Assembly: GCF_007641235.1 (NCBI RefSeq)
Contig: NZ_CP038157.1
Span: 868,001-932,000 of the forward strand
Direction: 5' to 3'
DNA: 64,000 nucleotides
Source: Corynebacterium sanguinis
GTDB taxonomy: Bacteria; Actinomycetota; Actinomycetes; Mycobacteriales; Mycobacteriaceae
Numbering within the stretch: position 1 is the first letter of the stretch; each line of letters starts with the position of its first letter. The position numbers and the translations under genes were made by a program. Shown one piece after another: positions 1 to 64,000 of this stretch. The notes beneath the pieces were generated by a model. That model saw only the letters and a list, made by a program, of their open reading frames with translations. It was not told where the DNA came from and searched no databases.

Positions 1-1022
1 AGCCGCGCGCCGCTTTCCCCGAGCCGCACCCGGCCCTGGGTGTTCTTCAAAAGCCCCGCCTCGGTGAGGATTTCACGGGTGGTGGCCAACAGGGGCAGCG
101 AGGTCTCGCGCGGGCGCTGCGAGCGCGTGTCGTAGCCCAGCACCTGCCCGACCGCACGCACCACGCGCGACGGCAGCGCACCTGTCGCGGTGAGCTTGAC
201 CGGTTCCGCGAAGTAGCCGAGGATCGCCTCGACAGTTTCCCTGAACAGGTTCGGGTACTCTGGGACGAGCGGTTCCTCGCCGAGCCTGTCTTCGAAGAAT
301 CCCGCCATCGCGGCGATCAGTGCCGGATTGTGTTCCGGACTGGGGTCGATCGACATGATTTCCATCAAGTCGGGGCGCGTTTCCAGAAAGTCCTCGAACT
401 CGGTGGCGAGCTGCTGCGTCAGCGGGTCCTCGGCAATGGAGCTGGCGGAATCGATCATTAGATCTTCTGCGACGAAGCTGATGCGCTCCGAGACCGTCAC
501 CGGGTCAGCCTGGGTGAGGCGCTGCAGGAGCCGATCCGGTGTCATCACCGGCAAGAAGCTCAACAGCAGGGGCGCGACCTCCATGTCGGGGTCGAGGCCA
601 GCGGCGATACGGCGCGCCTCGGCGTGGAACTTGCTCATCATGGTGGGGCCGTTGCAGGCTTCGACGACGTCGGGCCCGAGGGCGTCGATAAGCAAAGGCG
701 TGGGGCCGTCGAGACGCGAGGTGCCGAGTACTTCGACGTAAATGTTCCAATTCGCCGAGGGATCGTAAACGTAGATCATGGGCTTCATCTCGGCGACGGT
801 GATGCCGTCCTCGGCGAGCTCCCCTTCGCTCGGGTGGGTTGTGAACACCTCTCGCGCGCCGGGCCCGGCGGACATGTATATGTGGCTCTCGCCGCCGGAG
901 AAGCCGAAGGCCGCGTCGATGACGTGCGAAAGCGCGCCGAGGTGCATGGAGTTCTCCACGTTAACCAGGCGGGAGACCTTCGGTTGCGAGCCCTCGATAG
1001 TCATCAGCAGCGAGACGATCAT
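1..1022 (-). CDS. Plasmid pRiA4b ORF-3-like (MM3350-type) protein, 3' end outside window
   Basis: About 340 codons are open on the minus strand and continue past base 1. The start is ATG at 1022 with AGGAA just upstream; no other usual start lies nearby in frame. Residues 1-100 read like the pRiA4b ORF-3 fold: a beta segment (MIVSLLMTIEG), then HLGALSHVIDAAFGF, then a YVYDPSANW motif matching the family's YVYDFGDxW. The remainder is mostly helical and unassigned. The family has no established biochemical role; some members are annotated as IS1096 passenger proteins, but no transposase is visible here. It follows the pirin gene by 77 bp on the same strand. Confidence 0.75.
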   Translation of the reverse strand, partial: MIVSLLMTIEGSQPKVSRLVNVENSMHLGALSHVIDAAFGFSGGESHIYMSAGPGAREVFTTHPSEGELAEDGITVAEMKPMIYVYDPSANWNIYVEVLGTSRLDGPTPLLIDALGPDVVEACNGPTMMSKFHAEARRIAAGLDPDMEVAPLLLSFLPVMTPDRLLQRLTQADPVTVSERISFVAEDLMIDSASSIAEDPLTQQLATEFEDFLETRPDLMEIMSIDPSPEHNPALIAAMAGFFEDRLGEEPLVPEYPNLFRETVEAILGYFAEPVKLTATGALPSRVVRAVGQVLGYDTRSQRPRETSLPLLATTREILTEAGLLKNTQGRVRLGESGAR

Positions 1023-1099
1023 GGTTCCTAAGGATACTGCGCTCGGCGGATCTCGCTCGGCGGCGAAGGGGCCTTGCGCAATGACGTGTACACGTGCAG

Positions 1100-2161
1100 C
1101 TAGTTTTCGTCCTCCCCGCGCGCGACGGGCGCGGGGTTGACCCGCGGCCTGATCTCGGCGTTGGGCAGCTCCGGCGCCGGCAGCCACGCCATCCCGTCGG
1201 CGTTGGCGTCGGGCCCGCCACGGCCAACGTAGCCCTCTACAACCCCGAAGCGCTCGGAGCGCTCCTGCCACTGGTTGCGTGCTTCGACGATCTCGGCGTG
1301 GTCGCGGCCGACGAAGTTCCACCACATAAGGATGTCCTCGGTAAATGGCTCGCCGCCGATCAGCACGGCCAGCGCCTCGGCGTCGGTGGTGTTGGTCAGG
1401 TTCAGCTCGGTGGCGCCGACTCCGGTGTAGCCGATCGCACCGCGCGGCAGGCTTACGCCCTCCAGAGCCAGGCCGTCAACGTCCGCCAGGACGCCGTGCT
1501 CGAAGGCGGGATCGACGGCGAAGGTCACGCTGTCGCCCGGCGCGAGGCGGAACTGCGCGCCGACGAGCGAGGTAAACGTCTCAATCGGGCTTCTCTGCCC
1601 GAGCAGATTGCCGATGAATACGTGTGCTGTGGAGCTGGAGGCGTCGTCAAGCGAAAGTGCGTTGGGCGCGTAGTGCTCGAACTGGCGCGGCGCGGTGCTG
1701 CGCGCCGTTTCGGGCAGGGCGAGCCAAAGCTGCACGCCGTGAAGCGTGGTGGTTTCGGGCGTGGACGTCTCGGAGTGACAGATGCCGTAGCCGGAGGTCA
1801 TGAGGTTGATCTCGGCGGGGCGGACGATCCCGCGGTTGCCGCCGGAGTCGATGTGCTGGATCTCACCGGAAAACAGCCAGGACACGGTCTGCAAACCGGT
1901 GTGCGGGTGCGGGGCGACGTCCATGCCGCCGGTGGCTGCAACGTCGTCGGGGCCGTAGTGGTCCACGAAGCACCACGCGCCGATCAGGGAGCGCTTGCGC
2001 TGCGGCAGAGTGCGGCGCACGGTCAGCGCGCGGGGTCCGCCGAGGGGCACCTCGCGGGCGGTGATGATTTCCACGTCCACACCAGGGCATTGCCCGTCCG
2101 GCACCGCTCCACCGCCGGTTGTCAGCTGGTACTCGGATGGCGCTGTCTCGAGGTTGCTCAT
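1100..2161 (-). CDS. Pirin family protein (cupin fold)
   Basis: 353 residues. The N-terminal cupin carries the pirin signature: FVDHYGPDD near residue 67, then DVAPHPHTGLQTVSWLFSGEIQH, which supplies the His-x-His and later His metal ligands, and the conserved Glu in the PAEINLMTSGYGICHSE stretch. Pirins bind Fe(II) or similar metals; some are quercetin dioxygenases or transcription cofactors. The physiological role in corynebacteria is not known. The length is somewhat above the 230-300 usual for pirins because of a C-terminal extension ending in PVARGEDEN. It is divergent from the MFS gene starting at 2214, so the 52-bp gap must hold both promoters. Confidence 0.88.
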   Translation of the reverse strand: MSNLETAPSEYQLTTGGGAVPDGQCPGVDVEIITAREVPLGGPRALTVRRTLPQRKRSLIGAWCFVDHYGPDDVAATGGMDVAPHPHTGLQTVSWLFSGEIQHIDSGGNRGIVRPAEINLMTSGYGICHSETSTPETTTLHGVQLWLALPETARSTAPRQFEHYAPNALSLDDASSSTAHVFIGNLLGQRSPIETFTSLVGAQFRLAPGDSVTFAVDPAFEHGVLADVDGLALEGVSLPRGAIGYTGVGATELNLTNTTDAEALAVLIGGEPFTEDILMWWNFVGRDHAEIVEARNQWQERSERFGVVEGYVGRGGPDANADGMAWLPAPELPNAEIRPRVNPAPVARGEDEN

Positions 2162-2213
2162 GGCCCAAGGTTACCTTTTGCCAGGGTGCTTTAATCCGGG
2201 TAGAGATGAATCA

Positions 2214-3392
2214 GTGAACTCCATTAGCCGTAGCCTTCTTGTCGCCCTCGCGTTGTTGTCCGCGGTCGGCCCCTTCGGCATCGACATGTACCTGCCGGGG
2301 TTGCCGACCCTACAGGAGGACCTGGGAACGACCCCGGCGATGGCGCAGTTGACCATCACCGGCTTCATGCTGGGTATGGCGGTGGGCAACCTGCTATTCG
2401 GAGCCTTATCCGACAGCACGGGCCGCAAACGCCCGATCATGATCGCCTCGGTGTGTTTCTTCGCGGCGTCGGTGCTGTGCGCTATCGCCCCGTCTATCGA
2501 GCTGCTCGTCGCCGCCCGTGTGATCCAGGGCCTTGCCGGCGGTTCGATGATGGTGGTCGCGCGCGCCGTGGTTCCCGATATCGCGCGCGGCCGCGAAGCT
2601 GCGCGGATGTTCTCCGCGCTCATGGCGATTACCGGTTTCGTGCCGGCGATCGCGCCAGTGATCGGTGGTGTGCTGCTGCCGGCCGTGGGGTGGCGCGGCA
2701 TTTTCTGGGCCTTAGTGGTCCTCAACGCCGTGCAAACGCTCGTGGCCTTCCGCGTCGTGCCGGAAACCCTGCCGCCGCAGATGCGCTCGTCCAGGGCGTT
2801 GCGCGGGTTGTTTCCCCGCATCGCGCGCTGCCTGGCCCGCCCCGCGTTCGTCGGCTACATGCTGGCCTCGGGCCTGGGCTTCGGCGCGCTGTTTTCCTAC
2901 ATTTCGGGCTCGCCGCTGGTGATGCAGCGCCAGCTCGGCGTCTCCCCCACGGCCTTCGCGGTGATCTTCGGCTCCATGGCCATGCTGATCCCGCTGTCGA
3001 ACGCGATGAACATGCGCGTGGTCACGCGCACCGACCCGCGCCGGGCTCTCATCGCCGCGTTGCTTATCGACGCCCTCGCCGGCGCCCTCCTCGTCCCCCA
3101 GGCGCTGTCCAACCCGACGCTGGTCCTCGTCGTCCCCACGCTGGCGGTTCTGTCGCTCATGGCCGGGTTTATCATGGCCAACGCCACGGCGCTGGGCGTG
3201 GACTCGGTGCGCGACATCGGCGCGGGCGCGGGGAGCGGCGCGATGGGGTTCTTCCAGTACGTGGTGGCCGGTGCGATCCCGCCGCTGGTCGCGCTGGGAA
3301 CAAACCCCATGCTGGCGATGGGTATTTCCATCATCGCGTGCTCCGGCATCGCGCTGGTGGCGCTGGCGACCCTGACGCGCCGGGCGGAGTAG
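2214..3392 (+). CDS. Bcr/CflA-type MFS drug exporter
   Basis: 392 residues beginning at GTG 2214; the nearby ATG at 2206 runs into a stop after three codons. The N-terminus (ALALLSAVGPFGIDMYLPGLPTL) is the typical Bcr/CflA first helix with the family motif D-x-Y-L-P. The loop between helices 2 and 3 reads GALSDSTGRKRPI, the MFS motif A (G-x-L-x-D-x-x-G-R-K-x). About 12 membrane segments follow. Members are drug:proton antiporters of the inner membrane; the substrate here is unknown. Its stop codon is immediately adjacent to the stop of the convergent ribokinase gene. Confidence 0.85.
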   Translation: MNSISRSLLVALALLSAVGPFGIDMYLPGLPTLQEDLGTTPAMAQLTITGFMLGMAVGNLLFGALSDSTGRKRPIMIASVCFFAASVLCAIAPSIELLVAARVIQGLAGGSMMVVARAVVPDIARGREAARMFSALMAITGFVPAIAPVIGGVLLPAVGWRGIFWALVVLNAVQTLVAFRVVPETLPPQMRSSRALRGLFPRIARCLARPAFVGYMLASGLGFGALFSYISGSPLVMQRQLGVSPTAFAVIFGSMAMLIPLSNAMNMRVVTRTDPRRALIAALLIDALAGALLVPQALSNPTLVLVVPTLAVLSLMAGFIMANATALGVDSVRDIGAGAGSGAMGFFQYVVAGAIPPLVALGTNPMLAMGISIIACSGIALVALATLTRRAE

Positions 3393-4289
3393 TTAGGGTA
3401 GCTCGTCGGCCGCGGTGGGATAGGCGCTTTGTGTGCCGCGGCGGGTGGTAGACAGCGCTGCGACGCGGGATGCGTACGCGGAGGCGTCGACAAGCGAAGC
3501 TCCGTGGGCGAGGCGGGCGGCGATCGCGCCGACGAAGGCGTCGCCCGCGCCGGTGGTATCGATGGCCTCGACCCGCGGGGCGGGGATCGGCGTGATCGTG
3601 TCGCCGTGGCCGACAACGGCACCTCCCGCGCCGCGGGTGATCACGACGGAGGCAAAACCCTGCGCGAGCAGCACCGCCGCCTTCTCCTCCTCCGTGGCGG
3701 GAGGCTGCAGCTCGCCGAGCTGGGTGAGAATCAGCCCCGCTTCGTGCTCGTTGGCCACCAAGGGATCGGCCCGCAGCAGGTCGGCGCGCTCGACGTCGAT
3801 GACGGGCGCGAGGTTGACCACCACGCGGCCGGTGGCGAGTTGGACCGCGGCGGAAAACCCGCTCGCCGGGATCTCGCCCTGTACGACGACCACCTCGGCA
3901 CCCTCGACTGCACCGCGCCGGGCGTCGACAAAGCCTCCGTCTACCTGCGCGTTTGCCCCGCTGACGACGACGATGGTGTTCTCGCCGCTGCTGTCGACGG
4001 TGATCACGGCAAGGCCCGTCGGCCCGTCGACCGCGGACACGTCGCTGAGCTCCACCCCCGACGTGCGCAGGTACTTGAGTGCTTCCTCGGCGTAGGCGTC
4101 GGTGCCGACCGCTCCAACCATGCACACCTGCGTGCCCAGTTTGGCGCAGGCCACGGCCTGGTTGGCCCCCTTGCCGCCCGCCGAGACCTCCCCACCGCTG
4201 CCCAGCAGAGTCTCACCGGGGCGCGGGTGGCGGTCGACCTCAACGACCAGATCGGCGTTGATCGATCCTACGACAGTGACAGTTGCCAT
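3393..4289 (-). CDS. rbsK: Ribokinase (PfkB family)
   Basis: 298 residues from ATG 4289 (a TTG at 4298 is also possible). Ribokinase phosphorylates D-ribose at O5 with ATP. The PfkB signatures are intact: VGSINADLV at the N-terminus, GGKGANQAVA near residue 40 (signature 1) and DTTGAGDAFVGAIAARL near residue 250 (signature 2, with the catalytic Asp in GAGD). Length matches ribokinases. It begins 10 bp after the response-regulator stop on the same strand and may be read through from the chrSA transcript. No ribose transporter or repressor is nearby, so the substrate is inferred from family likeness. Confidence 0.85.
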   Translation of the reverse strand: MATVTVVGSINADLVVEVDRHPRPGETLLGSGGEVSAGGKGANQAVACAKLGTQVCMVGAVGTDAYAEEALKYLRTSGVELSDVSAVDGPTGLAVITVDSSGENTIVVVSGANAQVDGGFVDARRGAVEGAEVVVVQGEIPASGFSAAVQLATGRVVVNLAPVIDVERADLLRADPLVANEHEAGLILTQLGELQPPATEEEKAAVLLAQGFASVVITRGAGGAVVGHGDTITPIPAPRVEAIDTTGAGDAFVGAIAARLAHGASLVDASAYASRVAALSTTRRGTQSAYPTAADELP

Positions 4290-4299
4290 GCCCGCCAAC

Positions 4300-4905
4300 T
4301 TAGATAATTCGCCGCTCGCGAGCCTTATCGACGGCCGCAGTGCGGTTGTCCACCCCCAACTTGGAATAGATGTGGATCAGGTGCGTCTTCACCGTCGCCT
4401 CGGAAATAAACAGTGAGCTGGCGATTTCCCTGTTCGGCGCGCCCGTTTGCAGCGCCTGCAAAATCTCGATCTCGCGGGTGGACAGTGCCTCGTCGGGGTG
4501 CATGACGCGCTCGGCGAGCACGCCGGCGATTTGCGGCGAAAGAACCCGCTGGCCGGCCGCCGCTTGCAGGATCGCGGCGTGCAGCTCCGCTTCGGGGGCA
4601 TCCTTGAGCATGTAACCGAGCGCCCCGGCCTCCACAGCGGCCAGCACGTCAGCCTGGGCGTCGTAGGTGGTCAGGATGAGCACCGGGGGCCCGCCCGCGG
4701 CGACGAGGCGGCGGGTGACCTCGATGCCGTCGATTTCGGGCATCTGGATGTCGGTGACTACGAGGTCGACGCCCTCGGGCATTTCGTCGATCGCGGCACC
4801 GGACGCGCCCTCGGCTACGACGTGGACGTCGCCGAAGGAGTCGAGCACCGCGCGAAGGCCGGCGCGGACGATGGGGTGGTCGTCGATAAGCATGACCCTG
4901 ATCAT
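4300..4905 (-). CDS. chrA: NarL/LuxR-type response regulator, probable heme-responsive ChrA
   Basis: 201 residues. The receiver domain (1-120) has the acidic pair DD at 8-9, the phosphoacceptor Asp near 52 (VVTDIQMPEID), Thr and Lys (the latter in YMLKDAPEAEL). A GerE-type helix-turn-helix follows (LSTREIEILQALQTGAPNREIASSLFISEATVKTHL). The ATG is 2 bp past the kinase stop, so the two are co-translated. In C. glutamicum and C. diphtheriae the chrSA operon faces hrtBA and switches on the heme exporter; the same arrangement occurs here. The name rests on that context and family type, not on a comparison I could run. Confidence 0.7.
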   Translation of the reverse strand: MIRVMLIDDHPIVRAGLRAVLDSFGDVHVVAEGASGAAIDEMPEGVDLVVTDIQMPEIDGIEVTRRLVAAGGPPVLILTTYDAQADVLAAVEAGALGYMLKDAPEAELHAAILQAAAGQRVLSPQIAGVLAERVMHPDEALSTREIEILQALQTGAPNREIASSLFISEATVKTHLIHIYSKLGVDNRTAAVDKARERRII

Positions 4906-4907
4906 GG

Positions 4908-6029
4908 CTAGCGCTCCTTAACCGGCAGCGTGGCGGCAAGCACGTTGCCCTCGATGGTGAGCTTTCCCCCGGCTTCGCGCAGGCGTTCGCGCAGCCCACG
5001 CAGGCCGAAGCCCTCTTCGCCGGTGATGCCGCGGCCGTTGTCGTAGACGTCGACGGTGGCCTGGTCGCCCAGCCTATCCACCGTGACCACGGCCTGGGTC
5101 GCGCCTGCGTGGCGCACGATGTTGCTCAAGCCCTCGCGCACAACGCGCTCGACGACGTTCGCGGCGGGTTCGGGCAGGTCAACCACGTTGACGCGCACCT
5201 CAATGTGCGATCCGAGCGCGCGCTGGCGTTGCTGCGCAGCATCAGCGAGCCGCTCGACGCGTACCGGCAGCGGCTCGAGCGGGCCAGCGTCGCCCGCGAC
5301 GATGCGCCGCGCCTCCGTCAGGCTGTCGGCGGCCGTGGAGCGGATAGTGTTGAGCGTCTCGCGCGCCGAGGCGGTATCCCCGAGCTGCTTGTCCAACGCC
5401 CTGCCGAGCAGGACGATCGAGCTTAGACCCTGAGCGATGGTGTCGTGGACCTCCCTCGACATCCGGGCGCGCTCGGCGGAAACACCCGCGGAGTGCTCCG
5501 CGGCGGCGAGCTCCATCTGCGCGGCCTGCAGGTCCACTACCAGCTGCTTGTAGTGGTCCGCCTCGCGACGCAGTGCGGAGTAGGAATGGTATATCAGCAG
5601 CGCCATGGCAGTGCCGATCGTCGGCCCGACGATGCCACCGACGCCGCTTTCCGGGGCGGTGACAGTGAGCGTGCAGCCCAGGATCACCGCGGAGATGAGC
5701 AACCCTGGAACGACGGGAAACAGGTAGCTCACCAGGATGACCAGCGGAAATTCCAGCCAGACGAAGGTGGGGGAGACCCACGTTAGAGCCACCCACAGGG
5801 CGGTAATCACGGCCAGCCATGCCCACGCAGCCGCCAGCGGGTAGGGCTTGCCCTCGTTGTGGTAGACGGTGCCCACAAGGTAGACCACGGCAAACAGCGC
5901 GCCCAAGCACAGCGCAGCGACGTTCATGCCCTCCTGCAGCGCACCGGCGAGCCCGACCGCCAGCAGCACCGCGACCAGCACGTGCAGGCTGACGCGCAAA
6001 AAGACGAGGATCCGGTTGGTGTTGCTCAC
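4908..6029 (-). CDS. chrS: Sensor histidine kinase, probable heme sensor ChrS
   Basis: 373 residues from GTG 6029; longer in-frame extensions upstream look non-coding. Residues 5-150 hold five or six membrane helices, matching the integral-membrane sensor of ChrS, which detects heme within the bilayer. A short coiled linker leads to the HisKA_3 box SREVHDTIAQGLSSI (phosphorylated His about 194) and a HATPase domain with DNGRG and GFGLRGLRERL. It is the first gene of the kinase-regulator pair, divergent from the hrtB-type permease across a 454-bp gap. An unrelated ligand is possible, since only synteny suggests heme. Confidence 0.7.
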   Translation of the reverse strand: MSNTNRILVFLRVSLHVLVAVLLAVGLAGALQEGMNVAALCLGALFAVVYLVGTVYHNEGKPYPLAAAWAWLAVITALWVALTWVSPTFVWLEFPLVILVSYLFPVVPGLLISAVILGCTLTVTAPESGVGGIVGPTIGTAMALLIYHSYSALRREADHYKQLVVDLQAAQMELAAAEHSAGVSAERARMSREVHDTIAQGLSSIVLLGRALDKQLGDTASARETLNTIRSTAADSLTEARRIVAGDAGPLEPLPVRVERLADAAQQRQRALGSHIEVRVNVVDLPEPAANVVERVVREGLSNIVRHAGATQAVVTVDRLGDQATVDVYDNGRGITGEEGFGLRGLRERLREAGGKLTIEGNVLAATLPVKER

Positions 6030-6483
6030 GGTTTCCCACAGTAGCCTGCGCGGGTGCTGCGAGAACGGGGGAGTAGGCCGTGGTCCGGGCTCGGCTGTTG
6101 CAAAGAATCCATGGTTGTTCGGATAGCGTCGAGTTTTCGGAAGTACCCGCCCGTTCACCATCGCCGCGGCGCCCTGCCAGGCCACCGCGCACTATGCACT
6201 GCGCAATTTACGCGCACAGGCTTTTCGCGACCTGGGGTTTTGCCGTCTCAACTCGCTAAATTGCGCAGTCCAAACTGCGCTGTTATGTCGCAGGACATGG
6301 GTAGGGCGAGGCCACGGATACACCGCCGTCACGTCGCGTACTAGGGCAGAGCCTGTAAGCCGTGTCCTCCACAACCCACCCACAAGTCACCAAGCTGCCT
6401 AACCGCAATCAACCGATCGGTTGATTCAAGGTTCAACCGCGCTGACGATGTGTAAAAGCCCTGTTCAAGGCCATACTTGAGCC
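6030..6483. promoter_or_regulatory. Divergent control region between chrS and hrtB, with two inverted repeats
   Basis: 454 bp without a convincing gene. It holds a perfect 20-bp palindrome at 6407-6426 and a 13-bp inverted repeat, ACTGCGCAATTTA at 6198-6210 against TAAATTGCGCAGT at 6257-6269. Promoters for both divergent operons must lie here, including any ChrA site. Short open frames on either strand lack ribosome binding sites and look spurious. Confidence 0.6.
6407..6426. promoter_or_regulatory. Perfect 20-bp palindrome upstream of hrtB, likely operator
   Basis: AATCAACCGATCGGTTGATT is self-complementary over all 20 bases and lies 58 bp before the permease ATG. The core ACCGATCGGT resembles TetR-family operators, but no TetR gene is adjacent; ChrA is the neighbouring candidate. 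Confidence 0.65.
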
Positions 6484-7464
6484 ATGTTCGTAGGAATCAG
6501 AGAAATCAAAGGCGCCCTTGGCCGCTTCAGCCTCATCGTCGGTGTGGTCGGACTGATTACGTTGCTCGTCGTCATGCTGACGGGGCTCACCGCGGGCCTG
6601 GGCAAGCAAAACACATCCGCGCTCGAAGCGCTCGACCCCCAATCCGTCACCTTCAACGACATGGACGAACCGTCCTACTCCACCTCCCGTATCCCCGCCG
6701 ACGAGGTCCCGGCCGGCTCCACGCCGCTGGGCACCGGGCAGACGATGCTCACAACCGAAGACGGCACTGAAATCTCCGCCGCGGTGCTCGGACTGCCCAA
6801 GGGAACGGTGCTGCCCACCGGCGTGACCCTGGGCGACACCGCCGTCGCCTCCAGCTCCCTTGGTCTGACCGAGGGGGAGGAGATTGGCGTCGGCGGGGCG
6901 TCGATTAGCGTCGACGAAACCGCAGATGACCTGTACTATTCGCACTCGCCGGTGCTGTGGGTGCCCACTGAGACCTGGCAGGCGGCGATGCACACCGAGG
7001 CCGCTGGCACGGTGCTGCTCAACAGCGATGATTCGGGCATGAGCGTGAGGGAGTCCTTCAACGCGCTTCCGGCGTACGGTTCCGAGCAGGGCTCCCTGAA
7101 ACTGATCCAGGGCTTCCTCTACGCCATTGCAGCGCTGGTCACGGTGGCCTTCCTCACGGTGTGGACCATCCAGCGCACCCGCGACCTGTCGATCCTGCGC
7201 GCACTCGGCGCATCGAGCGCCTACCTGCGTAAAGACGCCCTCGGCCAGGCCGCGCTCATCCTCGCGGTCGGTGTCATCGGCGGCGGGATCATCGCCCTGG
7301 GGCTCGGGCTGGCCGCCGCGCAGGTCGCCCCGTTCAGCCTGAGCGTGCTCAGCATCATCGGCCCGCAGCTGGCTCTGTGGGTGCTCGGCATGGCCGGCGC
7401 CTGGCTGGCCACTCGCTCCATCACCAAAATTGACCCGCAGCAAGCACTTGGAGGTATCGCTTAA
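6484..7464 (+). CDS. hrtB: FtsX/MacB-like ABC permease, probable heme exporter HrtB
   Basis: 326 residues. One N-terminal helix (FSLIVGVVGLITLLVVMLTGLTAGL, about 14-38), a large extracytoplasmic domain (40-205), then three C-terminal helices typical of FtsX-type permeases (FLYAIAALVTVAFLTVWTI; ALILAVGVIGGGIIALGLGLA; LALWVLGMAGAWLATRS). This is the topology of HrtB, which with HrtA expels toxic heme. The stop TAA directly abuts the ATG of the ATPase gene. The position divergent from a kinase-regulator pair reproduces the chrSA-hrtBA locus of C. glutamicum. A different small-molecule or peptide substrate cannot be excluded. Confidence 0.7.
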   Translation: MFVGIREIKGALGRFSLIVGVVGLITLLVVMLTGLTAGLGKQNTSALEALDPQSVTFNDMDEPSYSTSRIPADEVPAGSTPLGTGQTMLTTEDGTEISAAVLGLPKGTVLPTGVTLGDTAVASSSLGLTEGEEIGVGGASISVDETADDLYYSHSPVLWVPTETWQAAMHTEAAGTVLLNSDDSGMSVRESFNALPAYGSEQGSLKLIQGFLYAIAALVTVAFLTVWTIQRTRDLSILRALGASSAYLRKDALGQAALILAVGVIGGGIIALGLGLAAAQVAPFSLSVLSIIGPQLALWVLGMAGAWLATRSITKIDPQQALGGIA

Positions 7465-8124
7465 ATGCTCACCATCGAAAACGTAACCGTTACTTTCCCC
7501 GACGGTGAGCGCACGCTCACCGCACTGGACAACGTATCCTTCAGCGCCCAGCCAGGAGAACTCACCTTCATCGTCGGCGAGTCTGGCTCCGGCAAGTCCA
7601 CGCTGCTCTCTGCTGCGGCCGGCCTGATCACGCCCGATTCGGGCACGGTGTTGGTGAGCGGCTCCCCGGTCTCCGACAAGATCCGTCTGGAGAAGATTGG
7701 CATGATCTTCCAGCAGGCCAACCTGATCAAGGCACTCAACGTCCGCGAGCAGCTGCTGGTCACCGACCACATGCGGGGGATCTCCCCGCGCGCCGATCGC
7801 GCCGAAGAGCTCCTTGCCGTCGTCGGCCTCGAGGGCCTGGGCGGCCGCCGCATGGAGCAGCTCTCCGGCGGTCAACGCCAGCGCGTGGGCATCGCCCGCG
7901 CCCTAATGGGTGAGCCGGAGCTCGTGCTTGCCGACGAACCCACCGCCGCGCTCGACTCCGAGCGCAGCCACGAGATTGTCACCCTCCTGCGCACCCTCGT
8001 GGAGCAAAACAACATCGCCTGCGCGTTTGTCACCCACGACCGCTCCCTCATCTCGGAGCGCGACCGCGTTGTCGAGGTCAAGGACGGGCGAATCGTGGAC
8101 CTTGCGGGTGTGCCGGCGAATTAG
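7465..8124 (+). CDS. hrtA: ABC transporter ATP-binding protein, probable HrtA
   Basis: 219 residues. Walker A GESGSGKST near residue 40, ABC signature LSGGQRQRVGIARALMG near 133-149, Walker B LVLADEPTAALDS and a switch His (VTHD) are all present, so it should be an active ATPase. The size and the short linker are those of MacB/LolD/HrtA ATPases that pair with FtsX-type permeases. It is translationally coupled to the permease (TAAATG). Its stop overlaps by four bases the stop of the convergent lipoprotein gene. Confidence 0.8.
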   Translation: MLTIENVTVTFPDGERTLTALDNVSFSAQPGELTFIVGESGSGKSTLLSAAAGLITPDSGTVLVSGSPVSDKIRLEKIGMIFQQANLIKALNVREQLLVTDHMRGISPRADRAEELLAVVGLEGLGGRRMEQLSGGQRQRVGIARALMGEPELVLADEPTAALDSERSHEIVTLLRTLVEQNNIACAFVTHDRSLISERDRVVEVKDGRIVDLAGVPAN

Positions 8125-8630
8125 TGGAGGATAACCTCAGCGTTGTTGCCGCCCGTGCAGGTGATGATGCCTGCGCCGTTATCCCGACAGCTCATGGAAT
8201 ACGTTTGGCCGGTGGTGGGGCTGTGGGCCTCGACGGACCGCGGAAGATAATCCCGAATGTTTTCGGTGCTGGGGACCCCCTTTGTCATGGCGTCGAGGAC
8301 GCTAAAGCCGAATGGGCAGCTGGTATTCTCATTCACCGCCAATTCGGAGATTCCCCACCCATCACCCGAACTGCAGACGGTGACGGCTTGGCCGTTGAAA
8401 TTCGCGGGGGTCCCGGGTTGCTCAGAGAACCCCCGGTCGGCGGAAGCTTCAGGGGAGGGCTCCGCGGGGACGGTGTGCACCGCTGTAGGGACTGATGCCG
8501 AGGTGACCAGGGTCGACGTCACAACCAAAGTCGAAGGTTGCGGATCAGCTGGAGTGGGTGAGGAGCATGCAGCCACGCCGAGGGCGACAAGGGCACTAAA
8601 TGCTCCGGCAACGCAAGCGCGACGTGACAT
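8121..8630 (-). CDS. Putative secreted lipoprotein, function unknown
   Basis: 169 residues from ATG 8630. A signal peptide (SRRACVAGAFSALVALGV) ends in the lipobox VAAC, predicting lipid attachment to Cys near residue 22. A Thr/Ser/Pro-rich linker (residues 23-70) precedes a small globular domain with four cysteines (VCSSGDGW, TSCPFG, MSCRDN, ITCTGG), probably two disulphides. The domain resembles short corynebacterial surface proteins of unknown role; I do not recognise a named family. It sits convergent to hrtA and 37 bp downstream of an MFS gene on the same strand. Confidence 0.75.
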   Translation of the reverse strand: MSRRACVAGAFSALVALGVAACSSPTPADPQPSTLVVTSTLVTSASVPTAVHTVPAEPSPEASADRGFSEQPGTPANFNGQAVTVCSSGDGWGISELAVNENTSCPFGFSVLDAMTKGVPSTENIRDYLPRSVEAHSPTTGQTYSMSCRDNGAGIITCTGGNNAEVILH

Positions 8631-8667
8631 CTCAGGACCTTTCCGTGTGCTTCCTCGAGCGTGAATG

Positions 8668-9819
8668 CTACCGCAAGATCGGTCGGGACCACAGGGAGAC
8701 GGTGAGGCCGGCCAAGCTGGCCGAGACTGCGGTGACAACGAGCGTTCCAGCGAGCACTCCGGCATCGACGGCCGCGGCTCCCAGCGCGGACCCGGCGGCG
8801 ATGCCGACCTGGAACGTGACCACGTAGATCGCGGAGGCTCGGTCCTGGTTCGGCCCGCCGGCGATGAGGAACACGGTGGTAGCGACCGTCGGCAAGGCGC
8901 CTGCGGCAAGGCCCAGAAAAGCGATCGAGCTAAACGCCGCAGTGACAGAGCCTGGCCCGGCAGTGGAAAGGGCGATAAGGCCGAGTGCCGCGGCAAGGAC
9001 CATGAGCACCGTCGGTACGACGTTGAGCCGAATTGGGCGCAAGTCAACGCGCCGGCCCGCCCACAGCACCCCCACGATGCCGATGAGCCCGTAAATCGCC
9101 AAACCGACAGGCACCCACTGGCGTCCCGAGGTGGTCTCCACGAACAGTCCGAGGTAGGTGTAGGTGGTAAACAGCGCGGTGACCGCGAGGCCCAAATACG
9201 CAATCAGCGAGGGGATCGCCGAGCGCGAGGGTTTCTCCGCCGTGGTATCCGGCTCAATCGCGGGCATGGACGGCAGCGTGGCGACAAGCACCACAAAAGA
9301 GGCGATGACGAGCGATCCCAGCGACCAGGTCGCCCCGCGCCACCCGATGAGATCGCCGATGAACGCCACCGACGGTGAACCCGCAACCAGCGCCATCGTC
9401 GACCCCATCGACACCACGGCCACGGCTTGGCCGGTGTGGCCCTTGCCGCCGAGGCGCGCGGCCATCGGGTTGACCAGCGACCAGAACAACCCGTGCGTTA
9501 GTGCCGCCGTCACGCGCGCGATGACCAACACGGCGTAGTTCGGCGCGATGGCCTGCAGGACCACGCCCGTGAGCAGGAATCCGAGGGTGGCGATGTAGAG
9601 CGGGCGGCGGTTGAAGCGGCGCGTGTAGTGCATCAGCGGAATGGTCACTACGGCCACGATGCCTGCGTAGACCGACATGAGCAGCCCGATCTGGCCTTCG
9701 GAGACGCGCAGGTCGGCGGCCATCGGGGTGATCAGGCCGACAGTGAAGGTCTCGAAGGTCACGTAGACGAACGCCGCAAAGCCCATTGCTGACAGGGGCA
9801 CGATATTTCTCACCCGCAC
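8668..9819 (-). CDS. MFS transporter, DHA1 (AraJ-like) type
   Basis: 383 residues from GTG 9819 (a second GTG lies two codons later); no clear ribosome binding site. Twelve hydrophobic segments are recognisable. The first reads AMGFAAFVYVTFETFTVGLITPMAADL, as in the sugar-efflux/AraJ branch where TPMAADL is common. The loop after helix 2 has MHYTRRFNRRPLYI, a weak version of motif A. A longer cytoplasmic segment between helices 6 and 7 (MPAIEPDTTAEKPSR) is usual. Probably a proton-driven exporter; the substrate is unknown. Confidence 0.82.
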   Translation of the reverse strand: MRVRNIVPLSAMGFAAFVYVTFETFTVGLITPMAADLRVSEGQIGLLMSVYAGIVAVVTIPLMHYTRRFNRRPLYIATLGFLLTGVVLQAIAPNYAVLVIARVTAALTHGLFWSLVNPMAARLGGKGHTGQAVAVVSMGSTMALVAGSPSVAFIGDLIGWRGATWSLGSLVIASFVVLVATLPSMPAIEPDTTAEKPSRSAIPSLIAYLGLAVTALFTTYTYLGLFVETTSGRQWVPVGLAIYGLIGIVGVLWAGRRVDLRPIRLNVVPTVLMVLAAALGLIALSTAGPGSVTAAFSSIAFLGLAAGALPTVATTVFLIAGGPNQDRASAIYVVTFQVGIAAGSALGAAAVDAGVLAGTLVVTAVSASLAGLTVSLWSRPILR

Positions 9820-9975
9820 ACACTAACGCAGCGCGCTGTGGTGTGCCGGGGTGGAGGCACATTCGGGTTGTCGACCCGTGTGGGCGTTAGTGCGGTCAGG
9901 TGGCAGGGTGAAGATCCGGAATCCGTGTCGTGTGAGGCACCCATATTGCGCTGAGATCTTCAAGGTGCGCCGAGG

Positions 9976-10473
9976 TTATCGGCCTCCAGCTTCATTGGTA
10001 GCAGGCGCTTGTAAAATGCAGCTTCCCGACAAGCTAATCGGGCCGCGACATGAAGGCGAAGCTGACCTGGCTAATGAATGAGCGGGGGAGTTCTTCCTCG
10101 TCTGCAAGTAGGAGGTCTTCCCACAGGCGCGAGACGGAGGTTGGGGGGCGATGGGTTCGTCGAGGCTGCGTAGCGCGGTGGCGTAGCTGTAGAGGCCCCA
10201 CTCGTCTTCGACGAGCGAATCATCGCTCTGAGCACGCAAATCGGACAGGAGGTTTTCACGGGCGAGTTCGCTCGATTCTGGCACTTCTTCGTTGGCGATG
10301 AGGTAGACCCGCGTGAACTGTTTGACGCGTTCGATGCGCTCCAGGTAGCGCTCGTAGCAGCGTCGCAGGTCTTCTTTCCGTGCGAGGAAGTAGGTGCGTG
10401 TTAGTGTCACTTCGCCAGCTGTCACTTTGGATTCGAGTGTGCTTCCTACCACCGACATTGAATGGTTGAACAC
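9976..10473 (-). CDS. Uncertain open frame, possible gene fragment
   Basis: The first 110 or so codons look protein-like: TRTYFLARKEDLRRCYERYLERIERV is a strongly charged helix, followed by FTRVYLIANEEVPESSELARENLLSDLRAQ. The last 50 codons (RACGKTSYLQTRKNS onward) look like non-coding translation, so the frame may shift near 10110. I recognise no family. It overlaps the start of the opposite-strand remnant at 10394-10939, so both cannot be intact genes; the stretch is probably debris of a rearrangement. Confidence 0.3.
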   Translation of the reverse strand: MFNHSMSVVGSTLESKVTAGEVTLTRTYFLARKEDLRRCYERYLERIERVKQFTRVYLIANEEVPESSELARENLLSDLRAQSDDSLVEDEWGLYSYATALRSLDEPIAPQPPSRACGKTSYLQTRKNSPAHSLARSASPSCRGPISLSGSCILQAPATNEAGGR

Positions 10474-10939
10474 TCTGCCCGCCGTAGAGTCCCTCTCAGT
10501 GGCGCAGAAACACGCTCTTGTGGCGATGCGAAACGGCGAGGACGTCTCAAACTCGGATTACCGGTCGCGCTTCCCGATGGATTCGGTCGAGGCACGCGAT
10601 GAGCTGCAGGAGCTCGTGCGTTTCGGCTTGGCGCACGTGACCGGCTCTGGGCGAGGAACCAAGTACGTTCTAGGGAGACAGTTGAATGAGCAGCGAGGTA
10701 TAGTCTCGAGGGCCGAAACGGCCGCGCACGCTCGGCCTAAGGATCGGGAGGCGGTGCGCGCGGCATTACAGGAGTTGCGTGAGCCGAGTCGTCGATCCGC
10801 GATCGCCCAAGCAGTCGGTGTTACGGAAAACCAAACGTACCGAGCATTGCAACAATTGATCCAAGAGGGTGAAGTAACGTCCGAGAAGGATCCCGCAGAC
10901 AAGCGCGCTTTCCTTTATGCTCTGGTTGATTTCACGTAG
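10394..10939 (+). pseudogene. C-terminal remnant of a Schlafen/AlbA_2-type ATP-binding protein
   Basis: The 181-codon frame matches only the C-terminal part of AlbA_2/HATPase_c_4 proteins: IEWLNTLPAVESLSVAQKHALVAMRNGEDVSN is the usual entry to the winged-helix tail, then DELQELVRFGLAHVTGSGRGTKYVLG and a second helix-turn-helix (AIAQAVGVTENQTYRALQQLIQEGEV). Full-length members have 400-550 residues with an N-terminal AlbA_2 nuclease/ATPase domain that is absent here. The first 17 or so codons look unrelated. It is therefore a 5'-truncated gene; a short regulator made from the winged-helix tail cannot be excluded. Members are common in mobile and defence-related loci. Confidence 0.6.
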
Positions 10940-11026
10940 ATTGCATTTGCATTGCATTTCACTCTGTAAGTCGCCGCAAATGCATCTCGCAATCTCCACC
11001 CACGCGAACCCACTACCTTGGAGGCT

Positions 11027-11965
11027 ATGAAGCTCGACATCGACACGGTCCGCACCACCTTCTTCGACGCCCTGCGCGCCCACGGCATGAGCGAGGAGCA
11101 GGCAGAGTCCTCGGCTGGCGTGTTTCTCGACGCCGAACTCGCTGGCAAGCCAAGCCACGGCGCGTTTCACCTGCTCACGTACCTCTCCGCGCTGGATAAC
11201 AGCAGCATCAACGGCCAAGCTAACCCCACTGCGACGGCGTGCGGCAGCGTGCTAGCCATTGACGCCGACGACGGGCTGGCACAGTTCGCGCTGGAAAAGC
11301 ACCGCGACCAGCTCCTCGACATCGCGCGCACGAACGGTGTCGCCGTCGCCGCGGTTGGTAAGACCTATACCACCGGGGAGCTCGGGTGGTATGCGCGCTT
11401 TTTTGCTCGCCACGGGCTGATCAGCTTGACCACGACGAACTCACCCGCCCTGGTCACGCTCAACGCCTCGGGCGAGCGCGTCGTCGGCACAAACCCTGTG
11501 ACATTCGGAATCCCCGAGGCCATGGTGGTGGATCAGGCCGCGACGCCGGCGGCGTTTATGCGGGTGCGCCAGCACGCCGAGCGCGGGGAGCCGCTGCCGC
11601 AGGGGTGGGCCGTTGACGCCGCGGGCCGGCCAACGGACGATGCCAGTGTCGCTGTCGACGAGGGTGCGCTGCTGCCCAATGGGGGCCACCGCGGCGGGAA
11701 CCTCGCGCTCGTGTTTGAAATGCTGGCGATGTTGGCGGGCGGGGAGTCGTCGAAAAGCGCTGCGAATAGGGGTGATGAGCCACCGCGCGTGGGGCTGTTC
11801 GCGCTGGTCATCGACCCGGACTTTTTCGGAGCGGGTGCCCTCGGACGCCTGCAGGCACACCTCGCGACGCTCGCCGACGAGCACGAGGTCTACATCCCGG
11901 GCCGCACCCGTCCCGCTCCCGCCGAGCTTGACATCGACGATGCGACCTGGGAAAAGCTAGCTTAA
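11027..11965 (+). CDS. Malate/L-lactate dehydrogenase family (Ldh_2) oxidoreductase
   Basis: 312 residues from ATG 11027, with GGAGG only 2 bp upstream; a TTG at 11018 would add three codons. The family reduces 2-oxoacids or cyclic imines with NAD(P)H. The N-terminus has MSEEQAESSAGVFLDAELAGKPSHGAFHL, matching the helix and S-H-G segment of the family. The middle has TNPVTFGIP near 160 and GHRGGNLALVFEMLAMLAGG near 225, equivalent to the GYKGxGLxLxxELL signature. It is shorter than the usual 330-350, losing loops near 165-200. It overlaps by 9 bp the convergent nnr gene. The substrate is not predictable. Confidence 0.8.
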   Translation: MKLDIDTVRTTFFDALRAHGMSEEQAESSAGVFLDAELAGKPSHGAFHLLTYLSALDNSSINGQANPTATACGSVLAIDADDGLAQFALEKHRDQLLDIARTNGVAVAAVGKTYTTGELGWYARFFARHGLISLTTTNSPALVTLNASGERVVGTNPVTFGIPEAMVVDQAATPAAFMRVRQHAERGEPLPQGWAVDAAGRPTDDASVAVDEGALLPNGGHRGGNLALVFEMLAMLAGGESSKSAANRGDEPPRVGLFALVIDPDFFGAGALGRLQAHLATLADEHEVYIPGRTRPAPAELDIDDATWEKLA

Positions 11966-13402
11966 CTTCGCCGTCGCCGCCCGAATGCGGCGAGCAATGT
12001 CGCTTGCCGACGTCTGCGCGACGCCAAACTCCGTCCGAGCAGCGAGCGCCGCAGCCTCCCCGTGCACGAGCACGGACTCGTGCAGGCGCTCGACCCCGTC
12101 GCGTGCAATCCGCGCGCCCATGATGCCGGCGAGCACATCGCCGGAGCCGGGGGTCGCGGCCCAGGACGAGCCGGTATCAACGACCTCGGCTGGGCCGTCG
12201 GGGTACGCAATGATGGTGGCGCGACCCTTGCGAACCACAGTGCAGCCCATCGCTTCGGCGAGCTCTCGGGTCCCGTGGAGGCGGTCTGTCTCGTTCAGTT
12301 CTAGTGTCTGTCGCAGTCGTGCGAACTCGCCATCGTGGGGGGTCACAACTGTAGGGTTCCCCCTTGAGAGTACATGTTGTCGCAGGTGGGCGTGCTTTTC
12401 CAGCAGTGTCAGCCCGTCGGCGTCGATAAGCACCGGCAGCTGCGTGCCCAGAATGTGCTCGAGGTCGCGCGCGGCCTCGGCGTCGGTGCCTGCGCCGGGG
12501 CCGAACACCCAGGCCTGGACGCGCCCGGCGCTGTCGATCGAGTCCGTGGCGACGACCTCAGGGTGTGCGCGCACGACTTCCAGCGCCTGCGGGCCCGCGT
12601 AGCGCACCATGCCCGGCGTGGCAGCGACAGCGCCGGCGGTGCACAGGATCGCCGCGCCGGGGTAGGTGCCGCTGCCCGCCCGGATACCGACAACCCCGCC
12701 GGTGTACTTGTCGTCGTAGAAGCCGGGCTCGGAGGTTCCGAGAGTTGGGGCGCCGAGCTGGGTGATGCCGTCTGGCCAGGCAGTTTCGGGGCCGCTCGCG
12801 CGGTAGATCGGTGTGCCGGGGGAGGTCGCGAGCTGCGCGGCGAGACCGCCGATGTCGGCGAGGAGCTGGACGCCGCACTCTGGTGCCAGTGCGTGGGCGA
12901 GGCGCCACCCGCCGAAGGTGATTGTGTAATCGGCGGTGAGGTGATTGGCGCCGCGCTCACCGGTGTCGGCGCTGATCCCGCTGGGCACGTCGATGGAGAG
13001 GATCGGGGCATTAAAAGACAGCGTCCACGGCAGGTCGCCGGCGCCACCGAGTCCGAGGATGCCGTCGATGACCAGGTCGTAGTCGCCTTCTAAACTGTCG
13101 ACGAGGGCGCCGCCGGCGTTGCGGAATGCCTCCAGCGCGCGTGACTGGGCGGTATCGAAAGCTAGCCATGCGTCGACCTTGCACCCGGACATCGCGAGCT
13201 CGGCGCCGGCGTAGAGTGCGTCGCCGCCGTTGCCGCCCTTGCCTACGAGCAGCACAACCCTGCCCTTGGCAGCTAACTCCCGCGCGACCCTGAACACCTG
13301 GTGCGCGGCGGCTTGCATCAGCTGGTTGGGGTGCTCCTGCGCGTCGAGCAGGGGCGCTTCCGCGGCGCGGATCTGGTCAGCGGTGTAGGCGAGGTTGCTC
13401 AT
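11957..13402 (-). CDS. nnr: Bifunctional NAD(P)HX epimerase/dehydratase
   Basis: 481 residues from ATG 13402; upstream codons in frame run through repeat DNA and are not coding. The N-terminal YjeF domain (1-205) has VLLVGKGGNGGDALYAGAEL, the nucleotide-binding loop, and IDVPSGISADTG; it racemises hydrated NAD(P)H. The C-terminal ribokinase-like domain (215-481) holds VTPHDGEFARL and the catalytic GSGDVLAGIMGA motif, dehydrating S-NAD(P)HX with ADP or ATP. The two-domain layout is that of bacterial Nnr, a metabolite-repair enzyme. The start lies 22 bp from the first copy of a tandem repeat that must be part of its promoter region. Confidence 0.9.
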   Translation of the reverse strand: MSNLAYTADQIRAAEAPLLDAQEHPNQLMQAAAHQVFRVARELAAKGRVVLLVGKGGNGGDALYAGAELAMSGCKVDAWLAFDTAQSRALEAFRNAGGALVDSLEGDYDLVIDGILGLGGAGDLPWTLSFNAPILSIDVPSGISADTGERGANHLTADYTITFGGWRLAHALAPECGVQLLADIGGLAAQLATSPGTPIYRASGPETAWPDGITQLGAPTLGTSEPGFYDDKYTGGVVGIRAGSGTYPGAAILCTAGAVAATPGMVRYAGPQALEVVRAHPEVVATDSIDSAGRVQAWVFGPGAGTDAEAARDLEHILGTQLPVLIDADGLTLLEKHAHLRQHVLSRGNPTVVTPHDGEFARLRQTLELNETDRLHGTRELAEAMGCTVVRKGRATIIAYPDGPAEVVDTGSSWAATPGSGDVLAGIMGARIARDGVERLHESVLVHGEAAALAARTEFGVAQTSASDIARRIRAATAKLS

Positions 13403-13423
13403 GAGGCCACTGTAGGTGGGGTA

Positions 13424-13593
13424 GTGACAAATGTTGCAGGGATCGCACTCTGTTTCGGTGTTCCCCCAGGTCAGATTCCGGGGCGAGCAACATCTGTCAC
13501 ACTCGGAGGTGGCGTAGTGACAATAGTTGCAAAGATGGCGCATCATTGGGGAGTTTCCCCAGGTCAGATTCCGGGGCGAGCAACATCTGTCAC
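13424..13593. repeat. Two tandem copies of a structured 93-bp element
   Basis: Copy 1 (13424-13500) and copy 2 (13517-13593) are offset by exactly 93 bp and share an identical stretch from about 13466/13559 to 13502/13595. Each copy starts GTGACA and ends TGTCAC. GTGACAaaTGTTGC in copy 1 pairs with GCAACAtcTGTCAC at its end; copy 2 has one change, AGTTGC. Inside each, CCCC and GGGG flank AGGTCAGATTCC, giving a nested hairpin. It sits between divergent nnr and a small membrane-protein gene. Confidence 0.85.
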
Positions 13594-13620
13594 ACCCAAG
13601 GGGGGCGTACAGTCGAACCC

Positions 13621-13737
13621 ATGGGTATTTCGGAAGTTCTCATCATCCTTCTCACCATCGCCGCCGTCATCGCGATCCCTGCGCTGCCCATCGCCATCGC
13701 GGTGCTGCTCTACAGAATCTACAAGCAGGGACAATAG
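13621..13737 (+). CDS. Small single-helix membrane protein
   Basis: 38 residues, MGISEVLIILLTIAAVIA onward, with one hydrophobic helix (about 6-31) and a basic tail YRIYKQGQ that predicts an inside C-terminus. No clear ribosome binding site is visible. The start lies 27 bp after the second 93-bp repeat, so the repeat probably carries its promoter. The stop is 6 bp from the stop of the convergent glycosylase gene. I do not recognise a named family. Confidence 0.6.
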   Translation: MGISEVLIILLTIAAVIAIPALPIAIAVLLYRIYKQGQ

Positions 13738-13743
13738 CGTCAC

Positions 13744-14538
13744 CTACCCCTGGCATTTGGGGCACCAGAACAGGTTGCGCCCCTCCACTTTGCGCACCGC
13801 GATCGGCTCGCCGCACACAAAACAGGGCTCGCCCGTGCGTCGGTAGACGTACACTTCCCCGCCGTGGTCGTCCTTGCGCGGGTCGCGCCCCATCGCTTCG
13901 GGGGTATGTTCGTCGCGCACGGTATCGATCCGGCCATGCTCGACGCCGTAGCGCATCAGCGAAACCAGATCCGCCCAGACCGCGTCGAAGTCCTCGCGGG
14001 CCAGCTGACATCCCGGCACAAAGGGGGAGACGCCCTGGCGGAAGAGGGCCTCGGCGCGGTAGATGTTGCCCACACCGGCGAAGAGCTTTTGGTCCATCAT
14101 GAGCGAGCCAATCGTGCGTTTCGACGCCCCCACGCGTGCGAATAGGGCGTCGGGTGAGGCGTCGTCACGCAGCGGGTCCTCTCCTGTGCGATCGAGGATT
14201 GCCTGCATTTCGGCGGGGGAGACGTAGCGGCAAAATTGTGGTCCGCGAAGGTTCGCGGCCACGTCGCCTGCGACGATGCGCAGGCGGATCTGGCCCCACA
14301 CGTCACGCGCCGGCTCGAAGCGCAAGCTGCCGATCAGGCCCAGGTGAATGTAGACAATGTGCCCGGTCGAGAAGCAGATAAACAGGTGCTTGCCGTGGGC
14401 TTCGGCCAGGGTGAGCGAGGAGGCGTCGATAGGCGAGGCATCGAAGCGGCCCTGCGGGGAGGACACAGACAGCGGCCCGCCGCGGAACCCGGAGTTCAGG
14501 TGCGCGGCGAGCCGGTGTATGACGTGGCCTTCGGGCAT
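13744..14538 (-). CDS. nei: Fpg/Nei-family DNA glycosylase (Nei1-like endonuclease VIII)
   Basis: 264 residues from ATG 14538. The protein begins MPEGHVIHRLA: Pro2 is the catalytic nucleophile after Met removal and Glu3 assists, as in mycobacterial Nei1. GKHLFICF, HLGLIGSLRF and SLMMDQKLFAGVGNIYRAEALF (helix-two-turn-helix) are family landmarks. The C-terminal zinc finger has Cys-x2-Cys (CFVCGEP) and Cys-x2-Cys (FWCPKCQG). It removes oxidised pyrimidines and cuts the strand by beta,delta-elimination. It starts 10 bp after the rraA stop on the same strand and may be cotranscribed with it. Confidence 0.92.
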   Translation of the reverse strand: MPEGHVIHRLAAHLNSGFRGGPLSVSSPQGRFDASPIDASSLTLAEAHGKHLFICFSTGHIVYIHLGLIGSLRFEPARDVWGQIRLRIVAGDVAANLRGPQFCRYVSPAEMQAILDRTGEDPLRDDASPDALFARVGASKRTIGSLMMDQKLFAGVGNIYRAEALFRQGVSPFVPGCQLAREDFDAVWADLVSLMRYGVEHGRIDTVRDEHTPEAMGRDPRKDDHGGEVYVYRRTGEPCFVCGEPIAVRKVEGRNLFWCPKCQG

Positions 14539-14548
14539 TCGAGCCAGT

Positions 14549-15043
14549 TTAGTGGTCGATGGGCTCCGCCGTGACCACGACGCCGTCGGCGTCGGCGTAG
14601 AGGAAGTGCCCCGGGTGGAACACGACGCCGCCGAAGGTGACCTGGACGTTGACCTCGCCCGCGCCATCCTTGTTCGACTTGCGCGGGTTCGTGCCCAGCG
14701 CCTTGCAGCCGAACGGCATCTTCGCAACCTCAGCAGAGTCGCGGATTGCGCCGTTGATGACAACGCCCGCCCAGCCGTTGTCCACGCCAGCCTGGGCGAT
14801 CATGTCACCCATCAGCGCGGTGTGCAGCCCGCCGTGGCCGTCAACGACGAGGACGCGGCCGTTGCCGGGGGAGTTCAGCGTCTTCTTCACCAGTCCGTTG
14901 TCCTGGAAGCACTTAATGGTGACGATCTCTCCACAGAACTCGGTGTGGCCGCCGTAGTTGGTGAATTGGGTGTCGCAGCTTGCGAGCTGCTCCTGGTCGC
15001 CGTAGAGATCGGCGATATCTGCTGTTGCCATGCATGAGGGCAT
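14549..15043 (-). CDS. rraA: RraA-like protein (HMG/oxaloacetate aldolase family)
   Basis: 164 residues from ATG 15043, chosen because AAAGGAGAG lies 7 bp upstream; the later ATG 15031 has no such site. The RraA fold is clear: [12 protein letters not shown] at the N-terminus, [43 protein letters not shown] in the middle. The G-D and R-D pairs are the metal and substrate residues of the aldolase members. Relatives either inhibit RNase E or cleave 4-hydroxy-4-methyl-2-oxoglutarate and decarboxylate oxaloacetate; sequence alone does not decide. It lies directly downstream of aceA, separated by a terminator. Confidence 0.88.
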
Positions 15044-15080
15044 TGGAAAACTCTCCTTTCAATCGTTGCGGGAAAGCAAA

Positions 15081-15112
15081 AGAGGGGAAGCCCTTGTCCA
15101 GGCTTCCCCTCT
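15081..15112 (-). terminator. Rho-independent terminator of aceA
   Basis: AGAGGGGAAGCC (15081-15092) pairs perfectly with GGCTTCCCCTCT (15101-15112) around an 8-base loop. Read on the minus strand the stem is followed by a T run, so it ends the aceA transcript before rraA. Confidence 0.9.
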
Positions 15113-15138
15113 CTTACGTGCTCTTTCCTAGCGGATGA

Positions 15139-16434
15139 CTAGAACTGAGACTCCTCGGTGGAGCCCTTCAGGGCTGCGGTGGAGGTGTTCGGGTCGACCG
15201 TGGTGGCGATGGAGTCGAAGTAGCCAGCGCCAACCTCGCGCTGGTGCTTGACGGCGGTGAAGCCGCGCTCCTCGGCAGCCTTGAACTCGCGGTTCTGCAG
15301 GTCGACGAAGGCGGTCATGCCCTCGCGTGCGTAGCCGTGAGCCAGGTCGAACATGCCGTAGTTGAGGGAGTGGAAGCCAGCCAGGGTGATGAACTGGAAG
15401 GCGAAGCCCATGGCGCCGAGCTCCTTCTGGAACTTCGCGATCTCCTCCGGGGAGAGGTGCGCGGACCAGTTGAAGGACGGGGAGCAGTTGTAGGCGAGCA
15501 GCTGATCCGGGAACTCGGCCTTGACAGCCTCGGAGAACTTCTTGGCCAGCTCGAGATCCGGGGTGCCGGTTTCCATCCAAATCAGGTCAGCGTAGGGAGC
15601 GTAGCTCTTCGCACGGGCGATGCAGGGCTCGATGCCGTTCTTGACGTAGTAGTAACCCTCAGCGGACTTCTCACCGGTCAGGAACTGCTGGTCACGCTCG
15701 TCAACGTCGGAGGTGATCAGGGTTGCGGCCTCAGCGTCGGTACGGGCGATGACAACCGTCGGGGTGTTGGCAACGTCGGCAGCCAGGCGAGCGGAGGTCA
15801 AGGTGCGGATGTGCTGCTGCGTCGGGATGAGAACCTTGCCACCGAGGTGGCCGCACTTCTTCTCGGAAGCGAGCTGGTCCTCCCAGTGGGTACCAGCGGC
15901 ACCCGCTGCGATCATGGCCTTCTGCAGCTCGTAAACGTTCAGAGCGCCACCGAAGCCGGCCTCGCCGTCGGCGACGACCGGGACAACCCAGTTGTCGACG
16001 GAGTCGTCGCCCTCGACGCGGGCGATCTCGTCGGCGCGCAGCATTGCGTTGTTAACGCGGCGAACGACGTTCGGAACGGAGTTGGCCGGGTACAGGGACT
16101 GGTCCGGGTAGGTGTGGCCGGAGAGGTTGGCGTCACCTGCGACCTGCCAGCCGGAAAGGTAGATGGCCTTGAGGCCACCGCGGACCTGCTGCACAGCCTG
16201 GTTACCGGTCAGAGCGCCGAGAGCGTGGATGTACTTGCCATCGCCCTGGTTGACACCCTCCCAGAGGATCTCAGCGCCGCGCTTTGCCAGCGTGTGCTCC
16301 TCGACGACGGTGCCCTGCAGCTTCTCAACCTGCTCGGCGGTGTAGTCGCGCTGGACGCCGGCCCAACGGGGGTTCTCGTCCCAGTCCTTCTGGATCTCTG
16401 CTGCGGTACGTGCCTTGCCGGTGTTGGTGGTCAT
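15139..16434 (-). CDS. aceA: Isocitrate lyase
   Basis: 431 residues from ATG 16434, preceded by AAAGGGG; C. glutamicum AceA has 432. It splits isocitrate into glyoxylate and succinate, the first glyoxylate-bypass step. Landmarks are the substrate stretch [24 protein letters not shown] near 95-118, [11 protein letters not shown] (metal Asp), and the catalytic loop [11 protein letters not shown] near 191-201 with the essential Cys. The C-terminus [10 protein letters not shown] is typical. It diverges from aceB across 436 bp, the arrangement in which RamA activates and RamB represses both genes according to carbon source in C. glutamicum. Confidence 0.97.
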
Positions 16435-16870
16435 ACTTGCCCCTTTCAATGGGAAAGATTGTGTTTCTGCGAGCCGATCCCGCCGTCTGTGAATTGAGAC
16501 ACTAAGCGGGTGACGTTGTAACCAGTATTGCTGTGGGGGTGATCTTCGTCAATATCTCTCCTGTGTTAGCTTTCGCACGGGGGGACGGGCCAGATCTGTT
16601 AAGTTTGCGAAGTTCCACCCCCGCATCTTCTGGCCTCCCAATGAGAGTTCTGCTGGTTGCGCGCTTTTTCAAACTGTTTACAGCGCAAAGCCTCAGGGGG
16701 TGTAAATGGCCGTAGCGGTAACGGGCGCGGGGTAAACCAAAAACCGAACGGGGGTAGTAGAGGGTTGCGAAGCCAAGCATCTCGTTTACTTCCGTGACCC
16801 GCCTCACTAACCTCGGGTAGAAAGTCCTACGCAACACTGCAGCAACACTGCCGAAAGGAATGCGCATTTT
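16435..16870. promoter_or_regulatory. aceA-aceB divergent control region
   Basis: 436 bp without a gene. It contains a RamB-like site and several G-rich runs (TGGGGGT at 16533-16539, GGGGGGA near 16580, GGGGTA near 16730, GGGGGTAG near 16751) of the kind bound by RamA. GAAAGGA at 16853-16859 is the aceB ribosome binding site. Exact promoters could not be fixed. Confidence 0.6.
16604..16614 (-). promoter_or_regulatory. Candidate RamB-binding site
   Basis: TTTGCGAAGTT is the reverse complement of AACTTCGCAAA, one base from the C. glutamicum RamB consensus (A/G)AACTTTGCAAA. The position between aceA and aceB fits. Confidence 0.55.
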
Positions 16871-19078
16871 ATGACTACGCCTACGTTTAGCGCCCACGAA
16901 GACCGCACCGAACGTGTCGAGGTCGCCGGCCTCCAGGTGGCTAAGCCCCTGCACGATTTCGTCAACAACTCTCTCCTGCCGGAGATCGGGATGGACGCCG
17001 ACACTTTCTGGGCTGAGACCGCGCGTTACTTCGCGGACCTGACCCCGAAGAACAAGGCCCTCCTCGAGCGCCGCGATGACTTGCAGCGCCAGCTTGATGA
17101 GTACTACCGCGCTAACCCCGGCCAGCCAGATCCGAAGCAGCACGAGCAGTTCCTGCGTGAGATCGGCTACCTCGTCGACCAGCCGCGCGAGACCCAGATC
17201 CGCACCAAAAACGTCGACCCCGAGTTCGCCGAGGTCGCCGGCCCGCAGCTCGTTGTGCCGATTACCAACCCGCGTTTCGCCATCAACGCGGCCAACGCCC
17301 GCTTCGGCTCGCTGTACGACGCCCTTTACGGCACCGACGTTATTTCTGAGGACGGTGGCGCAGAGCCGGGCAAGGGCTACAACCCGGTGCGCGGCGACAA
17401 GGTCATCGCGTGGGCCCGCGACTTCCTGGACAAGGCCGTCCCGCTTGACGGTGCAAGCCACGCCGATGTGGAGAAGTACTCCGTCTCCGGCGGCAGTTTC
17501 TCCGCCACGGTCGACGGCCGCGCGGTTGCGCTGGCTGCCCCCGAGGTCTACGTCGGCTTCCAGGGCGATGTTGAGAACCCCGAGGCGATCGTGCTGCGCA
17601 ACAACGGCCTGCACATCCTGATCCAGATCGACTCCGAGCACCCGGTGGGCAAGGGCGATAAAGCTCATGTCAAGGACGTTGTGCTTGAGGCAGCCGTGAG
17701 CTCGATCATGGACTTCGAGGACTCTTCCGCCGCGGTCGACGGCTCGGACAAGGCCGCGGCCTACGCCACTTGGTTCGGCCTGAACAAGGGCGACATTTCG
17801 GAGACCGTCGCCAAGGGCGACAAGTCCTTCGAGCGCACCCAGGAAGACGACCTTTTCTACACATCCAAGGACGGCGAGGAGGTTCGCCTCCACGGCCGCG
17901 CGATGATGCTGTGCCGCAACGTCGGCCACCTGATGACCACCCCGGCGATCCTCGTCGACGGCGAGGAGGTGCCGGAGGGCCTGCTCGACGGCATCATCAC
18001 CGTCGCGTCCGCCATTCCTGGCCTGCGCGAGGACAACCCGCACCGCAACTCGCGCACCGGCTCGATGTACATCGTCAAGCCGAAGCAGCACGGCCCGGAG
18101 GAAGTCGCCTTCACCAACGAGATCTTCGACCGCGTCGAGCAGATCCTCGGACTGCCGCGCTTTACGGTCAAGGTCGGCGTGATGGATGAGGAGCGCCGCA
18201 CCTCCGTCAACCTCGATGCCTGCATCAACGCCGCGGCAGACCGCCTGGTGTTTATCAACACCGGCTTCCTGGACCGCACCGGCGATGAGATCCACACCTC
18301 CATGTACGCGGGCCCGTTCGTGCGCAAGGCCGGTTTGCAGACCGCCGCATGGAAGCAGGCTTACGAGAACAACAACGTCGATGCCGGCATCGAGCACGGC
18401 CTGCCGGGCCGCGCCCAGATCGGCAAGGGCATGTGGGCCGAGACCGAGCACATGGCCGCGATGGTGGAGAAGAAGATCGGCCAGCCCAAGGAGGGTGCGA
18501 ACACCGCGTGGGTTCCGTCCCCGACGGGTGCGACCCTGCACGCCACTCACTACCACCAGGTTGATGTGTTTGACGTGCAGGAGGAGCTGCGCGCCGCCGG
18601 CCGCCGCGACAGCTTGCGCGACATCTTGACGGTGCCGGTCGCCGAGGGTGACAACTGGTCCGATGAGGAAAAGCGCGAGGAGCTGGACAACAACTGCCAG
18701 TCCATCCTCGGCTACGTGGTGCGCTGGGTTGAACAGGGCGTCGGCTGCTCCAAGGTCCCGGACATCCACAACGTCGACCTGATGGAGGACCGCGCCACGC
18801 TGCGTATCTCCTCGCAGATCCTGGCTAACTGGTTGGTCCACGGCGTGGTCACCGAGGACCAGGTCATCGAGTCTCTTGAGCGCATGGCGAAGGTCGTCGA
18901 CGAGCAGAACGCTGGGGATGCAAACTACCTGCCGATGGCCGCTGACTTCGATCAGTCCGTGGGCTTCCAGGCCGCAAAGGACCTGATCCTGAAGGGCACC
19001 GAGTCGCCGTCGGGCTACACCGAGCCGATCCTGCACGCAAAGCGCCGCGAGTTCAAGGCCATTCACGGTATCGCTTAA
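16871..19078 (+). CDS. aceB: Malate synthase G
   Basis: 735 residues, the size of the monomeric G form (C. glutamicum AceB 739). It condenses glyoxylate with acetyl-CoA to malate, the second bypass step. Recognisable segments are [31 protein letters not shown] with the metal-binding Glu and Asp (about 275-290), [20 protein letters not shown] (catalytic Arg region) and [18 protein letters not shown]. Codon use is strongly biased to C/G third positions, as expected for a highly expressed gene, which also creates a long spurious open frame on the opposite strand. Confidence 0.97.
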
Positions 19079-19104
19079 GCACCCGCTTCTCGACGCCTAG
19101 GCCA

Positions 19105-19154
19105 ACGCCCGCACCTGTAAGGCGACCAATATCCTGGTCGTCGGGTGCGGGCGT
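19105..19154. terminator. Strong hairpin after aceB
   Basis: ACGCCCGCACC (19105-19115) pairs with GGTGCGGGCGT (19144-19154), with an inner GACCA/TGGTC stem. No T run follows, so it is either a Rho-assisted terminator or an mRNA-end stabiliser. Confidence 0.55.
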
Positions 19155-19206
19155 CGTCACGCGTGCGCGCTAGACTTCTGTCGTTGCCACGCGAAAGGAC
19201 TGGTAT

Positions 19207-20700
19207 ATGCCGTACACCATTGGTTTTGACCGAGACAAGTACATCGAGATGCAGTCGGAACACATCAGTGCCCGGCGTGCAGATATAGGTGGAAAGTTGT
19301 ATCTGGAAATGGGGGGCAAGCTTTTCGACGATCACCACGCCTCCCGCGTCCTGCCCGGATTCACCCCGGACAACAAGATCGCCATGCTCGAGCGCATTAA
19401 TGATGAGGTTGAGATCATGGTGTGCGTCAACGCCCAGGACATCCTGCGCCAGAAGATCCGCGCGGATCTGGGCATCACCTACGAAGACGACGTGCTGCGC
19501 CTTGTCGACGTCTTCCGCGAAAGGGGATTCCTGGTGGACAACGTGGTAGTCACGCAGCTTGAGCCGGGCAACGCCCCGGCCGAAGCTTTCGTGGAGCGCC
19601 TCGAGCGCCTCGGCCTGAAGGTATCGCGCCACCGCGTTATCCCGGGCTACCCCAACGACACCGCCCGAATCGTCTCCGATGAGGGCTTCGGGCTCAACGA
19701 GTACGCCGAAACCACGCGCGACCTCATCGTCATGACGGCCCCGGGGCCCGGTTCCGGCAAGCTCGCGACCTGCCTGTCCCAGATTTACCACGCGCACAAG
19801 CGCGGCATCCCCGCAGGATACGCCAAGTTCGAGACCTTCCCCATCTGGAACCTCCCGCTGTCGCACCCGGTGAACCTGGCCTACGAGGCCGCCACTGCGG
19901 ATCTCGACGACATCAACGTCATCGACCAGTACCACCTCGAGGCCTACGGCGAGCAGGTCTCCAGCTACAACCGCGACGTCGAGGTGTTCCCTCTCTTAAA
20001 GTCGCTGCTCAAGGAAGTCACCGGCGAAGAGCCCTACCAGTCGCCGACGGACATGGGCGTCAACATGGCCGGCTACTGCATCTCCGACGACACCGCTTGC
20101 CGCCACGCCGCCGAACAGGAGATCATTCGCCGCTATCTCAAGGAGCGTGTCGACGAGCGCCGCACCGACCGCGACTCCGCCTTCTCCGACCGTATCTCCA
20201 ACGTCGTGCGCAAGGCGGATCTGGCGGTGTCGATGCGCACCGTCGTCGCCCCGGCGCTCGAGGTCGCCGAGGTGACCGGGCAGCCCGGGGCCGCGCTGGA
20301 GCTGCCGAACGGCCGCATCGTCACCGGCAAGACCTCAGACCTGCTCGGCCCGTCTGCGGCTGTGCTGCTCAACGCGTTGAAAGAGCTCGCCGGCATCCCG
20401 CCCGAGCTGCACCTGTTGTCGCCGGATTCGATCGAACCGATTCAATCGCTGAAAACCACCTACCTGGGCTCGGCGAACCCGCGCCTGCACACCGACGAAG
20501 TGCTCATCGCGCTGTCGGCCTCCGCGACGCACAACCCGTCGGCTGCCCGCGCTCTCGAACAGCTGCCTCAGCTGCGCGGTTGCGACGCGCACACCACGAC
20601 CATCCTCGGCTCCGTGGACGAGGGCATCTTCCGCAGCCTCGGCGTGCTTGTCACCTCCGAGCCGAAGTACTGGAAGAAGGCCCTCTACCACAAGAAGTAG
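19207..20700 (+). CDS. DUF1846 family protein
   Basis: 497 residues from ATG 19207 with GAAAGGA upstream. The family is widespread in firmicutes and actinobacteria and has crystal structures, but its reaction is not settled. Visible landmarks are [20 protein letters not shown] at the N-terminus and the Rossmann-like [20 protein letters not shown] near residue 180, a P-loop-resembling turn. [25 protein letters not shown] and [20 protein letters not shown] follow. Length is exactly that of the family. It is followed 27 bp later by the PIG-L deacetylase gene and may be cotranscribed. Confidence 0.88.
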
Positions 20701-20727
20701 AGCGACCACGCAGGTAGGCTCGGGCCT

Positions 20728-21423
20728 ATGGAACTGAAGCTCGAGCCCACCGACAGCGTGCTCGCCGTCGTTGCCCACCCCGACGACATGGAATACGGCA
20801 CCTCGGCGGCCGTGGCGAAGTGGACCTCCGAAGGGGTGGAGGTCAACTACCTGCTGCTCACCCACGGCGAGGCCGGGATCTCTGGCCTTGACCCGCAGGA
20901 GACTGCCCGGGTGCGCGCGAAGGAGCAGCGCGACGCCTGCGACCAGGTAGGTGTCGGCGACTTGACCCTGCTCGAGTTCACCGACGGCCTGCTTGAGCAC
21001 ACCCTCGAGCTGCGCAAGGCGATCGCAGCGCACATCCGCCGCCTGAAGCCCACGGTGCTTCTGACGCAGAACTTCGACGTGTTCGCTCCCTGGGGCATCA
21101 ACCAGGCCGACCACCGCGTCACGGGCCTGGCCACCATCGACGCCGCGCGCGACGCCGCCAACGAGTGGCTCTACCCCGAGCTCGGCGAGAAGCACCAGGC
21201 GACGAAGCTGCTGATCGCCAACCCGGCCGAGCCGAACTGCGCGGTACGCATCGGCGAGGGCGACCTGCAACGCGGCGTCGCCAGCCTCACCCAGCATCGC
21301 GACTACCTGCGCGCGCTGCCGGACCACCCGGCGCCGGAGGAGATCGTCGGGGGTGCTGCCCGTGGCGGCGGGGAATTCCTCGGAGTGGATGACGCGATCG
21401 CGTTTGCGGTCTACGATTTGTAG
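20728..21423 (+). CDS. PIG-L family deacetylase
   Basis: 231 residues. AHPDDMEYG near residue 16 gives the His-Pro-Asp-Asp zinc/base motif, and NQADHRVTG near 125 supplies the third zinc His, so the enzyme should be an active Zn-dependent de-N-acetylase. Relatives are MshB (mycothiol synthesis) and Mca (mycothiol S-conjugate amidase), but this protein is shorter than either (about 290-300), so a different N-acetyl or amide substrate is likely. The next gene begins essentially at its stop codon. Confidence 0.85.
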   Translation: MELKLEPTDSVLAVVAHPDDMEYGTSAAVAKWTSEGVEVNYLLLTHGEAGISGLDPQETARVRAKEQRDACDQVGVGDLTLLEFTDGLLEHTLELRKAIAAHIRRLKPTVLLTQNFDVFAPWGINQADHRVTGLATIDAARDAANEWLYPELGEKHQATKLLIANPAEPNCAVRIGEGDLQRGVASLTQHRDYLRALPDHPAPEEIVGGAARGGGEFLGVDDAIAFAVYDL

Positions 21424-21431
21424 GCACGGAG

Positions 21432-22307
21432 ATCAACAAGGTCACGGTTCTCGGCTCCGGCGTGCTCGGAGCCCAAATTGCGCTGGTCACATCCGTGCGC
21501 GGGTTCGAAGTCGCCGCGTGGGATATCAACGACGAAGCGTGCGCGAGCGCCGCGAAGCGCTTCGATACCTTCGGCGCCCAGATGGTGCGCGAGCTTGACG
21601 ACGTCAGCGCCGACGACCTCGCCGCAGGGCGAGCACGCTTAACCCAAACCACCGACATCGAAGCAGCCGCGGCGAACGCCGACTTGATCATCGAGGCCGT
21701 CCCGGAAAACCTCGAGATCAAGCGCGACGTGTGGTCCAAGGCGGGCGCCGCCGCGGGCGAGCACACCATCTTGGCCACTAACACCTCCACCCTGTTGCCG
21801 AGCGAATTCGCCGACGCGACGGGGCACCCCGAGCGCTTCCTCGCCCTGCACTTTGCCAACCACATCTGGTTGAACAACACCGCGGAGATCATGCCGCACG
21901 CCGGGACCGATCCGAAGTACGTCGACATCCTCGAGCGCTTCGCCACCGACATTAAGATGCTGCCGGTCAAGCTGCAGAAGGAACAACCCGGCTACGTACT
22001 CAACACGCTTCTCGTGCCTTTTTTGAACGCGGCGCAGTACCTGCTTGCCAACGGCGTTGCCTCGCCGGAGGACGTCGATAAGAACTGGCGAAACTCCACG
22101 GGTGCGCCGATGGGGCCCTTCGAGATCATGGACATGGTGGGGCTGCGCACGGTTCACGCCGTCGGCTCGCTCAAGCCCAACCCCAGCGCCTCAGAGAGCG
22201 CATTCCACAAGATTTTGGAGGAAATGATCGCTGAAGGGCGCATCGGTAAGGAATCCGGCCAGGGGTTCTTCGCCTACGACGAGGAGGGCAACCGCGTTTC
22301 GCGCTAA
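21432..22307 (+). CDS. 3-hydroxyacyl-CoA dehydrogenase family protein with non-standard start
   Basis: About 292 codons. The NAD-binding glycine motif [14 protein letters not shown] begins at 21441, but no ATG, GTG or TTG exists in frame between the stop at 21390 and the GTG at 21462, which is the Val inside GSGVLG. Translation probably starts at ATC 21432 or ACG 21426. [23 protein letters not shown] and [15 protein letters not shown] are family segments; the last is divergent from the usual HFFNPVPLM. The C-terminal domain ([31 protein letters not shown]) is intact. Likely oxidises a short 3-hydroxyacyl-CoA. Confidence 0.82.
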
Positions 22308-22336
22308 GTCCGCGTGCGGGTTTAGACTCCAAAGTC

Positions 22337-23224
22337 ATGACCAGCAAGATCCTCCTGTACTACAAGTTCCAGCCCATCGCCGACCCTGAGGCGGTTCGGC
22401 TGTGGCAGCGGGACCTGTGCGCGGGGTTGGGTCTGCACGGGCGGATCATCATTTCCAAGGATGGGATCAACGGCACGGTCGGCGGCGACATTGATGCCTG
22501 CAAGGCGTACGCGCGCAAGACCAAGGAGTACTTCCGCGGCATTGAGTTCAAGTGGTCCGAGGGGGGCAAGGAGGACTTCCCTAAGCTCAGCGTCAAGGCG
22601 CGCGATGAGATCGTGGCCTTCGGCGTGCCGGGGGAGCTGAAGGTCGACTCCCGCGGCGTCGTCGGCGGGGGTAAACACCTCGCGCCGGAGGAGGTCAACG
22701 AGCTGGTCGCGCAGCGCGGCGACGAGGTCGTCTTCTTCGACGGGCGCAACGCCCGTGAGGCGGAGATCGGCCGGTTTAAAAACGCCGTCGTGCCGGACGT
22801 GGAGACCACCCACGATTTCATTAACGAACTTGACTCCGGCAAGTACGACTGGATGAAGGATAAGCCGGTGGTGTCCTACTGCACCGGCGGGATTCGCTGC
22901 GAGATCCTATCGAGCCTCATGGTCAACCGCGGGTTCAAGGAGGTGTACCAAATCGACGGCGGCATCGTCCGCTACGGCGAGAAGTACGGCAACACCGGCC
23001 TATGGGAAGGTTCCCTCTATGTTTTTGACAAGCGGATGCACACCGAGTTCGGCGCCCCCGACGACCCGGCGTACGTGCAGCTCGGCCACTGTGGGCACTG
23101 CGCGGAGCCGACCAATCAGTTCTACAACTGCGCCGCCGAGCCGGACTGCCGCAGCCAGTACCTAAGCTGCGAGGCCTGCCGCGCGGAGAATCCCTACTGC
23201 GAAAACTGCAGCGCTAGTACCTAG
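22337..23224 (+). CDS. trhO: tRNA uridine-34 hydroxylase TrhO (rhodanese-like)
   Basis: 295 residues. The N-terminal acylphosphatase-like domain ([24 protein letters not shown]) and central rhodanese domain ([17 protein letters not shown]; active-site Cys in [10 protein letters not shown] near 190) are those of YceA/TrhO, which hydroxylates U34 of tRNAs in an oxygen-dependent way. The C-terminal tail has a cysteine cluster ([30 protein letters not shown]) usual in the family. Its TAG shares CTAG with the stop of the convergent gene. Confidence 0.9.
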
Positions 23225-23706
23225 GCCGAATCGAGCGCAATAATGCCGACGGTCACCGTCAGCCACCACATGGTGAAGGGCACGATCGGCAGCCAGAACA
23301 CGCCCATCCACGGCACCCAGCGCTCGTAGCGGTTGAGCTTGCGCACCATAATCACCGCGCACCCGAGCAGCCCCGCGATCGGGACGACGGAGGAGCCGAG
23401 CGCCCACCACATGCGCCAGCTCGGGGTGCACAGCCACGTTGCCTGCCCGGCGTCGCAAAGCGGGCCGCCTTGCAGGCGCGAGATCAGCGCCAACACGAAA
23501 GCGACGGCGAAGGTCGCAATCACGACCCCCGCGGCGTAAAAAATCGCCTGGCGTGTCGACGCCCTGTTGCGCTCCTTCACCGCGACCGGGTCAGGCCCCG
23601 CCGCGAGCTCGTCGAACGAGCGCGGCTCGGGCCGCACGCGGTTGTAGCGATCAGTGGGGGAAGAGGGGAAATTCTCCGGGTGCTCCACGTAGTCCTCGTC
23701 CTTCAT
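23221..23706 (-). CDS. Conserved membrane protein, unknown function
   Basis: 161 residues. A hydrophilic N-terminal third ([19 protein letters not shown], then [18 protein letters not shown]) precedes four membrane helices: [61 protein letters not shown] and the terminal [12 protein letters not shown] Cys pair ([11 protein letters not shown]) lies in the first outer loop and may form a disulphide. No named family is recognised. Its start is 10 bp from the stop of the upstream stress-protein gene, suggesting cotranscription with malR-uspA. Confidence 0.72.
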
Positions 23707-23716
23707 GGGTACGACC

Positions 23717-24685
23717 TTACGCAGTCGACGGCGGAAAAATAAGGGAGGGGGCGGGGCAGTGCCGCAGAAACTCCGACGTGGGGCCGGAGAAGAAGACGCG
23801 TTTGAACTGGCTTTGGCGCCGGAAAGCGAAGCAGGCCAGGTCGCCCTTCTTCCACTTCACGGAGTGCATCGCGCGCTTCCACCCATGGTCGACGGCGACG
23901 TCGACCTCGACCACGGTCGCCCCCGGCGCCTGCGACGCTGCCTCGAAGACGGTGTCGCGGGCCACATCGAGGTGCCCGAGGGCGGCTTCATACCACTCGG
24001 CGGAGTCGCTCGGGGTGTTGATGTTGGCGTCGAAATCCGCGCCCGAGAGGTTGTCAGGCGACATGGCGAGCAGCCGGATGGGCACCCCGAGGCGCGCCGC
24101 GATCCGCGCCGCCTGCTGCAGGCCAGCGGGGTAGTCGAAGCCGTCGTAGCCGAGGTAGACGTACGTGATGCGGGTGATGCCCTTTCTGGACAGCTTCGGG
24201 TGGCGCGGGGCCACGACCAGAGGCAGGGAGTTGGCGTCGAGAAGCGAATCGGCGACTGTGGAGACGAGGAAGGTGCCCTTCGGCCTTGCCGAGCGCGAGC
24301 CGAGCACGACGACATCGGCGCCAAAGTCGCGCGCGACCTCGATCAGCGAGGAGCTATCGCTTGACGACGCCGCCATGCGCACCGGCACATCCGCCCACTG
24401 TTGCCTGGCGACAGTCGCTTTAAGAGCTGAGTGGGCCCGGTCGGAAAACTTATCTTTCTCGCGTTGCAACCACTTGCGAAATTTCTTACCGTTGGGCGCT
24501 CCAGGAGCCTTCCACGTAGCCGGCGAAGGTGCAACAACCTGGACGGTGATGGGAACGGAATTGCCTATCCAATTGGCGAGCTGAAGTGCCTCGGTGTCTT
24601 TGTCGCTCCACCCAGCGATGACACGCAGTGGACTGTCGGAGTCAACAGTCCACGAACCTTGCGGTGGATTGGGCGTCAGTGACAT
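23717..24685 (-). CDS. uspA1: Universal stress protein with two USP domains
   Basis: 322 residues with two USP-like halves (about 20-155 and 165-320). The first half ends in the nucleotide-loop-like VVVLGSRSARPKGTFLVSTVADSLLDANSLPLVVAP. The second is degenerate: TSEFLRHCPAPSLIFPP, without the glycine loop. In C. glutamicum uspA1 lies next to malR, encoding a MarR regulator of envelope stress; the same pairing here is the basis for the symbol. Two copies of an 11-bp near-palindrome cover its upstream leader, one of them over the ribosome binding site. Confidence 0.75.
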   Translation of the reverse strand: MSLTPNPPQGSWTVDSDSPLRVIAGWSDKDTEALQLANWIGNSVPITVQVVAPSPATWKAPGAPNGKKFRKWLQREKDKFSDRAHSALKATVARQQWADVPVRMAASSSDSSSLIEVARDFGADVVVLGSRSARPKGTFLVSTVADSLLDANSLPLVVAPRHPKLSRKGITRITYVYLGYDGFDYPAGLQQAARIAARLGVPIRLLAMSPDNLSGADFDANINTPSDSAEWYEAALGHLDVARDTVFEAASQAPGATVVEVDVAVDHGWKRAMHSVKWKKGDLACFAFRRQSQFKRVFFSGPTSEFLRHCPAPSLIFPPSTA

Positions 24686-24686
24686 G

Positions 24687-24719
24687 AAGGTGACCTTGAG
24701 TTGAAGTAAAGGTGACCTT
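24687..24719. promoter_or_regulatory. Tandem AAGGTGACCTT operator-like sites before uspA
   Basis: AAGGTGACCTT occurs at 24687-24697 and 24709-24719, exactly 22 bp apart (two helical turns). Each copy is a palindrome around a central base. The proximal copy is 1 bp from the uspA start codon and includes its AAGG ribosome binding sequence, so a bound protein would also block translation initiation. Confidence 0.65.
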
Positions 24720-24734
24720 CATCATAGGTGGGGG

Positions 24735-25226
24735 TTAATCAGAACCCGAATTTGGCCCGTTAACGTAGTTCTCGGCCAGAATGTTGACAATGTCTGCGAG
24801 CTCGTCGAGCTTGCGCAGGTGTTCTTCCGGAAGGGAACTCAGCATCTCGCTGAGGTACTTGGTGCGCTCATCACCCACGCGGAGCAGCTCCGCCTCCCCC
24901 TCGGCGGTGAGCTCGACGCTCACGCCACGGCGGTCTGCCTCGTCGCGGTTGCGCCGGACGAGCCCGCGCTTCTCCAGCTGGTTCACGGTGTTCGAGGCAG
25001 TAGGCATGCGCACGCCCTCGGACTCGGCGAGACGGTTGATGCGGCTCGGCCCGCCCTCTTTGAGCCTGGTCATAATGGACAGCTGGGGCCCGGTGAGGTC
25101 GGACTGCTGTGAGTTGCGGAAGTACATGATGTACAAGCTCGTCATAGCGGGGCGGATTCGCTCGGCAATGTCGTACGCGTCCAGTGTGTTTTGGTCGTCG
25201 TTCTCCGCAGAGTCGTTTTGTGCCAT
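24735..25226 (-). CDS. malR: MarR-family regulator, MalR-like
   Basis: 163 residues. The winged helix-turn-helix spans about 45-115: TGPQLSIMTRLKEGGPSRINRLAESEGVRMPTASNTVNQLEKRGLV, then the wing RNRDEADRRGVSVELTAEG with the usual Asp-x-Arg pair. Flanking helices form the dimer interface. C. glutamicum MalR (Cg3315) is a MarR repressor of envelope-remodelling genes with uspA1 on one side and DUF5318 and mrcB genes on the other, exactly the order seen here. It is divergent from the DUF5318 gene across 67 bp. Confidence 0.8.
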   Translation of the reverse strand: MAQNDSAENDDQNTLDAYDIAERIRPAMTSLYIMYFRNSQQSDLTGPQLSIMTRLKEGGPSRINRLAESEGVRMPTASNTVNQLEKRGLVRRNRDEADRRGVSVELTAEGEAELLRVGDERTKYLSEMLSSLPEEHLRKLDELADIVNILAENYVNGPNSGSD

Positions 25227-25293
25227 ACGTTCCTCAGTTTATGTAGGGGAAACCAATTATGTGGAGATCGTAACACTTCTCCCGCCGAGTACG

Positions 25294-25665
25294 ATGAAAA
25301 GCGTGTTCGTCTATAGCCGAGAAGTATCTCACGAGTGGCGCCGGCGCACAATACTCAAAGATTATGCGGCAGGGCGTTTGACGCTTGAGGAGGTCTGTGA
25401 CGCCGACTTTCTGCTGCGTGCCGCTGCCGAGCACCACGGTGTCGATGCCGCGCGTCCGTGCCCCATCTGCGCTAGAGATATGCGCGAAGTGAAATGGATT
25501 CACGGCGAAAACTTGGGTCGCAGGTCTGGGACCGCGCGCAGTTCGGAGGAGATCGATCGCATCGTCAGCGAGGTCGGCCCGGTGTCTGTCCACGTTGTGG
25601 AAGTGTGCCCGCACTGCCGCTGGAACCACCTGCTGAGGGAAGTCACAGCTTTCCCAGTAATGTGA
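25294..25665 (+). CDS. DUF5318 zinc-ribbon protein
   Basis: 123 residues from ATG 25294 (a GTG at 25303 would shorten it by three). The N-terminal part EVSHEWRRRTILKDYAAGRLTLEEVCDADFLLRAA is helical; the C-terminal part has CPICARDM and CPHCRWNH, two Cys-x2-Cys knuckles that should bind one zinc. The family occurs only in actinobacteria and is of unknown function. It is usually found directly upstream of the class A penicillin-binding protein gene, as here, hinting at an envelope-related role. Confidence 0.8.
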   Translation: MKSVFVYSREVSHEWRRRTILKDYAAGRLTLEEVCDADFLLRAAAEHHGVDAARPCPICARDMREVKWIHGENLGRRSGTARSSEEIDRIVSEVGPVSVHVVEVCPHCRWNHLLREVTAFPVM

Positions 25666-25776
25666 TTTGGCGACAAAGCCAGTAATCTGTCCCCTAACAA
25701 ATAAACGGTTCAAGGTAAGTTCCCCCATTCGTCTGCACCACGGGCGCATGAGGGAGGAAACGCGCAGGGAATTCAC

Positions 25777-28011
25777 GTGTCAAAAATCGAAGATGGTGTG
25801 ACCGGGGGAACTGGCAACGAGGGCGACGTCAAGGCCGGATCGAGCCGTCGAGTATCGCTCGATAGCATTAAGCGCTCCCGCACACAGCAGTGGCTCCTCG
25901 CAGCTCTTCTCTTTGTGCTGCTGCTCGCGGCGATTCCGGCCACCTGGTTCGCGTGGCAGTACGCGAAGGTCGACATCCCCCAGCCCGGGGAGATCGACAC
26001 CGCCCAGATCTCGACGATCTACTTCTCCGACGGGGTTACCGAGCTTGCGCGCACGGTGCCCGCGGAAGGCAACCGCGTGCAGATCCCGCTGGAGGAAGTT
26101 CCCGAGCACGTGCAGAACGCCGTCCTCGCCGCCGAGGACCGTGACTTCTGGACCAACTCCGGCTTCTCGTTCACAGGCTTCGCCCGCGCCGCGATTGGCC
26201 AGCTCACCGGCAACTCGTCCGCTGGCGGCGGCTCCACCATTACCCAGCAGTACGTGAAAAACGCCCTAGTGGGCAACGAGCATTCCTACGAGCGCAAGGC
26301 CAAAGAACTTGTTTACTCCATCAAGATGACCAACCAGTGGGAGAAAGAGGACATCCTCGCCGCCTACCTGAATACGGTCTACTTCGGACGCAACGCCTAC
26401 GGCATCGAGGCGGCTGCGCACGCCTTCTTTGACAAGCCGGCGAGCGAGCTCACCGTCGAAGAGGCGGGTGTTCTCGCCGCATCCATTCAGCTTCCGAGCC
26501 AACTCGACCCCTGGAACAACCCCGAGGGTGCCGAGTCCCGCTGGAACTACGTGATGGACGGCATGGTCGAGATGGGGGAGATGATGCCCCAGGAGCGCGC
26601 CACCTTGGAGTACCCTCGGACCCGCGATCCCGCGACCTACTCTGCTTACACCGAGGCCACCGGCGCGAACGGCCTGATCAAGAACCAGGTGATGGAAGAG
26701 CTGAAAGAGATCGGCATCACCGAAGACGATGTGACCAACCGAGGCCTGCAGATCACCACCACGATTGACGCCGCGATCCAGGCCCAGGCAGAACAGGTCT
26801 CCCGCGACCGGCTTGCCAGCTTGCAGGACGACGCCCGCGCGGCCCTAGTCTCGATCGAACCGGCTACCGGTGCGGTGCGTGCTTACTACGGCGGCGACGA
26901 CCCCAGCGGTTGGGACTACGCCAACGCCGGGTTGCAGACCGGTTCGACGTTTAAGATCTTCGCGCTCGCCGCGGCGTTGCAGCAGGGCATCCCGCTGACG
27001 GCCACCTTCGATTCCTCGCCGGTGACCCTGCCGGGCAACAACGTTGTTACCAACTGGCACGGCGGCGGCGGGGGAATCATCTCCATGACTGAGGCGACTC
27101 GGACCTCATCCAATACCGCCTACCTGCGTATCCAAGACGAGCTGGACAACACCACCCAGGACACCGCCGATATGGCCCACGCGCTCGGTGTCGCTCGTTC
27201 CATCCCGGGTATTCCGGTGACGCTGCGCGAAAACGGCGGCCAGCCGTACGAGGGCATCGTGCTGGGCCAGTACCAGTCGCGCGTGCTCGACATGGCGACG
27301 GCGATGGCGACGCTGGCGAACCGCGGTTCGCACCACCCGACCTACTTTGTCGAGCGCGTCGTGGACGCGCAGGGCGACGTGCTGTTTGAGATGGACAACA
27401 GCTATGTGGAGCGTGGCGTGGCGCAGCAGGTGGCGGACAACGTCAACGAGGCGCTGCAGACCGTCGTGGGTTACTCAAACGCCACCCTGGCTGGCGGCCG
27501 TCCGGCCGCTGCGAAGACCGGCACCGCCCAGCTGGGTGACACCGGCAACAACAAGGACGCCTGGATGGTTGGCGCGACCCCGCAGCTGGCGACCGCAGTC
27601 TGGGTCGGTACCGCCGACAACACCTCGGCGATCTTCAACGAGTGGGGCGGCAACATGTACGGCTCCAACACTCCAGCAAAGATCTGGAAAGACGTCATGG
27701 ATTCCGCGCTGCAAAACCGTGAGGTTGTCGACTTCCCCGAAGCCACGCCGGTGTACTGGGGCATTAACCCGTACAGCGGCGGCGTGGGCCTAGGTGGCTC
27801 CCGCTGGTCGGGTGGTAGTTCCAGCGGCTATGGCTCTGGTTACGGCACTGGCGGGGGAGCGGTCCAGCGGGCCCCTGCACCCGCGCCCGCCCCCGCCCCA
27901 GCACCGGCGCCCGAGCCGGCTCCCGCACCCGCACCCGCGCCGGCGCCGTTGCCGCCGCCGCCCGCCCTACCGGAACCGGTCCAGGACTTCCTCAACGACG
28001 TCCTGGGGTAG
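25777..28011 (+). CDS. mrcB: Bifunctional class A penicillin-binding protein (transglycosylase/transpeptidase)
   Basis: 744 residues from GTG 25777. A cytoplasmic N-terminus precedes one membrane anchor (LLAALLFVLLLAAIPATWFAW, about 38-58). The GT51 domain has the catalytic Glu in AAEDRDFW near 117 and GGGSTITQQYVKN. The transpeptidase has STFK (Ser near 390), SSN in the TSSNTAYLRI segment, and KTGTAQ near 580. It polymerises and crosslinks peptidoglycan on the outer face. The C-terminal tail (about 685-735) is an Ala-Pro repeat, possibly spanning the wall. C. glutamicum has the equivalent gene at this position. Confidence 0.93.
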   Translation: MSKIEDGVTGGTGNEGDVKAGSSRRVSLDSIKRSRTQQWLLAALLFVLLLAAIPATWFAWQYAKVDIPQPGEIDTAQISTIYFSDGVTELARTVPAEGNRVQIPLEEVPEHVQNAVLAAEDRDFWTNSGFSFTGFARAAIGQLTGNSSAGGGSTITQQYVKNALVGNEHSYERKAKELVYSIKMTNQWEKEDILAAYLNTVYFGRNAYGIEAAAHAFFDKPASELTVEEAGVLAASIQLPSQLDPWNNPEGAESRWNYVMDGMVEMGEMMPQERATLEYPRTRDPATYSAYTEATGANGLIKNQVMEELKEIGITEDDVTNRGLQITTTIDAAIQAQAEQVSRDRLASLQDDARAALVSIEPATGAVRAYYGGDDPSGWDYANAGLQTGSTFKIFALAAALQQGIPLTATFDSSPVTLPGNNVVTNWHGGGGGIISMTEATRTSSNTAYLRIQDELDNTTQDTADMAHALGVARSIPGIPVTLRENGGQPYEGIVLGQYQSRVLDMATAMATLANRGSHHPTYFVERVVDAQGDVLFEMDNSYVERGVAQQVADNVNEALQTVVGYSNATLAGGRPAAAKTGTAQLGDTGNNKDAWMVGATPQLATAVWVGTADNTSAIFNEWGGNMYGSNTPAKIWKDVMDSALQNREVVDFPEATPVYWGINPYSGGVGLGGSRWSGGSSSGYGSGYGTGGGAVQRAPAPAPAPAPAPAPEPAPAPAPAPAPLPPPPALPEPVQDFLNDVLG

Positions 28012-28020
28012 CGCCGCACC

Positions 28021-29508
28021 GTGGGATACCAGACACAAACCACAACCCGTACGCCCTCTCGGGGTCGCTGGCCCTTGCCTGATGGCCGCGTCCAACCTGG
28101 GCGCAGTGAACCCCTCGCCCACGGTTGGGTGGGGTTTCTCGGCGGGCCGATGGGTGCTCACACGCCGCTCGGCCGGGCGCAGTTTTGGTCGCCGCTGCGC
28201 GCTATCGTGGCCGTCGCCTGGGTCTTTCTCGGGTTCGCCGCGCTGGCGAAGGCAAACTGCGCCTGGGGTCGACCGGGCGAGTCAGGGGGGCTCGAGCTCA
28301 ACTGGAGTGGAAACCGCCAGTACACCTCGTTTTGTTACAACGACATCGTCCCCTTGTACGCTGGGCGCGGCCTCGATCAACCCGGGTTTGTTTACGACTT
28401 TTCCTGGACCGAGGGCGACTTAACGCGCTACATGGAGTACCCCGTGCTCGCCGGTATTTTCCAGAACATCATGGGGTTTATCGCGCGCACCACCTACTTC
28501 ATTGCCCAGCGCGTTTTGCCCGAGGCTGGCTGGTACTTCTACCTCACGGCGCTGGTCTTGGCGGTGATCTGGGTGATCACGGCCCGCATCGTCGCGGAGC
28601 TCGCCGGCAACCGAGTGTGGGACACCCTGCTCGTCGCCGCCTCCCCGCTGGTGATCATGCACGCGTTTACCAACTGGGACATCCCGTCGATCTTCTTCCT
28701 CGTCGCGGCGCTGCTCGCCGCCCGCAATAAGAGGTTCTGGCTGGCCGGGGCGCTCATCGGGTTCGGCACCGCGTTTAAGCTGTGGCCCCTGTTCGTCCTT
28801 GGCGCCTACTTGGTCCTCGCAATACGTAAGCGGCAGTGGGTGCCGTTGGCGAAGATGATCACCGCGGCGGTTGTGAGCTGGGTCGTGGTGAACCTGCCCG
28901 TGTACCTGCGCAACCCCGACGCGTGGGGCGAGTTCCAGCGCCTCAACACCGAGCGCTCCTGGGAATGGACCACCATCTACGCCGTCGCCTCGCGGGCGTT
29001 CGGCTGGTCTGGGTTCGATTCGGGCGACGGCACTCCCACCATCCTCAACACCGTGACGCTGGTGCTTTTTATCGCCGGGTGCGTCGCCACCGCAGTGATC
29101 GGGCTGCTCGCCCCGCGTGATCCCCGGGTGGCGCAGATCCTGTTTCTCACCGTCGCGTTCTTCCTGCTGTTCAACAAGGTGTGGAGCCCGCAGTACTCGC
29201 TGTGGCTGGTCGTGCCGGCGGTGCTTGCCCTGCCGCACTGGCGGTTGCTGGCGACGTGGATGACGGTGGACATGCTGGTCTGGCCGATCCTCATGTGGCA
29301 CATGCTCGGCACCGATAACAAGGGCCTGCCTGGGGAGTTCCTCAACATCGTCGTCCTCGCCCGAGACGGACTGATCATCGCGATGATGGTGCTTGTCGTG
29401 ATGCAGATGCTGGGCCGGCGCCGCGACAAGGTCCTCGAGGCACACAACGGGCACGACCCGCTCTTGACGACGCCAGAGCAGTGGGACCGTGAGAAGGTGG
29501 CATCGTGA
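28021..29508 (+). CDS. GT87-type polytopic membrane protein (DUF2029)
   Basis: 495 residues from GTG 28021, 9 bp after the penicillin-binding protein stop. About 40 hydrophilic residues precede ten or more membrane helices. YNDIVPLYAGRGLDQPGFVYDF near 100-120 and YMEYPVLAGIF are the outer-loop motifs of GT-C/GT87 enzymes, which use polyprenyl-phosphate mannose to mannosylate lipoglycans. The acceptor here is unknown. Linkage to a cell-wall synthase suggests lipomannan/lipoarabinomannan or wall decoration. The last bases GTGA overlap the next start. Confidence 0.82.
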   Translation: MGYQTQTTTRTPSRGRWPLPDGRVQPGRSEPLAHGWVGFLGGPMGAHTPLGRAQFWSPLRAIVAVAWVFLGFAALAKANCAWGRPGESGGLELNWSGNRQYTSFCYNDIVPLYAGRGLDQPGFVYDFSWTEGDLTRYMEYPVLAGIFQNIMGFIARTTYFIAQRVLPEAGWYFYLTALVLAVIWVITARIVAELAGNRVWDTLLVAASPLVIMHAFTNWDIPSIFFLVAALLAARNKRFWLAGALIGFGTAFKLWPLFVLGAYLVLAIRKRQWVPLAKMITAAVVSWVVVNLPVYLRNPDAWGEFQRLNTERSWEWTTIYAVASRAFGWSGFDSGDGTPTILNTVTLVLFIAGCVATAVIGLLAPRDPRVAQILFLTVAFFLLFNKVWSPQYSLWLVVPAVLALPHWRLLATWMTVDMLVWPILMWHMLGTDNKGLPGEFLNIVVLARDGLIIAMMVLVVMQMLGRRRDKVLEAHNGHDPLLTTPEQWDREKVAS

Positions 29509-29702
29509 CCACACCAACTGTTCTCGGCATCGCGTCCATCGTGATCGGATTCGCCCTGATCGCAGCCGCGTTTCTGGCGGTAGTAAAGGGCCGTCGCACC
29601 GGGCTCGCGGTGGGCCTGGGCATCGCCGCTTTCGTCTTCGTCACGGTTATTCCGGTGATCCTCGCGGTGTTCGTCGCCGCCCCCAATCCTGGTATTTACT
29701 AG
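29505..29702 (+). CDS. Small two-helix membrane protein
   Basis: 65 residues. Two hydrophobic segments (VLGIASIVIGFALIAAAFLAVV and GLAVGLGIAAFVFVTVIPVILAVFV) are joined by the basic turn KGRRTG, giving a hairpin with the loop in the cytoplasm. GTG overlaps the TGA of the GT87 gene (GTGA), so it is translationally coupled. It may be a partner or stabiliser of that protein; no family name is recognised. Confidence 0.7.
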   Translation: MTTPTVLGIASIVIGFALIAAAFLAVVKGRRTGLAVGLGIAAFVFVTVIPVILAVFVAAPNPGIY

Positions 29703-29756
29703 AGTTTATACATAAGGGGGGTTGATGAACGTGCCCCCGAGAGAAAGAGGACACCA

Positions 29757-30170
29757 ATGAAACGCACTTTCACAGCAGCACTTGCCACCGTCGCCTCCGC
29801 CGCGCTCGTCGCGTGCGGCACGCCCGCTGAGGACTCCACGGTCACCGTGACCGCCACCCCGGAGCAGAACACCGAGGTCGTCTCCTCCCCGGCGCCCGCC
29901 ACCCCGGCCGGCGCGGACAGCAACCAGGCTGCCGAGCAGCGCGCCGCGCAGCTTCCCGCGAGCGTTTCCGGCTACACGGACGAGGCTCGCCAGGAGCTTG
30001 CCGACGAAGGCGTGACCGAAGCCGAGGTTGACCGCGTCCTGCAGGCCGCGAACAACAACGAGGCTGGCGTCGAGGTCGACTACGACGACGACGGCTACTA
30101 CGAGATCGAGTTCCAGGGCATCGAGATCTATATCCTGCCCGATGGAACGGTGACCAACGTCGACCGTTAG
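29757..30170 (+). CDS. Small acidic lipoprotein, unknown function
   Basis: 137 residues. The signal peptide MKRTFTAALATVASAALVAC ends in lipobox LVAC. A Thr/Pro/Glu-rich linker (25-65) follows. The C-terminal part (VDYDDDGYYEIEFQGIEIYILPDGTVTNVDR) is acidic and resembles a PepSY-type half-unit with an aspartate-rich turn, which might bind a cation. AGAAAGAGGA precedes the ATG and TTTATACAT at 29705-29713 may serve as a promoter -10. It lies between envelope genes and the rpsF operon. Confidence 0.75.
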   Translation: MKRTFTAALATVASAALVACGTPAEDSTVTVTATPEQNTEVVSSPAPATPAGADSNQAAEQRAAQLPASVSGYTDEARQELADEGVTEAEVDRVLQAANNNEAGVEVDYDDDGYYEIEFQGIEIYILPDGTVTNVDR

Positions 30171-30244
30171 GGCGTCGTTACGCATTTTGCCCCTCCACCT
30201 GCGTGTTGTAGGCTGGGGGGGTTGCTTGACGCAACGACCCTCCT

Positions 30245-30266
30245 GCCATCGCTAATCGGCGATGGC
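30245..30266 (+). promoter_or_regulatory. rpsF leader hairpin
   Basis: GCCATCGC (30245-30252) pairs perfectly with GCGATGGC (30259-30266) around a 6-base loop, 20 bp before the rpsF ribosome binding site. A second small stem, GTTGC/GCAAC, precedes it near 30222-30235. It may be a ribosomal-protein leader, but conserved S6-S18 motif bases could not be confirmed. Confidence 0.4.
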
Positions 30267-30303
30267 CGAAACCATAAACAGACCATAGGAGGTGATGAGG
30301 TCC

Positions 30304-30591
30304 GTGCGTCACTACGAAGTAATGATTATCCTCGATCCGCAGCAGGATGAACGCACCGTTGCCCCGTCCCTGGATAAGTTCCTGGAGATCGTCCGCAAGG
30401 ACAACGGCACGGTTGAAAGAGTTGATGTGTGGGGTAAGCGCCGTCTTGCCTACCCGATCAACAAGAAGGAAGAGGGCGTCTACGCCGTCGTTGACCTCGA
30501 CTGCTCTGCCGAGACAGTTGCAGAGCTCGACCGCGTTCTGAACCTCAACGAAGGTGTCATGCGCACGAAGGTTCTGCGCACCGACAAGTAA
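30304..30591 (+). CDS. rpsF: 30S ribosomal protein bS6
   Basis: 95 residues from GTG 30304, chosen because AGGAGGT at 30287-30293 is 10 bp upstream and the product then begins (M)[11 protein letters not shown] as in other bS6 proteins. It binds bS18 on the platform of the small subunit. The bS6 landmarks [28 protein letters not shown] and VLRTDK are present. First gene of rpsF-ssb-rplI; rpsR, found here in many bacteria, is absent, as is normal in corynebacteria. Confidence 0.95.
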
Positions 30592-30643
30592 GAGCGGATA
30601 GGCTCGTTACCCAAACAGTCACTTCTTCGAAAGGCTCAAGAAC

Positions 30644-31246
30644 ATGGCGCAGGGAGACACCCCCATCACCGTTGTCGGCAACCTTGTTGCCGACCCGGAA
30701 CTACGCTTCACCCCCAGCGGTGCCGCAGTGGCAAACTTCCGCATCGCGTCCACCCCGCGCACGTACAACCGTGACACAAACCAGTGGGAGGACGGCGAGG
30801 CGCTGTTCTTGACCTGCAACGTCTGGCGTCAAGCAGCCGAAAACGTCGCCGAGTCCCTGACCAAGGGCATGCGCGTGATTGTCAACGGCCGCCTGAAGCA
30901 GCGTTCCTACCAGACCCGCGAGGGCGAAAACCGTACCGTTTTCGAGGTCGAAGTCGACGAGGTCGGCCCCTCCCTGAAGTACGCGACAGCTAGCGTCAAC
31001 CGGACACCGCGTGAGGGCGGCTCCGGCGGATACGGCGGCGGCAACCAGGGCGGCGGCAACCAAGGAGGCTTCGGCGGCGGAAATCAAGGCGGCAACCAGG
31101 GTGGAAACCAAGGCGGTTTCTCCGGCGGGAACTCCCAGCAGGGCCAGGCCAACAGGGGCGGCAACCAGCCGCCGCAGAATGATCCGTGGAACTCCGCGCC
31201 GCCGGCAGGTGGCTTCGGTGGGATGGACGACGAGCCCCCGTTCTAA
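30644..31246 (+). CDS. ssb: Single-stranded DNA-binding protein
   Basis: 200 residues. The OB fold (1-115) is standard: [54 protein letters not shown] and [16 protein letters not shown] Gly/Asn/Gln-rich linker (130-185) with GGNQGG repeats leads to the acidic tip DDEPPF that recruits repair and replication proteins. It protects single-stranded DNA during replication. It is 52 bp after rpsF and 57 bp before rplI, one transcript. Confidence 0.96.
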
Positions 31247-31303
31247 ACGCTTGAACCCCGTTTACACACATCCCCATTTTCAACTTTAGGAAGGTTAGGA
31301 TTC

Positions 31304-31756
31304 ATGAAACTGATCCTCACCGCTGCCGTTGACAAGCTTGGCGAGCCCGGCGATATCGTCGAGGTCAAGGGCGGCTACGGACGCAACTTCCTGCTTCCGC
31401 GCGGATTGGCTATCCCCGCCACCCGCGGCGCAGAGAAGCAGATCGAAGACATCAAGCGCGCACAGGCTGCCCGCCAGGTGCGCGACCTGGACCACGCGAA
31501 GGAGCTGCGCGACACCCTCGACCAGCTCACCGGCGTGCAGGTCAAGGTTCGTACCTCCGAGGCCGGCAAGCTGTTCGGTTCCGTGCAGCCCGCCGACATC
31601 GCCGACGCAGTTAAGGCTGCCGGCGGCCCGGACCTGGACAAGCGCCGCATCGAGGTGCCGAAGGGTCTTGTGACCAAGACCGGTGGCTACCAGGTCAAGG
31701 TCAAGCTCCACGATGACGTGGAGGGCAAGGTGAACTTCGAGGTCGTCAGCGCCTAG
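31304..31756 (+). CDS. rplI: 50S ribosomal protein bL9
   Basis: 150 residues. MKLILTAAVDKLGEPGDIVEVKGGYGRNFLLPRGLAIPAT is the bL9 N-terminal rRNA-binding domain signature. The central helix (KQIEDIKRAQAARQVRDLDHAKELRDTL) and C-terminal domain (KLFGSVQPADIADAV, KVKLHDDVEGKVNFEV) complete the dumbbell. GGAAGG precedes the start. A strong terminator follows at 31811. Confidence 0.96.
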   Translation: MKLILTAAVDKLGEPGDIVEVKGGYGRNFLLPRGLAIPATRGAEKQIEDIKRAQAARQVRDLDHAKELRDTLDQLTGVQVKVRTSEAGKLFGSVQPADIADAVKAAGGPDLDKRRIEVPKGLVTKTGGYQVKVKLHDDVEGKVNFEVVSA

Positions 31757-31810
31757 CACGCAGCTTGACGACGACCGCCCAACCAGCGGTCCAACGACAA
31801 CAGCATTTTA

Positions 31811-31852
31811 AGCGCGGGTCCCACTTGTGAGGAGTGGGGCCCGCGCTTTTTT
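31811..31852 (+). terminator. Terminator of the rpsF-ssb-rplI operon
   Basis: AGCGCGGGtCCCACT pairs with AGTGGGgCCCGCGCT with a single mismatch, followed by six or more T. Confidence 0.93.
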
Positions 31853-31855
31853 GCT

Positions 31856-32575
31856 TTACGACGCCGCCGTGACGTCAATCATGAACTGGGCCACACCGAC
31901 CGGGTCCGCCAGCCAATCTCGCATGGCGCGCAGCGCGTCGGTGCGTTCGAGCTCGGCGCCGTCGACAAGCTCGTCGTGCTTGATCTCGATCAGGTGCGCG
32001 CCCGGGATGGCCAGCAGGATGGGCGAGTGGGTGACCACGATGATCTGCGCACCCTGCTCAGCCAGGGCGTGCAGGTAAGACAGCAGCGCGAGCTGACGCA
32101 CGGCGGACAGGCCCGCCTCGGGCTCGTCGAGCAAGTACACCCCGTCGGGGATGAAGGCTTGGACCATCTCCAGGATGGATTCACCGTGCGACATGTGGTG
32201 CAGGTTTTTCACTCCCGGGCCGTCGCTGCCGAGCCTGGTTGCCTGGGCAAAGTGCATGTCCCCGCGCAGGAAGTAGCCCTGCTTGGGCCTCGTCGAGCAT
32301 TCGACGCGCACCGCGTGAAAGAGCACGTCGCGCTCGCCGGGCAGCCCGTCGCCGTAGGCGCCGCCGGTTACGTCGAAGCCGTATCCGCGCGCAATGGCGT
32401 TGAGCAGCGTGGACTTGCCCACGCCGTTGTCGCCGGTGATCACCGTGATGGGGTGCGATAGCTCGAGGCGCCCACGCTCGCGCAGGTGCCGGACGGCGGC
32501 GGCGTCGAAGAGCCAGGGTGGCGCTATGGGGTCGGCGCGCATGCACAGCGCCCGAATGAAGGGGCCGTCGCTCAT
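31856..32575 (-). CDS. AAA-family (ABC-like) ATPase, second of a tandem pair
   Basis: 239 residues from ATG 32575, overlapping the upstream paralogue's stop by ATGA. Walker A GDNGVGKSTLLNAIA near 48, signature-like HMSHGESILEMV, Walker B VYLLDEPEAGLSA and switch His in VTHSPILLAIPGA are present, so the ATPase core is complete within one short protein. These are SMC/RecF-like AAA_21-type ATPases with no coiled coil or nuclease domain. About 35-40% of visible motifs match the neighbour, indicating tandem duplication. The role is unknown. Confidence 0.8.
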   Translation of the reverse strand: MSDGPFIRALCMRADPIAPPWLFDAAAVRHLRERGRLELSHPITVITGDNGVGKSTLLNAIARGYGFDVTGGAYGDGLPGERDVLFHAVRVECSTRPKQGYFLRGDMHFAQATRLGSDGPGVKNLHHMSHGESILEMVQAFIPDGVYLLDEPEAGLSAVRQLALLSYLHALAEQGAQIIVVTHSPILLAIPGAHLIEIKHDELVDGAELERTDALRAMRDWLADPVGVAQFMIDVTAAS

Positions 32576-33279
32576 GGCTGCACCATGAACTTCGCTGTGC
32601 CGACGGGGTCGGCGATGAATTCCTCCCACGCGCGCACGGCCTCGGTTTCGTCGAAAACGGCGGAGGTGATGCCCCCGGGGCCGACTTCGCGCAGGCTCGC
32701 GCCGGGAATGCCGAGCAGCACAGGCGAGTGGGTCGACATGAGGATCTGCGCGCCCGACGCTGCGAGGTGGTACACCATGCCGAGCAGCTCGAGCTGGGCG
32801 AACACGGACAACCCGTCCTCGGGCTCGTCGAGGATGAGCAGGGATTCCGGGCCGAAGCGGTTGCGGAAGATCTCCATCAGCCCCTGCCCGTGGCTGAGCC
32901 GGGTGATTTTAGAAAGCGGGTCGCCAGCAAGCGATGCGTGATATTCCGCAAGCTGCGCGTAGGTCTCACCGCGCAGGAAGTAGACGTCCTTGGGGTTTCG
33001 TGACCGGGTGATCACCAGGTGCTCCCAGAGGGAGGAGACGGAGTTCGACACGCTGGAAAACCGCGCGTTGCGCGACCCGCCCTCCGGGTTGGCCCCCACC
33101 GCTGCCGCGATTGCCTCGATGAGGGTGGATTTCCCAGCGCCGTTCTCACCGGTGATGATGGTGATGGGGGTGGTCAGCTGCAAGGGGGCGTCGATAAGCG
33201 AGCGCACCACATCGAGCGAGGACAGGTAGCCGCCGGGCTCGCCGGCGATGCGTACCTTGTCCACAAACATGGGGCCCAT
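32572..33279 (-). CDS. AAA-family (ABC-like) ATPase, first of a tandem pair
   Basis: 235 residues from ATG 33279 (or ATG 33270, starting MFVDKVRI). Walker A GENGAGKSTLIEAIA near 45, signature RLSHGQGLMEIF, Walker B LLILDEPEDGLSV and STHSPVLLGIPGA correspond one-to-one with the downstream gene. The middle (SSLWEHLVITRSRNPKDVYFLRGETYAQLAEY) matches QGYFLRGDMHFAQ in the partner. The coupled ATGA overlap suggests equal production and perhaps a heterodimer. The nearest known relatives are soluble ABC-type ATPases of unknown role. Confidence 0.8.
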   Translation of the reverse strand: MGPMFVDKVRIAGEPGGYLSSLDVVRSLIDAPLQLTTPITIITGENGAGKSTLIEAIAAAVGANPEGGSRNARFSSVSNSVSSLWEHLVITRSRNPKDVYFLRGETYAQLAEYHASLAGDPLSKITRLSHGQGLMEIFRNRFGPESLLILDEPEDGLSVFAQLELLGMVYHLAASGAQILMSTHSPVLLGIPGASLREVGPGGITSAVFDETEAVRAWEEFIADPVGTAKFMVQP

Positions 33280-33294
33280 TGTAGGGCGCGTGGC

Positions 33295-34344
33295 TTACTC
33301 GGCGTGCGGGACGATCACGGCGCGGCCGGAGATCTCGCCGTCCACCAGCGCCTGGTAGGCCTCGAGCGCTTTATCCAGCGGGTAGGTGGTCACCTGCGGC
33401 TCGATCTGGCCCGCCTTGTACATATCCACGACTTCGTGGAGCTCCTCGACGGTGCCCCAGTAGGTGTTCACCAGCTCCGCCTCGTACGGCGTGCTCAGAA
33501 ACGCCCACTCGTAGGGCGATTGGTTGCCGATGCCGACGATGGTGACGCGTCCCTGGCGCGCCACCGAGCGCATCGCCGTGGTCACGGTCGCGCCGATGCC
33601 GACGAAGTCGAACGCGGCGTTGACGCCATTGCCGCCCGTGATCTCACGGATCCGCTCGACCTGGCCCTCGCCACCAGCAACGGGGATGGCGCCGCGCTTC
33701 TCAGCCTGTGCCATCGCGTCTTCCTTCATATCGGTGGCGATGATGGTGGCGCCGGTGAGTGCCTTAAGGATCTGCACGCCGATCAACCCCAGGCCGCCGA
33801 GGCCGATGACGAGCGCGTACTTTCCACCGCCGTTGAGGTGCGGCAAGGCGAGCTTGATGGCGTGGTAGGGCGTCAGCGCAGCGTCGGCAAGCGGCGCGGC
33901 GTTAATCGGGTCGGCGTCGCCGAGCGGCACGAGGTTGCGCGCCGGGACGACGACGTACTCGGCCATGCCGCCGTCGCGCCCGAGGCCGATTCCGGCGTAG
34001 TCCATTTCGGCCGCGTTCTCGCAGTAGGTGTCCTGGCCGCGGGTGCAGGCGCGGCAGATGCCGCAGCCAACGGGGCCGTAGACGAGGTAGGCGGCGCCGA
34101 GCTCGATGCCGGCAACACCCTCGCCGAGCTCCTCGGCCCAGCCGGTGTTCTCGTGCCCAAGGGTGAATTCCGGGTCCATCTGCGGGTTAAGGCCCTCGTC
34201 GAACTCGTTGAAGATGGCCACGTCGGAGTGACAGGCTCCTGCGCCGGCGACCTTCAACAGGACCTCTCCGGGGCCCGGGGTGGGCTTGTCTACGTCTTTA
34301 AATTCGGGGAAGGTGTGGTACCCGATGTGGCGGACGGCTTTCAT
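33295..34344 (-). CDS. Zinc-dependent NAD(P) alcohol dehydrogenase
   Basis: 349 residues. Catalytic zinc ligands are Cys in GACHSDVAIF near 38 and His-Glu in LGHENTGW near 63. The structural zinc lobe has CGICRACTRGQDTYC. The Rossmann fold follows with VIGLGGLGLIGVQILKAL near 175 and an Asp in ATDMKEDAM, which favours NAD over NADP. Size and domain order are those of medium-chain dehydrogenases; an alcohol or aldehyde substrate is likely, but unspecified. A DnaA-box-rich 458-bp gap lies upstream. Confidence 0.9.
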   Translation of the reverse strand: MKAVRHIGYHTFPEFKDVDKPTPGPGEVLLKVAGAGACHSDVAIFNEFDEGLNPQMDPEFTLGHENTGWAEELGEGVAGIELGAAYLVYGPVGCGICRACTRGQDTYCENAAEMDYAGIGLGRDGGMAEYVVVPARNLVPLGDADPINAAPLADAALTPYHAIKLALPHLNGGGKYALVIGLGGLGLIGVQILKALTGATIIATDMKEDAMAQAEKRGAIPVAGGEGQVERIREITGGNGVNAAFDFVGIGATVTTAMRSVARQGRVTIVGIGNQSPYEWAFLSTPYEAELVNTYWGTVEELHEVVDMYKAGQIEPQVTTYPLDKALEAYQALVDGEISGRAVIVPHAE

Positions 34345-34802
34345 GTCTGGCTCCTGTCTGTGTTTGTGGACAAAATCTTTTGCCCACTTGCCAGGCTACC
34401 GAAAAACCGCAGGTGAAAGCGGTTGTTCTCAATGGCTGCCCCAGCCCGAAAACCTGTGGATAAGCGCCCATCGCGCACTCGCTTCAGGGCAGTTAGCTGC
34501 TTTTCAACGCTCTGTCAAACCAGCAGGTGGACGGGGTTATCCACTATTACCGCACTCCCGTAGCACGGTGAATATAAAACGTTTAACGTGCGCGTTTGGG
34601 AAGAAACCGCAGGATAGGCTGCGGTCTATCCACACGTTGTCCACAGGTGTTGTGCCTAGGTGTGGATCCCGACCCGTCCGACGGGTAGTTTGTGCACAGA
34701 CCCTGTGGATAACTAAATGTCTGGGCCCGAACGCGGTCAGGGGCGTCGGAGGCGGCCTGTAAGATCAGGGCCGGTTCAACCAAACGGTAGGGAAGGTGCG
34801 CG
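34345..34802. promoter_or_regulatory. Intergenic region with a DnaA-box cluster upstream of dnaB
   Basis: 458 bp without a gene. Perfect DnaA boxes (TTATCCACA, minus strand) are at 34455-34463 and 34704-34712. One-mismatch boxes are at 34365-34373, 34537-34545, 34626-34634 and 34637-34645, and a two-mismatch box at 34661-34669. An AT-rich stretch (AATATAAAACGTTTAA) lies at 34571-34586 and a small palindrome, ACCCGTCCGACGGGT, at 34672-34686. Promoters for adh and dnaB must also lie here. Confidence 0.75.
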
Positions 34803-36293
34803 ATGGCAGCAGGTGACGGGGCCGCGAGCTTCGACGATGATTACGTGGTTCCCCCAGAGCCCGAAGACGATGTCGCGGATTCTTCCCGCAGCGGGTCAAG
34901 CCGTTACCGCGGCGGGTCGAACTTCAACCGCTCGCGCGATGACCTGCGCGAGTACCGTCAGCCGCCGCACGATGAGCGCGCCGAGCGCGGCGTGATCGGC
35001 GCGATGCTGCTCAGCCCCGACACCATCATCGAAGTCTCCAACGAGCTGCGGGCCGAGGACTTCTACTTCCCCTCCCACCAGCTGATTTTCAGCGCAATCC
35101 TGCAGCTCTTCTCAGGCGGCGCCAACGTCGACGTCCTCATTGTCGCGGGGCAGCTCGACAGGCTCAACCAGCTCGAGCGCGTCGGCGGCGCACCCTACCT
35201 GCACACCTTGATCTCCGAGGTGCCCACGGCGGCGAACGCCCGCTACTATGCCGAAATTGTCGCCGAGAAGTCGCTGCTGCGGCAGCTGGTCAACGCTGGT
35301 ACGAACGTCGTCCAGCTCGGCTACGAGGGCGAGGAGGGCATGGAGGTCGAAGCCCTCGTCGACCGCGCCCAGCAGGAGATCTTCAACGTGTCCCGCAAGG
35401 AAGCCTCCGCGGACTATCGCGTGCTCTCCGACCTGCTGAAGCCGACGATCGACGAGCTGACCTCGATCGCCAGCGGGGGCGGGCTGGAGCTGGGCGTGCC
35501 CACCGGCTTCATCGACCTCGACGAGCTGACCAACGGCTTGCACGGAGGGCAGATGGTGATCGTCGCCGCGCGCCCCGGCGTGGGTAAGTCAACCCTGGCG
35601 CTGGACTTCATGCGTTCCTGCTCGATCAACCAGGGCAAGACGTCCGTGATCTTCTCTCTGGAGATGAGCGCCTCCGAGATAATCATGCGCATGCTGTCCG
35701 CGGAGACCGAAATCCCGCTGGCCGCCATGCGTTCCGGGCGGATGGAGGAAGCCCACTGGGAGAAGCTGACCACCCGGCTTTCCGAGATCCAGGATGCCCC
35801 GCTGTTTATCGACGACTCCCCGAACCTGACGATGATGGAGATCCGCACCAAAGCCCGCAAGTTGAAACAGCAGCACGGCCTTGACCTCGTCGTGCTGGAC
35901 TACCTGCAGCTGATGAGCTCCGGGCGCAAGGTGGAGTCGCGCCAGCAGGAGGTTTCAGAGTTCTCCCGACAGCTCAAGCTGCTAGCAAAAGAACTTGAGG
36001 TCCCCGTGATCGCGATCTCGCAGCTCAACCGCGGCCCGGAGGCGCGCACGGATAAGCGCCCCCAGCTCGCGGACCTGCGCGAATCTGGCTCGCTCGAGCA
36101 GGACGCGGACATGGTGTTCCTGCTCTACCGGCCCGACTCGCAATCGCCTGACGACGAGCGCCAGGGCGAAGCCGACATCATCGTGGCCAAGCACCGCGGC
36201 GGGCCGATTGCCACGATCACGGTGGCGCACCAGCTCCACTACTCCAGGTTCGTCAACATGGCCTCGGGCGTGGTGGGGTCATCGGGCTACTAA
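34803..36293 (+). CDS. dnaB: Replicative DNA helicase
   Basis: 496 residues. A 55-residue low-complexity N-terminal extension (Ser/Arg/Asp-rich) precedes the DnaB N-terminal domain (PPHDERAERGVIGAMLLSPDTI). The RecA-like motor has Walker A AARPGVGKSTLALDFM near 257, Walker B LVVLDYLQLM, the ISQLNRGPE segment and LRESGSLEQDADMVFLLYRP with the arginine finger. It unwinds DNA at the fork as a hexamer. No intein is present, unlike in some mycobacterial dnaB genes. Confidence 0.96.
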   Translation: MAAGDGAASFDDDYVVPPEPEDDVADSSRSGSSRYRGGSNFNRSRDDLREYRQPPHDERAERGVIGAMLLSPDTIIEVSNELRAEDFYFPSHQLIFSAILQLFSGGANVDVLIVAGQLDRLNQLERVGGAPYLHTLISEVPTAANARYYAEIVAEKSLLRQLVNAGTNVVQLGYEGEEGMEVEALVDRAQQEIFNVSRKEASADYRVLSDLLKPTIDELTSIASGGGLELGVPTGFIDLDELTNGLHGGQMVIVAARPGVGKSTLALDFMRSCSINQGKTSVIFSLEMSASEIIMRMLSAETEIPLAAMRSGRMEEAHWEKLTTRLSEIQDAPLFIDDSPNLTMMEIRTKARKLKQQHGLDLVVLDYLQLMSSGRKVESRQQEVSEFSRQLKLLAKELEVPVIAISQLNRGPEARTDKRPQLADLRESGSLEQDADMVFLLYRPDSQSPDDERQGEADIIVAKHRGGPIATITVAHQLHYSRFVNMASGVVGSSGY

Positions 36294-36389
36294 GCAAAGG
36301 CTAACCTGCGGTGACAGGGGCGGGGAACTGGATTATTCTCGGAGTCCTACAAGTGTTCTACAAGAAGAACTCACGCGAAGGAGAAAGCA

Positions 36390-36581
36390 ATGACTGTGCG
36401 CCGCATCAACGCCTCCGAACCGTGCGCGCGCACGGTCGCTAGCCTCGACGACGCCATCACGGTGGCCGACACCGGCAACTCCACGGTGCTCTACAACTTG
36501 CCCCGTGACATCGACGCGCTCGATGAGGCCGTGCCGAGCCGCCGTGGCCTGGGCAAGCGTCTCAAGGGCCTGTTCAGCTAG
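36390..36581 (+). CDS. Small hypothetical protein
   Basis: 63 residues with a good ribosome binding site (AAGGAGAAAG) before ATG 36390. MTVRRINASEPCARTVASLDDAITVADTG suggests a compact alpha/beta start, and the tail RRGLGKRLKGLFS is a basic amphipathic helix that could contact membrane or nucleic acid. No family is recognised. The stop shares CTAG with the convergent MFS gene. Confidence 0.65.
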   Translation: MTVRRINASEPCARTVASLDDAITVADTGNSTVLYNLPRDIDALDEAVPSRRGLGKRLKGLFS

Positions 36582-37912
36582 TTCAACGCTCGGCCGCGCT
36601 GCTCCGGCAGCGTAAAAGCCGCGACGCACGCGATCGCAAACGCCGCCGCGAACACGCTGAACACCGCGATCGGCCCGCGGAAATCTAAAAGCAGCGGAAC
36701 GATCAGGGGGGCAATGATCGAACCGATGCGCCCGAAGGCGGCGCCTGCGCCGGTGCCCGTGGCGCGTACCGCCGTGGGGTAGAGCTCCGGGCCGATGGCG
36801 TAGAGCGCGCCCCAAGCGCCGAGGTTGAAGAACGATAGCATGCAGCCGGCGGCGATGATCTGCCACTCGGCTGATGCGAGCCCGTAGAGCACCGCCGAGA
36901 CCGCCGAGCCTGCAAGGAACCCTGCCAGCGTTTTGCGTCGTCCCCACACTTCGATCAGCCAGGCAGCGGCAGCGTAGCCGGGTAGCTGGGCGATGGTGAT
37001 GATCAGCGTGAAGGTGAAGGATTTCACTAGGGTGAAGCCCTGCGCTACCAGGAGCGAGGGGATCCAGATGAACGCGCCGTAGTAGGCGAGCGAGACGCAG
37101 AACCAGACGATCCAGAACGACAGGGTGCGCCCGCGCAGCGTCGGGCCCCAGATCCCACCGTGCACCGTCTCCGGGGCGGTGGCGGGCGCGGTGTCGTAGT
37201 GTTCGGGCGTGGTCTGCGCTTCGAAAGACTGAACGGTAGCTTCCGCCTCGTCGTGGCGACCGCGCGACTCGAGGAACCGGACGGACTCTGGCAGGCCCAG
37301 GCGCACGACGATGGCGTAGACCGCGGGGACCGCGCCCAAGGCGAGGCCCCAGCGCCAGCCGTCTTCCCCGCGGGCGACGACGAAGGTGCCGATGATCGCT
37401 GCGGCGATCCAGCCCACGGCCCAGAAGGCCTCGAGCAACACCACCATGCGTCCGCGCACGCGCCGCGGTGAGAACTCGCTGACCAGCGTCGAGGCCACGG
37501 GCAGTTCCCCGCCGAGGCCGAGCCCGACAACGAAGCGCAACACCATAAGCACGCCCACCGATGTGGCGAGGGCGGACGCACCCGTAGCGATGCCGTAGAT
37601 GAGCAGGGTTGCGGCGAAAACTTGGCGACGCCCAAACTTGTCAGCGAGCAGGCCCCCGAGGGTGGCACCGATGGCCATCCCGATGAAGCCGATGGACGCG
37701 ATCCACGACGTCGTGGTCCTGTCTAGGTCCCAGTGCACGGCAAGTGCTGCGATGATGAAGGAAACTAACCCGATGTCCATCGCGTCGAGCGCCCAGCCGA
37801 TGCCGGATCCGAACAGCAGGCGTCGGTGCTTTGGCGTGACGGGCAGGCGGTCGAGCCGCTCAGCGCGCGTCACGTCGGCCGGGGTAGCGTGGTCTGGGGT
37901 CGTTGAACTCAC
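36578..37912 (-). CDS. MFS transporter, sugar/metabolite:proton symporter type
   Basis: 444 residues with a hydrophilic N-terminus and 12 helices. LFGSGIGWALDAMDIGLVSFIIAAL is the helix-1 motif with the charged Asp pair typical of the MHS/SP group; LGGLLADKFGRRQVF is motif A; VGLGLGGELPVASTLVSEFSPRRVRGRMVVLLEAFWAVG is the helix 4-5 signature; LPESVRFLESRGR is the PESPRWL-type sugar-porter motif. An uptake system for an organic acid or sugar is the likely role; the substrate is unknown. Confidence 0.88.
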   Translation of the reverse strand: MSSTTPDHATPADVTRAERLDRLPVTPKHRRLLFGSGIGWALDAMDIGLVSFIIAALAVHWDLDRTTTSWIASIGFIGMAIGATLGGLLADKFGRRQVFAATLLIYGIATGASALATSVGVLMVLRFVVGLGLGGELPVASTLVSEFSPRRVRGRMVVLLEAFWAVGWIAAAIIGTFVVARGEDGWRWGLALGAVPAVYAIVVRLGLPESVRFLESRGRHDEAEATVQSFEAQTTPEHYDTAPATAPETVHGGIWGPTLRGRTLSFWIVWFCVSLAYYGAFIWIPSLLVAQGFTLVKSFTFTLIITIAQLPGYAAAAWLIEVWGRRKTLAGFLAGSAVSAVLYGLASAEWQIIAAGCMLSFFNLGAWGALYAIGPELYPTAVRATGTGAGAAFGRIGSIIAPLIVPLLLDFRGPIAVFSVFAAAFAIACVAAFTLPEQRGRALN

Positions 37913-37981
37913 AGACGGTCATGCTACACGCGCACGGGGCAGTCCCTGAGTCTGTCGCTCACGCTTAAAGCCTGCCGGGCG

Positions 37982-40240
37982 CTACTTGACCGATACAGAG
38001 CGGAAGGTGCGCAAGCGCAGCGAGTTTGCCACGACGAACACGGAGGAAAACGCCATCGCGATTCCAGCGAGCATCGGGTTGAGGAACCCGGCCGCGGCGA
38101 CGGGGATGAGCACCACGTTGTAGGCGAACGCCCAGAAGAGGTTGCCCTTGATCGTGCCCAGTGTGCGCCGGGAAAGCCTGATGGCGTCGACGATGGCGAC
38201 GAGCGAGTCGTGCATGACGGTGATGTCGGAGGCCTCGATCGCCACGTCGGCCCCGGCGCCCATGGACAGGCCGAGGTCGGCTTGTGCGAGCGCCGCCGCG
38301 TCGTTGACGCCGTCGCCCACCATAGCCACGCGCCGTCCGGCGTCTTGGAGCTCCTTGACGGCGGTGACCTTGCCCTCTGGCATCACTCCGGCGGTCACGG
38401 AGCCGGGGGCGATGCCGACCTCCGCGGCCACGGCGCGGGCAGCGCCGGCGTTGTCACCGGTGAGCATGTGCGGCTCTAAGCCGAGCTCGCGCAACTGCGC
38501 GATCGCGGCGGCGGAGCTGGGCTTGACGGTGTCGCGCACCGAGATAATCCCGGCAATGTCCCCGTCAACCTCGACGACCACGGCGGTTGCCCCCGCTTCT
38601 TGCGCGGCGCGAAACGCCGGATCCAGGGTGCCCAGCGCGCTGGCGGGGCGTCCTACGCGCACGGTGCGGGCATCGATACGTGCGCTCACCCCGTACCCAG
38701 CCTCGTTGCTAAACGACGTCGCCACGGGCACGTTGCTGGCGGCGTCGACAATCGCGCGGGCGATGGGGTGCTCGGAGCCCGCCTCCACCGCCGCGGCGAG
38801 CGAGAGCACATCCGCTTCCTCCCACCCAGGTGCGGCGGTGACGCGGTCCAGCCCCATGTCGCCGGTGGTGATCGTGCCAGTTTTATCCAGCACGATGGTG
38901 TCCACCTGGCGGGTGGATTCCAACACCTCGGGGCCCTTGATCAGCAGGCCCAGCTGAGCACCGCGGCCGGTGCCGACGAGGATCGCCGTGGGCGTGGCCA
39001 GGCCGAGCGCGCAGGGGCAGGCGATGATGAGCACGGCCACCGCGGCGGTGAAGGCCTCCACCGTGTCGCGGCCGGCAACGAGGTGGACGATCAGCGAGAT
39101 CACGGCGATGGCGATGACCGTGGGTATGAAGACGCGCGAGATGCGATCAACGAGCCGCTCGACCGGGGCCTTGCCGGCCTGGGCGTCGGTGACAAGCTTG
39201 GCGATGTGCGCGAGCACCGTCTCCGAGCCGACGCGGGTCGCCTCGACGATGAGGCGCCCGGACGTGTTGACGGTGGCCCCGGTGACGGCGTCGCCCTCGG
39301 CGACCTCAACGGGGACGGATTCGCCGGTGAGCATGGATTCGTCCACGGCCGAGCGCCCGGAAATGACCCGGCCGTCCGTGGGAATCTTCTCGCCGGGCCG
39401 GACCACGAAGCGGTCGCCGACGGCGAGCTGGTCGGCGGGGATACGCACCTCAGCGCCGTCTTTGAGCACGGCCGCTTCCTTTGCGCCCATGCTCAGAAGG
39501 TCGCGCAGCGCCTGCGAGGACCGCCCCTTCGCCCTGACCTCGAACCACCGCCCGAGCAGGAGGAACGTGATGACAACGCAGACGGTCTCTAAGTAAATCT
39601 CGTCCATCGCCGAGTGCGCCTCGCCCGGAAGCAGGCTCATCTCCATGGTCATCCCGGGCTCGCCGGCGTTGCCGATGAAAAGCGCCCACACCGACCACAG
39701 GTACGCCGCCGAGGTGCCGAGCGTGATCAGCGTGTCCATTGTCGTCGTGCCGTGGCGCAGGTTGATCAGGGTGTTGCGGTGGAAGACCGCGCCACCTGCG
39801 AAAAACACCAGCGTTGTCGCGGCAAGCGCCGCCCACTGCCAGTTGAGAAACTGCCAGGCCGGGATCATGGAGACGAGCATCACCGGCAGCGAGATGATCG
39901 CGCACCAAATCACGGTAAACCGCAGCTGGGCCGCCGAGCGCTCGCGCGCGTCATCGCGGGCATCGCTTGACGACGCCCCCTCGACCTCATCGGAGCTCGC
40001 CTCGGCGCTCATCGCGAACGCGTCGTAGCCTGCGCCGCGGATGGTGCTGATCAGCGTCTCCGTATCGGCCTTGGAGGGGTCGAAGTCGACCGTGGCGGTT
40101 TCGGTGGAGTAGTTGACTGTCGCCTCGACGCCGTCGAGCTTGTTCAGCTTGCGCTGCACGCGCGAGGAGCACGACGTGCAGGTCATGCCTGTTACGCCGA
40201 GCTGGAGGTGCTCGAGGGCTGGGAGATTCGGGGCGGTCAT
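37982..40240 (-). CDS. copA: Copper-exporting P1B-type ATPase
   Basis: 752 residues from ATG 40240. The N-terminal heavy-metal domain has GMTCTSC at 18-24. Eight membrane helices are expected; the transport motif is CPC in [15 protein letters not shown] near 409. The phosphorylated Asp is in DKTGTI near 452, the HP motif in [10 protein letters not shown], and the hinge in [12 protein letters not shown]. The CPC and N/Y/M-S residues of the late helices ([28 protein letters not shown]) fit Cu(I) export. It is downstream of copZ with a CsoR-type operator between. Confidence 0.93.
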
Positions 40241-40252
40241 ACCACTTACCCT

Positions 40253-40269
40253 ATACCCCTGGGGGGTAT
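40253..40269. promoter_or_regulatory. CsoR-type copper operator
   Basis: ATACCCC (40253-40259), TGG, GGGGTAT (40263-40269) is a perfect 7-3-7 inverted repeat of the kind bound by the copper-sensing repressor CsoR. It lies 13 bp before the copA start and just past the copZ stop; csoR itself is not in the window. Confidence 0.75.
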
Positions 40270-40279
40270 GACTCAAGGA

Positions 40280-40480
40280 CTAGGCCAGCGAATACCCGGC
40301 CTCGTGCACGGCCTTGGAGATCTCCTCCGCAGAAAAACCCTCGCCCGTCACCTCGAGCACCCCGGTGGAGTGATCCACCGTGGCGCCGGTGACGCCGGCG
40401 ACCTCAAGCACTTCTTCCTTAACGCTGGCCTCGCAGTGGCCACAGGTCATTCCCTCTACGTTGAACTGGCGAACTGCCAT
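40280..40480 (-). CDS. copZ: Copper chaperone, heavy-metal-associated domain
   Basis: 66 residues from ATG 40480, with AAAGGG upstream. A single HMA fold: FNVEGMTCGHCEASVKEEVLEV with the Cu(I)-binding Cys-x2-Cys at 13-16, then VTGATVDHSTGVLEVTG and ISKAVHEAGYSLA. It carries copper to CopA in the cytoplasm. The gene precedes copA by 39 bp on the same strand. Confidence 0.92.
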   Translation of the reverse strand: MAVRQFNVEGMTCGHCEASVKEEVLEVAGVTGATVDHSTGVLEVTGEGFSAEEISKAVHEAGYSLA

Positions 40481-40619
40481 TGCTCTTAAACCCTTTCGCT
40501 GATCCTGCATCGGTGTTACGTGACTGCCATGGTAACCGGGAATACCGACGAGGTTGTTAGGGTTGGAACCAAGTGAACTGACACGTTCAGACAAACCAAC
40601 CTTTTAAGGAGACACTTTC

Positions 40620-40991
40620 ATGGCAACCATCGACGTCACCGAGGACACTTTCGAGCAGACCGTTTCCGCTGAGGGAACCGTTATCGTCGACGCGTGGGCG
40701 GAATGGTGCGGGCCCTGCAAGGCGTTCGCCCCGACCTTCGAGAAGGTCTCCGAGGCGCACCCGGACGCCACCTTTGCCAAGCTGGACACTGAGGCAAACC
40801 CGCAGATCGCGGCAGCGCTGGAGATCCAGGCGATCCCCACCCTGATGGCGTTTCGTGACGGCATCATGGTCTTCCGCCAGTCCGGTGCTCTGCCCCCGGC
40901 AGCGTTCGAGGACCTTGTCAGCCAGGTGCAGGCTCTTGATATGGACGAGGTCCGCCGCCAGATCGCCGAGCAGAACATCAATCAGGCGTAA
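40620..40991 (+). CDS. Thioredoxin
   Basis: 123 residues. The active site WAEWCGPCKAFAPTF (Cys30 and Cys33) and the cis-Pro loop IQAIPTLMAFRDG are intact. It is a cytoplasmic disulphide reductase, slightly longer than the 105-110 standard because of a charged helical tail (VQALDMDEVRRQIAEQNINQA). TTTAAGGAG precedes ATG. A terminator follows immediately. No thioredoxin reductase is nearby. Confidence 0.92.
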   Translation: MATIDVTEDTFEQTVSAEGTVIVDAWAEWCGPCKAFAPTFEKVSEAHPDATFAKLDTEANPQIAAALEIQAIPTLMAFRDGIMVFRQSGALPPAAFEDLVSQVQALDMDEVRRQIAEQNINQA

Positions 40992-41017
40992 CTGCCAAGC
41001 GGCCACCTGCAAGCCCG

Positions 41018-41054
41018 AGCGCACCCACCGACAACGTGGTGGGTGCGCTTTTTT
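41018..41054 (+). terminator. Terminator of the thioredoxin gene
   Basis: AGCGCACCCACC (41018-41029) pairs perfectly with GGTGGGTGCGCT (41038-41049), followed by a T run. Confidence 0.93.
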
Positions 41055-41100
41055 GCGTAGACTAGGACCCTGTTAGCTACCGATGAAAGGATTGATAGCC

Positions 41101-41895
41101 ATGGCAAACCCGTTCAGCAAGGGCTGGAAGTACTTGATGCAGTCCTTCGACACCAAGATTGATGAGAACGCGGATCCGAAGGTCCAGATCCAGCAGGCCG
41201 TCGAGGGTGCGAAGAAGCAGCACGCGGAGCTGAGCCAGCACGCGGCGAACATTATCGGCAACCGCAACCAGCTGCAGATGAAGCTTGAACGCCTGCTCAA
41301 ATCTCAGGAGGACCTGCAGCAGAAGGCGCGCACCGCGCTTCAGGCTGCGGACAAGGCATCCGCCGAGGGTGACGCCGAGAAGGCCCAGCAGTACAACGAC
41401 ACCGCGGAGGTCATCGCCTCCCAGCTGGTTTCCGTCGAGCAGGATCTGGAGCAGACGAAGCAGGCCCACGCCGCCGCCGAGCAGGCCGCGTCCGAGGCGC
41501 AGCAGAAGCAGAAGGAATCGGAGGCGCGGCTCCAGGAGCAGCTAGGACAGGTTTCGCAGCTTGAGTCGCAGCTGAACCAGGCGAAGATGCAGGAGCAGAC
41601 CGTCTCCGCCATGGATTCGATGAACCAGTTCGGCGGCAGCGATAACGTGCCGACGCTCGATGGGGTGCGCGACAAGATTGAGCGTCGTTACGCGGACGCG
41701 CTCGGCGCCCAGGAGCTGGCGAAGGGCTCCATGACGGATCGCGTCGCGGAAATCGAATCCGCCGGCAGCGACATCGCCGCCTCCAGCCGTCTCGCAGAAA
41801 TCCGCGCCTCTATGGGCACGCCGGAGATCGAGGCGCCAGCGGACGAAGTTGATGCCGATAAGGGCGACGTCGAAAAGGGCGACGAGCCGAAATAG
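41101..41895 (+). CDS. pspA: PspA/IM30 family envelope-stress protein
   Basis: 264 residues from ATG 41101, which has GAAAGGA about 9 bp upstream; the in-frame ATG at 41083 lies on that site. MANPFSKGWKYLMQSFDTKIDENADPKVQIQQAVEGAKKQHAEL is the amphipathic and first helix of PspA. A long coiled coil rich in Gln and Glu (60-190) follows. The C-terminal acidic tail (EAPADEVDADKGDVEKGDEPK) is a corynebacterial extra. PspA coats damaged inner membrane to prevent proton leak. Confidence 0.88.
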   Translation: MANPFSKGWKYLMQSFDTKIDENADPKVQIQQAVEGAKKQHAELSQHAANIIGNRNQLQMKLERLLKSQEDLQQKARTALQAADKASAEGDAEKAQQYNDTAEVIASQLVSVEQDLEQTKQAHAAAEQAASEAQQKQKESEARLQEQLGQVSQLESQLNQAKMQEQTVSAMDSMNQFGGSDNVPTLDGVRDKIERRYADALGAQELAKGSMTDRVAEIESAGSDIAASSRLAEIRASMGTPEIEAPADEVDADKGDVEKGDEPK

Positions 41896-41900
41896 AGCGA

Positions 41901-41943
41901 AAAGCGGGCCTGGCGGTGATTTCTTCCGTCAGACCCGCTTTTT
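41901..41943 (+). terminator. Terminator of pspA
   Basis: AAAGCGGGcCTGgCGG pairs with CCGtCAGaCCCGCTTT, followed by T. Confidence 0.88.
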
Positions 41944-41957
41944 CGTGCCCTAGTGCC

Positions 41958-43172
41958 CTAGCGGCGGTGAATGCTCAGCAGCACTCCGCGTATTCCGGAG
42001 TGAAAACCATCGCGCAGGTTGACGCGCTGGTGTTCGCTGAGCGTGTATTCGTGCAGGGTTTCGCACGCGAACTGCAGAAGTGGCCGGTCGATCTCGGGCG
42101 GCAGACCGCCGCCGGATAGGACGTGGGCTTTGTCGCGCTGCTCGGCGGAAGCGGCGTTGTCGTACCACCACGTCGCGTACTGTTGGCCCACCTCAAACGG
42201 CGTTTGGAACCCGGCGGACGTCCACACCTCCTCAGGGAGCGGGACGTAGCGCGACCGCAGCTTGCGACGTGGCGCCATCATCGACGGCTTCGGGGTGGGT
42301 TTCGGCGAGCTGCTCGCGACGTCGAGCGGCGACGGGCCGTCCGGCTGCCTGCGGCCACCGGGCTTGTTGGCCTCGTTGGTTGCCTCGACCTCGGCCTCGG
42401 AGGGCTCGTCGCAAGGGTCCGGTGCGGAGCGGTCGGTCGGCTCCTCGACTTCAGTGGCCGGCGTCTCCACCGGCTGTTCGACGGGTTTGGCCTGCTCTTC
42501 GGGCATCTCCTCGTCGTGTTGCAAGGGGTCTGGCGCGAATCCGGGGACGACCGTGGGGCCGAGGTCGCCGTCGATCGGCTCGGCGTCGTTAAGCGGGCGC
42601 TCACGGATGATGGGCGGCAACGGGCCCTCGAGGACCTGAAGCTGCATGGCGTCCGCGAAATCTTCGCGGGGATCGAGGATGGTTGTCGAGTCGCAGGAAT
42701 GGCGCAGCGCGGTCGACATCGAATCCCAGCCGAACCCGTAGAGGTGCACGCGGACACCGAAGCCCGTCGCTTCCTCCACCCCCGGGATCATGTCCGCGTC
42801 GCCCGAAAGCAGGACGAAGTCCGTGAACTGCTGGCGAGAAGCGTTGACGACGAGGTCTGCGACGAGGCGCGTGTCGACGCCCTTTTGCGTACGTCGCTCA
42901 CCCCACTCGATGAGCTGCCCGGTCCGCAGTTGCACGCCATCGCATGTGCGCAGAGCGCGCTGGTAGCGGTGCGGGCCCGAATCGGGGATGCCGTCGTACC
43001 AGTATTGGCGGTGAACTGGTTGGTGGAGCTGGTGCGAGATCATGCCACCGAGGGTGGCCACCACCTCCGGGAGGTCGATTTCTAACTGTGCGCGGGCGCC
43101 GATTTCCCACGAGTTGTAAAAGCTCGCGAGTAAATATGAAGTGTCGACGAACACGAGTGTGCGTTCAAGCAT
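41958..43172 (-). CDS. NYN-domain (PIN-like) putative ribonuclease
   Basis: 404 residues from ATG 43172, with AGGAG 2 bp upstream; an ATG at 43238 would add 22 residues. The NYN domain (1-165) has the acidic metal-binding residues in LVFVDTSYLLASFYN (Asp near 9), KGVDTRLVADLVVNA and FVLLSGDADMIPGVEEA. A disordered Pro/Glu/Thr-rich linker (200-305) joins it to a C-terminal helical domain (YVPLPEEVWTSAGFQTPFEVGQQYATWWYDNA). NYN proteins cut RNA; substrate unknown. Convergent with pspA. Confidence 0.82.
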   Translation of the reverse strand: MLERTLVFVDTSYLLASFYNSWEIGARAQLEIDLPEVVATLGGMISHQLHQPVHRQYWYDGIPDSGPHRYQRALRTCDGVQLRTGQLIEWGERRTQKGVDTRLVADLVVNASRQQFTDFVLLSGDADMIPGVEEATGFGVRVHLYGFGWDSMSTALRHSCDSTTILDPREDFADAMQLQVLEGPLPPIIRERPLNDAEPIDGDLGPTVVPGFAPDPLQHDEEMPEEQAKPVEQPVETPATEVEEPTDRSAPDPCDEPSEAEVEATNEANKPGGRRQPDGPSPLDVASSSPKPTPKPSMMAPRRKLRSRYVPLPEEVWTSAGFQTPFEVGQQYATWWYDNAASAEQRDKAHVLSGGGLPPEIDRPLLQFACETLHEYTLSEHQRVNLRDGFHSGIRGVLLSIHRR

Positions 43173-43342
43173 GGCTCCTAAATTCTGAATCTTTGGTTCT
43201 AAATCTGTATTTGTCCACTCCCAGTGTGCCTTATCCATGTCCCACTAGTCACGGCGCATGCCGTGAACTGGGCGGATGTGGAATTTGCAGCTGGTTGTAC
43301 CTTCTCAACGAATAACCGAGCGGATTCGTTCCAACGCGGTAT

Positions 43343-43366
43343 GGTTAGTTAGTCAACTAACTAACC
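43343..43366. promoter_or_regulatory. Palindromic operator of the GntR gene
   Basis: GGTTAGTTAGT (43343-43353), CA, ACTAACTAACC (43356-43366) is a perfect 11-2-11 palindrome, 20 bp upstream of the GTG of the regulator. Such (A)GTTAGTT-type sites are typical of autoregulated YtrA-subfamily GntR proteins. Confidence 0.75.
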
Positions 43367-43386
43367 TTGGGCGAAGCGAGGTGCTT

Positions 43387-43761
43387 GTGAACCTGGATAT
43401 CGAGCCGCTTTACGCGCAGGTGGCCACCTTCATTCAAGACCTCATCATGGAGGGCTCTGTAAAGCCCGGACAGCGAGCGCCCTCTACCAACGAGCTCGCA
43501 ACGTTTCACGAAATCAATCCCGCCACCGCGCGAAAAGGCTTGAGCTTGCTTGTCGACGACGGCGTGTTGGAGAAGCGACGGGGCATAGGAATGTTTGTCA
43601 CTCCGCAGGCTCGGGAGGTGATCCTTGCGCAGCGTCGCGAGGGATTCGCCGGCGATTTCATCGCGCCCATGATTGATGAAGCGCTGCGCCTGGGGTACTC
43701 CGCCCACGACTTGAGAGACCTCGTTGGCCGCGTTGCTGCAAGCCGTGGCATGTATCGTTAA
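43387..43761 (+). CDS. GntR-family regulator, YtrA type
   Basis: 124 residues from GTG 43387, with GAGG 6 bp upstream. The wHTH (about 8-75) reads PLYAQVATFIQDLIMEGSVKPGQRAPSTNELATFHEINPATARKGLSLLVDDGVLEKRRGIGMFVT, the GntR pattern. The short C-terminal dimerisation helix pair (QRREGFAGDFIAPMIDEALRLGYSAHDLRDLV) is that of YtrA members, too small to bind an effector of FadR/HutC type. YtrA genes normally lead an ABC-transporter operon; here only the rRNA leader follows. Confidence 0.85.
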   Translation: MNLDIEPLYAQVATFIQDLIMEGSVKPGQRAPSTNELATFHEINPATARKGLSLLVDDGVLEKRRGIGMFVTPQAREVILAQRREGFAGDFIAPMIDEALRLGYSAHDLRDLVGRVAASRGMYR

Positions 43762-44335
43762 AACCCTGTTTTGCCTGGGGGTTTGTGTTTGGTTGTGGGG
43801 GTGTGTAACTTTGTGTGAGTCAGCGAGACCGACAACGCCCCGCCGGAGTGAGTTCTGGTGAGATGGCGGACAGGAAAACTACCGCTGGTGCCTCCTTTGA
43901 TTGGTTGCGATTAGTGTCGCGGCTGGTTGGGTGTGCGTGTGTTGTGTGAGAACTCGATAGTGTGCCAATGTACTTTTTTGTTTTTGTTTGTGGTTTGTTG
44001 TGGTGTGCATTGTGGCGTGCCTGGCCTGCACTGTGGTGTGGGTGGGTGTGTGCTGGTGGTGGTGTCGTGAACCTTTGATGGCGATGTCACCCTGTGGCGC
44101 ATGTTTTGTGTCATGGTGTGCGGTTTGATCGTAATGAATCGCGGGTGTGGCCCTGTTTGGTGCGTGGGTTGTGTGGTTTTCCTCGTCGGATGCGCATGGT
44201 CTGTGTTGGGGTTGCACGGTAAATATTTTTTGAATTGAAGGTTTTGCCAGTACTGCCTCGCGGGTTTTTCTTGTGGGGTGGTGTGGTTTGTTTTTGTTGG
44301 GTTTGGGCTTTTCACGAGTTCTGAATTTCTTCTTT
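43762..44335 (+). promoter_or_regulatory. rRNA operon leader
   Basis: 574 bp of G/T-rich DNA with no supported gene. A box-A-like antitermination element, TGTGTGAGAACT, lies at 43943-43954 and recurs before 23S rRNA. Promoters must lie in 43762-43940, but no unambiguous -35/-10 pair was found. Confidence 0.6.
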
Positions 44336-49425
<5,090 letters not shown>

Positions 49426-49550
49426 ACCACACCAAAAGTGTGTGTGCGACGCGTCCACTATGCAGTATCTGACACACCACACCCCCCCACCACCGTTAAC
49501 AGCACGGTGGCAGTGTCACAACAACAATAAAATATGTGTACCCCACGATT

Positions 49551-49671
49551 GTGTCGGTGGTTGATGGCGGCGGGGAAACGCCCGGACCCATTCCGAACCC
49601 GGAAGCTAAGCCCGCCCGCGCTGATGGTACTGCCCCCGGGAGGGGGTGGGAGAGTAAGTTACCGCCGACCC
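49551..49671 (+). rRNA. rrf: 5S ribosomal RNA
   Basis: About 121 nt. The terminal stem GTCGGTGG pairs with CCGCCGAC; the core CCCATTCCGAACCCGGAAGC and GGTACTGC are typical 5S sequences. Confidence 0.93.
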
Positions 49672-49688
49672 AACAACTTAACAACACA

Positions 49689-49731
49689 CAAGCAGCCGCA
49701 CCCCCAAAAACACAGGGGGGTGCGGCTGCTT
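49689..49731 (+). terminator. rRNA operon terminator
   Basis: AGCAGCCGCACCCCC (49689-49703) pairs perfectly with GGGGGTGCGGCTGCT (49714-49728), followed by TTTT. Confidence 0.95.
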
Positions 49732-49841
49732 TTGCGTGCGCCACCCAACGAGAGCCAGTTGAACTGCGCGCACCGAAAGACACGCGAAGAGTCAACGCGC
49801 GCCTTGACTTCCTTGTTGAGGCTGCTTTCACAATCGCCCCC

Positions 49842-50470
49842 AGTCCGAATTGTGCACACCACCCACTCCGCCACGGCAGAGTCGAACGACGCCTCGAGCA
49901 CTCCAGTCCGCATGGCGCACACCACCAACTCCGCCACCACAGAGTCAGGATGGCGCTATGGTCCGTATTGCGGACTGCGCCACGGCAGAGTCGGGAACAA
50001 ATTCATCGAGCCGGCTCAGTAAAGCGAGCACGAAGTATTCACAACTCTGCAGCGGCAGAGTTAGGTGGCGTTTCCCGAAGCCGTTTCGTGGTGCGCCAAC
50101 ATACTTCGCTCTCGGCTCGTCCACACTGCGGACTCTGCCACGGCAGAGTGAGATGATGCTCGAACCAACGCATCGCTCGATCCACGAGCGCTCCACCCCC
50201 GGCCACTCCGCATCGCGGACTCCGCCAACTCCGCCACGGCAGAGTCGAAGGACGTGCCGGCTTATACGGTGAAGCCAAAGCGCCTCGTCTTCGATGAGCG
50301 CGCACAGTAGACTCCGCAGCTGCAGAGTTAGATTACTCGAGCCACCGCCTCGGTCAAGCTGATAATGCTCCGCCCATGGCCACTCGCAGGGCGTGCCCCA
50401 TTAACTCCGCCACGGCAGAGTCCGAGCGTCGTAAAGTGTGCACTCCCCACGCCAGTCCGCACTGCGGACT
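49842..50470. repeat. Array of eight 18-bp palindromic repeats plus a second palindrome family
   Basis: Core A is ACTC(C/T)GCCACGGCAGAGT, a near-palindrome with 8-base arms. Copies are at 49865-49882, 49928-49945, 49974-49991, 50044-50061, 50132-50149, 50228-50245, 50311-50328 and 50404-50421, spaced 46-96 bp. Core B, AGTCCGCACTGCGGACT (perfect at 50454-50470), recurs in weaker form at 49842-49858, 49904-49920, 49960-49976, 50118-50134 and 50205-50221. B often abuts or overlaps A. The 743-bp gap between the rrn terminator and the next gene holds nothing else; open frames here are repeat-driven and unconvincing. Confidence 0.85.
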
Positions 50471-50474
50471 CCCC

Positions 50475-51446
50475 TTAGGACACCTCCAAGAACCCGGGGA
50501 CACCGAACTCACGCTCCGCGCCCGTAAGGGGATCGCGGAAGCCGAGGTAAACCGACTTCAACCGCATGGGCACCGCGAAGTCCTCCTCCCCGAAGGGGTT
50601 GACGGTGGGGTACACGGGGTCTCCGAGAATGGGTGCTTCAGCCTCGTTCATCTGCACCCGCAGCTGGTGGGTGCGACCGGTGACGGGCTCGAGGAGGTAG
50701 CGCGCGAGGGGGAATGTAACGCTGTGGAGGGATTGCATGGTGGGGGCGTCGATACGCAGTGCCTCGCGCACGTGAGTGAGCGCGTTGGGTTCCCTGCCCT
50801 CGATCACGGTGGAGGCGATCTCGCCATGCTGTTTGTCAATGTGGTGGTGCCATGATGTGGGCGCGGTGATGCCGATGTCTTCGGCTATCGCTTCATAGTG
50901 CTTGCGAACCTGCCGGGCGGCGAAGAGCTCCTGGTAGGCGCCGCGGTGCTGTCTTTGCTTCGTCAGCAGGAGTAGCCCCGAGGTCATGCGGTCGAGGCGG
51001 TGGGCGGGCGTGAGGTCTTCGTTGCCGGTTGCGCGGCGCAGCCGCACGGTGGCGGATTCGGTGATGTGCGCGGCGCGTGGCATCGTCGCTAAGAATGGTG
51101 GCTTGTCCACCACGAGGATGGTGTCGTCCTCGTAAACCGTCTCGATGTCGTAGGGAACGGGCTTTTCGGGGGCCGGCCGGCGGTAAAAGAAGACGTCCGT
51201 GCCTGGCTGCACGAGCTGATCTGGGTGCAGCGCGGTGCCGTCGCGGAGGACAACTTCCCCGGAATCGAAGCGTTCCAGAACCGCGGAGTCATCGTCATCC
51301 GGGTGCCGATGCCGCTGCTCAGCGATGACGCGGGCGATGAAATCGAATGCTGTGACCGGGTCGCCGTCGGGAAGCCGCACGCGGCTCGCGCCCAAACCAC
51401 TTCGAGGGGGCAAAGGAATTGCCCCGTTTTTCTTCCTCCGCACCAT
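50475..51446 (-). CDS. RluA-family pseudouridine synthase
   Basis: 323 residues. The catalytic Asp is in the motif HRLDRMTSGLLLL near residue 147; DDTILVVDKPPFLATMP precedes it and the C-terminal PVTGRTHQLRVQMN is the family's RTHQIR element. It isomerises uridine in rRNA or tRNA; the target cannot be told. An N-terminal 85-residue stretch (ASRVRLPDGDPVTAFDFIARVI) may be an S4-like RNA-binding lobe. The stop is 4 bp from the last palindrome of the repeat array. Confidence 0.88.
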   Translation of the reverse strand: MVRRKKNGAIPLPPRSGLGASRVRLPDGDPVTAFDFIARVIAEQRHRHPDDDDSAVLERFDSGEVVLRDGTALHPDQLVQPGTDVFFYRRPAPEKPVPYDIETVYEDDTILVVDKPPFLATMPRAAHITESATVRLRRATGNEDLTPAHRLDRMTSGLLLLTKQRQHRGAYQELFAARQVRKHYEAIAEDIGITAPTSWHHHIDKQHGEIASTVIEGREPNALTHVREALRIDAPTMQSLHSVTFPLARYLLEPVTGRTHQLRVQMNEAEAPILGDPVYPTVNPFGEEDFAVPMRLKSVYLGFRDPLTGAEREFGVPGFLEVS

Positions 51447-51466
51447 AATTGCGCTAAGTTTACTGC

Positions 51467-51613
51467 ATGGATTTTAACGCTATTCTCACGCCGCTCGTGG
51501 CGTTCTTCTCTGACGGTATTGGCAAGATCATCTTCGACGTACTGCAGGCGATCTACGGCTTCCTGTACCCGTCGAACGCTGACGCGGCGTACCCCATCGA
51601 GATCCCGAAATAA
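51467..51613 (+). CDS. Tiny amphipathic protein, possibly mycomembrane porin-like
   Basis: 48 residues, beginning MDFNAILTPLVAFFSDGIGK. The central helix (about 10-34) has Asp16, Lys20, Asp24 and Gln27 on one face and Ile, Phe and Leu elsewhere, with no signal peptide. This size, pattern and lack of signal resemble corynebacterial PorA/PorH channel peptides, but I see no firm sequence match. No ribosome binding site exists; TAAGTT at 51455-51460 ends 6 bp before ATG, as expected for a leaderless transcript. It is divergent from the pseudouridine synthase gene. Confidence 0.6.
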   Translation: MDFNAILTPLVAFFSDGIGKIIFDVLQAIYGFLYPSNADAAYPIEIPK

Positions 51614-51740
51614 GCACTAGCGACCACAGACTCAGCCCACCGCGGGGCGCTAGAATAAGGGTGTAGAAGCGATCCGGTTCGAGCACGAATCACAGTCAGG
51701 TTAGGGCCGGAACGCACCGACAACCGAAAGGGTGTTTCCC

Positions 51741-52640
51741 ATGACTAGCGCAAACCGCGAAGACATTGTGGTCGTTGCCGTTGACGGCTCCCCCGCGTCC
51801 GACAACGCAGTGCGATGGGCGGCGAACACCGCCGCAAAGCGCGACATCTCCCTGAAGCTCGCGGCCAGCTACACCATGCCCCAGTTCTTGTACGCGGAAG
51901 GCATGGTTCCGCCACAAGAGCTTTTCGACGACCTCCAGCGCGAGACCACGGCCAAGATTGATGCCGCCCGTGAGCTCGCGCTGAGCATCGCCCCTGACAT
52001 CCGGATCGGTCACGCGGTCGCGGAGGGCTCGCCGATTGACATGCTCCTTGAGATGTCGAACGACGCGACCATGATCGTCATGGGCTCGCGCGGCCTCGGC
52101 GGGCTCTCGGGCATGGTCCTGGGCTCCGTTTCCGGCGCTGTGGTGTCGCACGCCTCCTGCCCCGTCGTAGTAGTCCGCGAGGACAACAACGTCACCGAGG
52201 ACAACAAGTACGGTCCTGTGGTGGTTGGCGTCGACGGCTCCGAGGTGTCCAAGCGAGCGACCGAGGTCGCCTTCGAGGAGGCCGTCGCCCGCGACGCGGA
52301 ACTCGTCGCCGTCCACACCTGGATCGACGCCCCCATCCAAGGCCCCGGCTCCGGTTACGCGATCACCGAAGATTACTGGTACGCCATGCAGCAGGAGAAG
52401 GAAGAGAAGCTGTCCACCTACCTGAGCGGGCTGCAGGAGCAGTACGGCGATGTCCCGGTGCGCAAGATCATCACCCGCGATCGTCCCGTCCGGGCTCTGA
52501 CGGAGGCGGCGCGAGGCGCGCAGCTACTGATCACGGGCTCCCACGGGCGCGGTGGTTTCAAGGGAATGCTGCTAGGATCTACGTCGCGTGCGCTCTTGCA
52601 GTCCGCACCGTGCCCCATGATGGTTGTTCGCGGAATCTGA
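51741..52640 (+). CDS. Universal stress protein, two USP domains
   Basis: 299 residues from ATG 51741, with GAAAGGG about 8 bp upstream. Both halves keep the ATP-binding loop G-x2-G-x9-G-S/T: GSRGLGGLSGMVLGSVSGAVV near 120 and GSHGRGGFKGMLLGSTSRALL near 270, preceded by VVAVDGSPASDNA and VVGVDGSEVSKRA. It is the canonical tandem-USP form of actinobacteria, distinct from the degenerate protein at 23717. Role is in stress and stationary-phase survival; no regulator is adjacent. Confidence 0.9.
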   Translation: MTSANREDIVVVAVDGSPASDNAVRWAANTAAKRDISLKLAASYTMPQFLYAEGMVPPQELFDDLQRETTAKIDAARELALSIAPDIRIGHAVAEGSPIDMLLEMSNDATMIVMGSRGLGGLSGMVLGSVSGAVVSHASCPVVVVREDNNVTEDNKYGPVVVGVDGSEVSKRATEVAFEEAVARDAELVAVHTWIDAPIQGPGSGYAITEDYWYAMQQEKEEKLSTYLSGLQEQYGDVPVRKIITRDRPVRALTEAARGAQLLITGSHGRGGFKGMLLGSTSRALLQSAPCPMMVVRGI

Positions 52641-52747
52641 ATCGTTTCCGACTCGTAACCGAAATTGGGTAGTTTGGTGCAGAGAAGCGTGCGGCAATGA
52701 TGCACAATAGAGAAGACATTGATCGCTACTTGAAAGGAACTTGAACT

Positions 52748-53008
52748 ATGACCTGGGGTTGGATTGGTTGGATCATCATCGGTGGCATCGCTGGTTGGGT
52801 TGCTTCGATGATTAAGGGCCGCGACGCTCAGATGGGCATCCCGCTGAACATTATCGTCGGCATCATCGGCGGCCTGCTCGGCGGCTGGCTGCTCGGCCTG
52901 TTCATGGACGACCCGATGAGCAACATCTTCATGAGCTTCATCACCTGCCTGTTTGGTGCAGTGATCCTGCTGACCATCGTGAACATGTTCAGCGGTTCGC
53001 GCCGCTAA
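52748..53008 (+). CDS. GlsB/YeaQ/YmgE-family small membrane protein
   Basis: 86 residues with three membrane helices: WGWIGWIIIGGIAGWVASMI, GIPLNIIVGIIGGLLGGWLLGLFM and MSFITCLFGAVILLTIVNMF. The GxxxG-rich pattern and G-R-D-A-Q-M-G-I-P-L-N-I-I-V-G-I-I-G-G sequence are the transglycosylase-associated (GlsB) family signature. Members accumulate under general or envelope stress. GAAAGGAAC precedes ATG. Own terminator follows. Confidence 0.92.
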   Translation: MTWGWIGWIIIGGIAGWVASMIKGRDAQMGIPLNIIVGIIGGLLGGWLLGLFMDDPMSNIFMSFITCLFGAVILLTIVNMFSGSRR

Positions 53009-53025
53009 GCGCTTCGACCGCTGCC

Positions 53026-53070
53026 AAGCGGCCACCACTGTGCCTTAAGGTGCGGTGGGGGCCGCTTTTT
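53026..53070 (+). terminator. Terminator after the GlsB-family gene
   Basis: AAGCGGCCaCCACtG pairs with CgGTGGgGGCCGCTT around an AT-rich loop, followed by T5. Confidence 0.88.
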
Positions 53071-53150
53071 GCCTACCCGGGCTGGTGTGAACGTACCGGT
53101 TTGTCTATATTGAGTAGGGAACGATTTAGGGTGACAGACAAGGGGTAGAG

Positions 53151-53783
53151 GTGACGACCGGATCGCCGGGCAAGAAGAAGGCACCCGCGCGGCGCCGAAA
53201 TCGGCCAACACCGCGGGACCGGCTTCTCGACGCAGCGACGAAGCTCTTCACCGAAGAGGGCATCCGCGTCATCGGCATTGACCGCATCCTCCGTGAGGCA
53301 GACGTCGCTAAGGCGTCGCTCTACTCGCTGCTCGGCTCGAAAGACAACCTCGTCATCGCGTACCTCGAAGAGCTCGACAAGGGCTACCGCAGCCGCTGGC
53401 AGGCGCGGACAGAGAAGACCCGCGATACCGACCAGAAGATCCTCGCCTTCTTTGACATGGCGATCGAGGAAGAACCCCAAAAGGAGTTCCGCGGGTCCCC
53501 CTTCCTCAACGCCGCCAATGAATACCCCCGCCCGGAAACCGACTCCGAGCGACGCATCGTCGCGGCGGCTACGGCGCACCGGGAGTGGCTGCACTCGACC
53601 ATGACCCAGCTTCTCACCGCGAAAAACGGCTACGCGTCCGACCAGCAAGCAGACCAGCTGCTCATTTTCTTAGAGGGTGGGCTGTCCGGCGCACGGATTT
53701 TGCGCAACACCGGGCCCTTGGAAACGGGCCGCGAGCTCGCGGTTGAACTGCTCGCGGCGCCGGCGATCGACTACTCCATCTGA
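53151..53783 (+). CDS. TetR-family regulator
   Basis: 210 residues from GTG 53151. A basic N-terminal arm (KKKAPARRRNRPTPRD) precedes the TetR HTH: RLLDAATKLFTEEGIRVIGIDRILREADVAKASLYSLLGSKDNLVIAYL. The C-terminal ligand pocket domain contains PFLNAANEYP and is typical of the AcrR/TetR_C_11 group. No divergent transporter is present, and it overlaps by 13 bp the convergent yidC paralogue, so its target is not obvious from context. Confidence 0.9.
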   Translation: MTTGSPGKKKAPARRRNRPTPRDRLLDAATKLFTEEGIRVIGIDRILREADVAKASLYSLLGSKDNLVIAYLEELDKGYRSRWQARTEKTRDTDQKILAFFDMAIEEEPQKEFRGSPFLNAANEYPRPETDSERRIVAAATAHREWLHSTMTQLLTAKNGYASDQQADQLLIFLEGGLSGARILRNTGPLETGRELAVELLAAPAIDYSI

Positions 53784-54904
53784 GAATCGTCAGACGAGCC
53801 GCGCTGCTTCCTCTCCGCGATACGTTTTCTCCTAATCTCCCGCATTGCTTCACGACGCTGGGCGTTCGCGCGCTTCTTCTCCGCCTTCGCCTCTTCGGCG
53901 GCGGCCTTGTCCGCGTCCTTCTCAGCCCTGATCTCGGTGCGCACCTGCGCGTAAGCCGAGGGGTTGGACATGGCCGAGAGCTTCCTGCGCCGGCGCGATC
54001 GCTTCTTGTCGCGTGCCTCGCGGCGGTGGGAGAGCTCCACGCTTTTCTTCTCCAAGATGTGGGCGCGGTGGTCGTCGGCAAGCGGATAAAGCTTGACCAT
54101 CAGATACCACAGCACGATCGTCTGAATAAAGGTGAAGAAGTTTCCGCTAACCCAGTACAGCAGCAGGGCGATGGGGACCAAGCCCGTCAGCCCGGCGAAC
54201 GCCAGGCCAAGGCCGGCGACGGGTACCAGTGCCCAGATGAACACGTAGGAGCGGTGCGCCAGTGCGCTTCCCCAGTCCAGCGTGGATCGCGAGCGAATCT
54301 GCGAGATCGCCAGGTTGAGCGTCGTGAAGCAGACTGCGGCGAGGAGCATCGGGATCGCGAGGGCGCGGACGTCGGCAAGCGTTGTGCCCAGATGGGCGAA
54401 CTGCTCGGGCGTCATTGAGACGTACGCGGGCAAAGGCACACCGAGGAGCGTCGAAGCGCGGAAGGACTCCACCTCGGCCGGGCTGAGCACGCCCAGCGAG
54501 TGGCCCGCTGAGGAAGAGGGCACCGCCATCCGCAGCAACAAGCGGTACAGGCCGAGGAAGAACGGAATCTGAATCAGCGCAGGTAGGCACCCCGCCAGCG
54601 GGTTGTAGTTGTACTCCTTGTGCAGCTCCTTCTTCGCGCGCTCGTGCGCCTGGATGCTCTCGGGGGTGATCTCATCGGCGTACTGCGCCTCAATCTCCGC
54701 CAAGCGGGGGCGCATCAACACAACCACGCGGGCAGTCTTGTACGTGTACCACTGCAAAGGAACGATGACGATGCGGATTGTCACCACCAGCAAAACCACC
54801 GACGCGACCCAAGAGTTCGAGCTTTCCATTCCGAAAACTCCGGCGAGGAGCCAGTGCCAGAACTTCATCACCGCCGATACGGGGTAGACAAAGGCATCAA
54901 TCAT
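53771..54904 (-). CDS. yidC: YidC/Oxa1-type membrane protein insertase
   Basis: 377 residues. Oxa1 core: IRIVIVPLQWYTYKTARVVVLMRPRLAEI (first helix and coiled region with positive groove Arg44), NPLAGCLPALIQIPFFLGLYRLL, PMLLAAVCFTTLNLAIS and VPIALLLYWVSGNFFTFIQTIV. A long basic tail (300-377) is typical of Gram-positive members and binds ribosomes. The main yidC normally lies with rnpA and rpmH near dnaA; none of these is here, so this is probably a second copy. Confidence 0.9.
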   Translation of the reverse strand: MIDAFVYPVSAVMKFWHWLLAGVFGMESSNSWVASVVLLVVTIRIVIVPLQWYTYKTARVVVLMRPRLAEIEAQYADEITPESIQAHERAKKELHKEYNYNPLAGCLPALIQIPFFLGLYRLLLRMAVPSSSAGHSLGVLSPAEVESFRASTLLGVPLPAYVSMTPEQFAHLGTTLADVRALAIPMLLAAVCFTTLNLAISQIRSRSTLDWGSALAHRSYVFIWALVPVAGLGLAFAGLTGLVPIALLLYWVSGNFFTFIQTIVLWYLMVKLYPLADDHRAHILEKKSVELSHRREARDKKRSRRRRKLSAMSNPSAYAQVRTEIRAEKDADKAAAEEAKAEKKRANAQRREAMREIRRKRIAERKQRGSSDDSQME

Positions 54905-54956
54905 CGGGCAAATACCACCTATTGGGTCGACTGGGCAACTAGGTTAATGTTAGGCC

Positions 54957-55757
54957 ATGCTCTCCACCCAGCCGCCACCCGTCGCCCCGCCGCGACGGCG
55001 CACCAGCGCGAGCCAGGTCGTTGGCGAAGCGCTGCTCACCTTTGGCGTGTTGCTCCTGCTCTTCGCGTTCTACGAAGCGTTTTGGACAAACCTCGCCTCG
55101 GCGAAACTGCAAAACAATGCCGAAAACTCCCTTGAGCAGCAGTGGGTCAACCCCCGCACCGCATCGACGCGCGAGCTGGGCGAGGCGTTCGCCCGCATGT
55201 ACATCCCGGCGTTCGGCTCCGACTACCAGTTCGCGATTATCGAGGGCGTCGACGAGCAGGACCTTTTGGCCGGGCCCGGCCGCTACCCCGATACCCAGTT
55301 GCCCGGGGAGCCAGGTAACTTCGCCGTCGCCGGGCACCGCGTGGGCAAGGGCGCTCCCTTCAACGACCTGGGTGCCCTTCGCGCGTGCGACGCAATCGTG
55401 GTGGAAACGCAAACGCAGTGGGTTACCTACAGGGTGCTGCCCATGGCTACCGACGCGGGCACCCGCTCCGCCGAGGCCTCCGGTTGCCTGCCGGGCGACA
55501 TCGCGCAGAGGGTCATCGGCGGCGACTACTCCCAGGTTCAAGGCCGCCACATCACGCTGCCTAACGACGTCAGCGTTCTCAACCCTGTGCCGGGAACGGC
55601 CACCGTGGCCGTCGCGCCGGGCGCCGTCGGCATCCTAACGCTGACAACGTGCCACCCGCAGTTCTCCAACGCGGAGCGCATGATCATCCACGCGGTGCAG
55701 ACCGAAGCAACGGACAAAGCCGCCGGAATTCCGGCGGCAATGACGGAGGTGAGTTAA
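54957..55757 (+). CDS. Class E sortase
   Basis: 266 residues. One N-terminal membrane anchor (VVGEALLTFGVLLLLFAFYEAFW, about 21-43). The beta-barrel holds the catalytic His in AGHRVGKG near 128, Cys in LTLTTCHPQFSNAERMIIHA near 231 and Arg two turns later in the same segment. Class E sortases are the housekeeping enzymes of actinobacteria, anchoring LAXTG-type proteins to the cell wall. It is translationally coupled (TAAATG) to the small gene that follows. Confidence 0.9.
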   Translation: MLSTQPPPVAPPRRRTSASQVVGEALLTFGVLLLLFAFYEAFWTNLASAKLQNNAENSLEQQWVNPRTASTRELGEAFARMYIPAFGSDYQFAIIEGVDEQDLLAGPGRYPDTQLPGEPGNFAVAGHRVGKGAPFNDLGALRACDAIVVETQTQWVTYRVLPMATDAGTRSAEASGCLPGDIAQRVIGGDYSQVQGRHITLPNDVSVLNPVPGTATVAVAPGAVGILTLTTCHPQFSNAERMIIHAVQTEATDKAAGIPAAMTEVS

Positions 55758-55910
55758 ATGTACGAGGCCATGTGGCACCTGCTGCCCGGACCGAAGCCCG
55801 TCAAGGTGCTGCTCGCCCTTGCGCTGGCCGTCGCCGTGTTCTTCCTGCTCATGGAAGTGGTCTTCCCGTGGGTTTCCACTCAGATGCCGTACAACGACGT
55901 CGTTGTGTAG
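55758..55910 (+). CDS. Small membrane protein coupled to sortase
   Basis: 50 residues, starting MYEAMWHLLPGPKPVKVLLA, with one strong helix (KVLLALALAVAVFFLLMEVVFPWV). The start abuts the sortase stop and has GGAGGTGAG as ribosome binding site inside the sortase gene. Similar short helices follow class E sortase genes in corynebacteria; the C-terminus TQMPYNDVVV would face outward. Possibly a sortase partner. Confidence 0.7.
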   Translation: MYEAMWHLLPGPKPVKVLLALALAVAVFFLLMEVVFPWVSTQMPYNDVVV

Positions 55911-55913
55911 CGT

Positions 55914-56882
55914 CTAGCGGCCCAGCACCTCTGCGACGGTCTTCGCCATCGTCTCTTGGCCGTTCGGCGTCGGGTGCGCGGGGTAGGAATTCGTGTCGGA
56001 GCCGTCGATGTCGGCCCAGCGCTCCTTGGGCACGGCGCATGAGGTGTGGTGCTCGACGTCGTCAGGCAGCACAAAGATCGCGCCGCTGGCCTCCGCGGAC
56101 TGTTTCACCGCGTTGTTGATCGCAGCGGTGAGCCACACGGCCCACTCGACGCCCTCACGCCCCACCTGCTCCGTCAGCTCGCACTGCTGTTCCACCGACA
56201 CCAACGGGGTGTAGCCGGTGGCGATCACGATCGCGGTCGGGGCCTGCTTGCGGATCTCATCGTGAACCGCGGTCAACTTGGACGGTAGCTCCGCGAGGCG
56301 CTGGGCGGTGGGCAGGGCGAACTCCTGGGCGCAGTTGCGGTCCGAGCCCTCCATCATCTCGTTAATGCAGCGGGCGATGTTGGCGAAGTCCATGTCGTTG
56401 CCGCCGATGGAGATCGTGACCAGGTCAGCGTCGCGCGGCAGGCTTTCGATCTGCGGGGCGATGTTGACGTTCTCGTCCTCCTCGATGCGCGGGCCCATAA
56501 TGTTTTCCGTCGTCGAGCCCTGGCACGTGGCGTCCGTGAACTCGACCGAGCGGCCGAGGCGATTCGCGAGCTCGTTCGGGTAGTTGTCCTTCGACTTCGC
56601 ACAGAAGCTGGAGTCTGCCTTCTCGCCCGTTGCCGAGCCCATCGACGCATACGAATCGCCCATGGCGACGTAGACGTCGATGTCGGAGGGCTCAAGGTCG
56701 GCGATTGGCATCATCGCGGTGGCCTGCTCGCGGGTGGGGTTCGGGTCGACAGTCGGGGTCACGCCTAGGGGCGGGGCGACCGACGTGTGCGTGCTCACGT
56801 TGTCGATCGGTGTGGATTGACACCCCGTAAGCAGGAACGCGGAGGTGACGGCGGTGGCGGCGAATGCCGCGACACGCCTCAT
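55914..56882 (-). CDS. Secreted SGNH/GDSL hydrolase lipoprotein
   Basis: 322 residues from ATG 56882, which overlaps the upstream stop as ATGA. The signal peptide ends in lipobox LLTGC. SGNH blocks are MGDSYASMGSA (nucleophile Ser), ITISIGGNDMDFA (oxyanion Gly/Asn) and the late HPTPNGQ with Asp-x2-His equivalents. Six cysteines suggest disulphides. It resembles secreted actinobacterial esterases, probably acting on lipid or cell-wall ester bonds. Its start couples it to the Nudix-LOG gene. Confidence 0.88.
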   Translation of the reverse strand: MRRVAAFAATAVTSAFLLTGCQSTPIDNVSTHTSVAPPLGVTPTVDPNPTREQATAMMPIADLEPSDIDVYVAMGDSYASMGSATGEKADSSFCAKSKDNYPNELANRLGRSVEFTDATCQGSTTENIMGPRIEEDENVNIAPQIESLPRDADLVTISIGGNDMDFANIARCINEMMEGSDRNCAQEFALPTAQRLAELPSKLTAVHDEIRKQAPTAIVIATGYTPLVSVEQQCELTEQVGREGVEWAVWLTAAINNAVKQSAEASGAIFVLPDDVEHHTSCAVPKERWADIDGSDTNSYPAHPTPNGQETMAKTVAEVLGR

Positions 56883-57853
56883 GTCCACCTCGGAACGGGT
56901 CGAACCCAGCGGCGTAGGCCGTCGATAAGCATGTCCGCGTCATCAGCGAGGACAAGCGACGCCCGATCAGTCGGGCGGATGAAACCTTGAGCAACCATGT
57001 GATCAATCATAGACACGAATGGGCTCCAGAATTGCACCCCGAGCAAGCCAATAGGCCGGCTATGGTAGCCCAATTGCTGGCTGGTCCACTGGTCGAAGAG
57101 CTCATCAAGGGTGCCCGTGCCGCCGGGCAGCGCTACGACGGCGTCGGACAGCTGCGCCATCCGCGCCTTGCGCTGCGCCAAGGTGTCCACCATCTCCAGC
57201 CTGGTTAGGCCCTCGTAGCGCAGTTCGTGGCCGGCCAAATGGTTGGTCAGCACACCAATCACGTTGCCGTCGTGGGACGTCGTCGCCTCCGCGACCCGGC
57301 CCATGATGCCGAGGCGCGAGCCACCGTAGACCAAAGCGATTCCGCGGCGGGCCAGGGCGGCGCCGAGGGCGTCGGCAAGCTTCGCGTTGGCGGGGTCGCT
57401 GCCCAAGTTCGCGCCCGCGAAAACGGCGATGGCGTTGATCTCACGCGCGCGCAGGGCGGGGAAAATCTCCCCGGCGAGCAGCGGCGCTAGCGGCGTGGAG
57501 CCGGGGTGGTGCGGGTCGACCCAGCGGACCTCGTCGATCTCGCCGCTGGCGACTGGGTGCAGCGCGCCGGGCGCGGGCTTGCGGATGAACACCGTGCCGG
57601 TGACCATAAAGCCCGGCTCGTTGGAGGCCGCGGCGGTAAAGACGCCGACAAAACCCAGCTCGGAGGCATCGATGTTAAGCCCGACCTCCTCGCGCGTCTC
57701 GCGCAGCGCGCAGTTAATCAGGGGCTCATCGCCCTCGGGTTTGCCGCCCGGCAGCTGGAACCGGGGGCTGCCCACTTTGCGCACGCACAACACGCGGCCA
57801 GCGTCGTCGCGGATCACGAGCGCGGCTACGCGGATGGGCTGGGGGAGGGTCAC
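56879..57853 (-). CDS. Fusion of a Nudix hydrolase and a LOG-type phosphoribohydrolase
   Basis: 324 residues, two enzymes in one chain. N-terminal Nudix (1-135): VAALVIRDDAGRVLCVRK, then the Nudix box GGKPEGDEPLINCALRETREEVGL near 36-58 with all REUxEExGU residues. C-terminal LOG/TIGR00730 domain (140-320): IAVFAGANLGSD, VYGGSRLGIMGRVAEA and the catalytic PGGTGTLDELFDQW near 245. LOG enzymes cut ribose-5-phosphate from nucleoside monophosphates. The pair suggests stepwise clean-up of an abnormal nucleotide. Operon with the GDSL gene. Confidence 0.88.
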   Translation of the reverse strand: MTLPQPIRVAALVIRDDAGRVLCVRKVGSPRFQLPGGKPEGDEPLINCALRETREEVGLNIDASELGFVGVFTAAASNEPGFMVTGTVFIRKPAPGALHPVASGEIDEVRWVDPHHPGSTPLAPLLAGEIFPALRAREINAIAVFAGANLGSDPANAKLADALGAALARRGIALVYGGSRLGIMGRVAEATTSHDGNVIGVLTNHLAGHELRYEGLTRLEMVDTLAQRKARMAQLSDAVVALPGGTGTLDELFDQWTSQQLGYHSRPIGLLGVQFWSPFVSMIDHMVAQGFIRPTDRASLVLADDADMLIDGLRRWVRPVPRWT

Positions 57854-58449
57854 AGGTTTAGGTTAGCGATACCCTGCTCGGCCACAACCTGAGCCTTGAC
57901 CGACTCGTTCTGGTTGGTAAACACCGTCACCGCCACGGGCCCCTTCGCCACCGAGTACGCCGCGCCGATGCGCTCGGGCACAGCGCCGCCGCCGTGGCGG
58001 CCGCCGTTCCACCCCTCAGGCTCGCTGGCGGGGTCGGTGTAGTCAATGGGTGCCGCCCAATCGACCACCGCCATCGCTTCCTCGGGGCTGGCCATGTGCC
58101 GCACCATGACCGTGAGCTGGGGTTCTTCCGGGTACGACCAGAAAACGCACGCCGGGGTGTCGAAGCGATTGTCAACCCCGATGGCCGTGACCTTCTGGCC
58201 GTTCGCCTCGGCCACCCACTGCGTATCTAAATAGGGGCAGGTTCCGGCTGGGTCCTTCTCCACGGCGGGCAGCTCGGTCACGCCCAGTCCAGAGTCGCTG
58301 ACCGGCTGCGGTGCCGCGCTGGGAGTAGCGCTGGGTTCCGCCGAGGGCTCCGGCGCGCAGCCGGCGCCGAGTACCGCGAGTCCGGCGATCGCAAGCGCCA
58401 CGCCAGGCCCGGTAAGGCGCCGGCCGGGGGTGGGTAGGGTAAAGCGCAT
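57850..58449 (-). CDS. DUF2020 lipoprotein
   Basis: 199 residues from ATG 58449, preceded by GGAGG. The signal sequence (LTGPGVALAIAGLAVLGAGC) has lipobox GAGC. A Ser/Ala/Pro-rich linker precedes the globular DUF2020 domain (CPYLDTQWVAEANGQKVTAIGVDNRFDTPACVFWSYPEEPQLTVMV), with two cysteines likely disulphide-bonded. The function of this actinobacterial domain is unknown. Its start codon shares CATG with the kinase gene on the other strand. Confidence 0.8.
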   Translation of the reverse strand: MRFTLPTPGRRLTGPGVALAIAGLAVLGAGCAPEPSAEPSATPSAAPQPVSDSGLGVTELPAVEKDPAGTCPYLDTQWVAEANGQKVTAIGVDNRFDTPACVFWSYPEEPQLTVMVRHMASPEEAMAVVDWAAPIDYTDPASEPEGWNGGRHGGGAVPERIGAAYSVAKGPVAVTVFTNQNESVKAQVVAEQGIANLNL

Positions 58450-59686
58450 GGCCTCCAGACTAGTGAAGTTGGACAGCGAACCCCGCGAGGTCCCCGACAA
58501 CAAGGCGCTGGACACCGGGATCACGGTGCTGTCGGCATCGTTGCTGGTGGTTTCCCTGCTGGCGCTCGTGCAGATGCCGCTGAACTCGGCGCTGCTGCAC
58601 ATCGTCTTGGTCTCCATCTTCGCGTTCCTGCTGTTCTACGGCCTCGTCGAAATGCCGCGCTGGGGCCGCGCCGGGCAGGCAGGCTGGCTGATGGCGCTGA
58701 CAGGCATGTGGATCGCCGACATGATGGTCACCCCGCTTGCCGTCTACTGGGTGTTCATCCTCTTCTTCGTCTACCTACGCACGTTCAACGACTGGCGGGG
58801 CGTGGTCTGGGTTGCCCTCGGCCTGGGCATCGCGGTCGGCGCGCAGGTGCCCACCGGGTTGACGTTCGGCGGTGTGATCGGGCCCGTCTTGTCCGCCCTG
58901 GTGGTCATCGCCACCAACTACGCGTTTACCACCATTGCCCGCGTGAGCAAGGAGCGCGAGTCGCTTATCGACGAGCTCTTGGCCACGCGCCAGCAGCTCG
59001 CGGCCACAGAGCGCGAAGCGGGCGTGTCCCAGGAGCGCGAACGCCTCGCCCACGAGATCCACGACACCGTCGCCCAGGGCCTGTCCAGCATCCAGATGCT
59101 GCTGCACGCCGCGGACCGCGACCTCGACGCCACCGGCTTGAGGCCCGACGAGCTTTCCCGGGCGAAGTCGCGGATTGAGACGGCGCGCCGGGCCGCGTCG
59201 AACAATTTGGCGGAGACGCGCGCGATGATCGCCGCTTTGACGCCCGCGCCGTTGACGGAGGCGTCGTTACACCAAGCACTCGAACGGATCGCGCGCGACT
59301 TCTCGCAGGCCAGCGGCATCGACATCGAGGTCGACGCGGACGGGGAGCACACGCTTCTGCCGATGCGGTGCGAGGCGGGTCTGCTGCGCATCGCCCAGGG
59401 CGCGGTATCGAACGCGGTGCAGCACTCTGGCGCAACGCGCATACGCGTCACCCTGACGTACAGCCCCGAGGAAGTCCGGCTCGACGTGGTGGATAACGGG
59501 CGCGGGTTCGACCCGCTGGCGCTGAGCAGCGCGCCGACGGGGCTCGGCCACCTCGGGCTCTCCGCGATGCGCTCGCGCGCCGAAGAGCTCGGTGGGGAAC
59601 TGATCGTGGAGTCGGCGCCGGGCGGGCCGACGGCCGTGACCGCCGCGGTACCCGGTAACATCAATCAAAAGATGGAGGAGATGTAA
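58448..59686 (+). CDS. hrrS: Sensor histidine kinase, probable HrrS
   Basis: 412 residues from ATG 58448 (a GTG at 58430 is the alternative). Five to six membrane helices occupy 23-160, then a coiled linker (ERESLIDELLATRQQLAAT), the HisKA_3 box RLAHEIHDTVAQGLSSIQMLL (His near 205) and HATPase motifs (DNGRGFD, GLGHLGLSAMRSRAEELGG). The layout matches HrrS, which with HrrA controls heme oxygenase and heme biosynthesis in corynebacteria. It resembles the chrS product in organisation. TAAATG couples it to the regulator. Confidence 0.72.
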   Translation: MASRLVKLDSEPREVPDNKALDTGITVLSASLLVVSLLALVQMPLNSALLHIVLVSIFAFLLFYGLVEMPRWGRAGQAGWLMALTGMWIADMMVTPLAVYWVFILFFVYLRTFNDWRGVVWVALGLGIAVGAQVPTGLTFGGVIGPVLSALVVIATNYAFTTIARVSKERESLIDELLATRQQLAATEREAGVSQERERLAHEIHDTVAQGLSSIQMLLHAADRDLDATGLRPDELSRAKSRIETARRAASNNLAETRAMIAALTPAPLTEASLHQALERIARDFSQASGIDIEVDADGEHTLLPMRCEAGLLRIAQGAVSNAVQHSGATRIRVTLTYSPEEVRLDVVDNGRGFDPLALSSAPTGLGHLGLSAMRSRAEELGGELIVESAPGGPTAVTAAVPGNINQKMEEM

Positions 59687-60325
59687 ATGATTCGGGTGCT
59701 GCTGGCGGATGACCACCAGATTGTCAGGCTGGGATTGCGCGCCGTGTTGGAAGAAGCCGACGACATCATGGTGGTCGGCGAGGTCGCTACCGCCGAGGGC
59801 GCGATCTCGACGGCCCAGGCCGGCGGCATCGACGTCATCCTGATGGACCTGCGCTTCGGCGCCGGGGCGGAGGGCGCGAAGGTCACCACCGGGGCCGAGG
59901 CCACCGCCGAGATCCGCCGCACGATGGAGTCCCCGCCGCAGGTGCTGGTGGTGACCAACTACGACACCGACGCCGACATCCTCGGCGCAATAGAGGCGGG
60001 CGCGGTGGGCTACCTGCTCAAAGACGCCCCGCCGGCCGAGCTCGTGGCGGCGGTGCGCTCCGCCGCGCGAGGCGACGCCGCGCTGTCCCAAGTCGTGCGC
60101 ACCCGCTTAGAGACGCGCGAAAGCACCCCGCGCTTCTCGCTCACGCCGCGCGAGCTGGAGGTGCTGCAGCTCGTCGCCGGGGGCTCGTCGAACCGGGAAA
60201 TCGGCCACGAGCTGATGCTGTCGGAGGCAACCGTGAAGTCCCACCTCGTGCACATCTACGACAAGCTGGGTGTTCGTTCCCGCACCTCGGCCGTGGCGTC
60301 GGCGCGGGAACAGGGCATGCTCTAG
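59687..60325 (+). CDS. hrrA: NarL/LuxR-type response regulator, probable HrrA
   Basis: 212 residues. Receiver: DDH at 8-10, phosphoacceptor Asp54 in VILMDLRFG, Lys in YLLKDAPPAEL. HrrA has an insertion after the acidic Asp (FGAGAEGAKVTTGAEATAEIRR), present here. The GerE HTH reads LTPRELEVLQLVAGGSSNREIGHELMLSEATVKSHLVHIYDKL. In C. glutamicum HrrA represses heme synthesis and activates hmuO under heme surplus. Its stop shares CTAG with the convergent gene. Confidence 0.78.
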   Translation: MIRVLLADDHQIVRLGLRAVLEEADDIMVVGEVATAEGAISTAQAGGIDVILMDLRFGAGAEGAKVTTGAEATAEIRRTMESPPQVLVVTNYDTDADILGAIEAGAVGYLLKDAPPAELVAAVRSAARGDAALSQVVRTRLETRESTPRFSLTPRELEVLQLVAGGSSNREIGHELMLSEATVKSHLVHIYDKLGVRSRTSAVASAREQGML

Positions 60326-60966
60326 CGGCCCGACTTCTTCTGGATCTCGCCGGTGACCTCGTCGAGGTCGCGCTCGATGGCGACGTGGGCGAGGCGCTGC
60401 TGCTCGGTATCCAGGCGCTCTGCGTTGCTCACTGCCTGTTCGAGCTCGTCGAGACGCACTTCAACGTCCTTGATAAAGCTAGACGACAGCGACGGGGTGT
60501 TGTGCAGGTTGTTGGTCTGGCCGCGCAGCGCCTCGATGCGCGCCTTGAGCTCCGCGCCGCGGCCGGAGTGGCGAGCGAGGTCCTGGGAGCTCAGGCCCAT
60601 CGAGTTGGCGCGCGACTCGATGCGGTTTTGCTGGTACGAGGTCATCGCCTTGTACGCGAGCGGAAGCAGAACGGGAATTAAAACGCGCGCGGCGCCGACC
60701 CAGTTCTTCGCCTTCTTCTTGGTCAGCCCGGACTCCTCAACGCGCTTGAGGTGAGCCTCGGCAAGCTTCTTCTCGTGCTTGCGCTTGCGCTTCAGGCCCT
60801 TCTTTTCTTCGGTAAGCAGGCGCTTTTCCGCCTTGTCGAGCAGCTTGGCGGTGCGGTGTTCCTGCTTCGCTTCGTTCATGGCAAGTTGGCGGGCGCGAAC
60901 TTCAGCGGCCTTGATCTCGGCCTTGGTCTTTGCCCGGTTCTTCCGGATCGTTTCAATAATTCCCAT
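60322..60966 (-). CDS. DUF6474-type basic protein
   Basis: 214 residues from ATG 60966. The N-terminal half is a highly charged, Lys/Glu-rich coiled coil (TIRKNRAKTKAEIKAAEVRARQL; KRKRKHEKKLAEAHLKRVEE), then one hydrophobic stretch (NWVGAARVLIPVLLPLAYKAM, about 90-110) and a second coil. The family is actinobacterial and of unknown function. In C. glutamicum a similar gene also lies downstream of hrrA. It is divergent from the nuclease gene with about 45 bp between. Confidence 0.8.
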   Translation of the reverse strand: MGIIETIRKNRAKTKAEIKAAEVRARQLAMNEAKQEHRTAKLLDKAEKRLLTEEKKGLKRKRKHEKKLAEAHLKRVEESGLTKKKAKNWVGAARVLIPVLLPLAYKAMTSYQQNRIESRANSMGLSSQDLARHSGRGAELKARIEALRGQTNNLHNTPSLSSSFIKDVEVRLDELEQAVSNAERLDTEQQRLAHVAIERDLDEVTGEIQKKSGR

Positions 60967-61011
60967 GTGACATACCTTACCTGCCAATGGGCCGATAGGA
61001 TGGGGGTCGCT

Positions 61012-62514
61012 GTGAGCGACTTTCAACTCATCCGGGCCTCCGACCTCGTGGGCTGCCGCTACCGGCTGCGCCAGCGCCACGCGCACCCGGACATCCCGCC
61101 GCTGCCCGAGGCGCTCGCCCGCCAGCCGCAAATCGACGCGGGCCGCGCCGCCGTGTTCGCCGCCCTACCCGTCAAACGCGCCCTCGGCGACGGCAGCTCA
61201 CGGGCGTTTACCCGCGTTGACCTGGACCCAGTGAGTGGCATCGAAGAGGCCGAGGCCCGCACCCGCGCGGCGATTCAGGCCGGCGCGAGCATCATTACCA
61301 ACGCTGTTCTTACCGGCGAGGTCGCAGGTGTCGGTGTGGTCGCGGAGATCGACATCCTCGCGCGCAACGAGGCGGGGCAGCGCACGTACATGCCGGTGAT
61401 GATTTCAAACCACCGCGTGGCTAGGGCGTCGACAAGCGAAAAGCTCAAATTCGTGCCCGCGTACCGGCTGTCCTTGGGTGCGCCGCTGGCAACGGGGGCG
61501 AAGCTGCGCCACCACACCGTCGACGGCTACCGGCTTGCGCTGGCCCACCTTCTGCTCGGTGAGCGTGCCGACGCCCGCACCGCGCTGATCGGCCAGGACC
61601 GCTCGCGCGCCTACCTCACCGACGTTCAGCGCTTCATCCCCCCGCTGCTTGCCGCCCTGCGCGCGCCGACGCCCACCGAACCGCGCAGGCTGAAGCAGTG
61701 CGCCTCCTGCCGCTTCTGGCCCTTGTGCGAACCGCAGCTGAAAGACGCGGATGATATTTCACTGGTCCTGCCGGGCGGGCGCGCCGATGGTTTCCGCGCC
61801 CAAGGGATCACCACGGTGCAATCGCTTATCGACGCCCGCGCCGGCGAGCCCTCCACCATCGCGCGCGCCTGGCGCGAGGGGATCCCCGTGCTCAAGCGCA
61901 CCACCGAGATAAGCGTGCCGCGCGCCGACGTGGAGATCGACATCGACATGGAGGCCTACCTTGATCAGGGCGCCTACCTGTGGGGCACCTTTGACGGCGA
62001 GGCGTACCGGGCGTTCGTGACCTGGGACGAAGTCGGCGGGGAGTGGGAGGAAGCGAATTTCCTCGACTTTTGGACGTGGCTGATGGAGCAGCGCGAGCAG
62101 GCGCTCGCCGCGGGCAAGACGTTCGCGGCGTACTGCTACGCGGCGGGCGGGGAAAACCACTGGCTGAAGTCCTCGGCGCGGCGCTTCGGGTCCGTGGATG
62201 AGGAGCAGGTGCGCGAGTTCATCGCCTCCGCGCTGTGGGTCGACGTGTTCGCGCATGTGCGCACGTACCTGGTGGGAACCGATGGGCTGGGGCTCAAAGC
62301 GCTCGGGCCTGTCGTCGGTTTCGAGTGGGAGGACGACGACGTCGACGGCGAGCGCTCCGTCGCGCTGCGGCGCGCGGCCCGGCTTGGCGACGCCGCGGCG
62401 CGCGACATGCTGCTGCGCTACAACGAGGACGACTGCCGCGCGACGCGGGCGGTGCGGCAGTTTCTCAGCGACGGCGCGCCGGGGGTTCCGCTTATGAGCA
62501 ACGTCGCTGGTTAA
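61012..62514 (+). CDS. TM0106-family RecB-like nuclease
   Basis: 500 residues from GTG 61012 (an ATG at 61000 is possible). The N-terminal RecB-type domain has GVVAEIDILARN as the PD-(D/E)xK-like core and a Cys cluster CASCRFWPLCE near 230 that may hold an Fe-S centre. The C-terminal RNase H-fold half has DFWTWLMEQ and YNEDDCRATRAVRQFL, the DEDD-type exonuclease end motif. Members are often fused to or found with helicases and nucleases, but the function is uncertain. Convergent with an MFS gene, 23 bp overlap. Confidence 0.85.
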   Translation: MSDFQLIRASDLVGCRYRLRQRHAHPDIPPLPEALARQPQIDAGRAAVFAALPVKRALGDGSSRAFTRVDLDPVSGIEEAEARTRAAIQAGASIITNAVLTGEVAGVGVVAEIDILARNEAGQRTYMPVMISNHRVARASTSEKLKFVPAYRLSLGAPLATGAKLRHHTVDGYRLALAHLLLGERADARTALIGQDRSRAYLTDVQRFIPPLLAALRAPTPTEPRRLKQCASCRFWPLCEPQLKDADDISLVLPGGRADGFRAQGITTVQSLIDARAGEPSTIARAWREGIPVLKRTTEISVPRADVEIDIDMEAYLDQGAYLWGTFDGEAYRAFVTWDEVGGEWEEANFLDFWTWLMEQREQALAAGKTFAAYCYAAGGENHWLKSSARRFGSVDEEQVREFIASALWVDVFAHVRTYLVGTDGLGLKALGPVVGFEWEDDDVDGERSVALRRAARLGDAAARDMLLRYNEDDCRATRAVRQFLSDGAPGVPLMSNVAG

Positions 62515-63673
62515 GCGCCAGCGCGAGCCCGACGCCGACGAGCACCGCGAGCAGGGCGGCGAGCACCGCGGTAAAGCCCCACCAGGCCAGACCCTCGAAG
62601 GCGGCGCCGGTGGCCGCGCCCAGGATCGACGAGCCCAGGTAGTAGCACAGCACGTACATACTCGACGCCTCCGCGCGGTCGCGCTGCGCGATCTGGCCGA
62701 CCCACCCAGAGGCCGTGGAGTGCATGGCGAAGAAGCTCGCGGTAAACACGAGCAGGCCGGCGAGCGCGAGCCACAACGCGCCGCTGCCCGCGGCCAGCGC
62801 GCCGAGGAGCATCAGCGTTGCGCCCGCCCCGACCACGCGGCCGCGCCCGAATCGGTGCACCATCGAGCCCGCGCGTGCCGACGACCACGTGCCCGAGAGG
62901 TACATCACGAACACCAGGCCAGCTAGCGCCGGCGGCAGGCGGAAGTGGTCAACGGCGCGGTAGCCGAAGAAGTTGTACATGGACACGAACACGCCCATGC
63001 CGATAAACGCAGTGAGGTAGAGCGCAACAAGGCGCGGGTTTTTCAGGTGGCGCGCCATGGCCCGGATCTCCGCGCTGGGGCGGATGGACTCCTTCGGGAG
63101 GAAGTTGCGTTGCGGCGGCAGCAACAGCGCCACCGCGACGGCGAGAACGAGGGCGAAGGCCGACGTGGCCACGAGCGCGACGCGCCACGACGCGAACTCG
63201 AGCACGAGCGAGGGAATCAGGCGCCCGCTGAGCCCGCCTATCGACGTCCCCGCGACGTAGAGTCCCATGGTCGCGGGCACGTCCGCATCGTCGACTTCCT
63301 CCGCCAGCCACGTCATCGCCACCGCAGGGGCCCCGGCGATCATCGCGCCCTGCACCGCGCGCAACGCGGTGAGCTGCGGCGCACTCTGCGCCAGCGGCAG
63401 CGCCAAGCCGACCAGGGTCGCGGCGAGCGCCGAGATGATCAGGATGCGGCCACGGCCGTACCTCTCCGAGAGGATGGAGAAAGGTACCACGCATAACGCC
63501 AACACCCCGGTGGCGGCGGACACGCTCAGCGCCGCAACCGAGGGCGATACCTCAAGCTGCTGGCTCAGCGTCGGCAGCAGCGCTTGAGTGGAATGGAGGG
63601 AGTTGAAGATGGCCAGGCCCAGGGCAATCATGGCCAGCGAAGCCCTCGCGTACTCGCGTGTACCCCTTCTCAC
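62492..63673 (-). CDS. MFS transporter, YnfM-like
   Basis: 393 residues from GTG 63673 (ATG at 63631 is the alternative). Twelve helices. Helix 1 (MIALGLAIFNSLHSTQALLPTLSQQL), motif A SILSERYGRGRI and WLAEEVDDADVPATMGLYVAGTSIGGLSGR are those of the YnfM branch of DHA1 drug exporters. The substrate is unknown. It is downstream of sodA on the same strand but separated by a hairpin at 63690-63723. Confidence 0.82.
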   Translation of the reverse strand: MRRGTREYARASLAMIALGLAIFNSLHSTQALLPTLSQQLEVSPSVAALSVSAATGVLALCVVPFSILSERYGRGRILIISALAATLVGLALPLAQSAPQLTALRAVQGAMIAGAPAVAMTWLAEEVDDADVPATMGLYVAGTSIGGLSGRLIPSLVLEFASWRVALVATSAFALVLAVAVALLLPPQRNFLPKESIRPSAEIRAMARHLKNPRLVALYLTAFIGMGVFVSMYNFFGYRAVDHFRLPPALAGLVFVMYLSGTWSSARAGSMVHRFGRGRVVGAGATLMLLGALAAGSGALWLALAGLLVFTASFFAMHSTASGWVGQIAQRDRAEASSMYVLCYYLGSSILGAATGAAFEGLAWWGFTAVLAALLAVLVGVGLALALNQRRCS

Positions 63674-63689
63674 AGTGTGCAACGATAGA

Positions 63690-63723
63690 CCCCCTCGCCG
63701 CGCGGGAGGGCGCGGGGAGGGGG
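63690..63723 (-). terminator. Hairpin after sodA
   Basis: CCCCCTC g CCGCGC pairs with GCGCGG g GAGGGGG around a 6-base loop. A T run is lacking, but the stem is strong and directly downstream of sodA. Confidence 0.6.
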
Positions 63724-63746
63724 CCCAAAGAATCGAGTGAGCGTGC

Positions 63747-64000
63747 TTACTTGGCAGCAGCCGCGTAACGTTCGTTGACGTCCGCCCAGTTGACGACGTT
63801 CCAGAACGCCTTGACGTAGTCCGCCTTGACGTTCTTGTACTGCAAGTAGAATGCGTGCTCCCACATGTCGAGCATGAGCAGCGGGGTGAAGTCAACGGAG
63901 ATGTTGCCCTGCTGGTCAGTCATCTGCTGGATGATAAGGCGACCAGCAATGTGATCGTAGCCAAGCACAGCCCAGCCGGAGCCCTGAAGGCCGTTAGCGA
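63747..64000 (-). CDS. sodA: Superoxide dismutase (Mn/Fe), 5' end outside window
   Basis: The visible C-terminal 83 residues end at the stop at 63747 and continue past base 64000. [13 protein letters not shown] (Gly-Ser-Gly-Trp-Ala), [17 protein letters not shown] and [11 protein letters not shown] are Mn/Fe-SOD signatures; Asp in DMWEHAF and its His are metal ligands. Converts superoxide to peroxide and oxygen. The DMWEHAF form with a Gln-rich stretch before ([11 protein letters not shown]) fits the manganese type of corynebacteria. Confidence 0.95.

Follow-up and report, generated by a model that had tools for sequence, protein, structure and literature searches.

Palindrome arrays behind rRNA operons of Corynebacterium and their association with one clade of predicted HNH nucleases

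What is a dense mosaic of two short palindromes in the space behind an rRNA operon, and which gene, if any, does it belong to? The question is raised by a window of 64,000 nucleotides (positions 868001-932000 of contig C1 of genome G000, a Corynebacterium chromosome of 2.36 Mb in one contig). A plus-strand rRNA operon (rrn) in this window, with 16S rRNA at 44336-45856, 23S rRNA at 46335-49423 and 5S rRNA at 49553-49670 (Rfam RF00177, RF02541 and RF00001, respectively), is followed by a terminator-like hairpin with a short T run (49684-49737, plus strand; inverted repeat I1, 91% complementary). The mosaic begins behind this hairpin; as delimited by palindrome and unit analysis, it occupies 49842-50470, has no strand assigned and ends 4 bp short of a convergent RNA pseudouridylate synthase gene (50475-51446, minus strand; open reading frame with PF00849 at 3e-21), which bounds it. 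Its near neighbours are rRNA, the pseudouridylate synthase and a universal stress protein. Comparison of the window with 4227 Rfam families at gathering score yielded the three rRNAs and nothing else.

The array is composed of eight palindromes of the ACTCYGCCACGGCAGAGT type (A) and six of the ASTCCGCATTGCGGACT type (B). The A copies, all on the plus strand, are located at 49865-49882 (A1), 49928-49945 (A2), 49974-49991 (A3), 50044-50061 (A4, centre CAGCGG), 50132-50149 (A5), 50228-50245 (A6), 50311-50328 (A7, centre CAGCTG) and 50404-50421 (A8); the irregular start-to-start distances of 46-96 bp named in the original prediction were recovered. The B copies are located at 49842-49858 (B1, minus strand, degenerate with 4 mismatches), 49905-49921 (B2, minus strand, 3 mismatches), 49960-49976 (B3, minus strand), 50118-50134 (B4, plus strand), 50205-50221 (B5, minus strand) and 50454-50470 (B6, plus strand, the best B copy). 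As had been described, B often abuts A or shares bases with it: five of the six B copies immediately precede an A copy (14 or 23 bp between the two starts), and B3 and B4 overlap A3 and A5, respectively, by 3 bp. Allowing up to three mismatches on both strands, A yielded 13 matches in the window, every one inside the array (0.13 expected; 0 of 100 shuffles attained 13), whereas B yielded nine matches at five places (0.41 expected), the sixth copy (49842) being found only with four mismatches allowed; these figures confirm that the array exists. Copy 7 of A (GCAGCTGC) is still palindromic, and the arm variants TCCGC, TATGC, TGCGC and TCTGC each face their complement, in line with the compensatory changes claimed earlier. 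On the plus strand, the fifth pair of six of the eight A copies is C opposite A, so that pairing on this strand is imperfect. A coding reading is without support, which agrees with the earlier judgement.

Four 5S rRNA genes are present in the genome (221357, minus strand; 917553 and 1231173, plus strand; 1986766, minus strand), each with an array behind it in which A is oriented like the operon; further palindrome clusters are found at 544.4 kb and 2111.2 kb. The window array shares a stretch of 344 bp with the array of the 1231-kb operon (98% identity) and other blocks with that of the 1986-kb operon. Corynebacterium lipophiloflavum DSM 44291 (G020) is a relative with the same arrays. Seven arrays from the two genomes were cut at the palindromes, which gave 52 spacers of at least 20 bp, falling into 28 families. 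The length of the A-to-B spacers was 54-60 bp in 26 of 30 cases, whereas the A-to-A spacers (n=22) ranged from 23 to 85 bp. Regarding the 55 spacer pairs that match, 45 did so over at least 85% of both spacers and ten partially, and 0 of 600 shuffled pairs attained the match score. The order of the units varies (e.g., spacer family 3 is preceded by 2 or 9 and followed by 4, 8 or 17). Whole-length matches in differing order indicate duplication and exchange of whole units, joined for the most part at palindromes. The earlier description of the spacers as unrelated is therefore partly right, but it holds neither for the near-constant length of the A-to-B spacers nor for the many spacers that recur as whole units in other arrays.

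Three further observations concern single arrays or sites. The array at the end of contig C76 of C. lipophiloflavum (L017) is very regular, with a unit of about 100 bp and three spacers of one family, and represents a recent tandem amplification. Solo A-like palindromes outside the arrays, identical in sequence between the species, occur at 1235799 and 1464142 of contig C1 of G000 and at 4026 and 212586 of contig C76 of G020; these sites are apparently orthologous. In two species the same insertion-sequence start, which we take to be IS21-like, lies right behind an rrn palindrome array (L009, 220.8-221.1 kb of contig C1 of G000; L048, 582 kb of contig C1 of G179), and palindrome arrays may be insertion hot spots.

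Several of the arrays away from rrn lie directly upstream of HNH genes (DUF222/13E12-like). In this genome, outside the window, A palindromes are found upstream of HNH-A (profile match 543023-544282, minus strand) and B palindromes upstream of HNH-B (1930510-1931730, plus strand). A tree was built of 29 HNH proteins, 14 of which have A or B palindromes within 900 bp upstream of their genes. These 14 formed one clade (support 100/99), 11 of them having been picked because an array had been seen beside them; the remaining 15 fell outside the clade and had no A or B palindromes upstream. Since all HNH genes found in G000 (10) and G162 (8) entered the tree, these two genomes offer an unselected set, in which palindromes were upstream of 5/5 clade members vs 0/13 others. 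Within the clade, the group from G000, G020, G162 and G141 has A-type palindromes and the rest B. Homing endonuclease genes sit inside the target that they cut and form mobile coding units; the clade genes adjoin palindromes and are not inserted within them. Carriage of the enzyme by phages or plasmids was considered and rejected, no close carrier having been found: plasmids gave one relative (30%), and a scan of viral contigs with two peptide patterns gave four weak matches, to the HNH part only.

A was found with at most one mismatch in 11 of 242 Corynebacterium genomes, at least five copies being present only in G000, G020, G141 and G179. A scan for exact A with one genome per species, which may omit the window's own genome, gave 16 stretches, four of them from C. 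lipophiloflavum, the sole species with several copies per stretch. B (at most one mismatch) was found in 43 of the 242 genomes, at up to 49 places, and the reversed-B control in six genomes with one match each. The 14 clade proteins served to build a profile (A1), which scored at least 500 bits in 35 of the same 242 genomes; this line was drawn after the data were seen, the best scores of the genomes leaving a gap between 538 and 460. (Note that the low scores of G157 and G085 were estimated from E-values, with no effect on the co-occurrence count.) At least two B palindromes were present in 33/35 genomes with a high-scoring enzyme vs 1/207 without (Fisher p 4e-37, inflated by the shared ancestry of the species), and in 23/25 vs 1/207 after removal of the ten genomes supplying profile sequences. 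The sole exception among the 207 is G169, with two B sites. Regarding the two enzyme-bearing genomes with fewer than two B, G076 has a single B upstream of the enzyme gene, and G191 has its own variant palindrome (ACTGCGCAATGCGCAGT) twice upstream. The suggestion of a genus-specific intergenic repeat is borne out to this extent, copies in number occurring almost only together with one enzyme type.

Two of these genomes deserve separate mention. The 34 other high-scoring genomes contain one to three HNH-clade matches each, whereas G245 has six (one of them partial) together with mixed rrn arrays; its enzymes are candidates for a recent duplication accompanied by divergence of the palindromes. 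In G179, two clade genes (557592 and 1100964 of contig C1) have an in-frame stop, a third is open, and 28 B palindromes are kept; arrays can persist for some time after their enzyme is lost.

Which places do the palindromes occupy? In seven genomes (G000, G061, G139, G162, G129, G089 and G179), B-like palindromes (at most three mismatches) stand behind 28/28 rrn, starting within about 210 bp of the 5S rRNA gene in 26 cases and 1.3-2.4 kb from it in two. A uniform count required at least two B with at most two mismatches within 1.6 kb behind an rrn, a genome being counted as a bearer when half or more of its examined rrn qualified; with this criterion, chosen after the data were seen, an array was present behind 38 of 68 rrn of 18 enzyme-bearing genomes. 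Eleven of the 18 are bearers (the seven named above plus G142, G106, G245 and G016; 3/4 rrn in G106 at this setting), accounting together for 38 of 44 rrn, or for 34 of 40 in ten further Corynebacterium genomes if this genome is excluded. The uniform count detected no rrn array in the other seven of the 18 (G141, G188, G184, G074, G068, G112 and G202). In G141 the site is empty, the terminator being followed directly by what appears, by eye, to be the gene found downstream of the 1986-kb array of G000. Among 24 genomes without a high-scoring enzyme, two B were found behind 0/38 rrn, three having one two-mismatch match; another GC-rich palindrome occurred two to three times in 4 of these 38 control regions. 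An array behind rrn as a genus-wide habit is ruled out by the 0/38 control rrn. Some B sites elsewhere occupy identical intergenic spots in several species (presumably before rpsF, between leuS and a DUF488-like gene, and behind gyrA) and therefore look inherited. A third palindrome, of the TTGGTG..CACCAA type, was seen beside B in rrn arrays of G061 (L159-L162) and G016 (L218 and L321).

The palindromes vary with the enzymes. A core was assigned by inspection in 48 of 54 clade upstream regions, a convincing palindrome being missing in the other six (L257, L274, L275, L280, L284 and L287); upstream of several clade genes the palindrome occurs once. An automatic count (palindrome of at least 13 bp, at least two copies) was positive in 31/54 clade regions vs 1/15 control HNH genes. 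Apart from A and B, the palindromes of the clade include ACTATGCAGCTGCATAGT, ATTCTGCGGCCGCAGAAT, TCCGCCGGGCGGA (7 copies) and GATGCACGTGCATC (4 copies), among others, as well as TATGCATTGCATA, which is present in 11 copies about 45 bp apart upstream of a G074 enzyme. Paralogues with differing palindromes occur within one genome (three in G061, two each in G000, G162 and G139); one G074 paralogue is found with TATGCATTGCATA and the other with B, and the palindromes of two G009 paralogues are one base apart. On the tree of the 48 genes, the 17- vs 18-bp class changes twice, compared with a shuffled mean of 11.6, a test that near-copies inflate. Palindrome distance and protein distance are correlated (Mantel r 0.60, n=48), also with one gene per distinct core (r 0.43, n=20), with 0 of 5000 permutations in either case. 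Clearly different cores were encountered upstream in 2 of 586 tests. Enzymes and palindromes are hence associated and have co-evolved. The rrn arrays of G245 consist of TATGCANTGCATA mixed with TCCGCANTGCGGA, the TATGCANTGCATA type also occurring 11 times upstream of a G074 enzyme; this mixture parallels that of A and B in the window. In the rrn arrays of G061 and G162, the palindromes of their own A-like paralogues are absent. Four loci (L282, L285, L279 and L269) have differing palindromes of the 18-bp class with a common inner TGC..GCA frame, which may reflect a shared half-site contact, the outer bases being free to vary.

A LexA-like box (tCGAAC-N4-GTTCGa, at most 2 of 12 mismatches) was found within 250 bp upstream or in the first 30 bp of the match for 33 of 54 clade matches (0.8 expected), compared with 1/54 in an in-gene control. 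The feature is not specific, since a slightly different pattern (at most 2 of 14 mismatches) gave LexA-like sites in 2/15 control HNH genes. The LexA box of Streptomyces is given as tCGAAC-N4-GNNCGa in a portion of PMC9380542. As for the proteins themselves, the PF01844 HNH domain was detected in 9/9 clade proteins scanned, and the HNH motif is kept across an alignment of 14 (row L018 is cut by its stretch). PF02720 (DUF222) was above the cut-off in three of six proteins (L101, L084 and L127) and in 0/3 for L219, L229 and L236; HNH-A of this genome gave no PF02720 hit at E <= 0.001. HNH genes of this kind are abundant, a search of eight genomes giving 8-23 PF01844 matches in each. Overall confidence in the structure model is low (pLDDT 72, pTM 0.38). 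In a fold search with this model, the HNH part ranked with McrA, ScoMcrA and a Geobacter HNH nickase, none at E <= 0.001; the N-terminal helical part was without a convincing match, and the model gave it no DNA-binding fold. Among NCBIfam models only the HNH part was similar, below threshold, to IscB and to a phosphorothioate-dependent enzyme, and among PDB sequences it was again only the HNH part that matched, best to IscB at 0.00017. The PADLOC defence-system models matched 0/2 proteins.

The reading that we favour, with a probability of about 0.58, is that the palindromes clustered in the array are recognition sites of two predicted chromosomal HNH-family proteins, HNH-A and HNH-B. The multi-site protein-binding region considered in the original prediction fits, the likely binding partner being the HNH protein; it is compatible with the genus-specific repeat, and the interpretation offered at that time is in this sense partly supported. 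The most likely setting, as judged from the genomes compared, would be a family of HNH nucleases under SOS control that have extragenic palindromes cognate to them, rrn operons acting as harbours in which the palindromes spread by break repair. That these nucleases and their private palindromes make up a new enzyme-repeat class, the rrn arrays being seeded and maintained by cutting and templated repair, is a more tentative proposal, to which we give slightly less than an even chance. Proteins of the clade are paired with a 17- or 18-bp palindrome of their own just upstream of the gene; in some species the palindrome has been copied to other intergenic places, chiefly behind rRNA operons. DNA damage would induce the HNH protein by way of the LexA-like boxes, and the protein, presumably as a dimer, would bind the palindrome and then nick or cut it. 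Repair templated by another array would copy or delete whole palindrome-spacer units. Each of the four near-identical rrn loci could be repaired from another, and there is room behind the terminator; these loci would be the best templates and the least harmful addresses, so that arrays would persist and spread there. Binding, cleavage, SOS control, repair-driven spread and a selective benefit are what we infer from this arrangement.

The main rival is an autoregulated DNA-binding HNH protein for which the upstream palindromes are operators and the rrn arrays decoys that set its free level, so that neither cutting nor spreading by the enzyme is necessary. The LexA-like boxes close by would suit such a circuit, and so would the position of the copies relative to the 48 genes with a core (48 genes have copies upstream, 5 have them downstream and 3 within the start of the gene; the nearest copy precedes the profile match by about 140 bp in the median), although the 48/48 arises by construction, since cores other than A and B were read from the gene's own upstream region. 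Operators, however, explain neither the long rrn arrays nor the shuffling of units nor up to 11 upstream copies, and the HNH motif is conserved; we regard this account as unlikely, at perhaps one chance in five. A structured RNA tail of the rRNA transcript, as suggested earlier, or an antisense RNA, is hardly credible: the palindromes could form hairpins and their arm changes are often compensatory, but the array lies behind the terminator-like hairpin, matches no Rfam family and has the C-A mismatch on the plus strand in six of eight A copies, and palindromes are also found upstream of hnh genes and at other intergenic places in either orientation.

Two accounts dispense with the enzyme as partner. 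Chance amplification by slippage and rrn gene conversion, with the HNH link as an inherited coincidence, would yield a neutral satellite; in its favour, arrays of different rrn operons have blocks in common, and the period is typical of the species (71 bp in G061, 42 bp in G162), which looks like tandem duplication. It is nevertheless improbable in view of the co-occurrence in 33/35 vs 1/207 genomes, the differing palindromes at paralogues of one genome, the agreement of palindrome class with the enzyme tree and the core kept over many species. Very improbable, too, are sites of the E. coli BIME-2 kind, at which gyrase or a nucleoid protein would be recruited where positive supercoiling is strongest, downstream of rrn. 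Eleven of 18 enzyme-bearing genomes have arrays behind rrn, which would be in keeping with this, and a part of PMC6379681 reports E. coli gyrase sites to be enriched downstream of rRNA operons and in BIME-2; yet the same part states that the attraction of gyrase downstream of transcribed units seems not to be hard-wired, the array is present behind 0/38 rrn of 24 other Corynebacterium genomes, and pairing with an HNH gene is not predicted.

If recognition by HNH-A and HNH-B is accepted as the working explanation, one HNH clade would gain a concrete DNA partner, with a specificity code in effect spelled out by the natural co-variation of the sequences (17- vs 18-bp palindromes, several arm types). 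The presence of palindrome arrays at the end of some Corynebacterium rRNA operons would then have an explanation, and the persistence of extragenic palindromes, a question studied with RAYT, could be examined with a second type of enzyme. The new point is that each predicted nuclease has its own palindrome, a partnership of which no description was found in the open-licence literature; nor were palindromes linked to HNH genes, or palindrome arrays behind rrn of Corynebacterium, found to be described there.

Compared with known systems, the arrays resemble CRISPR in their near-constant spacer length (26/30 A-to-B spacers of 54-60 bp) but differ from it in having two types of variable palindromes, spacers that are shared and shuffled between loci and genomes, and several loci per genome; a CRISPR reading is without support. 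With BIME-2 of E. coli they share the organization as mosaic palindrome arrays between genes, whereas sequence and genus are different and the array is absent behind 38/38 control Corynebacterium rrn. The dRS3/NIME mosaics of Neisseria, in which short inverted repeats separate longer units, are alike in this mosaic structure; we know of no HNH partner or rrn address for them. The actinobacterial DUF222/HNH (13E12 repeat) family is alike in that the partners hit PF01844 and, weakly or clearly, PF02720; the palindrome pairing was seen in one of its clades only, and no palindrome partner or substrate of this family was found in the open-licence literature.

The closest parallel is REP/REPIN-RAYT. 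For Pseudomonas fluorescens SBW25, a section of PMC3116915 describes three REPIN classes, each beside its own RAYT gene and also dispersed, and proposes co-evolution; A and B likewise are short extragenic palindromes, both dispersed and beside a cognate enzyme gene, the enzyme being HNH. RAYT is a Y1 (HUH) transposase (Pfam PF01797), whereas the partner here is an HNH protein, and the Corynebacterium arrays stand behind rrn. A RAYT/Y1 transposase as partner was ruled out: PF01797 was found in 0/4 palindrome-bearing genomes (G000, G020, G141 and G179), the control search being positive in 5/14 known genomes. The defining enzyme being absent in 4/4 genomes tested, the system is not a member of REP/RAYT. 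A GTAG-type tetranucleotide, needed for REP/RAYT cleavage according to an excerpt of PMC8266576, was not seen beside A or B on inspection by eye. By analogy, the HNH-palindrome system probably works like REP/RAYT with an unrelated enzyme; if true, this would be a case of convergence with REP/RAYT on the basis of a nuclease of other origin, and the DUF222/HNH family would have its first substrate.
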